Positions 1 to 31,757 of a DNA stretch of 31,757 nt are shown here, piece by piece. Numbering within the stretch: the first letter of the stretch is position 1; the number at the start of each line of letters is the position of its first letter. The position numbers and the translations under genes were made by a program. Below the pieces are notes generated by a model, which was not told the DNA's origin, did not search any database, and saw nothing but the letters and a program-made list of their open reading frames with translations. Location: IMG/VR virus record IMGVR_UViG_3300006409_000018, positions 1 to 31,757 of that record. One strand, written 5' to 3'. Source of the DNA: a virus.

Positions 1-99
1 GTATATAGTAGGTCATTTCTCTCTCCCCGGCTTAATAACTGCTTTGATGATCGGGACTGGTTTTATCCGGTACTTCGCCATTAACAAGAATATTACTAA
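1..99. repeat. Left copy of 99-bp terminal direct repeat
   Basis: These 99 bases are identical to 31659-31757. A perfect terminal overlap of a typical assembler k-mer length is the usual sign of a circular (or circularly permuted) molecule, so the two copies are probably one locus. It holds the end of the PrsW-like gene and the first codons of the tail hub gene, which overlap by an ATGA when the ends are joined. Confidence 0.95.
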
Positions 100-594
100 T
101 GCTGTTATGGCGGGTAGGAATAACCAATAATAATATAATGTTGCGTTAAACGCCGAGTAATTCCAGAAGGCGTGCAGCCCAATAGTGACTATGATACTGT
201 ATATATTAAATCTGTACTGCCACCTAATATACCAGAATATTAAGTGCCCAACCAGGAGGAGCCTGAGGAGAACAATGTATAAAACTAGTTGCCCCCACCA
301 ATTCATGCCATATGCCAAGGCCTCATATAAGGTGACGAGGATCGGGATAGACACACTTTTAATAATGTTGTATCTGAAGAGGTATTCCCCTACAGTTTTT
401 ACCAGTTCCTCGATGACAGGAGCGACGACAACAATCATGAGGGCGAGACGCCACTCATAATCCAACTCCAAATACTCCCTAAACAAGTCATTATATATAG
501 TCATCTCTATCAAAATTATGGACCATAGTATCAAACCTAGCATGATCCACCATTCAATCCACTTCTTCACCAGGTCCTCGATTACTTGAGCCAT
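13..594 (-). CDS. PrsW-like intramembrane protease (M82/CPBP-like)
   Basis: A 193-residue membrane protein with about six hydrophobic segments. The sequence shows EELVK (EExxK) near residue 62, an R-x5-H in LRLLLVGH near residue 111, and LHAFWNYS near residue 140. This order matches PrsW-family intramembrane proteases (M82), related to CPBP/CAAX proteases; in PrsW the glutamates and late histidine are in the active site. It lies in the leftward tail operon, overlapping the upstream gene by 13 bp and the tail hub start by an ATGA across the circle junction. Its role is unknown; possibilities are lysis, receptor modification, or cleavage of a membrane anti-sigma-like or superinfection factor. 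The family call is fairly firm, the role is not. Confidence 0.7.
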   Translation of the reverse strand: MAQVIEDLVKKWIEWWIMLGLILWSIILIEMTIYNDLFREYLELDYEWRLALMIVVVAPVIEELVKTVGEYLFRYNIIKSVSIPILVTLYEALAYGMNWWGQLVLYIVLLRLLLVGHLIFWYIRWQYRFNIYSIIVTIGLHAFWNYSAFNATLYYYWLFLPAITALVIFLLMAKYRIKPVPIIKAVIKPGREK

Positions 595-878
595 TTTCTC
601 GCCTCTTCAACCCTCCTAGGATCTATCTCCCCCACAAACAAGGTGACCTTTAGATCTATACGCCTAAGCCTTATACGGACCTTAAGTTTCCCCTCGCGAC
701 TCGCCTCCCTCTCCACCCTCTCAACAACCCCTAGATCCAGCCCCCGCAGGAGATCCAGGGTTTCCTCGGTAACCCCCAAGACCAAGTGACCCGGGAGTAT
801 CGCAATGAACCTTATCCCCCTCCAGACTTCAACCGGGAGCCCATCTAGAAACTTGAATATTTTGCTTGGTTTACGCAA
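582..878 (-). CDS. Small tail-operon protein, unknown
   Basis: A 98-residue basic protein, rich in Arg and Leu, with alternating beta segments and a C-terminal helix (VEEARKWLK). It begins 8 bp before the end of the preceding fibre-like gene and overlaps the PrsW-like gene, so it is translated as part of the leftward tail operon. I do not recognise a family. Its place between the fibre-like gene and the hub suggests a tail-tip or chaperone role, by position only. Confidence 0.6.
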   Translation of the reverse strand: MRKPSKIFKFLDGLPVEVWRGIRFIAILPGHLVLGVTEETLDLLRGLDLGVVERVEREASREGKLKVRIRLRRIDLKVTLFVGEIDPRRVEEARKWLK

Positions 879-1281
879 GGCTAATCACCCAGTCAACCGT
901 AACCGTCTTACTCGAGTCCTTTGTGATCGCGGGGCTAATCAACGCCCTAGCAATCAACAACCCATCCGCAAACAAACCAACCTCACTCAACGTGTATCCA
1001 TTCGCCGACGCAGAATCAATAAACGCCGAGAAAACCGCCTGACTACCCGAGCGATACGAATCCGTCAAAGCAACCCGATAAACCTCATTCTCCAACGCAG
1101 TATCAGTGGACTGCGGACTGGTCGTCCCCGTCCCAACAGCGATGTGACTAGGGATACTACCCGCACCAACAAGCAAATCCAGTATATCATATATGCCATT
1201 TAGGACTACGAGGTTCTCTTGGCGGCTCCATATCTTTCCATTCACCCTCACAATAACTATCCCCTTGAGAATATACACCAT
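871..1281 (-). CDS. Tail fibre/baseplate-like structural protein
   Basis: A 136-residue protein starting one base after the tape-measure stop. The middle reads HIAVGTGTTSPQSTDTALENE and later LSEVGLFADGLLIARALISP, followed by a beta strand ending VDWVISLA. The pattern 'GtGtt-p--tdtaL--E ... l-EiGLF----liaR-l--p' is common in phage tail-fibre and baseplate-associated proteins, though I cannot name one family. It is probably part of the tail tip near the hub. The coding strand is G/T-rich, like the 3' end of the tape-measure gene. Confidence 0.65.
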   Translation of the reverse strand: MVYILKGIVIVRVNGKIWSRQENLVVLNGIYDILDLLVGAGSIPSHIAVGTGTTSPQSTDTALENEVYRVALTDSYRSGSQAVFSAFIDSASANGYTLSEVGLFADGLLIARALISPAITKDSSKTVTVDWVISLA

Positions 1282-1282
1282 A

Positions 1283-3655
1283 CTACACCACCATCCTCAA
1301 CTTATCAACGATTTTTTGGCTAACAATATCAGCGACATAATCGACATCACCAACAACACCAGACAAACTAACATTCACCGTAATATTACTCCCCCCACCC
1401 CCACCGCCGGGGAGACCAACACCCGGCAGAATAATCCTACCCAACTCAGGCACACGCGGCTCAATAACAATCTTCCGCACATCCTCCTCCAAACCCTTAA
1501 ACTCACTATGAATATCACTAACAACCTCACCTACCCGGCGAACCGTCCGCTCACCAAACACACGCGCAACCTCCTCCACATCACGCCACATATCCACCCA
1601 GATACTGCCGCCTGTAATCGCCTTCCACAACTCGTTGAAGAAACTGACTATGTCGCCGAAGACATCTTTTATCGTTTGAATAACTGTGTTTAATGCGCCT
1701 GTCACGGTGCTGACGACGCTGTTCCAGAGGGTGCCCCATACATCTAGGATCCATTTTTTAGTGTTATTGAATATGTTGAATATCGCACGCATCTTCTCAT
1801 CTATGCTATCCTTAAGTAATGTCCCGAGTTCACTCCACATATCCACGGCGTACTGCATCCACCCGACCATGCCTTGAAAGGCTTCCCTGAATTTGTCTCG
1901 AGCCCGCTCCACGGCAGGTTTAAGTTTCTCTTCAAGAATTGAATTAAACTCTGTTACTGCGTTTACGGCTTTCTCTTTAAAAGCAACAGCCAAATCAATT
2001 ATTTTTTGTGCGAATTCCTTTACGGTTGGAATGAAACTGTTCGCTGCGTCCTCCACATTTTTTATCCCGTCATTCATCTCCTGTGCATTGCCGACGACCT
2101 GCTGTATTGCCGCCGTTACGGTATTTATTAAGGCATCGCCAAGCCGGAGCATCGAGGGGAGTAAATCCTCCAGCGACCGGTTGAAGTTTTTTATTTCTTG
2201 TATTATATACTCGATGGAAACATCTGTAGAAGTTATCCAATTAATAAAATTGTTGAATGTGTCTTGTACCGTTATATTGATATAATTACTTAGTTGAGTA
2301 AGTGAAGTCTGCATACCATCAATACCAGAAACAAAATTATCCATCTGTTTAGCCAGATCCGTCTGTAACTGTTTTATCCATGTATTAATATCACTTTGTA
2401 ACGCATTAATATCCTTAGCCAAATCATCAATACCATACTGTGTCTCACTTAGTGATTGACGCCAATCAGACAACTCAGTATCCAACTCAGAAATGCGTTG
2501 ATCTAAAGTGAGTATGGCGTCCGCCCAGTCAATCATGGCGTCAACCGCAGGCTCCAATCCATACGAAATTAACACGCCAATCTTCAACTTCAACGAGTCA
2601 ACTTTAGCCCTGAACTTATCAACCTTACCACCCAAAGTCTCCGTACGTATAGTCATAGCCTCCTCCGCGGATCCAGCCTCCCCCAACGAAGCAGCCAACT
2701 CCCGCAGAACATCCCCCGCAGACTTCCCTTCCCCGCCAAGCGAAATTAATATATTGGCTGCACGGATACCCTGCTGCCCAAACACATCCAAGAGATACGC
2801 GTTTCTCTCCTCCTCGGTGCGTAGGGTCTGTAAATGAACGACTAATTTATCTATTATCTCGGGAAGACTAAGTAGATTCCCCTGCAAATCATAAATACTA
2901 AAGCCAAGGTCTTCGCTATGATTAATCAAATCATTAAGCATCGCCTGGAGGTTCCGCCCCGCCCTACCCGCCTCCAACCCAGCGTTATTCAACGCGACGA
3001 GGGCGGCGACCGTCTCCTCAAGCGAGAACCCTAGTTGACTCGCCATAGTCCCAGCGAAACTGAGTCCCTGCGCCAAGTCCTCCGCCGACCCAACTGCGGC
3101 GATAGATGCATTCACCAGGACATCGACCACACGGGTGGCTTCCGACGCCGACAACCCGAATTGATTCATGATTTGGACGAGCATTTCGCTTGCACGGGTA
3201 TAGTCCATCGCTTCTAGTCGTGCGAGGAAGATGGCGCCTTTGAGGGCGTCAACTGCTTCCTGCCCCTGTAGACCCGCTTTTACCAATGCCTCTGTGGCTT
3301 TTAATGCGTCGTTGATAGATACTCCGTAGTCTATCATCGCTTCTGCGGCGGCGACTAGGTCTTCTTGTAGGGCGAGGAATTCGTCGCCTGTTAGTCCGCT
3401 GGCGATTTGGATGTCGGCGAGTGTCTTTTCGAACTCGATGAATGTTTGTATGCTGTCTTCTATGGCTGCCTTGAGTTGTCCGAGGACGTCGTAGGTGAAG
3501 TATCCGAGTAGGAATCCGCCTGCGAGTTGCACCATGTCGCCGAGGCCTTGGAATCTGCTTGTTAGGCCTGTGACGCTTGTGCCTACGTTACTAAGTGCTA
3601 CTGTTGCTTGGTCTACTGCTTGTATTACGATGTTTAGTTTTAGGTCGCTGCTCAT
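1283..3655 (-). CDS. Tail tape measure protein
   Basis: At 790 residues this is the longest protein in the window. The N-terminal 350 residues resemble the TP901-type tape-measure core (SVTGLTSRFQGLGD, then SAEDLAQGLSFAGTMASQLGFSLEETVAAL and AGRAGRNLQAMLN). Long helical coiled-coil regions follow at about 380-480 and 540-720, and a Gly-rich linker GGGGGG lies near residue 750. Tape-measure proteins fill the tail tube and set its length; at about 0.15 nm per residue this predicts a tail near 120 nm, and no sheath gene was seen, which fits a siphovirus. The start ATG lies 9 bp after the predicted transcription start, with two TTGACACAA-type motifs in front. Unusually, it is divergent from the fibre and opposite in strand to the tail tube gene. 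Confidence 0.92.
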   Translation of the reverse strand: MSSDLKLNIVIQAVDQATVALSNVGTSVTGLTSRFQGLGDMVQLAGGFLLGYFTYDVLGQLKAAIEDSIQTFIEFEKTLADIQIASGLTGDEFLALQEDLVAAAEAMIDYGVSINDALKATEALVKAGLQGQEAVDALKGAIFLARLEAMDYTRASEMLVQIMNQFGLSASEATRVVDVLVNASIAAVGSAEDLAQGLSFAGTMASQLGFSLEETVAALVALNNAGLEAGRAGRNLQAMLNDLINHSEDLGFSIYDLQGNLLSLPEIIDKLVVHLQTLRTEEERNAYLLDVFGQQGIRAANILISLGGEGKSAGDVLRELAASLGEAGSAEEAMTIRTETLGGKVDKFRAKVDSLKLKIGVLISYGLEPAVDAMIDWADAILTLDQRISELDTELSDWRQSLSETQYGIDDLAKDINALQSDINTWIKQLQTDLAKQMDNFVSGIDGMQTSLTQLSNYINITVQDTFNNFINWITSTDVSIEYIIQEIKNFNRSLEDLLPSMLRLGDALINTVTAAIQQVVGNAQEMNDGIKNVEDAANSFIPTVKEFAQKIIDLAVAFKEKAVNAVTEFNSILEEKLKPAVERARDKFREAFQGMVGWMQYAVDMWSELGTLLKDSIDEKMRAIFNIFNNTKKWILDVWGTLWNSVVSTVTGALNTVIQTIKDVFGDIVSFFNELWKAITGGSIWVDMWRDVEEVARVFGERTVRRVGEVVSDIHSEFKGLEEDVRKIVIEPRVPELGRIILPGVGLPGGGGGGSNITVNVSLSGVVGDVDYVADIVSQKIVDKLRMVV

Positions 3656-3694
3656 TTTGTGTCAATACTAAATTTTTGTGTCAGAATATAAAAT
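3655..3694 (-). promoter_or_regulatory. Promoter and paired operator of the tape-measure operon
   Basis: On the minus strand a TATA box (TTTTATATT, 3685-3693) is followed by CTGACACAA (3684-3676) and TTGACACAA (3665-3657), exactly 19 bp apart, then the ATG at 3655. The predicted start of transcription falls on or near the second copy, as expected for repression by occlusion. The same motif recurs at five other promoters. Confidence 0.7.
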
Positions 3695-3730
3695 TATCCT
3701 TACATTATTTAGTAACTATGTAAGATAAAC

Positions 3731-3770
3731 ATTATAAATATCAAGATACAATTGTTACAATTGATACAAG
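3731..3770 (+). promoter_or_regulatory. Promoter and triple 9-bp operator of the fibre operon
   Basis: A TATA box (ATTATAAATA, 3731-3740) is followed by three head-to-tail 9-bp units: AAGATACAA (3743), TTGTTACAA (3752) and TTGATACAA (3761), ending one base before the ATG at 3771. They fit the consensus TTGANACAA, here at 9-bp instead of 19-bp spacing. The leader would be only about 10 nt. Confidence 0.7.
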
Positions 3771-5795
3771 ATGAGTCTAACAGTAACCCCACAAGTAAGC
3801 AAGACAATCGAGTCACAAGACCTACCTAAACTACTAACAACATTCATCGGGAAATCATTCGTCGTCGCCGGTTTAGATCCCAGCGACGGCGGGGGCTTAA
3901 CCTTAAACATCGCCTCCGGCTCTGCAGTTATAAACGGTTATCTAGCCGAGGATTCCGCGGGTGCCTCCCTGAGTCTTACTGATAATGCGACTAACCATGT
4001 TTTTCTCAAGTTGACTAGGAATGCGCAGGGGAAGGTGAATGGCGCGGCGTATGAAGTTAATACCACGGGGACACAGCCGAGTGACTCGATTAAAATCGCA
4101 ACGGTAGTCACATCTAACGGCGCCATAACAAACATAACAGACGAGAGATATCTATATTTCCCGGTTGGAAAGACACTTGCGGTTGACCAACTAGACGATG
4201 TAAGTGGAGCGGGAATAACTCTCGGATGTAGTATTGACCTCGGTGCTAATAAGATAGGATTCAGCACCGGAGATGTAACATTAAAAATTGTTAATACCGG
4301 ATCCTTGCGGTTAGTAAGATACGCCAATGAATCAATACATGCAGGACTGCAGGTTGGATCAACTATTATTACAGGCTCTCTCAAATTGGATCTATCGACT
4401 GGAGAGGCGAAGTTCGGTGCTGACAGTGCAACTGCATATGTTGATATAACGACACACGATGGAACTGCACGAAGAAAAACACTTAGATTCATCGGTGGTC
4501 AGGTTGAGTGGTATAGTTGGGACGGAAGCGTGGAGCAGTTGGTGGCGAAGGGAAACAGTGGCTATCTTGATATTGCAAGGGGAAGATTAACTGGAATGCT
4601 GGATTGTGGAGGGCAGAATCTTAACAGGGTAAATGCAATTTTGGCTCAATCGGGGGCATACGACCTATATATACAAACAAGAGGAGATACTGATGTAGGA
4701 CAAAGAGTAGTTATTGCTACATGGGATGCAGCCAGAACAACAAGATTGGACAGATTATCAATAAATCATGGAGCAGACACCGCGGACATAAGTACTTTTG
4801 ATTCTGTTTTGAAGTTTTTCGTCTCTAGTGGTGATACGTATCCAGCGATTCAAATCACACCTTCCGCAGCGAAGATTGAGTTAGGGGTAGGCGGAACAAG
4901 TGCACCAGATGTGGTGTTATATCGCGGTGCCTCAAATATATTGCAGACAGATGATGAGTTACGGGCTTTGAAAGTAGTGTCTAACCTGGGCACCAGACCA
5001 TACGGTGTGATTAATGATGTTGGTGACCTTAAACTGGTGTCGGTAAAAGCAGACTCAACAAACACTTTAGTCGATAGCCCAGCGGTTAGACTGTGGGGCT
5101 CGTATTGGGACTCGACGAATTCGGTTGATGTCGATATTAGCGGAAGCATCTACCTCGATGTTACTGGTGAAGGCACAGCCGAGTTCGTCGTGGACAGAGA
5201 CTGGAATATTGGGGCAAACAAACTCAAAACAACGAATTTGAGTCTATATGAGGTTGATGCTAATACATTAACACTAGACGATGCGGATGCTACCACAAGG
5301 AGAAATTTACGATTAGCAAACCTAGTCGTCGTTAATGAAATAGTTCCAAGCGGGACATATTTTGGTCTAAGAACCACAGCAGATGTATCAAGTTACATCT
5401 ATTTCCAATCTTATAATGGTGCCTTCGTTACTAATCTGAAACTAATCAATGGCACGGTGGAGATATACGGAGGGAAACTAACTGGAGTTTTCGATGCCAA
5501 TGGGTATCAAATTAGTAATCTATCACGTCTACACGGTGTGGTTGGAAATGCTGATATGATAATTAGGGCAGGAAGAACTGCTGCCTACGCCGGCGACGCA
5601 TTCTTCATAAAAACATATGACTCTCTTAATGCGGAAACTGACCGTCTCGTTGTTACTGGTGGTGTTGATAAGGCTGACATCAAAATAGTCAATGCTGAGT
5701 TGGACCTGCAGAATAATAGGATAAAGAATGTTGGTTCATTGGATGGGGAGGTTAAGAGGCAGATATTTACACAGTCACTTGTTATGGGCAACTAA
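3771..5795 (+). CDS. Tail fibre protein
   Basis: A 674-residue protein whose N-terminus has the phage fibre pattern 'GSAVINGYLAEDS ... NHVFLKLTRN' (about residues 47-85), typical of N-terminal attachment domains. It is followed by a long repetitive beta region with recurring units of the kind 'LDLGANKIGF', 'GGQNLNRVNAI', 'NGYQISNLSRL' and 'DLQNNRIKNVGSL', as seen in trimeric fibre shafts. Repeat segments 'TTHDGTARRKTLRFIGGQVEWYS' and 'TTADVSSYIYFQSYNGAFVTNLKLINGTVEIYG' look homologous to each other. It is the first gene of a rightward operon with two further adhesin-like genes. Role: host recognition, inferred. Confidence 0.82.
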   Translation: MSLTVTPQVSKTIESQDLPKLLTTFIGKSFVVAGLDPSDGGGLTLNIASGSAVINGYLAEDSAGASLSLTDNATNHVFLKLTRNAQGKVNGAAYEVNTTGTQPSDSIKIATVVTSNGAITNITDERYLYFPVGKTLAVDQLDDVSGAGITLGCSIDLGANKIGFSTGDVTLKIVNTGSLRLVRYANESIHAGLQVGSTIITGSLKLDLSTGEAKFGADSATAYVDITTHDGTARRKTLRFIGGQVEWYSWDGSVEQLVAKGNSGYLDIARGRLTGMLDCGGQNLNRVNAILAQSGAYDLYIQTRGDTDVGQRVVIATWDAARTTRLDRLSINHGADTADISTFDSVLKFFVSSGDTYPAIQITPSAAKIELGVGGTSAPDVVLYRGASNILQTDDELRALKVVSNLGTRPYGVINDVGDLKLVSVKADSTNTLVDSPAVRLWGSYWDSTNSVDVDISGSIYLDVTGEGTAEFVVDRDWNIGANKLKTTNLSLYEVDANTLTLDDADATTRRNLRLANLVVVNEIVPSGTYFGLRTTADVSSYIYFQSYNGAFVTNLKLINGTVEIYGGKLTGVFDANGYQISNLSRLHGVVGNADMIIRAGRTAAYAGDAFFIKTYDSLNAETDRLVVTGGVDKADIKIVNAELDLQNNRIKNVGSLDGEVKRQIFTQSLVMGN

Positions 5796-5809
5796 GGGGG
5801 TGAAAAGAG

Positions 5810-6097
5810 ATGGCGGTTGGAGACGTGAAAAATGGATTGGTATCTATATCGGCTAATGGCTCCGCAGTTATTCAACCACCGAGCGGCGAGGAATGGATGA
5901 TAGTTAATATCACGGTTTCAGGCGCCGCATCACTCTACTGGACCGATGGGACCACGGATGTACTTATTGACTCGAGCACCGGGGGAAAGACGTGGGCGAA
6001 CTTCAAGTGGTTCATCACTAACACATTGTATTTGAAGGTGGTTGATGACTCCGGCGGCGGGATAAACATGGTATACGATGGTGTGCAAACAAAATAA
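5810..6097 (+). CDS. Small beta-rich virion protein (decoration or fibre-tip like)
   Basis: A 95-residue protein of beta strands with no membrane segment. The start ATG is preceded by GGGGGTGA at a good distance and lies 15 bp after the fibre gene. The core 'NGSAVIQPPSGEEWMIVNITV' is a pattern seen in small phage decoration and adhesin domains, and resembles the middle of the protein at 25558-25923 ('NGTATINIPSNEVWLIKQINI'). It is most likely a virion surface protein associated with the fibre. Confidence 0.6.
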   Translation: MAVGDVKNGLVSISANGSAVIQPPSGEEWMIVNITVSGAASLYWTDGTTDVLIDSSTGGKTWANFKWFITNTLYLKVVDDSGGGINMVYDGVQTK

Positions 6098-6114
6098 CAG
6101 ATGGTGACGGATAG

Positions 6115-6828
6115 ATGAGTATAAAGGGGCCATACAGCGAGGCATACAAATATATAACCCACCCCTACGGCGTCGCCGTAGACAAACAATACGAAATAAT
6201 ACTACTAGACGACTTTATGGATAACCCCACAATAGACAGCAGCGGACCAGCCACACGAAGCGACTTCACCGTCTACCCACCCGCATACCCAATCCCCCAC
6301 CTAACCGGCGTAAAAACACTCCAGTGGAAACAATTCCCCAGCAACCGCCCCGCTTGGCAGGCGGCGTCCGCCACACCAACGGTCTCCGCCGTAGACAATG
6401 TGTTGGGGCTGGTGGATACGGGGGAGATATTCGTCTCCCTCGGCTTTACCACGGCGGAGGGGAGGAGGTGGCGGTTTTGGTGGAGGAAGACGGCGACGGG
6501 GGCGACGGGGAACCTTAGGTGGTTCCTCCTTAGGTATGACACTTATAATCATGTGTCTGTTAGGATCTATGCGACAAGTATAGAGTTGGTTAAGCGGGAC
6601 GCCGGCACCGCCACAACCCTTGGGACATATACTATTACGGATGATACTAGTCAACACGAGTTGTATGTTGAGAGGGTGGGTGGGGCGTGGCGGGTTTATC
6701 TCGATGGCTCCTTGATTATTGATGTTGCAGATAATTTCTTACCTAGTACCCCTTGGGAGACCCGGGTTAAGAATACCCTTGGACTTGAAGCGAAAATCAA
6801 GTATCTAGTCATAGAAAACATAGTTTAA
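6115..6828 (+). CDS. Lectin-like (LamG/concanavalin-type) adhesin
   Basis: A 237-residue protein. After a 20-residue lead it reads ILLDDFMDNPT, then alternating beta strands ending 'HELYVERVGGAWRVYLDGSLIIDV', the pattern of concanavalin-like jelly-roll domains (LamG_3 type), where strand 'w-vylDG-li' is typical. It follows GGTGA and sits 17 bp after the preceding gene, in the fibre operon, so a carbohydrate-binding tip of the fibre is the likely role. Codon choice changes abruptly near 6370 from C/A-ending to G/T-ending codons. The family assignment is by pattern only. Confidence 0.6.
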   Translation: MSIKGPYSEAYKYITHPYGVAVDKQYEIILLDDFMDNPTIDSSGPATRSDFTVYPPAYPIPHLTGVKTLQWKQFPSNRPAWQAASATPTVSAVDNVLGLVDTGEIFVSLGFTTAEGRRWRFWWRKTATGATGNLRWFLLRYDTYNHVSVRIYATSIELVKRDAGTATTLGTYTITDDTSQHELYVERVGGAWRVYLDGSLIIDVADNFLPSTPWETRVKNTLGLEAKIKYLVIENIV

Positions 6829-6853
6829 CAAAAACGGTAATGTAAAGGTGGTT

Positions 6854-6883
6854 ATATAGATGTTTTCGTTTATCTATATTTTT
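6854..6883 (+). promoter_or_regulatory. Integrase promoter with overlapping inverted repeat
   Basis: ATATAGAT (6854-6861) and ATCTATAT (6872-6879) form a perfect 8-bp inverted repeat with a 10-bp spacer. The right arm overlaps the likely TATA element CTATATTTTT (6874-6883), about 30 bp before the integrase ATG. No TTGANACAA motif is present, so integrase seems to be controlled separately from the lytic operons. Confidence 0.45.
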
Positions 6884-6910
6884 ATGGTTTTTGTTCTCTA
6901 TTAGTTTTTG

Positions 6911-8083
6911 ATGAGTGTTTATAGTCATTCTAGTTTTAGGAGGGTTATAAGGTATTTCCGTAGGAAGCGGGGTAAACTTGTTAGTCAATCAACTTTAAAG
7001 AATTATGCGTATTGGGTGGAGATGTTCTGTCGGTTTCTCGGTAAGGAGCCTGATGAGGTTATCGAGGGCTGGAGGGATGAGTGGCTCGAGGAATACCTAG
7101 ATCACTTGTTGGATAAGGGGATCGCGGGGGCCACAATCAGTACATACATACAGGCCGTGGTAACTTGGCTCCGAGTAAACAATCTTAATCCCCGTCGGCC
7201 GGTTACACCCACCGTGGTGATAGAAAACCGTGATAGAGCCCCTACGAAAGAGGAGTTGAGAACGATATTGCTTCATAGCGGTGTAAAACTACGTGTGTTC
7301 ACCTTGTTAGCATCCTCAACAGGCATCCGTGTAGGGGCACTACTAAAACTTAAATGGAAAAACGTAAACCTAGATTTCCAAGACCTATTATACATCGAGG
7401 TCCCCGACAAACTCAGCAAGAACAAGCGGGGATACTGGTGCCTAGGCACCCCAGAGGCCAGGGAACACCTCCAGAAATGGCGGGACTACCTCGAAATAAA
7501 ATTCAACCGCGAAATAACAAGTAACGACCCCCTATTCCCCAACTGGAGTTACCAAGGCATGTACATGGCGTGGACCCGAGTACTAAAAAAAACCGGGCTT
7601 AACCAAAAAGGAAACAAATGGTACCTCCTCCATCCCCACACCCTACGAAAATTCTTCCGGACCGCCCTAGACTATGCCCGGGTAAACCCCGAGACACGGG
7701 AATTCCTCATGGGGCATAAAGGCGGGGGGTACCGGGAGGCTTATTACAGGCCGTATATGGAGCGGGTGGTGGCTGAGTATCGGAAGGCGATTCCCTACCT
7801 CACTATTCTCCGGGAGGAGATAACTGTGGATAGAAAGCGGATGCTACTTGATACTATACGTTTGATGTATCCCGATCTTGATGCGGAGAAGGTATTGGAG
7901 ATCGAGAAATTACTCGGTGCGATAGATCTAGATCTCGATATAAATCAATTGAGTAAGTTAATAAGAGATAAACTTAAGAAGCAGAAGATAATTTACCGCA
8001 GTGATTTGGAGAGTTATTTGGAGAATGGATACCGGGTTATTTTGAAGTTGGATAGAAAAAGGTTTGTGGTGGAAAAAATTTAG
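6911..8083 (+). CDS. int: Tyrosine recombinase (integrase)
   Basis: A 390-residue protein. It has an N-terminal SAM-like arm/core-binding domain (about residues 8-95) and a catalytic domain with Arg140 (SSTGIR), Lys near 170, H243-x-x-R246 (HPHTLRKFF), H269 (LMGH) and nucleophile Tyr278 or Tyr279 (AYYRPY). All catalytic positions are present, so it should be active. The C-terminal 100 residues extend beyond the tyrosine, as in several archaeal virus and plasmid integrases. I chose ATG 6911 over the TTG just before it because it fits the TATA distance for a nearly leaderless message. It ends 3 bp inside the opposing RHH gene; the pair looks like a lysogeny module. No split gene or attP inside the gene is evident. 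Confidence 0.92.
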   Translation: MSVYSHSSFRRVIRYFRRKRGKLVSQSTLKNYAYWVEMFCRFLGKEPDEVIEGWRDEWLEEYLDHLLDKGIAGATISTYIQAVVTWLRVNNLNPRRPVTPTVVIENRDRAPTKEELRTILLHSGVKLRVFTLLASSTGIRVGALLKLKWKNVNLDFQDLLYIEVPDKLSKNKRGYWCLGTPEAREHLQKWRDYLEIKFNREITSNDPLFPNWSYQGMYMAWTRVLKKTGLNQKGNKWYLLHPHTLRKFFRTALDYARVNPETREFLMGHKGGGYREAYYRPYMERVVAEYRKAIPYLTILREEITVDRKRMLLDTIRLMYPDLDAEKVLEIEKLLGAIDLDLDINQLSKLIRDKLKKQKIIYRSDLESYLENGYRVILKLDRKRFVVEKI

Positions 8084-8247
8084 TGTTTAATAATCTCTTT
8101 TATCCGCTCATTATACTTCAAAAATATACGTAGTACTGTTTGGACTACTTCACTATCGCTACCTATATTTGCAAGTATCGGATCTATCTTTTTGATGCGT
8201 TCCAATAGTTCCGTGTCGATACGCACGGTTTTACTTCTTTTGACCAT
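8080..8247 (-). CDS. Ribbon-helix-helix transcription regulator (candidate master repressor)
   Basis: A 55-residue protein starting MVKRSKTVRIDTELLERI: a basic beta strand (residues 4-9) then two helices (about 11-24 and 31-50, GSDSEVVQTVLRIFLKY), the classic MetJ/Arc (CopG) fold of archaeal virus repressors. ATG 8247 is preferred to an upstream TTG at 8262 because the latter would lie too close to the promoter. It is divergent from the replication operon, convergent with integrase, and its own promoter contains TGACACA, so autoregulation is likely. RHH dimers bind tandem short repeats, which fits the TTGANACAA series, but this link is inference. Confidence 0.8.
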   Translation of the reverse strand: MVKRSKTVRIDTELLERIKKIDPILANIGSDSEVVQTVLRIFLKYNERIKEIIKH

Positions 8248-8248
8248 A

Positions 8249-8292
8249 GTGACACACCCCACTTAAAGTATAAACCAAAATATATATTTAAG
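8249..8292 (-). promoter_or_regulatory. Promoter of the RHH regulator gene
   Basis: Read leftward, a TATA-like TTAAATATATATTT (about 8291-8278) precedes the ATG at 8247 by about 30 bp. A plus-strand GTGACACAC (8249-8257) lies next to the start codon and shares the TGACACA core of the operator series, suggesting autoregulation. This copy is less well conserved and on the opposite strand. Confidence 0.5.
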
Positions 8293-8295
8293 GGT

Positions 8296-8369
8296 TTGTC
8301 ACAAACGAAATTTCTGATAGATTTATATATTTTTGACACAATTTTTTATAATTGATAAAAATGACACAG
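8296..8369 (+). promoter_or_regulatory. Promoter and operators of the replication operon
   Basis: Upstream TTGTCACAA (8296-8304), then TATA box ATTTATATAT (8321-8330), TTGACACAA (8333-8341), TTGATAAAA (8352-8360; 19 bp on) and ATGACACAG (8361-8369; 9 bp on, overlapping the start codon). Transcription should begin near 8352, leaving a leader of about 10 nt. Confidence 0.7.
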
Positions 8370-9032
8370 ATGAAACCCGTACACGCCCACTGGATCGGGC
8401 GATACTACTGGTGCGCCCAATACTTCCTGTTGAGATTAGAGGGCCACCAACCAGACATCTCACAACGCCAATCCGTCATCAAAGGGAGACAAGTCGATGA
8501 GTGGCTTAAAACCCGGCCGAGAAGCGAGGGAGAAACAAAAATTCTTGAAAAATTAAATCAGTATCGCAATCCCGATACAAATGAGTTTCACAGAGACTAT
8601 CGTGACTGGGAGTTAATCGGGGACCCGGACGACTTCCTATTCGACTTCAAAAACCGCATAGTAATAATACGTGAATACAAAACCATCGCGGGATTCAACG
8701 CCGTATCAACCTATGTACTCGGCCCAGCATCCCTACAACTAAAAACCTACGCATACATCCTCCAACCCATATTCAAAAAACTCAAGTGGAAAGTCGCAGG
8801 ACACCACTACGTCGAATTCTACACCCGAAACGGAATATTCATCGACAGATACATAATCCCCTACGACATAGACGAATACCTAAAAACCCTCGACTACCTA
8901 TACCGCCTCACAAAAAAACAAGAAGAAATCATCCCCCCACAACGATGGAAATGCAAGTCATGTCCCCTGACAGATGTCTGCCCACTATTCCCCAGGCTCT
9001 GGCCCGACATCGAGGAGGGGATCCAGACGTGA
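8361..9032 (+). CDS. Cas4-like PD-(D/E)XK nuclease with Fe-S cysteines
   Basis: A 223-residue protein. Cys18 and the C-terminal Cys198, Cys201 and Cys207 (CKSC-x5-C) match the four cysteines that hold the 4Fe-4S cluster of Cas4/AddB-type nucleases. The nuclease core shows GDPDDFLFDF (Asp near 89-95), REYKT (Glu105-x-Lys107) and QLKTYAYIL (the Cas4/RecB motif 'Q---Y'). No cas1 or cas2 is nearby, so this is a virus nuclease and not part of an adaptation module; related enzymes are 5'-3' exonucleases used in recombination or replication end-processing. ATG 8361 follows the promoter distance; ATG 8370 is possible. It is the first gene of the replication operon and overlaps the next gene by GTGA. 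Confidence 0.82.
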   Translation: MTQMKPVHAHWIGRYYWCAQYFLLRLEGHQPDISQRQSVIKGRQVDEWLKTRPRSEGETKILEKLNQYRNPDTNEFHRDYRDWELIGDPDDFLFDFKNRIVIIREYKTIAGFNAVSTYVLGPASLQLKTYAYILQPIFKKLKWKVAGHHYVEFYTRNGIFIDRYIIPYDIDEYLKTLDYLYRLTKKQEEIIPPQRWKCKSCPLTDVCPLFPRLWPDIEEGIQT

Positions 9033-9499
9033 ATTTCAGGAAGAGTGTGGGGCAGTTCCGGGGCTATCTTGAGTTGCATAAGAAAGGGGTTCTTTTGATA
9101 AAGGAGTATCTGGAGAAGCAGGGTCACAGGGTTCTGCTTAATCTTGATGTTGTTGATACTACGGTTTTTACTGAGTCGCATTTGAAGTTTCAGTATGATA
9201 ATGATTTTGATTTGTATGATTTGACGTTGGATAAGCGTATCGATGTGAAAACCACATTCTCAGACAAGATCTGGATTAATCCCAAGCGGATACGATACTT
9301 CATGCGATACAATATTATGTTGTGGTGGCTTTTTTGGGAGACGGGTGAGGTGATCGAGGTAGATCCAACCACACTAGATCTAAATAGGAAGGAGGGGGTT
9401 GTGCGGTATAACCGGTTTGGGGAGAAGCGGCTGGTGTTTCCTAAACATATAGGTTGTTTTCTTTTTAAACTCCCCATAAGTGGGGTGGAGAAACCATGA
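9029..9499 (+). CDS. Second PD-(D/E)XK nuclease-like protein
   Basis: A 156-residue protein starting at a GTG that overlaps the Cas4-like stop. The region 'DNDFDLYDLTLDKRIDVKTT' (about residues 57-76) fits a restriction-endonuclease-like core: an acidic pair then Asp72-x-Lys74. The N-terminal helix carries Glu26. The rest is basic and aromatic (RIRYFMRYNIMLWWLFWETGE). Candidate roles are Holliday-junction resolution or DNA end processing beside the Cas4-like enzyme. An upstream open frame exists but is only the reverse-phase reading of the Cas4-like gene, so I reject the earlier start. Codon use switches sharply to G/T-ending at this start. Confidence 0.6.
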   Translation: MNFRKSVGQFRGYLELHKKGVLLIKEYLEKQGHRVLLNLDVVDTTVFTESHLKFQYDNDFDLYDLTLDKRIDVKTTFSDKIWINPKRIRYFMRYNIMLWWLFWETGEVIEVDPTTLDLNRKEGVVRYNRFGEKRLVFPKHIGCFLFKLPISGVEKP

Positions 9500-9798
9500 A
9501 AAATAAAGGTGTTCCCCGGGTACGCTGGATACTAAGTAAACACGCATTAAACATGTTATTCATCCCGATACGGGACTTCATACGCCAAACAAGTAAGGGT
9601 GTTTGCCTCAGTTATTATCGTGATCAAATCCCGGACATAGAGATCTACCTTGACAATATTTGGCGGTTGAGCCGTGGAGATCATAACCGGTTTATACATA
9701 TTCTATGCCGCACCTTTCTACATGAATATCTACATTTCCTTGGTGTAAGGGACGACAGGGAGATTAGGTGGATGGAGGAGATCATACATGCCTGGTAA
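9496..9798 (+). CDS. Minimal HExxH zincin-like protein
   Basis: A 100-residue protein with LHEYLHFLGV near residue 77, the HExxH zinc-metallopeptidase signature, followed by an acidic stretch DDREIRWMEEI that could supply the third ligand. The small size and the sequence before the motif (FIHILCRTFLHEYLH) fit the minimal-gluzincin type often found in phages and archaeal viruses. It overlaps both neighbours by 4-11 bp within the replication operon. The substrate is unknown; processing of a replication protein or of a host protein is possible. Confidence 0.6.
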   Translation: MKNKGVPRVRWILSKHALNMLFIPIRDFIRQTSKGVCLSYYRDQIPDIEIYLDNIWRLSRGDHNRFIHILCRTFLHEYLHFLGVRDDREIRWMEEIIHAW

Positions 9799-11416
9799 AC
9801 CTGATTTTAAGGTATTTCAAGGTATGGACCTTGAGATCCATGTATGGATCCTAAAAAAATGGCGGTTGAGGCTACGTATTTTTGACAGATTAATTAATGA
9901 GTATAAATCTGGTTATATCACAATCAAGGACCCCGAACAACTAAAGACAAAGATTTCTCGGGATAAATTTGGTAAGGTCATTTGGACAGAGGTTTTAAAC
10001 CAAGATAATGAACAACTTCTATTTCTCATAGATCTTTTAAACGAGGAATTAGAGAAAAGAAGGAAAAAACCAAAAAAATATGTTAAATTGGAGGAGAAAC
10101 AAGAGGTCGATACAGAAATTCTAGAAGACAGTTTATTACTATATAAAATTGTTGATGCAATACGTAAATTCCCGTTGGTCCGGGAGGATATAAATGCATT
10201 AACCACATTCCTAATCATTTTCTCAGGGCAAACAAGATATCCTATATCCGCTATAATCGAGGGGTTAAGCAGCACCGGTAAAAACACCATTCTCCGGGCC
10301 GTAGAACGGTTTTTCCCGGAGGAATGGATAGAATACTTCACCACGGCAACCCCCGAGGCAATAAAATATTTAGATCCAAATTTTAGGGGGACATTAATTG
10401 TGTATGAACAGGCGGGTATAACTAGTAATACGGGGGCTCTAGGGTTGAGAGCCATAGGTGAGGGGGAAAAAATAAAGACAATTCTACCCATTAGGGACGA
10501 ATCGGGTAGGATTGTATTGGCGGAGCATGAGACTAATGCGCGTAATTTTATTACTACTACCACAAAAGTAGATATTGAACCTGAACTCGCGACAAGAATA
10601 TTTACATTAAGCACTGATGATTCACCTGATGCCACACGGAAGGTTGTTGAAACGGAACTGGATTATGCATGGACCCCCAAAACCCTTAGATCCATTCTAT
10701 ATGATGAAAAGCCGCTTGTCGAGCCTGATTTAATAAAGCAGGTTCTCCGGGCGGTAAATTGGAGCGAGTATGAAGTCATCACAAAACTTCCGCCTTTTCT
10801 TGATAATTTACGGTTCCTCACTCCTCGGCTACGGAGGGATGTAAAGAAACTTGTTAATCTCATAAGGATACTTGCGATTTTGAATTATCGTCGTCGGACT
10901 CTTGTCCGTGTTGGTGAACACCGATATATTATTGCTGGTTTGGAGGATATCTATGTTGCATTGAGAATTGGAAACCATATTTTTAGGTCTACGTTTACTG
11001 GGTTGACGCGGCGGTTACAGGAGTGTTTTGAGATGTGTATGAAGGTTGCATCTGTAGATGTGGATAAACCTTTTACGGTTAAGGATGTGCAGAAGATGTA
11101 TCTTGCTGAGAATAAAACTAAGATTGGGTATACAACTGTTTATCGTTATCTTGAACAACTTACTGATTTAGGGTATTTATTTAAAGATAGTAGTGGCCGA
11201 CAGAATCAATATAGTATTGCACGTATGGATATAACTGATATTCAAATTTCTATCTCAAAAGAGTTTGCAGATGAATATTTAAAGCATGTTTCCGAACGGT
11301 TAAGAGAGTTTGAAGCATTAAAAAATCTTTATGGACAGGAAGTAGAGTTTATACAGATCAATCTCGATGAGCGGGTGTTTGATCCTTTTACTGGGGAGGA
11401 GGTGGTTTTCTCGTGA
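9788..11416 (+). CDS. Replicative ATPase (phage/plasmid primase-helicase-type P-loop)
   Basis: A 542-residue protein. Walker A is GLSSTGKNT (about residues 159-167). A Walker B-like strand GTLIVYEQAG follows at about 201-210, a sensor strand FITTTT at 254-259, and ELATRIFTLSTDDSP at 266-280, where Arg270 could be the finger. This set matches the ATPase domain seen next to CHC2/Toprim primases in phages and mobile elements. The N-terminal 120 residues are charged and helical with no recognisable primase domain. The C-terminal part (about 415-470: VKDVQKMYLAENKTKIGYTTVYRYLEQLTDLGYLFK) looks like a winged helix. It is probably the replication initiator or helicase, loaded at an origin; the iteron-rich site just downstream (11418-11540) is a natural candidate. 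Confidence 0.75.
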   Translation: MPGKPDFKVFQGMDLEIHVWILKKWRLRLRIFDRLINEYKSGYITIKDPEQLKTKISRDKFGKVIWTEVLNQDNEQLLFLIDLLNEELEKRRKKPKKYVKLEEKQEVDTEILEDSLLLYKIVDAIRKFPLVREDINALTTFLIIFSGQTRYPISAIIEGLSSTGKNTILRAVERFFPEEWIEYFTTATPEAIKYLDPNFRGTLIVYEQAGITSNTGALGLRAIGEGEKIKTILPIRDESGRIVLAEHETNARNFITTTTKVDIEPELATRIFTLSTDDSPDATRKVVETELDYAWTPKTLRSILYDEKPLVEPDLIKQVLRAVNWSEYEVITKLPPFLDNLRFLTPRLRRDVKKLVNLIRILAILNYRRRTLVRVGEHRYIIAGLEDIYVALRIGNHIFRSTFTGLTRRLQECFEMCMKVASVDVDKPFTVKDVQKMYLAENKTKIGYTTVYRYLEQLTDLGYLFKDSSGRQNQYSIARMDITDIQISISKEFADEYLKHVSERLREFEALKNLYGQEVEFIQINLDERVFDPFTGEEVVFS

Positions 11417-11417
11417 T

Positions 11418-11540
11418 CTTTTCAATTCGAGTGAAAAGTTACTGGAAAGTAAATGAAAAGTTTAGGCGGGTTATTTTGGGTGATTTGGCTCAGGAGAACG
11501 CCCCAATTTCCGAAAAGTATCTTTTCAACTTTTCACCGCG
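11418..11540. repeat. Inverted-pair site A with TGAAAAG iterons (origin or recombination candidate)
   Basis: A non-coding stretch between the ATPase and the next gene. TGAAAAG occurs at 11432 and 11454, and its complement at 11418, 11521 and 11529. The left arm 11441-11469 (29 bp) is a perfect inverted copy of 23173-23201, and the right arm 11493-11535 matches 23107-23149 inverted with about 7 mismatches in 43. The 23-bp centre (11470-11492) is in the same orientation as at site B, hence flipped relative to its arms. Placement next to a replication ATPase suggests an origin. Confidence 0.7.
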
Positions 11541-11542
11541 GG

Positions 11543-11986
11543 GTGCATACGTTGAATAAACAAGAGCGAATCCGGGATATCCTGTGGAGCCTTATTGAGC
11601 ATCTGGCCGGTCTCCTAGAAGATAATTCGCTCTCGGTGGGGGAGAAGATCCGGGTGTCACAGGCACTTACAACCGCGATAAACACATGGTACAAGATAAT
11701 GGGGGAGGCGGGTGATGAAGAAATAGATCTTGCTCAGATCCTGAGTAAGATCCCTGGAAAAAGTTTGAAGAATATTGAGGGGATTGTTAAGGAATATAAG
11801 AAGGTTACTAAATATCGGCCGCCGGTGGCCCCCGATATCCTACTCATTATAAAGATACAAGATCTATTGGATCAGGCTATGAAGGGTGATGGGGATGCGT
11901 TGGACCGTATCGTTAAGTTAATCGTAAAGCATCGTAAAGCCTATCGTAAACCTTATCGTAAAGGTGAGGCCAATGGACATCGATAA
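11543..11986 (+). CDS. Small helical basic-tailed protein (possible small terminase), unknown
   Basis: A 147-residue mostly helical protein with a strongly basic tail (KHRKAYRKPYRKG) encoded by four near-repeats of CGTAAAG. Starts GTG 11543 or TTG 11552 are preferred, because the earlier ATG at 11453 lies inside the repeat site A. A helical N-terminal part (RIRDILWSLIEHLAGLLEDN) and a basic C-terminus, two small genes upstream of methyltransferase and large terminase, are compatible with a small terminase subunit, but no HTH signature is clear. It overlaps the next gene. Confidence 0.5.
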   Translation: MHTLNKQERIRDILWSLIEHLAGLLEDNSLSVGEKIRVSQALTTAINTWYKIMGEAGDEEIDLAQILSKIPGKSLKNIEGIVKEYKKVTKYRPPVAPDILLIIKIQDLLDQAMKGDGDALDRIVKLIVKHRKAYRKPYRKGEANGHR

Positions 11987-12383
11987 AGAACTACAACACC
12001 TAAAAGGAATCTATCAACAAATAAACAAGTTGAAGGAGGGGCAACTGATTGAGGTTGTTTGGCTAGATGCTTCTACCTCCCGTGATGTCCGGAGATTAAC
12101 ACGGATAGTGATTGAGACGGTAAAGAGATCGATAGGGTATTTTATTACAGCCAAATATGGTTACATCGTGTTGTATTTTGAGGCCACCGACGAATCCAGT
12201 TATGAGATCCTATCTATTCCAATCGCATGTATCAAGAAAATAACCATATTCAGCGCCATTGATGAGGAGGGATTCAAACGTGGGAAAAAGACGGTTAGAA
12301 TAAACCCGGTAATAATCTCTATCCCCGTGGGCCAAGGCACAAAGGAGATACGTAAATTCGGTAGGGACGAGGTGATACCGTGA
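11973..12383 (+). CDS. Small beta-rich protein, unknown
   Basis: A 136-residue protein. After a helical start (MDIDKELQHLKGIYQQINKLKEG) it is mainly beta: LIEVVWLDAS, GYFITAKYGYIVLYFEATD, YEILSIPIACIKKITIF. The order resembles a small barrel, but I cannot name the family. ATG 11973 is chosen because GGTGAGG precedes it; it lies inside the preceding gene's end. It overlaps the next gene by 4 bp, so it belongs to the terminase operon. Confidence 0.6.
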   Translation: MDIDKELQHLKGIYQQINKLKEGQLIEVVWLDASTSRDVRRLTRIVIETVKRSIGYFITAKYGYIVLYFEATDESSYEILSIPIACIKKITIFSAIDEEGFKRGKKTVRINPVIISIPVGQGTKEIRKFGRDEVIP

Positions 12384-12613
12384 TAGAAAAAGTCTTAGAG
12401 CGAACCCGTAAACGCGGTAAAAAAACGATAAAGGAGCCGCCGAGCCAAACACTCATCTGGATATTCAAACTGCTGATAGTATTTTTCATTGGCCTCGTGT
12501 TTTTGGAGGCATTATATATTGTGTTGACGGGTGAGTTGAATCCGCAGATTTGGAGTGGAATAATGACGATAGTAGGGGCTATAATAGGGTTAATAGGAGG
12601 CCGACGACTATGA
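12380..12613 (+). CDS. Small two-span membrane protein (holin-like candidate)
   Basis: A 77-residue protein with a basic N-terminus (ERTRKRGKKTIKE) and two hydrophobic segments, about residues 25-48 and 56-74 (WSGIMTIVGAIIGLIGG). The starting GTG overlaps the previous stop. Size and topology fit a holin, but archaeal holins are poorly defined and no lysin is seen beside it, so this is only a suggestion. It overlaps the methyltransferase start by ATGA. Confidence 0.55.
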   Translation: MIEKVLERTRKRGKKTIKEPPSQTLIWIFKLLIVFFIGLVFLEALYIVLTGELNPQIWSGIMTIVGAIIGLIGGRRL

Positions 12614-13434
12614 CAGAAAAACGGATGATATTGAGGTATATGGGTAGTAAGAGTTTTTTGGCGGATTGGATTATAAGTCATTTTCCTAGTCATGATTGTT
12701 TCGTTGATGTATTCGGCGGGGGGGGGTCGTTGATAATTAAAAAACCACCGAGTAAGATAGAGGTATTTAATGATATTGATGAGGACCTTATTAATTTCTT
12801 TAAAGTTTTGCGAGAAAAACCACATTATCTATTCGGCGCTGTTTATTATTTACCTTACAGTAGGAAATTAAGAGAAGAATTAAAAAAAATATATTATAAT
12901 CGTGATGAATGGTTGTGTTTAGATGATATATCACGTGCTGCATATTTCTTTTATTTATGTAATTTGTCTATGAATGGTGTTTTTCAATCTGGGTTTAGGA
13001 CTTCAAAAGTAAATAAAAACGAGGCTGTGGGGTATAATAAGAGAATTTTTAGGATATTTGAAGTAGCGGAGCGATTTAAATCTGTTATTATTGAGAATCT
13101 TGATTTTGAGAAGTGTATAAAAAAATATGATACAAAAAAAACATTATTTTACTGTGACCCCCCCTACTTTGATGATATAAAAATAACAAGAAGAAGATAT
13201 TATCGCCATCGTTTTTCTACCGAGGATCATAAACGGCTCTCAAATATATTAAATCAAATAAGAGGTATGGCTTGTGTCAGTTATATGTATCATCCCATTT
13301 TAGAAAAATTATATCCTCGAGAAAAATGGATCTGGAAAGAAAAACAATGTAAAACATTCACACGCCCAACACCAGCGGGAAAACGTTCTTCCCGTATTGA
13401 ATTGTTAATTATGAATTATCGAGTTGATGTGTGA
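12610..13434 (+). CDS. Adenine-N6 DNA methyltransferase (D12/Dam class)
   Basis: A 274-residue protein. The start ATG 12610 overlaps the preceding stop. It begins RYMGSKSFLADWI (K/MGSK motif, residues 11-14), then the AdoMet-binding DVFGGGGSL (33-41), NDIDEDL (54-60) and catalytic DPPY (183-186), the order of D12-class adenine methyltransferases that modify GATC-like sites. It probably protects virus DNA from host restriction or marks it for packaging or replication; no restriction enzyme is adjacent. A G9 run encodes the FGGGG motif and is therefore functional. It is more A/T-rich than its neighbours, possibly a recent acquisition. TGATG couples it to the terminase. Confidence 0.9.
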   Translation: MTEKRMILRYMGSKSFLADWIISHFPSHDCFVDVFGGGGSLIIKKPPSKIEVFNDIDEDLINFFKVLREKPHYLFGAVYYLPYSRKLREELKKIYYNRDEWLCLDDISRAAYFFYLCNLSMNGVFQSGFRTSKVNKNEAVGYNKRIFRIFEVAERFKSVIIENLDFEKCIKKYDTKKTLFYCDPPYFDDIKITRRRYYRHRFSTEDHKRLSNILNQIRGMACVSYMYHPILEKLYPREKWIWKEKQCKTFTRPTPAGKRSSRIELLIMNYRVDV

Positions 13435-14777
13435 TGAAGTATAAATATAAGGAGAAACTGAAGTTGGTAAAGGAGGACCCCGTAGTCTTCGCCGAAGTAT
13501 TCCTCGACTTCAAACCAACACCCTATCAGGCCCAATTCCTCCGCGACGACACACCCGTCCTCGTGGCCGTGTGGAGTAGGAGGGCGGGGAAGACGACGGC
13601 GACTGCGGTTAAGGCTATTCACTATGCTTTTACTAGGGGTGGGGCGCCGGTTGTGATTGTTAGCCCGAGTTTTCGGCAGAGCAGGATTATGTTTGAGAAG
13701 ATTAAGGAGTTTATTATGGCGTCCCCGGTTCTGCGGAGGTCGGTGGTTAAAATGTGGGAGGCCCCTGATTTACGTATTAAACTATCGAATAGAAGTGAGA
13801 TACTTGCGTTGCCCGCCTCCCCAGATAAGATCCGTGGGTTGGGGGCCGCGATGGTTATCGTGGATGAGGCGAATTTCGTGGATGAAAAAATTTTCTCGGC
13901 CATTACACCGATGATGGCGACTGTAGAGAAACTCTATGGGTTCCGGCCCAAACTAATTCTCCTCTCTACCCCCATCAACAAAGACCACTATTTCTATCGT
14001 GTGTATCTCCAGGGGAAACATGGTGAGCCGGGGATAACTGTGCATGAGGTTACGGCTGACCAGGTCCCCTTCATCACTAGGCAGTTTCTGGAGGAGGAGA
14101 GGAGGAGGATGCCGGAGGAGATCTTTTTGATGGAGTATTATTGTCGGTGGCCGGAGGCGATTACACAGTATATCACGGTTGATTTGTTGGATAGTGTTTG
14201 TTCCCGGGAGTTAGTTGCGGCCCGGGACATCGATGAACTGAAGGATGAGTATAAAACGGGTGATCTATATATCGGCCTAGATCTAGGTAAACTCCGGGAT
14301 TACTCGGCAGCCATTCTCCTACAGAAGTATGGGGATGTCTATCGCGTTGTACTGGTTCGGCTGTGGCCTTTGAAAACGAGTTATGGCGAGATCATTGGTT
14401 GGGTGAAGCGTGCGAACTGGGAGTTGGGTATTACCCGGATCGCGGTTGACCGGAGTGGTGTGGGGGAGCCTGTGTATGAAGATCTAAGGAAAACATTGGG
14501 TGTTAAGGTAATGGGGATTATATTCACGGAAAAGCGGAAGGAGAGCCTCCTCTCCGACCTGAAAACCGCGTTTCAACAACAAAAAATAGTTTTACCTTGG
14601 CACGAAACCCTTAGATCCCATATACTCGCAGAAAAAGTTGAGATAACAAAAACCGGGAACCTGAAATTCTGGCATGATGAGGCCAATACCCATGATGACT
14701 TGTTGTTTGCATTGGCCCTAGCCTATCACGCTACACGTACAGAAAAAGTGTTATGGACTAGTCTAAGCAAACAATAG
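13434..14777 (+). CDS. terL: Terminase large subunit (ATPase and nuclease)
   Basis: A 447-residue protein that pumps DNA into the prohead and cuts it. Walker A is SRRAGKTT (48-55), Walker B MVIVDEA (140-146), coupling motif LLSTP (176-180). The RNase H-like nuclease has GLDLGKLRDYS (281-291), AVDRSGVG and a late HDDLLFALALA. Length and all motifs are intact. ATG 13434 overlaps the methyltransferase stop (TGATG). It ends the rightward operon and faces the leftward accessory operon across 42 bp of A/T. C/A-type codons change to G/T-type near 13572. Confidence 0.95.
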   Translation: MKYKYKEKLKLVKEDPVVFAEVFLDFKPTPYQAQFLRDDTPVLVAVWSRRAGKTTATAVKAIHYAFTRGGAPVVIVSPSFRQSRIMFEKIKEFIMASPVLRRSVVKMWEAPDLRIKLSNRSEILALPASPDKIRGLGAAMVIVDEANFVDEKIFSAITPMMATVEKLYGFRPKLILLSTPINKDHYFYRVYLQGKHGEPGITVHEVTADQVPFITRQFLEEERRRMPEEIFLMEYYCRWPEAITQYITVDLLDSVCSRELVAARDIDELKDEYKTGDLYIGLDLGKLRDYSAAILLQKYGDVYRVVLVRLWPLKTSYGEIIGWVKRANWELGITRIAVDRSGVGEPVYEDLRKTLGVKVMGIIFTEKRKESLLSDLKTAFQQQKIVLPWHETLRSHILAEKVEITKTGNLKFWHDEANTHDDLLFALALAYHATRTEKVLWTSLSKQ

Positions 14778-14819
14778 AGAATAAACTAAGAAAAAAAGAC
14801 AATAAAAAAAATAATGGGG
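14778..14819 (-). terminator. Terminator-like T-runs between convergent operons
   Basis: Read leftward, the end of the zinc-ribbon gene is followed by T8 (14811-14804) and T7 (14797-14791), the usual archaeal intrinsic termination signal. It separates the leftward accessory operon from terL. Confidence 0.6.
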
Positions 14820-14933
14820 TTATTTTTGGATGGCAATCCATGCTCCACACTTGGGGCAGACGAGGACGATCCCCTCTGCCCCCTTCCTTGGCTTTTTTTG
14901 TTTTATTGATGACCCGCATTCTGGACACTTCAT
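14820..14933 (-). CDS. 37-residue zinc-ribbon protein
   Basis: A tiny protein of 37 residues: CPECGSS (Cys3, Cys6) and CPKCGAW (Cys26, Cys29), two CPxC knuckles 20 residues apart, as in a rubredoxin-like zinc ribbon. The ATG overlaps the preceding stop (ATGA), so it is translationally coupled as the last gene of the operon. Such ribbons in archaeal viruses often bind DNA or RNA polymerase; the partner here is unknown. Confidence 0.75.
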   Translation of the reverse strand: MKCPECGSSIKQKKPRKGAEGIVLVCPKCGAWIAIQK

Positions 14934-15490
14934 TTTCTCACTCTGTATAACGCTACTCCCCATGCAAATGGTTGGGGCGCAACATAAAGCCACCTTTCAA
15001 ACTTAGCATTTTCTGGTGTCAAAGTTTCCCTTCGCTGTTCGAGATTGCTATTATCATCTGTAACCAAGGTCGCTTTGATAATTTTTACAATGTATTCTTC
15101 CGGAATAATATTAATAAAATTACTAAGCATTTCGTCAAGCCACTCGGGGGGCTCAAGACCCAGACCCTCTTCAAGCGCCCTAATTATAATAGCACTTTTT
15201 GTAGTATTCAAGTCTTGAGTAATACGTAAAAGATGGGTTTTAAGATGGTGTGGTATTTTAAACGAGATTGTTTCTCTTGGTGGCATGGGTTTATATATTC
15301 CTATGGCGGATGCAGCCGTTATGATCTCTGTGGCGGCGATGATTTGGCTCGTTGTGGGTTCGCCGCCTTGATATAGGGCTACTTGCTGATAATACTGTGT
15401 ATATCTTGGTAGATACTCGGGATGCTTTTCCTGTAATGCATTATACAAATCTTCCCATATTTCCTTTGCTAACCGAATAACTTCACTCAT
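14930..15490 (-). CDS. Ribbon-helix-helix-containing regulator-like protein
   Basis: A 186-residue protein. Residues about 71-112 (RETISFKIPHHLKTHLLRITQDLNTTKSAIIIRALEEGLG) look like a CopG-type ribbon-helix-helix: a basic strand, a helix, a turn and a second helix. Flanking regions are helical and unassigned. It is the second gene in a three-gene operon whose promoter carries two 15-bp repeats, so it may bind them. It ends with a 4-bp overlap onto the zinc ribbon. Confidence 0.6.
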   Translation of the reverse strand: MSEVIRLAKEIWEDLYNALQEKHPEYLPRYTQYYQQVALYQGGEPTTSQIIAATEIITAASAIGIYKPMPPRETISFKIPHHLKTHLLRITQDLNTTKSAIIIRALEEGLGLEPPEWLDEMLSNFINIIPEEYIVKIIKATLVTDDNSNLEQRRETLTPENAKFERWLYVAPQPFAWGVALYRVRK

Positions 15491-15495
15491 CTACA

Positions 15496-15918
15496 TCACC
15501 TTTGGTAAGAAAAAACACATATCTCCACGCCATCAATATTGATGTATATCCCTGTCTTTCTCTTTATCTCTTGGATCTCAAGTTTTTCAAGTCCCTCCTT
15601 AGTTACTTTGTAGTATTCACTTTCAACTTCTTTTCTTCCACTCGACTGATATTTTGTGAATCGCCGTATGATTGTCCCTATTGGTAACATTATATAATAT
15701 TTTTTATCATAATACTGATTTTTCCGTGAAAATGTAGATTCATCTACGAGTCTATAGTCATCAGCTTCCCAAGGTGGTATGAATTTTCCTCGCTTTACAT
15801 CATAGAAACTATCGAGTGTCATTGTGTATTGTCCATAACTACCCCATGTTTTTTTCTTGAAAATCAATTCCACCTCCCTTGTCTCAGAGGTGGTGTTGTT
15901 TTTATTAATCATACTCAT
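15496..15918 (-). CDS. Conserved-looking small protein, unknown
   Basis: A 140-residue charged, Tyr/Lys-rich protein with several beta strands (REVELIFKKKTWGSYGQYTMTLD) and a C-terminal segment YYKVTKEGLEKLEIQEIKRKTGIYINIDGVEICVF. I recognise no family. Start ATG 15918 is chosen because 22 codons of open frame before it are occupied by the promoter and operators. First gene of the operon with the RHH protein and zinc ribbon. Confidence 0.6.
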   Translation of the reverse strand: MSMINKNNTTSETREVELIFKKKTWGSYGQYTMTLDSFYDVKRGKFIPPWEADDYRLVDESTFSRKNQYYDKKYYIMLPIGTIIRRFTKYQSSGRKEVESEYYKVTKEGLEKLEIQEIKRKTGIYINIDGVEICVFSYQR

Positions 15919-15966
15919 TTGGGTATCACCAATCTGGGTATTACCAAAACCAATATATAAATATTT
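15919..15966 (-). promoter_or_regulatory. Promoter with two 15-bp tandem operators
   Basis: On the minus strand a TATA box (AATATTTATATATT, 15966-15953) is followed by TTGGTAATACCCA and TTGGTGATACCCA, 15 bp apart (15947-15935 and 15932-15920), ending next to the ATG at 15918. The motif differs from TTGANACAA, so a second regulator is expected; the RHH protein encoded by the next gene is the nearest candidate. Confidence 0.6.
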
Positions 15967-15995
15967 TTTACACAAACATGTCAAAAATGATTGGT

Positions 15996-16520
15996 TTATT
16001 TATATTTTTTGGGGGATTCATACCACGCAGGCCGCAGCGTCTTCCTATACACCATCAACCCAAGACGCTCCAACTCCCTAATAAACTGACGGGTCTTCCA
16101 CAACGGCGGCTCAGGCAATCTATTATAATAATTATCATACCCGACAAAGACGAATTCAGGCGAAAGATTATATATCATGGTAAGGAGAGTAGGTAATTCA
16201 AAAACAAGTATAGGTTCAACACTAACAAATTTCCGTGGATGCCTTAACATCCGCATCGCATTATAACGATTATGTGGTAAAGGAGCATCAGTATATATCC
16301 GTGGATAATTAGTTTCAAGGGTAACCCCTAAGATCATGTTCTCAGTAAATAGGTCTTGGAATAACAGGTATCTCTCGGGATTCTTGGTTAAAAATAGGAA
16401 TGTAGCCTTACTACCACTATCACGTATTGCATCCAAGACTTTTTTTATCCATTCATCTGGAACCCAGTATCCCCATAAATCCCCCATGCTGGTTACAAAT
16501 ATAGTGCCGCTCTTAGGCAC
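15996..16520 (-). CDS. Gp37/Gp68-like protein (DUF5131), N-terminally shortened
   Basis: A 174-residue frame opening at GTG 16520. It matches the C-terminal two thirds of the phage Gp37/Gp68 family: IFVTSMGDLWGYWVPDEWIKKVLDAI, FLFLTKNPERYL, MILGVTLET, KFVSVEPIL and FVFVGYDNYY. Full-length members start with a WNP-x-TGC-x-C-x2-C cluster region that could bind iron-sulfur; that region is absent here. The same frame is open upstream to 16553 and encodes PPRLWPERLKK, which also fits the family, and joins by one base shift to a short ORF with a good ribosome site (16513-16593). So the gene is either frameshifted, broken or shifted during translation. Function of the family is unknown (radical-SAM-like suggestions exist). 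Confidence 0.65.
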   Translation of the reverse strand: MPKSGTIFVTSMGDLWGYWVPDEWIKKVLDAIRDSGSKATFLFLTKNPERYLLFQDLFTENMILGVTLETNYPRIYTDAPLPHNRYNAMRMLRHPRKFVSVEPILVFELPTLLTMIYNLSPEFVFVGYDNYYNRLPEPPLWKTRQFIRELERLGLMVYRKTLRPAWYESPKKYK

Positions 16521-16593
16521 CTTTTTTAACCTCTCCGGCCAAAGCCGGGGGGGTCATTATCACTAGATTATAACCAATCCACACCTCACTCAT
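16513..16593 (-). pseudogene. 5' fragment of the Gp37/Gp68-like gene in another frame
   Basis: ATG 16593 has a strong GAGAGGTGA ribosome site and encodes 26 residues (MSEVWIGYNLVIMTP...). At a run of seven C (plus-strand G 16547-16553) a +1 shift would continue as ...VIMTPRLWPERLKKVPKSG, which aligns with the family segment before 'IFVNSM'. It is therefore probably the true start of the downstream gene, separated by a frameshift or a sequencing error in the homopolymer. Confidence 0.55.
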
Positions 16594-16599
16594 ATTCGT

Positions 16600-16865
16600 A
16601 TCACCTCTCCCCCGACGGGGAGGATACGGGAGAACCGGGCGCATCCTCTCTCATTCCCATAGGGTTGGCGCCCGGCGGGACGGGGCATCGCTGTGGTGAT
16701 ACAGCAACATCCGCCTATCCCCCCCGCCGTCTAGGGAATGTGTGGGGCGGGTTGGGACCAGCACCGCGTCGGGGGCCGGTTGACTGAGCCCACCGAGTCA
16801 GCCGGCCATTACCCTCCTACCGCCATTGGAGGCACCCGGACGGCGTGGCCACCCGTCTCCCCCAT
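16600..16865 (-). ncRNA. GC-rich structured RNA, probable leader of the Gp37/Gp68-like gene
   Basis: About 265 bp with far higher G+C than the rest and no convincing ORF. Perfect stems: 16607-16612/16617-16622 (tetraloop), 16635-16642/16668-16675 (8 bp), 16690-16694/16701-16705, 16774-16785/16796-16807 (12 bp with one G-U), 16813-16817/16828-16832, and an enclosing stem 16725-16731/16839-16845. In thermophiles such GC islands usually mark structured RNA. The minus strand is favoured: a TATA-like ATAAAAATAT lies upstream near 16866-16875, and the last hairpin abuts the GAGGTGA ribosome site at about 16600. It does not match tRNA, SRP RNA or RNase P RNA features that I know. Confidence 0.6.
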
Positions 16866-16873
16866 ATTTTTAT

Positions 16874-17071
16874 TCACAGCATCGCCACCTCTATTGATAC
16901 TATTATTAGGTATACTAGGACTGATATGATTAGGAAGACGAGTTTTTCCCAGAATGTCGCTGGGAGTAGGAACCACCATAGAAGCATTATTGGGACTAGT
17001 GGTATGAGTACGAATATGACTATGATTATTATGATGATTGTTATATTGTTTATTACCTCAACTGGGTCCAT
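16874..17071 (-). CDS. Small two-span membrane protein
   Basis: A 65-residue protein that is almost entirely hydrophobic: segment one about residues 9-36 (ITIIIIIIVIFVLIPLVPIMLLWW), segment two about 45-63 (LVFLIISVLVYLIIVSIE). GGTGA precedes the ATG by about 9 bp. It follows the preceding gene by 5 bp in the leftward operon. Function unknown. Confidence 0.6.
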   Translation of the reverse strand: MDPVEVINNITIIIIIIVIFVLIPLVPIMLLWWFLLPATFWEKLVFLIISVLVYLIIVSIEVAML

Positions 17072-17076
17072 TTTTT

Positions 17077-17298
17077 TTATTCACCTACTCGTTGGGCGAT
17101 AAACATTATTTTATACAATTTGTTTTTGTCTTTGAATTTGAATTCAACTGTGGTTGTAGTGACCTTTAGAACTATCCCTTTTCTCTGCAGTATCTTATTG
17201 AAGTCATCGATTAATCCTTGTTCTTGTGCCTCGTTGAATCCCTCGACGATCTTCCATATCAATTCACGATACAATATGTCTCTATCCTGAGAAAACAA
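17077..17298 (-). CDS. Small protein, unknown
   Basis: A 73-residue protein: a helical first half (YRELIWKIVEGFNEAQEQGLIDDFNKIL) and a beta-hairpin second half (GIVLKVTTTTVEFKFKDKNKLYKIMFI). It begins 17 bp inside the end of the previous gene, so it is coupled to it. No family recognised. Confidence 0.6.
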   Translation of the reverse strand: MFSQDRDILYRELIWKIVEGFNEAQEQGLIDDFNKILQRKGIVLKVTTTTVEFKFKDKNKLYKIMFIAQRVGE

Positions 17299-17644
17299 TT
17301 GTTTTCACCCCGGTTGGTTTATAATTATGTTTTAATATCTCGTTTTTTTCGAGATCGGTAATCATCTTATGAAGCAATTTTATCTCTGTGTTATCTATAA
17401 AATAATTAGTGTTTGCCTTCCAAACAACATCGAGATTTGCGCCCTTTAATACATTAATTATCACAAGCCTAGCACTCGGTGGATCCTTCGGGTCAAAGGC
17501 TATAATAATGAAGTCTCCACGTTTCATTGTAGGATGTAAACGATCACGTATTTTCTCTAGAAATTCTGGGTAACTACCTGCTTGCACAACCGATATCTTC
17601 TTATACATACCGCTATACCACCTATACACAACAAACTTAAACAA
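17282..17644 (-). CDS. Small protein, unknown
   Basis: A 120-residue alpha/beta protein (MFKFVVYRWYSGMYKK, RGDFIIIAFDPKDPPSARLVIINVLKGANLDVVW, then a helix LLHKMITDLEKNEIL). It overlaps both neighbours (8 and 17 bp). I see no catalytic motif. By location in the accessory operon it may be a host-interaction factor. Confidence 0.6.
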   Translation of the reverse strand: MFKFVVYRWYSGMYKKISVVQAGSYPEFLEKIRDRLHPTMKRGDFIIIAFDPKDPPSARLVIINVLKGANLDVVWKANTNYFIDNTEIKLLHKMITDLEKNEILKHNYKPTGVKTIVFSG

Positions 17645-17972
17645 TAGTCCTCACCTCCACAGGAATTTTTACACCATTCTTAACAAGCAGGTTATATGCC
17701 CGGCGTCTGTGCTGCCGTCCCCTGCCCCGGCTGCATGGCTGCCGCCCGATAATTAGGTACCAGATTATTAGGTGGGGCTCGCTGCCCCGGATGGCCTGTG
17801 CGAGGCTATGGCGCTGAAGGGCTTGGCGGGTGTGGAAGTATTTTTTGCAGATGGGGCAGTAGTCGGCGTTGTATATGTCTGGGTGCTTGGCTCTTATGTG
17901 GATGAATAATCCACCGACGTTATCGGATTTGAATTGGCAGCCGAGGAAGGGGCACTCGATTTTCTCATACAT
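17637..17972 (-). CDS. C2H2 zinc-finger protein
   Basis: A 111-residue protein. Finger one: Cys7-x4-Cys12 ... His25-x4-His30 (CPFLGCQFKSDNVGGLFIHIRAKH). Finger two: Cys39-x2-Cys42 (CPICKKYF) with His55 and possibly His67. A very basic tail follows (SRGRGRQHRRRAYNLLVKNG). Such fingers are typical of archaeal virus DNA-binding proteins. It overlaps the upstream gene by 8 bp. Probably a transcription factor acting on virus or host DNA. Confidence 0.75.
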   Translation of the reverse strand: MYEKIECPFLGCQFKSDNVGGLFIHIRAKHPDIYNADYCPICKKYFHTRQALQRHSLAQAIRGSEPHLIIWYLIIGRQPCSRGRGRQHRRRAYNLLVKNGVKIPVEVRTIV

Positions 17973-18435
17973 CCCAAATCACCTTATAAACAAATAACAA
18001 TATGCCTAATCCAACCCCCACCACAAATGCGAGGTTGGATATAACCATTCCATTCTGGATATAAACATCACGAGGAGTATTCAAAATGAATAACCCCTCG
18101 TAGATGCCATAAACTAGGTTGCGTGTGAAGATGGGGAAGGCGGCGGCCGCCTCTTCCACATCATCCCACAAATCCCAGATAATAATTATTAGCATGATTA
18201 TTGCTGCACCGATCCCCCCACCAAAACTGACTATGAGGGGGCCGAGGGGATGCGTGGGCATCTGGGTCCAGACTACCCCTGCGCCGAATGGGGTTTTGAT
18301 TATGTATCCGTCGCCGCCGAGTAGTCGGAGTATGGTTAGGTGGCTCCACTCGTGTATGCCGGTGTCAACAAATAGAAATATTGTTAGGCAGAATGCGTAT
18401 TCAGCGATGGATATAAAAAGTTGTTTGGGGTTCAC
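17965..18435 (-). CDS. Membrane metalloprotease-like protein (M50/HExxH)
   Basis: A 156-residue protein with a hydrophobic first segment (about 8-25) running into GIHEWSHLTILRLLGG: His28-Glu29-x2-His32 in a membrane setting, as in M50 (site-2 type) proteases and their DUF3267-like relatives. Further membrane spans lie about 73-98, 112-125 and 134-153. The family's later Asp ligand is not clearly placed, so activity is uncertain. It overlaps both neighbours in the operon. With the PrsW-like gene this is the second membrane protease of the virus. Confidence 0.62.
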   Translation of the reverse strand: MNPKQLFISIAEYAFCLTIFLFVDTGIHEWSHLTILRLLGGDGYIIKTPFGAGVVWTQMPTHPLGPLIVSFGGGIGAAIIMLIIIIWDLWDDVEEAAAAFPIFTRNLVYGIYEGLFILNTPRDVYIQNGMVISNLAFVVGVGLGILLFVYKVIWDV

Positions 18436-18662
18436 TTCTGAACATTCACCTCATTTAATTTTAAGTATAATTTTATTACCTCGATTTTCTGCATAACATA
18501 GTTCATATCTATATAGTTGGTGCGGGTTAATTCCCGTAGTAATCCGGTTAGGGCATAAGTATATTGATTATCATTAGACTCATAGAATCTATCAAATAAC
18601 TCCCTGATAATCCTGAGGGTGTTCTTTTGTCTTTGATCTAGTGTGCCCTCTGGGATCTTCAT
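18432..18662 (-). CDS. Small helical protein, unknown
   Basis: A 76-residue helical protein (QRQKNTLRIIRELFDRFYESNDNQYTYALTGLLRELTRTNYIDMNYVMQKIEVIKLYLKL). It starts 4 bp inside the end of the Csx20-like gene (ATGA) and ends 4 bp inside the next, so it is tightly coupled. It may partner the Csx20-like protein, by position only. Confidence 0.6.
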   Translation of the reverse strand: MKIPEGTLDQRQKNTLRIIRELFDRFYESNDNQYTYALTGLLRELTRTNYIDMNYVMQKIEVIKLYLKLNEVNVQK

Positions 18663-19018
18663 TCCGTCACCTCGACAAACTTCACGTGCCGGAATACACT
18701 GATTTTCTTTACAGATCCATCTGGTTGGACTATTTCTTTGGCTTCCCGGTGGGTAGTGGCGATGTATAATGGAACGTTAAAATCGGATGCAAATCTATAT
18801 GCGGCGATGAAAAATCGGAAATCGCCTTGAACCCATAATGCATCAAAAACCTTTCCTTCGACAATGTTAAGAAATATATCGATGACATCTTCCATCTCTA
18901 GTTTTGGGTCGATGATGGGATGTTTTATAAATATTGTTTCTTGGTAACCCATCTTGGTAAGTTGCTGTAACTGTTCCTCGGTTGGTTCGTGGTTTAAGAT
19001 TATTAGGATGCTTTTCAT
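18659..19018 (-). CDS. csx20: Csx20-like protein, candidate viral ring nuclease (anti-type III CRISPR)
   Basis: A 119-residue protein. The sequence shows, in order: ILNHEPTEEQ (7-16), FDALWVQGDFRFF (58-70), VPLYIATTHREAKE (82-95), PDGSVKK (99-105) and SVFRHVKF (107-114). From memory this is the signature order of the CRISPR-associated Csx20 family ('nH-lT-eQ ... vlvQGDFg ... iPvY-TTkRe--e---DGs ... vFkHV-F'). Csx20 has been reported as a ring nuclease that cleaves the cyclic oligoadenylate second messengers of type III CRISPR systems. No cas genes surround it here; it is the second gene of an early-type accessory operon, the position where anti-defence genes sit. The inference is that it blunts host type III signalling, like AcrIII-1 of other archaeal viruses. 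Confidence 0.75.
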   Translation of the reverse strand: MKSILIILNHEPTEEQLQQLTKMGYQETIFIKHPIIDPKLEMEDVIDIFLNIVEGKVFDALWVQGDFRFFIAAYRFASDFNVPLYIATTHREAKEIVQPDGSVKKISVFRHVKFVEVTE

Positions 19019-19179
19019 GGCTGGATCATCTCCTCACATTCAAAACAAATTTCCATTTCTTTCTCTTCCTCTGTTTCTAGGTTGCATCCGCAGAATCGGC
19101 AGTGTTGAATTGGTGGGTATTCGGCTTCGAGAAGGGTTTGGTGTGTTTCATATCCTAGTGGTCGTGTCAAACTCATCAT
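19015..19179 (-). CDS. 54-residue zinc-binding protein
   Basis: A short gene of 54 residues with CRFCGC (Cys27, Cys30) and CFEC (Cys45, Cys48), a four-cysteine zinc site separated by acidic sequence (ETEEEKEME). The ATG is 9-10 nt after the predicted transcription start and it is the first gene of the leftward accessory operon; its stop overlaps the Csx20-like ATG (ATGA). Role unknown. Confidence 0.75.
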   Translation of the reverse strand: MMSLTRPLGYETHQTLLEAEYPPIQHCRFCGCNLETEEEKEMEICFECEEMIQP

Positions 19180-19180
19180 T

Positions 19181-19222
19181 TTTACTCAATATAATTGTAT
19201 TGTTACTAAACTATATAAATGT
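19181..19222 (-). promoter_or_regulatory. Promoter and degenerate operators of the leftward accessory operon
   Basis: Read leftward: TATA box CATTTATATAGTT (19222-19210), then TAGTAACAA (19208-19200) and TTGAGTAAA (19189-19181), exactly 19 bp apart, then the ATG at 19179. The copies are weaker matches to TTGANACAA, but spacing and position are the same as at the other promoters. Confidence 0.6.
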
Positions 19223-19227
19223 TATGT

Positions 19228-19283
19228 TTGAAACATCTGTTTTATTTATATGGTTTTGAAACAAAATAATTATATTGATGACA
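19228..19283 (+). promoter_or_regulatory. Promoter and operators of the portal operon
   Basis: TTGAAACAT (19228-19236), TATA box TTTATTTATA (19241-19250), TTGAAACAA (19256-19264) and TTGATGACA (19275-19283, over the start codon). The last two are 19 bp apart. Together with the opposite promoter this forms a divergent control region of about 100 bp. Confidence 0.68.
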
Positions 19284-19667
19284 CCAAATAATTACAACCT
19301 CGATGTCGACTGGGAGGAGGTATCCCGGCGCCTACAAGAAAAACAGTATGAGAGACACCCAATCCTCAAACTAAGGGATAACCACATATACCTAGTTAAA
19401 TTCTTATCTGAACCCCGGCAGGTCAAAACAATATACGGCGAAGCAAATGTAGTAAATATCGAACTCATAAAATCTAATGATCACACGGTCCAGCCCGGGA
19501 CATACAGCATATTCATCAGCCAAGTCGTTCTATGGCGGGAAATCAAGCGGTATCTTCCTATAACAGGTAAAACACTTGTAGTTGCTAATCTCGGCAAACC
19601 TGAGGGTAAAAAATACAAAATTTACAGGGTTATGACGGCGGAGGAGGCCGGGATACCCCCCACCTAA
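19278..19667 (+). CDS. OB-fold-like protein (possible single-strand DNA-binding)
   Basis: A 129-residue protein. After a helical start the core is beta: HIYLVKFLSEPRQVKTIYGEANVVNIELIKS, then TYSIFISQVVLWREIKRYLPITGKTLVVANLGKPEGKKYKIYRV. The pattern of five strands with 'vkt-yG' and 'GK-y-iy-v' resembles small OB-fold single-strand DNA-binding proteins of phages. The ATG is about 7 nt from the predicted start of transcription. As first gene of its operon it would be produced early or in large amount. The call is inference from fold pattern. Confidence 0.55.
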   Translation: MTPNNYNLDVDWEEVSRRLQEKQYERHPILKLRDNHIYLVKFLSEPRQVKTIYGEANVVNIELIKSNDHTVQPGTYSIFISQVVLWREIKRYLPITGKTLVVANLGKPEGKKYKIYRVMTAEEAGIPPT

Positions 19668-19691
19668 CTTTTTTATAACATGGTGGTTTTT

Positions 19692-19970
19692 ATGAGGAAA
19701 GTAAAAGGCGGATACCTATTCACAAAAAAAGAGATAAAGGAGAAGTATGGTGGAATCAAATGGGCCAACCCAAAATTCCTCAAGAAATGGAGGGGATACG
19801 TAATATATATTCTGCGAGACGGGGAGATGGCTTATCTCGCAACATCACGGCTGCTGGGGATAACCATTGGTGATTTAATAACCATGATAGAAGAGGATCC
19901 CGACCATACCCTATATTACTTTAAAAAACCGAGTCTCTTGGCTCGACTAAGGAAGGGGCTTGGATTGTGA
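19692..19970 (+). CDS. Small basic protein, unknown
   Basis: A 92-residue Lys-rich protein (KGGYLFTKKEIKEKYGGIKWANPKFLKKWRGYVIYILRDGEMAYLATSRLLGITIGDLITMIEEDP). ATG 19692 has GGTGG at 11-15 bp before it and is preferred to 19680. It lies between the OB-fold-like protein and the zinc-finger gene. No family recognised. Confidence 0.55.
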   Translation: MRKVKGGYLFTKKEIKEKYGGIKWANPKFLKKWRGYVIYILRDGEMAYLATSRLLGITIGDLITMIEEDPDHTLYYFKKPSLLARLRKGLGL

Positions 19971-19983
19971 TGCGGTGGTTGCG

Positions 19984-20130
19984 ATGGGTAGGCAGTGCCC
20001 CAAATGTGGCCGTGGAATGTTTAGATGGAGGAAACTCAGGAAACATATCCGGGAGCACCACCCGGATTACCATCACAGGTGGATTCAGACGGGAAAACCA
20101 AGTGGGTTTATGAAGGAGGGAAGAAGATGA
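19984..20130 (+). CDS. 48-residue C2H2 zinc-finger protein
   Basis: A single finger CPKCGRGMFRWRKLRKHIREHH (Cys5, Cys8, His21, His25 or His26) followed by a His/Arg-rich tail. The stop overlaps the portal ATG (ATGA) and it replaces what might otherwise look like a 5' extension of portal. Such one-finger proteins are common in archaeal viruses. Probably DNA-binding. Confidence 0.72.
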   Translation: MGRQCPKCGRGMFRWRKLRKHIREHHPDYHHRWIQTGKPSGFMKEGRR

Positions 20131-21494
20131 GTTGGATAATAAATAAGTTCAGAAGAAATAAACCCCAATTGACATTTATCCCCGTGTATAAGGCTAGTCC
20201 GGAGCCAAGTACATTGAAGCAGGCTCCATCGTGGTTCTGGCAGGCCCCCTATGGCGTGCCACGGGGAGTAGATCTAACAGAGATTCGGAAGTTTGGGAAG
20301 TCAACTTGGGTAACCATGTGCATCAACAAAATAATAAACACGGTATTGTCGTTTGAGTGGAATGTTATTCCTCTGGAGGAGAATGTTCCGGACAGAGAGA
20401 TCTCCTTAGTCGAAGAGTTTTTTGACGATCCTAATGCCAACAACGAGACGTTTGAACATATTCTACGTAAGGTCCTGAGGGATGTTCTTGAGATTGATGC
20501 TGGGACAATAGTAAAAGTATTCGATAAAAACAAGCAATTACGGGAGATCTATGCGGTTAACGGCGCCACCATACTTATAAAAACAGATAAGCATGGTGTA
20601 CTCGAGAAATATTATCAATATAGTTTCTCTGGTGGTATGCAGCCCATAGAGTTCGGTAAGGATGAGATTATTTATATGAAGTTGAATCCCCGGACCGACA
20701 GTCCCTATGGATATAGTCCCCTACAAAGCGTCCTGGATATAGTTAAAACTCTTGTACTCAGCATTACACAAACCAAATTATACTTTGAGGAGGGAAACAT
20801 CCCTCCAGGTATAATCGCGTTAACCGGAATGAGTCAAGAAGATTTCGAGCGGTTCAAAGAATATTGGGAGGAAGAGATAAAGGACAAGAAACATAAACTA
20901 CCAGCGGTAAATGTAGATGCGAAATTCATCCCATTCAGCTTCACATTAAAAGATCTACAGTTCCTCGAGACACAGGAGTGGTTCTCTCGGCTAGTCATGT
21001 CGGCCTACGGCGTCCCACCCTCACTACTTGGTTTTACAGACACTGTAAATAAAGCGACGAGTGAAAATCAAACGTATAACTTTATGGCGACTACTATTAT
21101 GCCATTAGTGCGGTTGGTTGAATATCATATTAATCATGAGTTGATATGGCCCCATTTATCCGAACGGGTCCAACTGAAATTCACGCCCCCCGAGGATTAC
21201 CTGGAGGCCCAGCGTAAAAGCGAGATCAACAAAACCTACCTTACACTCGGAGTCCTAACAATAAACGAGGTAAGACAAAAAATGGGGCTGGACCCAGTGC
21301 CATGGGGCGACGAACCCTTCGACCTAAAAACCTTCGCACAACTAGGCTACCTCACACCACAACTAGAACCAACAACAGAAGAAGAAAAAACCATCAAATC
21401 CATCCCCGCAAGGAGATACGGACGCCGACTCAGAGACGAGATATACCGGCTACTAATCGAGGAGCGAGACAGGATACTGGGTGAGGTGGAGTGA
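20127..21494 (+). CDS. Portal protein (HK97/SPP1-like)
   Basis: A 455-residue protein forming the ring through which DNA enters the capsid. Diagnostic stretches: FGKSTWVTMCINKIINTVLSFEWNV (wing start), IYMKLNPRTDSPYGYSPLQSVLDIV, YFEEGNIPPGIIALTGMSQEDFERFKEYWEEE (stem), and FSRLVMSAYGVPPSLLGFTD...KATSENQTYNF (crown side), typical of phage portals. ATG 20127 has GGAGGG 8 bp before and overlaps the zinc-finger stop; the open frame before it is that other gene. The 3' end is strongly C/A-rich. Confidence 0.93.
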   Translation: MSWIINKFRRNKPQLTFIPVYKASPEPSTLKQAPSWFWQAPYGVPRGVDLTEIRKFGKSTWVTMCINKIINTVLSFEWNVIPLEENVPDREISLVEEFFDDPNANNETFEHILRKVLRDVLEIDAGTIVKVFDKNKQLREIYAVNGATILIKTDKHGVLEKYYQYSFSGGMQPIEFGKDEIIYMKLNPRTDSPYGYSPLQSVLDIVKTLVLSITQTKLYFEEGNIPPGIIALTGMSQEDFERFKEYWEEEIKDKKHKLPAVNVDAKFIPFSFTLKDLQFLETQEWFSRLVMSAYGVPPSLLGFTDTVNKATSENQTYNFMATTIMPLVRLVEYHINHELIWPHLSERVQLKFTPPEDYLEAQRKSEINKTYLTLGVLTINEVRQKMGLDPVPWGDEPFDLKTFAQLGYLTPQLEPTTEEEKTIKSIPARRYGRRLRDEIYRLLIEERDRILGEVE

Positions 21495-21664
21495 GGCTGC
21501 GTTTTGTTGGGCTTAGTCTTCTCTTGATGTTGCTTTTATCGATTTTCACTTTGGCTCTTTTTTTGCTTGTTTTTGTCGGGCCGTTGGCGGCCGTCCTATT
21601 ATCCACCTACCTCGTGTTGCTAATACTTTTGGTGTATGGTATTCTTGAGGTGATGGAGGATTGA
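21491..21664 (+). CDS. 57-residue two-span membrane protein
   Basis: Starts at a GTG that overlaps the portal stop (GTGA). After VRLR it is nearly all hydrophobic: span one about 5-30, span two about 31-50, ending in ILEVMED. The stop overlaps the TTG start of the next gene. Possibly a holin or membrane anchor; no family recognised. Confidence 0.6.
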   Translation: MRLRFVGLSLLLMLLLSIFTLALFLLVFVGPLAAVLLSTYLVLLILLVYGILEVMED

Positions 21665-21957
21665 CCGAAAAGAAGCGTCCTAAACTGGATATAAGGTATC
21701 ATCTTGGGGATAAGATCTATAAACGTGTGATAGATAAAATTCTCGAGATCCATAGGTCCCGTGATCATCTTTATGGGGATAACTGGGCATTAATGAGTCT
21801 TGAGTCACTTCTTTATGCAGCGGCATATAAGATAGAGCGGGCGCGTTTCACAGAGGACTTAGATAAACAACTTGATGATCTGATGGATGCTGCTAACTAT
21901 ATTGTATTCGCCATAAACCGTTTACTTGATAAAAAAGAGGAGAGGGACGATGGATGA
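21661..21957 (+). CDS. Small helical protein, possibly MazG/nucleotide-modification like
   Basis: A 98-residue all-helical protein: HRSRDHLYGDNWALMSLESLLYAAAYKIERARF, then LDKQLDDLMDAANYIVFAINRLL. The pattern 'YG ... sl---l--a--Ki-Ra ... DD-mDaaNY---ai--l' resembles MazG-type or Nmad1-like nucleotide-pool domains. The TTG start overlaps the preceding stop, with GAGGTGATGGAGGA just before it. Low certainty on function. Confidence 0.55.
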   Translation: MTEKKRPKLDIRYHLGDKIYKRVIDKILEIHRSRDHLYGDNWALMSLESLLYAAAYKIERARFTEDLDKQLDDLMDAANYIVFAINRLLDKKEERDDG

Positions 21958-22150
21958 AATAATAAACATAATACGCAGGTTAGAGGCAGTTATTAATATG
22001 CTTAAACTATTACCTGCCACTAATAACCCTCTTCTTTTGTTAGATCAAATCGAGAGGCACCTCGAGAAGGCCGGATTAGACATTTCCCTATTAAAAACAA
22101 GATTACTTGTTCAGAAGGTGGTGGAGGGTGAAGATAAAGGAGCGACTTGA
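21950..22150 (+). CDS. Small helical protein, unknown
   Basis: A 66-residue helical protein (MDEIINIIRRLEAVINMLKLLP...LLLLDQIERHLEKAGLDISLLKTRLLVQKVVEG), probably a coiled coil. ATG 21950 has GAGGAGAGGG before it and overlaps the preceding gene by 8 bp. It ends 23 bp inside the next gene. Confidence 0.55.
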   Translation: MDEIINIIRRLEAVINMLKLLPATNNPLLLLDQIERHLEKAGLDISLLKTRLLVQKVVEGEDKGAT

Positions 22151-22811
22151 ATCCCAACTAAAAACACTCGTTAACCAAGTCACAGAAGAAATTATAAACT
22201 TGGCGTTGGACGACGCTCGGAACGAGTTGATAGACACCATACTGGCACAAGACATCACCCTAGAACAACGCAGAAAACTCATGGATCTAAAGGAAACCAT
22301 GCTACAATACATCTCCAACGCCCTCCAGGAACTAGAAAACAGAATCAAGGTCCAACTAGACCTATACAGATCTAAAAGCCAAAACAAGTTCCAGACCCTA
22401 AACAACATCCGCCACACCTTCCGCGTCTACAGATCAAGGATCCAGACAATCCTATTCACCGAACTACACCGAATCTACATACACACCAAATACTACCTAT
22501 ACCTAGACAACAACACCCAATACATCGAAGTCGGACCCGGCACCACCGAAATAGACCGCAAACTCCGGGGAATATACCCCATCGAACGCACCCCACTCCC
22601 CCCATTCCACCCCAACTGCACGGTTGATATCCACCCGGTCACGGGGGAGGTATCACGTATGTTGTACAGGGGGGATGAGGTTTTGGTGGATAGACTTAGG
22701 GATGTACTGCGGGTTTGGGGGGAGGGGATGGGGGTTAGGGAGTTGGCTGAGAGGCTTGGTTTGTCGGTGGTTACTACCTATAAGGTGCTTAGGGCTGTGG
22801 GGTTGAGGTAG
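22128..22811 (+). CDS. MuF-like minor head protein with C-terminal HTH
   Basis: A 227-residue protein. The first 130 residues are long helices; then RSRIQTILFTELHRIYIHTKYYLYLDNN and RTPLPPFHPNCTVDIHPVTGE, which match the C-terminal end of Mu F/SPP1 gp7 head morphogenesis proteins ('R---r-E------a ... P-HP-CrC'). The last 45 residues add a helix-turn-helix (MGVRELAERLGLSVVTTYKVLRAVGL), not usual in this family. The join falls at about 22620, where codons switch from C/A-ending to G/T-ending. GTG 22128 follows a GGTGG ribosome site. Position after portal supports the head role. Confidence 0.7.
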   Translation: MKIKERLESQLKTLVNQVTEEIINLALDDARNELIDTILAQDITLEQRRKLMDLKETMLQYISNALQELENRIKVQLDLYRSKSQNKFQTLNNIRHTFRVYRSRIQTILFTELHRIYIHTKYYLYLDNNTQYIEVGPGTTEIDRKLRGIYPIERTPLPPFHPNCTVDIHPVTGEVSRMLYRGDEVLVDRLRDVLRVWGEGMGVRELAERLGLSVVTTYKVLRAVGLR

Positions 22812-22812
22812 G

Positions 22813-22968
22813 TTGGCGTTGGAGCATGTTTATCGGTTGCCGGAGCGGTGTGTTTGTGGGGGGAGGCTTAGGCTTAGGGATGTTGAGGTTGTTGAGGGGG
22901 AGTATTGGGGGGTATTGATGATTCTTGTTTGTGAGGAGTGCGGCGAGGAGTATTTTGAGCGTTTTTGA
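22813..22968 (+). CDS. 51-residue zinc-ribbon protein
   Basis: A TTG-start gene (22813 or 22819) of about 51 residues with CVCGG (Cys13, Cys15) and CEECGEEYFERF (Cys40, Cys43): a zinc ribbon with a C-x-C first knuckle. It follows the MuF-like stop by 1 bp. It is G/T-rich like the end of that gene. Function unknown. Confidence 0.6.
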   Translation: MALEHVYRLPERCVCGGRLRLRDVEVVEGEYWGVLMILVCEECGEEYFERF

Positions 22969-23102
22969 TTTATATATATACACGTTTGGGGTATTCTATA
23001 ACCGTGTTTATCATAACCTTATTTATCACTTCTGGATAAAACACCATCCATTTTCCCCTTTTTTTGGTTGTTGGCCCCACCAAAAAATTATCTATATTTC
23101 AT
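22969..23102 (+). terminator. Non-coding region with a terminator-like T-run
   Basis: No gene seen. TTTATATATATA lies right after the zinc-ribbon stop, and CCCC followed by T7 (23059-23065) would end transcription of the portal operon. It leads directly into repeat site B. Confidence 0.4.
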
Positions 23103-23215
23103 GAAATGGAAAGTTGAAAAGATATCTTTTGGGAATTACGGGGTTCTCCGGCGTTATTTTAGGTAATCTGAGCCGCCTAAACTTTTCATTTACTTTCCAG
23201 TTATTTTTCAGGGTT
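23103..23215. repeat. Inverted-pair site B (partner of site A)
   Basis: Inverted relative to site A. 23173-23201 is a perfect 29-bp inverted match to 11441-11469, and 23107-23149 matches 11493-11535 inverted. The centre 23150-23172 reads GGCGTTATTTTAGGTAATCT..., in the same plus-strand sense as site A's centre, so it is flipped relative to the arms. It holds TGAAAAG at 23115 and its complement at 23182. It lies just before the head operon promoter. Confidence 0.7.
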
Positions 23216-23229
23216 TTTGGAAAGTTTAG

Positions 23230-23296
23230 TTGTTTTTAAAATGTTTCATTTGAAACAATATAGTGCTTTTGACACAAATAATCCTTATTGGGGTGT
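23230..23296 (+). promoter_or_regulatory. Promoter and paired operator of the head operon
   Basis: TATA-like TTTTTAAAA (23234-23242), then TTGAAACAA (23250-23258) and TTGACACAA (23269-23277), exactly 19 bp apart. GGGGTG near 23290 is the likely ribosome site for GTG 23304. Because these elements lie in it, the open frame from 23217 is not used as the start of the protease. Confidence 0.68.
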
Positions 23297-23303
23297 TACT
23301 AAC

Positions 23304-24491
23304 GTGAGCAAAACAATCGAAATAGAGTTTACCAAAACCCTCCCCATCGCAAAACAAGAATACGACGAAGGAATACTACGAATCTGGGGATACGCATCAA
23401 CCAACGACGTAGACCACATGGGAGACATAATAACCCTAGAAGCCCTATCCAACGGAATCAACGAATACCTCAAATTCCCAACCATCCGCTATATGCATCG
23501 ACCCGAGCCAATCGGGAGGGTTGTAGCGGCAAGTGTGGATGACAAGGGACTGTTTATCGAGGGAATTATCGTCGACGAGAAGGTGCAGAGACTGATCCAG
23601 ACGGGTGTGCTTAACGCCCTATCCATCGGCGGATGGATAAAAGACTACACTTATGAAAATGGAAAACGCGTAATCAGGGACCTACGAATAGTTGAAATTA
23701 GTGTTGTTGATGTTCCCGCGAACCCCAATGCGGTTATAACCGAGTTCAAAGGGATAGTACCATCACACAATACATCCTATGGCAAAGTTGAGGATTCTTG
23801 GGATGCAGACGCAGCAGAGAAGAGAATAAGGAGATGGGCCTCACGAGACGGCTCCGGCGAAAAAGAATTCATCAACTGGAGCCGGTATGCAGAGGCCTTC
23901 GCATGGTACGACGACAAGGACCCCGAGAACTTCGGCTCATACAAACTCCCGCACCACGACATCCGAGACGGAAAATTCGTTGTGGTCTGGAGGGGAGTAG
24001 TCGCAGCCATGGCGGCCTTATTGGGGGCGCGGGGAGGCGTCAGGATACCCGAGGAGGACCGTAGACGAGTGTACAATCATCTTGCTAAGCATTACAGGGA
24101 GTTTGATAAGGAGCCTCCTGAGTATAAATCGCTTGTCGAGGCGCTTATCGACCGCGTGGATCTTCTCGAGGAGGTTCTAAAGACACTTTCTATAGTTGTC
24201 AACGAGATCAATACACCGCTGAGAGTCACCAAGGATCTTGATGTCGCCAAGGAGATCCATGAGATCGAGGAGACAAATGAAGAAGAGGAAGTGGCTGAGA
24301 TTCTTCCCTTGAAGGAAGATGAAGAGTTTAAGCAGCGTATCATCGAGGAGATGGTTATTGATACTGAGGAGGATGATGGGGAGGAGCCGATTAGAAGGCA
24401 CAGCGGTGAACCGGAGCCCCAAACCATTGCACCCCGTGTCCGGGGATTTTTCGATTTATTAAAAGTAAAGTATGGAGGTGAGAACAAATGA
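23304..24491 (+). CDS. Prohead protease (S78/HK97 type) with extra C-terminal domain
   Basis: A 395-residue protein. The protease part (1-150) has RIWGYASTNDVDHMGDII, catalytic His65 (IRYMHRP), Ser107 (NALSIGG) and EISVVDVPANPNA (Glu131), as in HK97 prohead proteases that mature the capsid. Residues about 160-275 form a second domain (SWDADAAEKRIRRWAS...WSRYAEAFAWYDDKDPENFGSYKLPHHDI...WRGVVAAMAALLGARGG), one often found fused to or beside phage proteases. Residues 285-370 are an acidic coiled-coil region that may serve as scaffold and be cut away, since no separate scaffold gene is seen. GTG 23304 chosen by promoter layout. Overlaps the capsid gene by ATGA. Confidence 0.9.
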   Translation: MSKTIEIEFTKTLPIAKQEYDEGILRIWGYASTNDVDHMGDIITLEALSNGINEYLKFPTIRYMHRPEPIGRVVAASVDDKGLFIEGIIVDEKVQRLIQTGVLNALSIGGWIKDYTYENGKRVIRDLRIVEISVVDVPANPNAVITEFKGIVPSHNTSYGKVEDSWDADAAEKRIRRWASRDGSGEKEFINWSRYAEAFAWYDDKDPENFGSYKLPHHDIRDGKFVVVWRGVVAAMAALLGARGGVRIPEEDRRRVYNHLAKHYREFDKEPPEYKSLVEALIDRVDLLEEVLKTLSIVVNEINTPLRVTKDLDVAKEIHEIEETNEEEEVAEILPLKEDEEFKQRIIEEMVIDTEEDDGEEPIRRHSGEPEPQTIAPRVRGFFDLLKVKYGGENK

Positions 24492-25489
24492 AGGGATATA
24501 AATTAAGTTTTGGAGACCTGCCGGAGGGAACAATATACTTCGACCCATGGCACAAAATCGATTTGAGAAGCGAGTTGAAAGCAAGGCTGGAAGAGATGCC
24601 TAAAGCGGAACTAGAAAAACTGTTGGTCGGCGACATTACATGGCCCGTATTTGTCGAACCAGACTTCATCGACATATCAGCAAAAAGAACACCAGTCCTC
24701 GAATTAATACCAAGAAGAACAGTACGAGGAAAGTCAGTGGACTACAACAGAATAACCGCCAAGGCGGCTGCTGCATGGGGTGGAGAGACCGATGCCCCAA
24801 CCTACTCAGCCGACACTTACCAGTCGGTGAGTAAGAGTATAAAGTACCTGAGGATCAGGGGTAAGGTCAGTGGCCCCGCGATAGCAGTCGCCAGTAGGTC
24901 AGGGTTCATCAATGCCTATCAACACGAAGTAATAATCAAGACGCAGGCCCTCATGGAGAAACTTGAGGAGACCATCATGACTGGTGACACTACACAGGAC
25001 GCAAATGCATTCAACGGCTTGATTACTGAGGCGAAGGCCAGTGGACAGACAAGTAATAAGGCCGGTGCATCCCTCGCCTTGTCAGACATAGATAACTTGT
25101 TGGCTGATTTGGAGAAGCAGGGTGCATCGCCTGATGTGGCTATATGTGGTCCGAGGGCCTTTGCACAAGTGAAGGCATTGCTGCAGGCTAACCAGAGGTT
25201 CGTTAATGTTACTGAGATACAGGGTGGAATCGTTGCCTTGGAGTATGCTGGGATACCATTTGTATCCTCAAGGTTCGTGCCGGACAACGCCTATGACGCC
25301 ACTAACAATCCTGATGGACGTATGATACTCTTTGTTGATATGGACTATGTCTGGCTTGGTGTACTGCAGGACGTTACTGTTGAGGAACTTGGTAAGACCA
25401 GTGACGCCGTAGAGTTCTTAGTCAAGTGGTATGGTACCTTAGTGGATCAGGCTCCGGAGTACCTAGGGTTGATCTACGGCTTACCCTAA
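24488..25489 (+). CDS. Major capsid protein (HK97 fold)
   Basis: A 333-residue protein. Short N-arm (1-50), then the HK97-type layout: FIDISAKRTPVLELIPRRTVRGKSVDYNRIT, ETDAPTYSADTYQSVSKSIKYLRIRGKVSGPAIAVASRSGF (E-loop and spine start), EKLEETIMTGDTTQDANAFNGLI (spine helix), SPDVAICGPRAFAQVKALL and GIPFVSSRFVPDN (P and A domains). It follows the protease with a 4-bp overlap and is followed by a T-run, as befits a highly expressed gene. Confidence 0.92.
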   Translation: MKGYKLSFGDLPEGTIYFDPWHKIDLRSELKARLEEMPKAELEKLLVGDITWPVFVEPDFIDISAKRTPVLELIPRRTVRGKSVDYNRITAKAAAAWGGETDAPTYSADTYQSVSKSIKYLRIRGKVSGPAIAVASRSGFINAYQHEVIIKTQALMEKLEETIMTGDTTQDANAFNGLITEAKASGQTSNKAGASLALSDIDNLLADLEKQGASPDVAICGPRAFAQVKALLQANQRFVNVTEIQGGIVALEYAGIPFVSSRFVPDNAYDATNNPDGRMILFVDMDYVWLGVLQDVTVEELGKTSDAVEFLVKWYGTLVDQAPEYLGLIYGLP

Positions 25490-25520
25490 ATACACATAGA
25501 TCTATAGTGTTCCCTCTCCC

Positions 25521-25536
25521 CCAATTTTTTTTATTA
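25521..25536 (+). terminator. T-run after the capsid gene
   Basis: CCCCC-AA-T8 (T at 25525-25532), 35 bp after the capsid stop and before the next ribosome site. It could be a partial terminator raising capsid mRNA over downstream genes. Confidence 0.45.
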
Positions 25537-25557
25537 TTGTCTATGGAGGTGAAGAAA

Positions 25558-25923
25558 ATGGGATTTAGACACTGGATAGGAAGCGGAGGAATAAACTATA
25601 AACCCAAAATATTAAAGGCGTCGGCCACAGCATCTATTCCTGCGGGTGGAAACGGCACAGCAACGATAAACATACCAAGCAACGAGGTTTGGCTCATAAA
25701 ACAGATTAACATAACGAAAGGCGCGGACGTAACTGTAACAAGTATACAGATAGATGGAGAGACCATCCCAGACACCGCGTCTGTAGATCTGGAGGCGACC
25801 TATGGAGATCTAGTCATGGCCCAATCAAGTATACAGGCCTCTGGATCCAACGCGGGTGCAGCCGCCGAGGACCTGACTATTGAGGTTGTAGGTATAAAAC
25901 TGGTGCCTGTTTCCGCCCCCTAA
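25558..25923 (+). CDS. Capsid decoration-like protein
   Basis: A 121-residue Ala/Thr/Gly-rich beta protein, no Cys, with 'GGNGTATINIPSNEVWLIKQINITKGADVTVTSIQIDG'. GGAGGTGA stands 10 bp before ATG 25558. Directly after the capsid gene, where decoration (cement) or head-fibre proteins are encoded. Its core resembles the protein at 5810-6097. Role inferred. Confidence 0.6.
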   Translation: MGFRHWIGSGGINYKPKILKASATASIPAGGNGTATINIPSNEVWLIKQINITKGADVTVTSIQIDGETIPDTASVDLEATYGDLVMAQSSIQASGSNAGAAAEDLTIEVVGIKLVPVSAP

Positions 25924-25947
25924 TTTTTATAGTAAGGGTGATGCCAC

Positions 25948-26193
25948 GTGTTTTCGATGCTGCATAAGGCGTTAGTGATAATCGCGAAGAACCCGGGTAT
26001 TAATCATAGGCAACTTGCTATAAAACTCGGGACCAGCCAATCATACTTATCCGTCTTATCAAAAAATTTCGATCCAAAATTAATTAAGATTGAGCGGGTG
26101 GAGAAGAGTAAGTTGTATAGCCCCACACCGCTCGGGCTGGAAATCGCGATGCTACTCGATAAAGCAATAAAATTATATGGAGGTGGGATCTAA
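25948..26193 (+). CDS. Winged-helix DNA-binding protein
   Basis: An 81-residue protein: LVIIAKNPGINHRQLAIKLGTSQSYLSVLSKNF is a clear helix-turn-helix, followed by a wing (LIKIERVEKSKLYSPTPLGLEIAMLL). GTG 25948 has GGGTGAT before it. It sits inside the structural operon, so may modulate late transcription. The stop shares a base with the next ATG. Confidence 0.72.
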   Translation: MFSMLHKALVIIAKNPGINHRQLAIKLGTSQSYLSVLSKNFDPKLIKIERVEKSKLYSPTPLGLEIAMLLDKAIKLYGGGI

Positions 26194-26513
26194 TGGTGGA
26201 AGTAACACTTACAACGGCGTTTTGGGTTGCAATAGGGTTCCTAATCGGCCGCGCATTCTTCAAACAAATCGATTATTATGCACAAGAAACCTTTTGGTTC
26301 GATGGCCTACCGGAATGGCAAAAAATAATTGTGAAAGGCCTACTAGACTTTACACATCACTGGTGGGTCGGCCTAGCACTATATCTATATGCACCGATAC
26401 CAGAGTTACAATGGGTAGGTATAGGTCTGTTTGTTAATGACTGGCCGGATATACCTAAGCGATTCAGAAAATACTTCCAATACCTATTTGAGCCGTTTAT
26501 GGAGGAAGAGTAA
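26193..26513 (+). CDS. Small membrane-associated protein, unknown
   Basis: A 106-residue protein with an N-terminal hydrophobic segment (about 7-20) and a central one (about 55-70, WWVGLALYLYAPIPELQWVGIGLFV), rich in Trp and aromatic residues. It lies between the HTH gene and the connector. No family recognised; late operon, so perhaps a virion or lysis protein. Confidence 0.55.
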   Translation: MVEVTLTTAFWVAIGFLIGRAFFKQIDYYAQETFWFDGLPEWQKIIVKGLLDFTHHWWVGLALYLYAPIPELQWVGIGLFVNDWPDIPKRFRKYFQYLFEPFMEEE

Positions 26514-26515
26514 AG

Positions 26516-27076
26516 ATGCCTTACACAACTGTTGACAAAGTAAAAAAATATTCACAGGTCCAATACACAGACCTAGGGTTCGCAGACGACCCTAATTTCG
26601 AATCTTGGATAACCAATACACTAATCCCCGCGGCCGAGGGGTATGTAGACGCCTATTGCGGCCGAGACTTTAACCAAAACACCGTAACGGAAACTTATGA
26701 TGGAAATGATAAAAACTATCTTTTCCTCAAACACTATCCAGTCTTATCAGTATCATCTGTAAAAGTAAGTGGCACAGCGATAAACAACAGCGATTATATC
26801 TGGAAGTCATCGGGGTTAATAAAACTAAAAGGAGACGCGAAGTTCCCCAAGGGTGTAGGGAACATCGAGGTTACATATACCTATGGCTACTCAAGCGTCC
26901 CAACCGCAATAGATGATGTTACGGCCCGGATCGCCGCAAGAATACTACAAATCATGGTACAGAACAAGATGGGGATATTGGTGCGTGTAGATGAGTTTAA
27001 GGTGCAGATCGCGGATTACCGCGTAATCACCGAGGACATCAAGGTGGTCCTGGAGAGATATAGGAAGGTGATCTAA
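26516..27076 (+). CDS. Head-tail connector (HK97 gp6-like)
   Basis: A 186-residue protein: MPYTTVDKVKKYSQVQYTDLGF, then a helix ESWITNTLIPAAEGYVDAYCGRDF, 'LFLKHYPVLSVSSVKVSG' and 'IEVTYTYGYSSVPTAIDDVTARIAARILQIM'. This is the layout of phage_connect_1/gp6-type adaptors that bind below the portal. Position two genes after the decoration protein and just before a tail-completion gene fits. Confidence 0.82.
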   Translation: MPYTTVDKVKKYSQVQYTDLGFADDPNFESWITNTLIPAAEGYVDAYCGRDFNQNTVTETYDGNDKNYLFLKHYPVLSVSSVKVSGTAINNSDYIWKSSGLIKLKGDAKFPKGVGNIEVTYTYGYSSVPTAIDDVTARIAARILQIMVQNKMGILVRVDEFKVQIADYRVITEDIKVVLERYRKVI

Positions 27077-27078
27077 AA

Positions 27079-27495
27079 ATGAGTATGAAAACCAAATACA
27101 ACACTATATGGGACTACCTATACAACCTATTCAAAAACGATGCAAATCTAAATGCCACAATAAAAACATTCACCAAGGCATTCGTCACCCGGCCACCCGA
27201 TTATCCACTGCTCTCGGTCCTGCCATGGATCGACAAGTTCGAGTGGCGTGATATATCGAGTCACCAACCGACGTTTGGGTTTGAGATTTTGATTGTTACT
27301 AGTCAGCCTAGCCCCACTCAGTCTCTTGCGGAGGCGAATGACCTTAGTTGGGACGTATATAACCTGTTGATTTCGGATCTGGATCTCGGGGGGAATCTGT
27401 TGCAGCCCCTCGAGGTTGTTGAGCGAGAACAATTTCAAGATTTGAATGAGAGGACTGCAGGTGTCATCCTGCGTATTAGGTGTAAACCTAAGTAG
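27079..27495 (+). CDS. Tail completion/terminator-like protein
   Basis: A 138-residue protein: IWDYLYNLFKNDANLNATIKTFTKAF, YPLLSVLPWIDKFEWRD, FGFEILIVTSQPSPTQSLAEANDLSWDVYNLLISD, ending in beta AGVILRIRCKPK. Size, the 'fei-i-----s---a---a--l---v---l' helix and location between connector and tail tube fit tail terminators of siphoviruses. Codons switch near 27240. Confidence 0.65.
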   Translation: MSMKTKYNTIWDYLYNLFKNDANLNATIKTFTKAFVTRPPDYPLLSVLPWIDKFEWRDISSHQPTFGFEILIVTSQPSPTQSLAEANDLSWDVYNLLISDLDLGGNLLQPLEVVEREQFQDLNERTAGVILRIRCKPK

Positions 27496-27508
27496 ATGGG
27501 CGCCTAGA

Positions 27509-27532
27509 GGATAAACCCCATGGGGTTTATCC
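27509..27532. promoter_or_regulatory. Perfect 24-bp palindrome before the tail tube gene
   Basis: GGATAAACCCC and GGGGTTTATCC meet around AT with no mismatch, forming an 11-bp stem with almost no loop. A second hairpin CCCC-ATGAACC-GGGG follows at about 27540-27554, then GGAGGTGAG. Either mRNA stabilising or processing structures in front of a highly needed gene, or an operator. Confidence 0.6.
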
Positions 27533-27572
27533 GGGTAAGCCCCATGAACCGGGGAATTGGAGGTGAGAAAAA

Positions 27573-28502
27573 TTGGCTAGATATTTGGGAATAGGAAAGG
27601 AGACAACATTTGGTACAGCGGTAGCCCCAACTAAATACATCGCCATAGTAAGCGAAAACATCGCGTTAGACAAGAGTATACTGTTGAGTGAAGACATACA
27701 GAGCAGACAAGTCTCCAGATGGAGAGAAGGAACAGAGAAAGTAGTCGGCGGATGGAGATACTACCCGCACTACGAGGACATTGGGGAGGTACTCCTCGGC
27801 CTACTCGGCTCAGTAGCAACCACACAGCCAGACGCAACCAACGCACCAAACACATACCAACACATCTTTACACCCGGAGACACGATACCAACATGGACAG
27901 TGGAGGTCGGGCTGGACTCAGTCACCGCCAAACAGGCAGTTGGAGTCGCCGTCGAGGCGTTACGCCTAGCACTACGGCCAGACTCACTGCTCGATGTAGA
28001 TGTACGTGTACTAGGTAAGTCACTCGGCATCGCCACACTCGGCTCACCCTCATTCGGCTCCCTTGCACCCATCGCGTTTAGTGATGTATCGTCTATGTTT
28101 GTCGCCGGTTCAGCCGCGTCACTGATTGAGTTCGAGTTGAATGTCGCGAATAACATTAATGATGGGGTGTTTGTGCTTGGTTCTAGGCAGCTGGATAGGG
28201 TTGAGGTTGGTTATATTGAGGTGGCTGGGAGGTTCAGCCTCGCATTCGATAATACTACGCAGATGAATAAATTCCTGAGTGGCGATGAGTCTTCATTGCA
28301 GGTTAAGATCGAGGGCTCTGTGATCGAGTCAACATACAAATATACATTGCAGATTGATCTTGGCAGGATAGTCTATAACGCCGCCGAGGAGTTTATCGAT
28401 AGGAGGGAACGGATAATCGAGAACGTCGAATTCATAGCATTAAAACCAGCGAACGATGACATACTGAAGTTTACATTGATAAACACGGAGACAGGGTACT
28501 AG
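27573..28502 (+). CDS. Major tail tube protein
   Basis: A 309-residue protein from TTG 27573 with GGAGGTGAG before it. ARYLGIGKETTFGTAVAPTKYIAIVSENI is the typical opening of siphovirus tail tube proteins, followed by WRYYPHYEDIGEVLLGLLGS, HIFTPGDTIPTWTVEVGLDS and a C-terminal FIALKPANDDILKFTLINTETGY. It polymerises to make the tail tube. Codons change from C/A to G/T type near 28060. Confidence 0.87.
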   Translation: MARYLGIGKETTFGTAVAPTKYIAIVSENIALDKSILLSEDIQSRQVSRWREGTEKVVGGWRYYPHYEDIGEVLLGLLGSVATTQPDATNAPNTYQHIFTPGDTIPTWTVEVGLDSVTAKQAVGVAVEALRLALRPDSLLDVDVRVLGKSLGIATLGSPSFGSLAPIAFSDVSSMFVAGSAASLIEFELNVANNINDGVFVLGSRQLDRVEVGYIEVAGRFSLAFDNTTQMNKFLSGDESSLQVKIEGSVIESTYKYTLQIDLGRIVYNAAEEFIDRRERIIENVEFIALKPANDDILKFTLINTETGY

Positions 28503-28541
28503 ATGTTAATCTAATGCTAATTACCTTAACGGTGAAAACAG

Positions 28542-28856
28542 ATGGAGACAATAACAGTTAATAATAGGGAATACCGGGTGAAGCCGATTAAACCCGCGTT
28601 GCTCCCCTACCTACAACTATGGGGAGACCTAATGACCCGCCGACCAAAAACCGTCCAGGAGGCAGAGGAGATAAGCAGGGAAATCCAGGAACTACAAAAC
28701 AAAATATTCGCCATGGCGGTAGAACCAACCCCGCCAGACGAGGACGCCATCGACGTCATAGCGGAACTATCAAGAATCATACTGGAGAAAACCACGCGGG
28801 GGAGGCGCGACGGCGGCACCTTTCGCCAGCCACCCACTCGCGGGGCACGTGGCTGA
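28542..28856 (+). CDS. Tail assembly chaperone, first frame (G-like)
   Basis: A 104-residue protein directly after the tail tube gene: METITVNNREYRVKPIKPALLPYLQLWGDL, then a helical and charged part. Genes at this place in siphoviruses encode chaperones that coat the tape-measure protein. GGTGA precedes the ATG. It overlaps the next frame from 28762, with a G5 run (28798-28802) that would allow a -2 shift to make a longer fusion. Confidence 0.65.
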   Translation: METITVNNREYRVKPIKPALLPYLQLWGDLMTRRPKTVQEAEEISREIQELQNKIFAMAVEPTPPDEDAIDVIAELSRIILEKTTRGRRDGGTFRQPPTRGARG

Positions 28857-29049
28857 CCTAAGTCTGTTGCTGCATAAATATCCAAGTGAGGTCTGGGGCT
28901 ACAGTGAGGACCCCATCACAACTTTTTATTTTAATGTTACTTTTCTTGATGAGGTGAACCGTAGGCGGGAGAAGTATCGTCCTCGAGACATCAAGGGAGA
29001 GATAAAATCTATAAAGAGGAGGATCTTGCGTGATAAACGTAACATATGA
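28849..29049 (+). CDS. Tail assembly chaperone, second frame (T-like)
   Basis: A 66-residue reading from GTG 28849: LLLHKYPSEVWGYSEDPITTFYFNVTFLDEVNRRREKYRP. The frame is open upstream to 28762 without a good ribosome site, which suggests it is reached by frameshift from the previous gene, as with lambda G-GT. The 3' end overlaps the next gene by 20 bp. Confidence 0.6.
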   Translation: MADLSLLLHKYPSEVWGYSEDPITTFYFNVTFLDEVNRRREKYRPRDIKGEIKSIKRRILRDKRNI

Positions 29050-29497
29050 TATTCAAGATCTAATGCGTGTAATGCAGCGGTTAATAATCACTTACCCCGA
29101 GGCAGTCCACCTTACCCTCGACCAACTCGGGCGCCTCGGAGTAGAGAAGGCGAGGAGAAGACTGGAGGAACGGGGAAGCATAAGAACGGGGAGGCTCCAT
29201 AGAAGCATAACATACAACACCGGAAAATGGAACCTAAACATCGGCACCAACGTCCCCTACGCACCCTATGTTGAGTATGGTACTCGGCCACACATTATTC
29301 GGCCACGGCGGGCACGCGCCCTCCGATTCATCATCGAAGACCAAGAAATATACGCAACGATAGTGCGTCACCCCGGCTCATGGGGCAGTAACCCCCCGCC
29401 CGCCAGGTTCTTGGGTTATGCCTTGGAAAATATTAGGAGGGAAGCGATTAGTGTGTTGAAGAATAATATATTGGAGAAGTGGAGGGTGGTTATTTAG
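29030..29497 (+). CDS. HK97 gp10-like head-tail protein
   Basis: A 155-residue protein. LDQLGRLGVEKARRRLEERGSIRTGRLHRSITY, then VPYAPYVEYGTRPHIIRPRRARALRF, and HPGSWGSNPPPARFLGYALEN: the 'tG-Lr-Si ... yA-yvEyGT ... HPG---pa-fl--a' series of the HK97_gp10 family. Usually placed before the tail tube gene, here after the chaperones. GTG 29030 lies inside the previous frame. Confidence 0.85.
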   Translation: MINVTYDIQDLMRVMQRLIITYPEAVHLTLDQLGRLGVEKARRRLEERGSIRTGRLHRSITYNTGKWNLNIGTNVPYAPYVEYGTRPHIIRPRRARALRFIIEDQEIYATIVRHPGSWGSNPPPARFLGYALENIRREAISVLKNNILEKWRVVI

Positions 29498-29502
29498 ATT
29501 CA

Positions 29503-29516
29503 CTTAAATAATTATT
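29503..29516 (+). promoter_or_regulatory. TATA-like element for the last rightward gene
   Basis: CTTAAATAATTATT is centred about 26 bp before ATG 29534, the right distance for a leaderless message. There is no ribosome site before this ATG, unlike the internal genes of the operon. Confidence 0.4.
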
Positions 29517-29533
29517 CTGGAATTTGGTTTTTT

Positions 29534-30070
29534 ATGAAAAAGGATTTGTTTGTTTGGTTTATCGTTTTTTTGGTAGGGTTGTTTATGGGGGTTGGATTAA
29601 CATATTCACCCGAGGAGAACGGGGATTTGTGGGAGGCACAGTTGGAGGAAAAAGACAGGATTATAAGTGACCTCCAGAGACAAATTTCGCTTCTCCAAGC
29701 CGAAATTCAGAATCTAACTGACTACATCAGTTATTTAAAGAGTTTAATTCCGCCGGTGCGGGCTGGGGAATGGAGCCCCCTCAGGCAATTCACGGGCGGC
29801 GGGAGTGATTTTACCAGTGACTATTTCTATGTTACCGGGACAGACCTAAATATAACGTGGATCCTAACCCCAGAGAACTCTGGTTTCTTCGCGATAGCCT
29901 TATATTTATATCCGGAGGGGGAGGATTGGATAGAAATAATAGGCATTGAGACAAAACAAGGATATACATATATACATGGTTTAGAACCCGGATACTATTA
30001 CATAAAAATTGAGTCTTTCAACATCGATCATTGGGAAATAACAATAGAAGAATGGATACCAGAAACCTAG
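29534..30070 (+). CDS. Membrane-anchored coiled-coil protein with beta C-terminus
   Basis: A 178-residue protein: N-terminal membrane anchor or signal (residues 5-24, LFVWFIVFLVGLFMGVGLTY), a heptad coiled coil (about 32-72, LWEAQLEEKDRIISDLQRQISLLQAEIQNLTDYISYL), then a beta domain (about 80-178: DFTSDYFYVTGTDLNITWILTPENSGFFAIALYLYPEG...GYYYIKIES) like a PPC-type sandwich. It would stand out from the cell surface as a trimer. It may act in superinfection exclusion, adhesion or lysis. It shares a CTAG stop with the opposing hub gene. Confidence 0.65.
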   Translation: MKKDLFVWFIVFLVGLFMGVGLTYSPEENGDLWEAQLEEKDRIISDLQRQISLLQAEIQNLTDYISYLKSLIPPVRAGEWSPLRQFTGGGSDFTSDYFYVTGTDLNITWILTPENSGFFAIALYLYPEGEDWIEIIGIETKQGYTYIHGLEPGYYYIKIESFNIDHWEITIEEWIPET

Positions 30071-31674
30071 CCATAATCAGCAAAACCATATTTACTATCA
30101 GCGTCATCATAGATGTAGGTGCCACTAGTTTTTGTCTTGACTGTGATGCTGTCACTCTGGGTAACCGGATCCGTAACAGTAACATATTTATTCAACTCAG
30201 TCCGCAACACATCAATATCCTTATGCTTAATTTTCCTGATCTCACTATAGAACTCCCGTAGAACCTGTTCGAGATACGCCTTCTCCGGACCAAGATCCAG
30301 TTCAACCGTTACATACTTGTTTACCCCACCCTCCAACTCTATCCTAACGGCTTTTACTAGATATTGGTTATTCACGTTAAACTTAGTGCTGTTTATAGTT
30401 ATCATCTCACCCGGCCTAGGCACAGAAGCAGAATAAACAACTATAGAACCGAAATCACTCCTAATATTCTTACGCTCATTAAGAATCTGTGTAGCGAGGG
30501 TCCTTGCGGTACGCCTATCCTTTATACTCTCATCCCGCACAACAATCTCCCTGCCACCATACAAACTAACACTATCCTCATCACTAACCTTCACAATCAC
30601 CGGCACACCATAATACGTTTTATACGCACCCGCCCCCGTCCCCACCGTCCAATTCACGCCATCCGTGGAATACGCATATTCACCACTAACACCATAATAC
30701 CACCTGTAATAATTACTAGCATCCCCCGTAAGATCAAGAACAATCCAATACTTCTGCCCCGGAATCAACTGTGCAGAGGCGCTGGTCGGGTACCACCCCG
30801 CAGCACCGAGGTAGTTGCGGTTGTAGGTGAAGTAGACGAGTACCTCGCCGGTTGGCTCGCCATTGTTGTCCCTAACTATTTTGCCTGTTAGGTCTGGTGG
30901 TAAACCTATTTTTTCTAGGTATAGTGATATTTGCCGTAGGCCTCCTCTGTCGGGAGTGAAACTCGTTGCCAGGTAGTATTGGTTTGTTTGGTATGTGCCG
31001 CCCGTCACATCGGTTTGTATTTGGTCTTCGAAGTAGTCTTCGCTGCCAACTACATATACAATGTTTTTCAGTTCTTCGAGGGCTTGTATGAAGCCGACGC
31101 TGGGTTTAAAGTCTGTATCTGTAAAAACCAGCCCCGAGTCTCTGGATCCTTTTATTCTGAGGTTGATGTTGTTGTTGGTGTCTGGCTGGAGGTATGTTGC
31201 TGTTAGATCCATAATAGTTTTGAGGGCGTCATAGAGAGGGACATAATTAAAACTAATATTATCTAGAGTAATATCTGTTTCGTCGTATATGGGGGTCCAA
31301 GAAGTATACTTGGCTATTAGATCCTTGAAGATGTTTTCGGCCTGCCGGTATTGATATAATTCAGCCACTATCTTGTTTAGGGCTGTGGTGAAGAATTCTT
31401 CCCGGCCCTCCAGTCTAACCCTTTTCCTTAGGTTGCGGCCGATGATATTCTCGATTTTATCAACTACATATATATTGCGTGGTTGGCTTGGAGGGCTACT
31501 CGAATCTAAGTACAAAATAATTTTGTCTCCCGGGGAGATCTGGTTGAGTATATCCGTTTTTGCCTCGGCGCGAAACCTTATCAGATCCATACGTTCCTCT
31601 ACGGTGAACTGGTGGAAGTAACTTGTTAGATCTATGGCACCGGGCGTCTTCTCTATCCGTATATAGTAGGTCAT
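30067..31674 (-). CDS. Tail hub protein with inserted adhesin domain
   Basis: A 535-residue protein, last of the leftward tail operon across the circle junction. The N-terminal part (1-215: TVEERMDLIRFRAEAK, GDKIILYLDSS, YVVDKIENIIGRNLRKRVRLEGREE, LYDALKTIMDLTATYLQPD) fits phage hub proteins of the gp27/gpD type. An insert at about 235-350 (RGGLRQISLYLEKIGLPPDLTGKIV...LIPGQKYWIVLDLTGD) resembles domains that bind surfaces, and the final part returns to hub-like LATQILNERKNIRSDFGSIVVYSASVPRPGEMITI followed by a helix. Role: closing the tail tip and binding the host. There is a sharp codon switch near 30780. Confidence 0.72.
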   Translation of the reverse strand: MTYYIRIEKTPGAIDLTSYFHQFTVEERMDLIRFRAEAKTDILNQISPGDKIILYLDSSSPPSQPRNIYVVDKIENIIGRNLRKRVRLEGREEFFTTALNKIVAELYQYRQAENIFKDLIAKYTSWTPIYDETDITLDNISFNYVPLYDALKTIMDLTATYLQPDTNNNINLRIKGSRDSGLVFTDTDFKPSVGFIQALEELKNIVYVVGSEDYFEDQIQTDVTGGTYQTNQYYLATSFTPDRGGLRQISLYLEKIGLPPDLTGKIVRDNNGEPTGEVLVYFTYNRNYLGAAGWYPTSASAQLIPGQKYWIVLDLTGDASNYYRWYYGVSGEYAYSTDGVNWTVGTGAGAYKTYYGVPVIVKVSDEDSVSLYGGREIVVRDESIKDRRTARTLATQILNERKNIRSDFGSIVVYSASVPRPGEMITINSTKFNVNNQYLVKAVRIELEGGVNKYVTVELDLGPEKAYLEQVLREFYSEIRKIKHKDIDVLRTELNKYVTVTDPVTQSDSITVKTKTSGTYIYDDADSKYGFADYG

Positions 31675-31757
31675 TTCTCTCTCCCCGGCTTAATAACTGC
31701 TTTGATGATCGGGACTGGTTTTATCCGGTACTTCGCCATTAACAAGAATATTACTAA
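31659..31757. repeat. Right copy of 99-bp terminal direct repeat
   Basis: Exact copy of positions 1-99. Removing one copy gives a circle of about 31,658 bp and joins the tail hub gene (start at 31674) directly behind the PrsW-like gene. A genuine short direct terminal repeat on a linear genome is possible but less likely. Confidence 0.95.

Follow-up and report, generated by a model that had tools for sequence, protein, structure and literature searches.

Within a run of minus-strand genes, a GC-rich island separates a 65-aa gene (16874-17071) from a 26-codon ORF (16513-16593) that overlaps a gene of the DUF5131 (Gp37/Gp68-like) family. The window, by which we mean the whole stretch of DNA that was analysed, is the entire virus record of 31757 bases, and the features of the locus are the following:

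15996-16520, minus strand: C-terminal part of a DUF5131 (Gp37/Gp68-like) protein, with homology continuing in frame upstream to 16550
16513-16593, minus strand: 26-codon ORF behind GAGGTGAT, its end overlapping the GTG of the 174-aa DUF5131 gene
16600-16607, minus strand: ribosome site GAGGTGAT, seen in the sequence and predicted to be open
16600-16865, no strand assigned: GC-rich non-coding island, GC 0.68
16606-16740, minus strand: 3′ domain of the predicted minus-strand fold, z -3.02
16607-16622, no strand assigned: perfect 6-bp hairpin CTCCCC-loop-GGGGAG, excluded by the long stem of the 3′ domain
16746-16858, minus strand: 5′ domain of the predicted minus-strand fold, in which CGGGU/ACCCG closes a long stem, and a junction has two hairpins
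16863-16877, minus strand: weak TATA-like box, ranked 1640 of 63484
16874-17071, minus strand: gene upstream of the island, for a 65-aa protein that looks hydrophobic by eye

The composition of the island sets it apart from the rest of the genome. Its GC of 0.68 (16601-16866) is the highest of any 266-base segment in the window, whose mean is 0.444, and the other 12 gaps longer than 60 bp range from 0.19 to 0.54; the description of the island as a GC-rich stretch in an A/T-richer genome, made earlier from the letters alone, is borne out. The gap that holds it (16521-16873) covers 353 bases with a GC of 0.61. Three further gaps of 320-463 bases in the automatic list are mostly covered by ORFs of 111-237 aa, so that 16521-16873 is the largest convincing non-coding gap. 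The same sequence-only reading had seen no convincing ORF here, and we agree. Indeed, the ORFs of at least 50 aa that touch the island have total codon-usage scores of 0.1 and 2.7, with -1.1 for 16845-17102, against 15-31 for the neighbouring genes, the zinc-finger gene 17637-17972 excepted (1.4). A conserved protein reading through the island was looked for and none was found, as eight six-frame pieces gave no Pfam match at E<=1 (a ninth, 18 residues long, was not long enough to search). A short or atypical stretch of coding sequence could be sought in the two ORFs of 56-63 aa that cross part of the island, but their codon scores are about 0, they have no Pfam match and no ribosome site was seen for them. 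Since no reading frame looks coding, we rejected this explanation, which is very improbable.

The record carries an identical 99-base direct repeat at 1-99 and 31659-31757, as a circular or circularly assembled genome would, and is probably complete and circular, with ~31658 bases. The window encodes a terminase and an integrase together with a portal, a head protease and a major head protein, which by gene content make this a tailed and probably temperate virus. Its terminase reaches at most 42% identity to others when viral contigs and genomes are scanned by alignment, and 44% when the class is searched; its best relatives are those of Bathyarchaeia. Single-protein scans of viral contigs, with the terminase and neighbour proteins as bait, yielded no near relatives of the virus, no close relative is among the eight contigs whose DNA is 67-85% similar to the window over short stretches, and the terminase-bearing loci have at most three of the window ORFs of at least 50 aa in common with it. 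The IVYWREL fraction is 0.455 over 42 genes, a value possibly inflated by membrane proteins, and 0.441 over the genes longer than about 200 aa; an IVYWREL formula gives estimated growth temperatures of 91 C for the 42 genes and 79 C for the long ones. With an (E+K)/(Q+H) of 2.95, the predicted proteome is hyperthermophile-like and suggests growth near 80-90 C. The host is probably a heat-loving archaeon, and the link to Bathyarchaeia is likewise probable. Among the tailed viruses of Bathyarchaeia, Fuxivirus, from hot springs, is similar in length (31982 bp against 31757 bases) and has a type IV cas cluster, according to the available part of PMC10848311, in which a text search did not find the term 'non-coding'.

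The DUF5131 gene lacks its beginning. Its 174 aa, read from a GTG start, are 47-53% identical to Bathyarchaeia proteins (20 loci), and the alignment runs past the listed start to 16550, in a frame offset from that of the 26-codon ORF, and then ends. The homologues have about 45 more N-terminal residues, with WNPxxGCxxxCxYC, and a profile of 12 N-termini did not find this half in any of the window's six frames (best E 0.8). As predicted from its genes, the virus carries a DUF5131 protein that is without the N-terminal CX3CX2C (radical-SAM-like) half. An intron inside the gene was rejected because no first exon was found upstream in the window (nothing at E<0.8 with the N-terminal profile, six frames). 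Judged by eye, some Bathyarchaeia DUF5131 homologues (L156, L163, L166 and L164, L171) have apparent inteins at two places, before the last cysteine of CX3CX2C (..HN/CWAR) and before the conserved DMGDMWG (..SHN/CDMGDMWG).

Does the island belong to a known family? Rfam gave no match at gathering scores, the better of two weak matches, to a miRNA model, scoring 20.8 bits where the gathering score is 88, and no tRNA or tmRNA was found. The earlier reading had likewise seen no match to known tRNA, SRP or RNase P RNA features, and the known families held in Rfam (tRNA, tmRNA, SRP RNA, RNase P RNA, introns, ribozymes) were rejected for want of a match. An HDV-like ribozyme, searched for in 16500-16900 with a crude descriptor, was rejected too: the minus strand gave no match, the double-pseudoknot helix order being absent. 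On the plus strand the descriptor gave two overlapping matches starting at 16519, mostly outside the element.

Comparison of the island DNA with phages, plasmids, 256 Bathyarchaeia genomes and a 398-genome sample of the phylum produced short chance-level matches only. Weak matches occurred in 10 of the 256 genomes at E<=0.1 and in 4 of the 398 at E<=0.01, no more than chance, and the four best span 22-39 bases each, apparently within coding sequence. The exact pattern of the hairpin 16774-16807 had no match in viral contigs. Covariance models for the two minus-strand domains, built from a single sequence (two identical rows), recover the window itself at 138 and 167 bits; they found nothing beyond it in 30 sources (the window and 29 of ~190 loci from viruses and genomes), nor did the 256 genomes yield any match at E<=0.1, under strict filters and with no positive control. 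No homologue of the element was found in the collections searched, which may omit records very near the window, and its absence there is weak evidence. A multi-copy mobile element was rejected, with one copy in the window and none in the 256 Bathyarchaeia genomes. Little is known, as far as we are aware, about structured RNAs in archaeal viruses, and no title among the literature matches listed concerns an archaeal virus.

The hairpins that had drawn attention to the island are present, and their number is mostly what the composition gives. Four perfect non-overlapping hairpins with a stem of at least 6 are found, against a mean of 2.4 in shuffles that keep the dinucleotide content (29 of 200 reach four), and the single stem of at least 8 is equalled in 52 of 200. 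The predicted fold of 16590-16875 has a z of -2.17 on the minus strand (5 of 200 shuffles as stable) and -1.97 on the plus strand (7 of 200); for 16600-16865 the values are -1.89 (11 of 400) and -1.29 (46 of 400), respectively. The structure of the whole element is, in these predictions, barely beyond chance. The long-range stem that had been drawn as enclosing the island appears in the plus-strand fold, around most of the element, but is absent from the minus-strand fold. Taken separately, the 5′ domain (16746-16858) has a z of -1.19 on the minus and -2.99 on the plus strand (1 of 500 shuffles as stable), and the 3′ domain (16606-16740) -3.02 on the minus (4 of 500) and -1.31 on the plus strand, values that flatter the element because the domain bounds were picked after viewing the fold. 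As the 5′ domain favours the plus strand and the 3′ domain the minus, neither strand is consistent. A pseudoknot between the loop 16643-16667 and 16734-16740 (7 pairs) was rejected as within chance, 45 of 500 shuffles reaching it.

A scan of 1056 segments of 120 bases places the strongest z outside the element, at 18061-18180 on the minus strand (-7.29); the element's own segments reach -3.19, and one overlapping its left edge, 16501-16620 on the plus strand, -4.06. The strong fold at 18001-18180 (minus strand; -5.20 for 18001-18200) falls within the coding gene 17965-18435. When the folds were recalculated at 80 C, the two strands of the element rank first and second among 958 segments of 266 bases, with -44.9 kcal/mol against a mean of -8.2 (sd 6.2). 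This absolute stability is exceptional and is due to the GC content; a structural RNA in a hyperthermophile would have to fold as stably as is predicted here.

The TATA-like box that had been reported before the island on the minus strand turned out to be poor. With a hand-written BRE/TATA matrix, it ranks 1640 among 63484 positions and the plus-strand TATA-like site of the element 2823, and neither strand offers a convincing promoter for the element by this matrix. The highest-ranking sites of the window are in AT-rich gaps and, on the minus strand, at 15954-15968, just beyond the DUF5131 gene, and a good one is found at 19212-19226 (minus). Transcription of the island, if any, probably occurs by read-through from upstream of 19018. 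By eye, a possible stop for archaeal transcription, TATTTTTATT, is seen at the plus-strand end of the island (16866-16875).

The sequence-only reading had seen in the island a 5′ leader able to hide or expose the ribosome site of the Gp37/Gp68-like gene. The contact itself exists, as the first base of GAGGTGAT (16607-16600, minus) is the last base of the hairpin 16607-16622, an overlap of one base. GAGGTGAT serves the 26-codon ORF that overlaps the DUF5131 gene. In the predicted ensemble of 280 bases upstream and 60 downstream, however, calculated for 26 starts, the ribosome site of the 16593 start is the most unpaired of all at 37 C, with a mean of 0.69, and ranks fourth at 80 C, and hiding as the default state was rejected on this ground. 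The hairpin and the long stem using 16620-16633 are mutually exclusive, so that a switch is conceivable, in which alternative pairing of 16620-16633 would control the 26-codon ORF and DUF5131. Like translational riboswitches and leaders, the island is structured, lies immediately ahead of a ribosome site and allows two mutually exclusive stems to be drawn; unlike them, it has a ribosome site predicted to be open, no family match (no Rfam riboswitch in particular) and a truncated gene downstream. By the BRE/TATA matrix such a leader would lack a good promoter, the ORF served has only 26 codons, and the loss of the cysteine motif makes a riboswitch for such an enzyme less likely. We consider the leader explanation unlikely.

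A recombination scar, in which GC-rich foreign DNA was joined in as the N-terminal half of DUF5131 was lost and in which the RNA has no function, ranks close behind a structured RNA and is a tentative possibility. It is invited by the missing half of a gene beside a foreign-looking GC block: the DUF5131 homology ends 50 bases short of the island, at 16550, and the N-terminal half is nowhere in the window. Moreover, the structure mostly follows from the GC content, no homologue, and hence no sign of selection, was found, and TCTCCCCC is seen by eye at both edges (16606-16613 and 16856-16863), possibly by chance or as an insertion footprint. Yet no source sequence was found in the phages, plasmids, 256 Bathyarchaeia genomes and 398-genome phylum sample, and a useless gap of 353 bp would be unusual in so packed a genome. 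If the island is a scar, it cautions against taking GC-rich hairpins for RNA genes. The GC-rich inverted repeats in a non-coding gap, folding about equally well on both strands, could also act in DNA, as a replication origin or as a packaging or protein-binding site. Direct repeats of at least 10 bases are absent from 16500-16900, however, the island lies inside a minus-strand gene run and not at a divergent gap, and no homologue was found; a DNA element is quite improbable.

GC-rich intergenic islands in the AT-richer genomes of hyperthermophiles are often structured RNAs. In a GC screen of Pyrococcus abyssi, 51 of 73 GC-rich intergenic regions were known ncRNA genes, as given in the accessible part of PMC3124441. 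Given this prior and the hyperthermophile signature of the proteome, no other single explanation does better than a structured RNA, and we favour, with a probability of about 0.4, a GC-rich, heat-stable structured RNA specific to the virus lineage. The island resembles the ncRNA genes of that screen in being GC-rich, intergenic and devoid of ORFs, in a hyperthermophile-like genome and with a stable predicted fold, its GC standing far above that of the genome (0.68 against 0.444). It differs from them in belonging to a virus and not a cell, in having two folds on two strands and in being known here from sequence alone. GOLLD and ROOL, large phage-linked RNAs of several hundred bases, are likewise structured non-coding RNAs of viral genomes, but the island has no Rfam match and is much shorter.

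An RNA function is possible, and unproven. The island would probably be transcribed within the early block of minus-strand genes (19018 down to 15996) and then retained as a folded RNA or a folded mRNA segment. If this RNA is active, its likeliest task would be that of a stable scaffold binding a viral or host protein, because no hiding of the ribosome site is predicted. A free viral RNA, also raised in the sequence-only reading, is favoured because a GC island in a hyperthermophile-like genome is combined with a fold that survives 80 C in prediction; the z of the 3′ domain on the minus strand, that of the flanking genes, speaks for an RNA as well. Against it stand the whole-element fold, scarcely more stable than composition-matched shuffles, the opposite strands favoured by the two domains, the lack of a homologue in the collections searched and of a convincing promoter on either strand, and the truncated gene adjoining the island, which suits a recombination scar. 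Transcription, strand, ends and any molecular task of the RNA are inferred. That it represents a new RNA class of an uncultivated tailed virus, probably of Bathyarchaeia, made of a 113-base junction and a 135-base domain and acting as RNA during infection, appears rather doubtful. A working RNA would be a first such candidate in a Bathyarchaeia-linked virus, and would show that viral RNA genes of hot environments can be detected from their base composition alone.

Elsewhere in the window, 13-594 (minus) has a weak match, under the curated cut-off, to a PrsW-like intramembrane protease. A 104-base inverted duplicate, 77% alike, lies at 11432-11535 and 23107-23210; the latter copy, located in a gap and on the minus strand, duplicates the region around the start of the gene at 11453. 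Finally, TTGWNACAA occurs 11 times against 2.7 expected, a number reached in none of 100 shuffles, and clusters at divergent or AT-rich gene starts (3657-3769, 8296-8341, 19256-19264 and 23250-23277), where it is possibly the operator of a viral repressor.

Follow-up and report, generated by a model that had tools for sequence, protein, structure and literature searches.

A divergent Csx20 homologue in a head-tailed virus without a type III CRISPR locus as a candidate ring nuclease

Introduction

What would a stand-alone Csx20-like protein do in a virus that has no type III CRISPR locus to regulate? The question is raised by one gene in the virus record IMGVR_UViG_3300006409_000018, all 31,757 bases of which were analysed and are called the window here. 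To our knowledge, only a few viral ring nucleases have been studied so far, namely AcrIII-1 and AcrIII-2. Phage genomes are also known to encode Crn4 homologues, whereas work on phage Csx20 has not gone beyond counting its occurrences. Csx20 cleaves cyclic tetra-adenylate (cA4) in vitro, and the cellular enzyme converts it to linear products, with a weak activity on cA3 at high enzyme level (PMC12409355).

Results

The csx20-like gene lies in a minus-strand run of small overlapping genes

Frame 1 of the plus strand is closed by many stops between 18659 and 19018, and the coding ORF is on the minus strand; a preliminary description, made from the letters alone, had given no strand. The translation confirmed the 119-residue protein described there, with the segments LNHEPTEEQ, LWVQGDF, YIATTHREA, PDGSVKK and SVFRHVKF all present in that order. 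The operon of small accessory genes that had been described was likewise found, as a minus-strand run of small overlapping genes extending from 19179 down to about 15500, or 14930, in which the csx20-like gene is the second. Most genes of the run overlap by 4–17 nt (19015–19179, 18659–19018, 18432–18662, 17965–18435, 17637–17972, 17282–17644 and 17077–17298). The features nearest to the gene are the following.

19212–19219, minus strand: TATA-like box TTTATATA, 33–40 nt ahead of the ATG of operon gene 1
19015–19179, minus strand: operon gene 1, Cys-rich protein of 54 aa with two CxxC pairs, 4-nt overlap with csx20
18659–19018, minus strand: csx20-like gene, 119 aa, ATG start, candidate cA4 ring nuclease as judged from sequence
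18432–18662, minus strand: 76-aa protein, downstream of csx20, 4-nt overlap with csx20
17965–18435, minus strand: 156-aa protein of the same operon, containing extended hydrophobic segments as well as an HEWSH motif, described from sequence only
17637–17972, minus strand: C2H2 zinc-finger protein of 111 aa in the same operon (Pfam zf-C2H2_4, E = 4.8e-6)

The TATA-like box, read from 19219 to 19212, may be the promoter of the operon. Family profile searches gave no significant match for the 54-aa and 76-aa proteins, and relatives of the latter were absent from the fetched loci. The 76-aa gene, earlier suggested as a partner, was rejected as a dedicated partner of csx20 because it has no relatives in the fetched loci and no family match, and the 4-nt overlap, the one thing that joins them, is of a kind found operon-wide. 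A partial-length DUF5131 protein (15996–16520) is encoded at the distal end of this run of minus-strand genes.

The 119-aa protein is a divergent homologue of Csx20

The NCBIfam profile CAS_Csx20 (NF040559) matched the 119-aa protein by hmmscan with an E-value of 3.2e-15 and 56.6 bits over positions 2–123 of 124, and three Csx20 models of PADLOC matched it as well, the best being PDLC01384 (E = 3.9e-15, positions 1–125 of 128). The profile check proposed in the preliminary description thus gave a significant and full-length match to Csx20. As 56.6 bits fall below the curated equivalog cut-off of 70 bits, the protein is to be read as a divergent viral Csx20 homologue and not as a CAS_Csx20 equivalog. 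In the same check, neither the window nor any of seven related viral records matched the AcrIII-1 profile, DUF1874 (PF08960), and the identity of the protein as AcrIII-1 was rejected on this ground. Pfam and PHROGs had no match for it and no name was obtained from either; a search by sequence for a solved Csx20 relative returned a single weak match, which was unrelated.

A cellular Csx20 profile was built from four proteins, encoded on a plasmid of Arcobacter cloacae (five genes ahead of the csm2 gene in a III-A locus), on a Persicobacter plasmid (in a type III operon, between the RAMP genes and csx2) and in two Asgard genomes, in one of which a larger Csx1-like protein carries Csx20 as its C-terminal domain. 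The match of the window protein to this profile is far above chance, because it scored 42.7 bits against 11.2 for the best of 2,000 shuffles of its own sequence and against at most 6.7 for any other protein of the window. The residues H10, Q16, G65, R91, G101, F109 and H111 were invariant in 18 diverse homologues and all are kept in the window protein, as is D100, which was nearly invariant in the same set, and K105, which was also invariant in an alignment of 25 sequences. The region around WxxIPP, which cellular Csx20 conserves, is shortened.

When viral contigs were scanned with a pattern, at least five ORFs scored as Csx20 proper (L055, L058, L076, L144 and L125, of which L076 and L144 are alike). 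In the maximum-likelihood tree the window protein was placed in a clade of eight (support 99/97), whose other members are the four cellular Csx20s and three further viral proteins, and its sister was the protein of L058 (98/97). Judged by these sequence comparisons, the 119-aa protein is a divergent but clear Csx20 homologue, and the earlier assignment was borne out by profiles, motif residues and tree, together with the CARF-like fold that was predicted.

The protein is predicted to have a small CARF-like fold

The AlphaFold2 model of the window protein, made with the alignment of 25 sequences, had a mean pLDDT of 96.7. Its elements follow the order E-H-E-H-E-H-E-E and end in two long adjacent strands. 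In CARF proteins a reverse turn takes the place of the last crossover (PMC13148439), and the two adjacent C-terminal strands of the model are therefore an expected CARF feature. When candidates from Foldseek were re-aligned, the best structural match of the monomer model was Cdn1 with cA3 (Z 8.2, rmsd 3.0, 98 residues aligned), followed by the cyclic oligoadenylate receptors Csm6 (Z 7.4), Can2 (7.2), SAVED-CHAT (7.1), Cam1 (6.9) and Cad1 (6.7); the Crn1 proteins Sso2081 and Sis0455 scored 6.3 and Csa3 6.2. The top matches are mostly CARF/SAVED receptors of cyclic oligoadenylates with non-CARF Rossmann-like proteins interspersed, the Z-scores of the CARF matches are middling, and Foldseek alone was weak for this model. 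With such an admixture and so weak a Foldseek result the fold alone would not prove function. The structure prediction called for in the preliminary description accordingly placed CARF/SAVED proteins among the top matches, and a small CARF-like domain fold is predicted.

The virus genome is complete and encodes no Cas10

The first and last 99 bases of the record are identical. Outside the operon, the following features bear on the completeness of the genome and on its Cas-like content.

1–99, plus strand: direct terminal repeat, copy 1, identical to 31659–31757
31659–31757, plus strand: direct terminal repeat, copy 2, identical to 1–99
8352–9032: Cas4-like PD-(D/E)XK nuclease of 226 aa, fitting the PADLOC Cas4 models, about 10 kb from csx20

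The identical ends indicate a complete, terminally redundant genome (circularly closed or permuted), so the absence of a type III locus applies to the whole virus. A profile search of this complete genome found no Cas10 of the Csm1 or Cmr2 type, and the Csx20-like protein therefore cannot regulate a type III system of the virus's own. When PADLOC was run on the 42 window proteins, the sole Cas-like families besides Csx20, among the 25 of 32 families listed, were Cas4 models. No other acquisition genes were seen beside the Cas4-like nuclease.

Genes for a terminase, a portal, an SU10-like capsid protein, a tape measure and an integrase of the tyrosine type mark a head-tailed virus. The head-tailed virus free of a type III locus that had been described was thereby recovered, with structural genes present and Cas10 absent. 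The best relatives of the portal include the haloarchaeal tailed viruses HSTV-1 (E = 4e-34) and HRTV-28 (E = 4e-29), those of the capsid protein include HHTV-2, and HRTV-27 provided the sole relative of a 542-aa protein at 9788–11416; the terminase is nearest to Thermus and Meiothermus phages and then to HGTV-1. The IVYWREL formula, which estimates growth temperature from amino-acid composition and is rough for viruses, gave about 91 °C. The composition, the haloarchaeal-virus relatives, the TATA-like box and the C2H2 zinc-finger gene together suggest a hyperthermophilic archaeal host. The archaeal nature of the virus, which the preliminary description had taken as given, was in this way kept as probable from composition and relatives, while a capsid-protein scan of the genome collection found no provirus or lysogen. 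Scanning viral contigs with the terminase gave no match, and the sole sister virus found (L019, capsid protein 76%) is a 7-kb fragment that ends short of the csx20 site.

Some other features of the genome were recorded. A solitary D12-class adenine methyltransferase, possibly for restriction protection, is encoded at 12550–13434, directly upstream of the terminase gene. A 104-nt element is present in two oppositely oriented copies (11432–11535 and 23107–23210, 77% alike). The copies carry short terminal inverted repeats of the TGAAAAGTT / AACTTTTCA type, and each folds more favourably than its shuffled versions (z about −2.2); like the rest of the window, which had no tRNA or Rfam match, they matched nothing in Rfam, and they are candidates for a small mobile element or a structured RNA. 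The ORF at 11453 starts inside one of these copies, so its true start is probably later.

Csx20 has a large family of distant viral relatives

The pattern used on the viral contigs was built on the invariant positions of Csx20 and gave at least 119 stretches (pattern loci L039–L157). At least 110 ORFs belong to one family, which has LNLTQHxATPEQ at the N terminus, MIGGAPYLM in the middle and then RES...PDGSVKK...FRHxGF, and which keeps the invariant H, Q, G, R, DG, K, F and H positions of Csx20. Three examples are as follows.

L101, 4135–4524: LNLTQH family member
L099, 289–714, in a 129,908-base record: LNLTQH family member
L033, 4568–5080: LNLTQH family member

The members examined matched nothing in Pfam and nothing significantly in PHROGs, while their matches to PADLOC Csx20 were weak to moderate (E from 5e-10 to 1e-4). 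The family forms its own clade in the maximum-likelihood tree (100/98), and its profile gave the window protein 38.9 bits. The model of a member (pLDDT 95.9) is not specifically CARF, as its best matches were aspartate racemases (Z 7.7) and CARF/SAVED proteins scored 4.8–5.7. On a Heimdallarchaeota contig, a cas6 gene (PADLOC Cas6b, E = 2.6e-54) is followed 76 nt downstream by a member of the family. A conserved neighbour for the family was sought and rejected, the commonest neighbours being ordinary phage genes that occur in at most 10 of 109 loci.

On sequence grounds this is a large unannotated viral family distantly related to Csx20, and it is more novel than the Csx20 of the window. We put forward only tentatively, as a rather doubtful possibility, that Csx20 represents a single branch within a far larger superfamily of viral proteins, with the window protein as an archaeal-virus member of the CRISPR-linked branch. 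If cyclic nucleotides are bound or cleaved by the LNLTQH proteins as well, genes for signal removal of the Csx20 type would be among the commonest counter-defence genes of tailed viruses, and a very common unannotated viral gene would become interpretable.

Discussion

The homology of the protein to Csx20, its invariant residues, its predicted fold, its location in a virus and the missing type III locus together make it likely that the window encodes a virus-borne ring nuclease of the Csx20 type, which drains the cA4 of the host. Such an enzyme would probably work as a homodimer, with cA4 predicted to be held between the subunits at a site for binding and cleavage made from H10, Q16, G65, R91, D100/G101, K105, F109 and H111, and it would cut cA4 to short linear oligoadenylates without a metal. 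A type III CRISPR complex of the host would make cA4 on meeting viral RNA; the viral enzyme, expressed from the small-gene operon and probably early in infection, would drain it, and the toxic effectors of the host would stay off. As the virus has no Cas10, the removal of host cA4 would be the natural role. Even for AcrIII-1, a natural role as an anti-CRISPR has been disputed (Martinez-Alvarez et al, 2025, cited in PMC12751052), and those who described AcrIII-2 considered their own case plausible but unproven (PMC12751052).

The protein might instead bind cA4 and hardly cleave it, a behaviour known from the orphan Csx15 of Pseudomonas fluorescens. Some stand-alone CARF-fold proteins are sponges of this kind (PMC13148439), and the divergent profile score and the shortened middle region would agree with such a role; against it, the window protein keeps all the family-invariant residues, His and Arg included, and the Csx20 assayed in vitro was an active enzyme (PMC12409355), so a sponge is considered unlikely. 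The cleavage of cA4 could also serve a lysogenic or carrier state, in which the type III response is toned down and the carrier cell survives, rather than a lytic anti-CRISPR function. The tyrosine integrase fits this, cellular ring nucleases are known to tune and not to abolish immunity (PMC12409355), and the dispute cited above over AcrIII-1 points the same way; the capsid-protein scan of the genome collection, however, found no lysogen, and we give this explanation little probability.

That the protein acts on another nucleotide signal, for example that of CBASS, would suit the wide spread of its distant relatives in viral contigs, since type III CRISPR may be missing from some of the hosts concerned, and the assayed Csx20 did cut cA3 at high enzyme level; yet the window protein belongs to the cellular, CRISPR-linked Csx20 clade and not to the widespread viral one, and we regard such a target as quite improbable. 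The many Rossmann-like proteins at Z 5–7 in the structure comparison could in principle reflect a chance resemblance of an unrelated small Rossmann-like protein, but the sequence profile, the invariant residues and the tree speak against it, and given the shuffle control it is very unlikely. A Csx20-type ring nuclease directed at host cA4 is the reading that we prefer.

The window protein is not the first viral Csx20, and the preliminary description, which knew of no viral example, has to be corrected here, since Hoikkala et al (2025, PMC12409355) reported four phage genomes with Csx20 among 28,114. What is new is the probable host domain and the phylogenetic position of a viral Csx20. A Csx20 that belongs to the cellular clade but is encoded by a tailed virus of a probably hyperthermophilic archaeon indicates that this off-switch was taken over by viruses whose hosts differ widely, and the protein offers a compact and probably heat-stable candidate enzyme for assays.

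Comparison with known systems

The four phage Csx20s of Hoikkala et al (2025) resemble the window protein in being virus-borne, stand-alone homologues. Our search of 50,697 phage records found four Csx20s, three of them in Fusobacterium phages and the fourth in a phage from a spring metagenome, which are perhaps the same four; of these, two from Fusobacterium phages and the one from the spring phage were placed in the tree and, unlike the window protein, lie outside the cellular-Csx20 clade. Such genes are not confined to viruses, as the Azotobacter chroococcum plasmid pAcX50f, a mobilizable plasmid, encodes between toxin-antitoxin pairs a hypothetical protein (L036, 7710–8105) that matches residues 83–117 of the window protein, the C-terminal motif region, at 63%. 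In one Asgard genome (G087; L037, 1489–3369, minus strand) a Csx20 domain stands C-terminal on a Csx1-like protein of more than 620 aa and, by its sequence, is a natural fusion of effector and off-switch, for which the known Csx1-Crn2 fusion is a parallel.

AcrIII-1 (DUF1874), the Crn2-like viral ring nuclease, shares with the window protein the proposed viral removal of cA4 but belongs to another protein family. AcrIII-2, from a hyperthermophilic Aquificae virus (PMC12751052), is likewise a stand-alone cyclic oligoadenylate-binding domain of a thermophilic virus that is related to a CRISPR effector, and its structure 9r8s aligned with our model at Z 5.8; it differs in being a SAVED domain of 230 aa related to CalpL and not a Csx20 (PMC12751052). 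The Crn1 proteins Sso2081 and Sis0455 are similar as stand-alone CARF-fold cA4 ring nucleases (Z 6.3, with 106 and 101 residues aligned), whereas they are cellular, larger (178–188 residues) and about 14 and 11% identical over the aligned part. From Csx20 itself (NF040559, PADLOC) the window protein differs in its location in a virus without a type III locus, in its length (119 aa against a model of 124 positions), in its score below the curated cut-off and in the shortened middle region around WxxIPP; the two have in common a full-length profile match, the invariant residues, a CARF-like fold as predicted and a place in the same clade of the tree.
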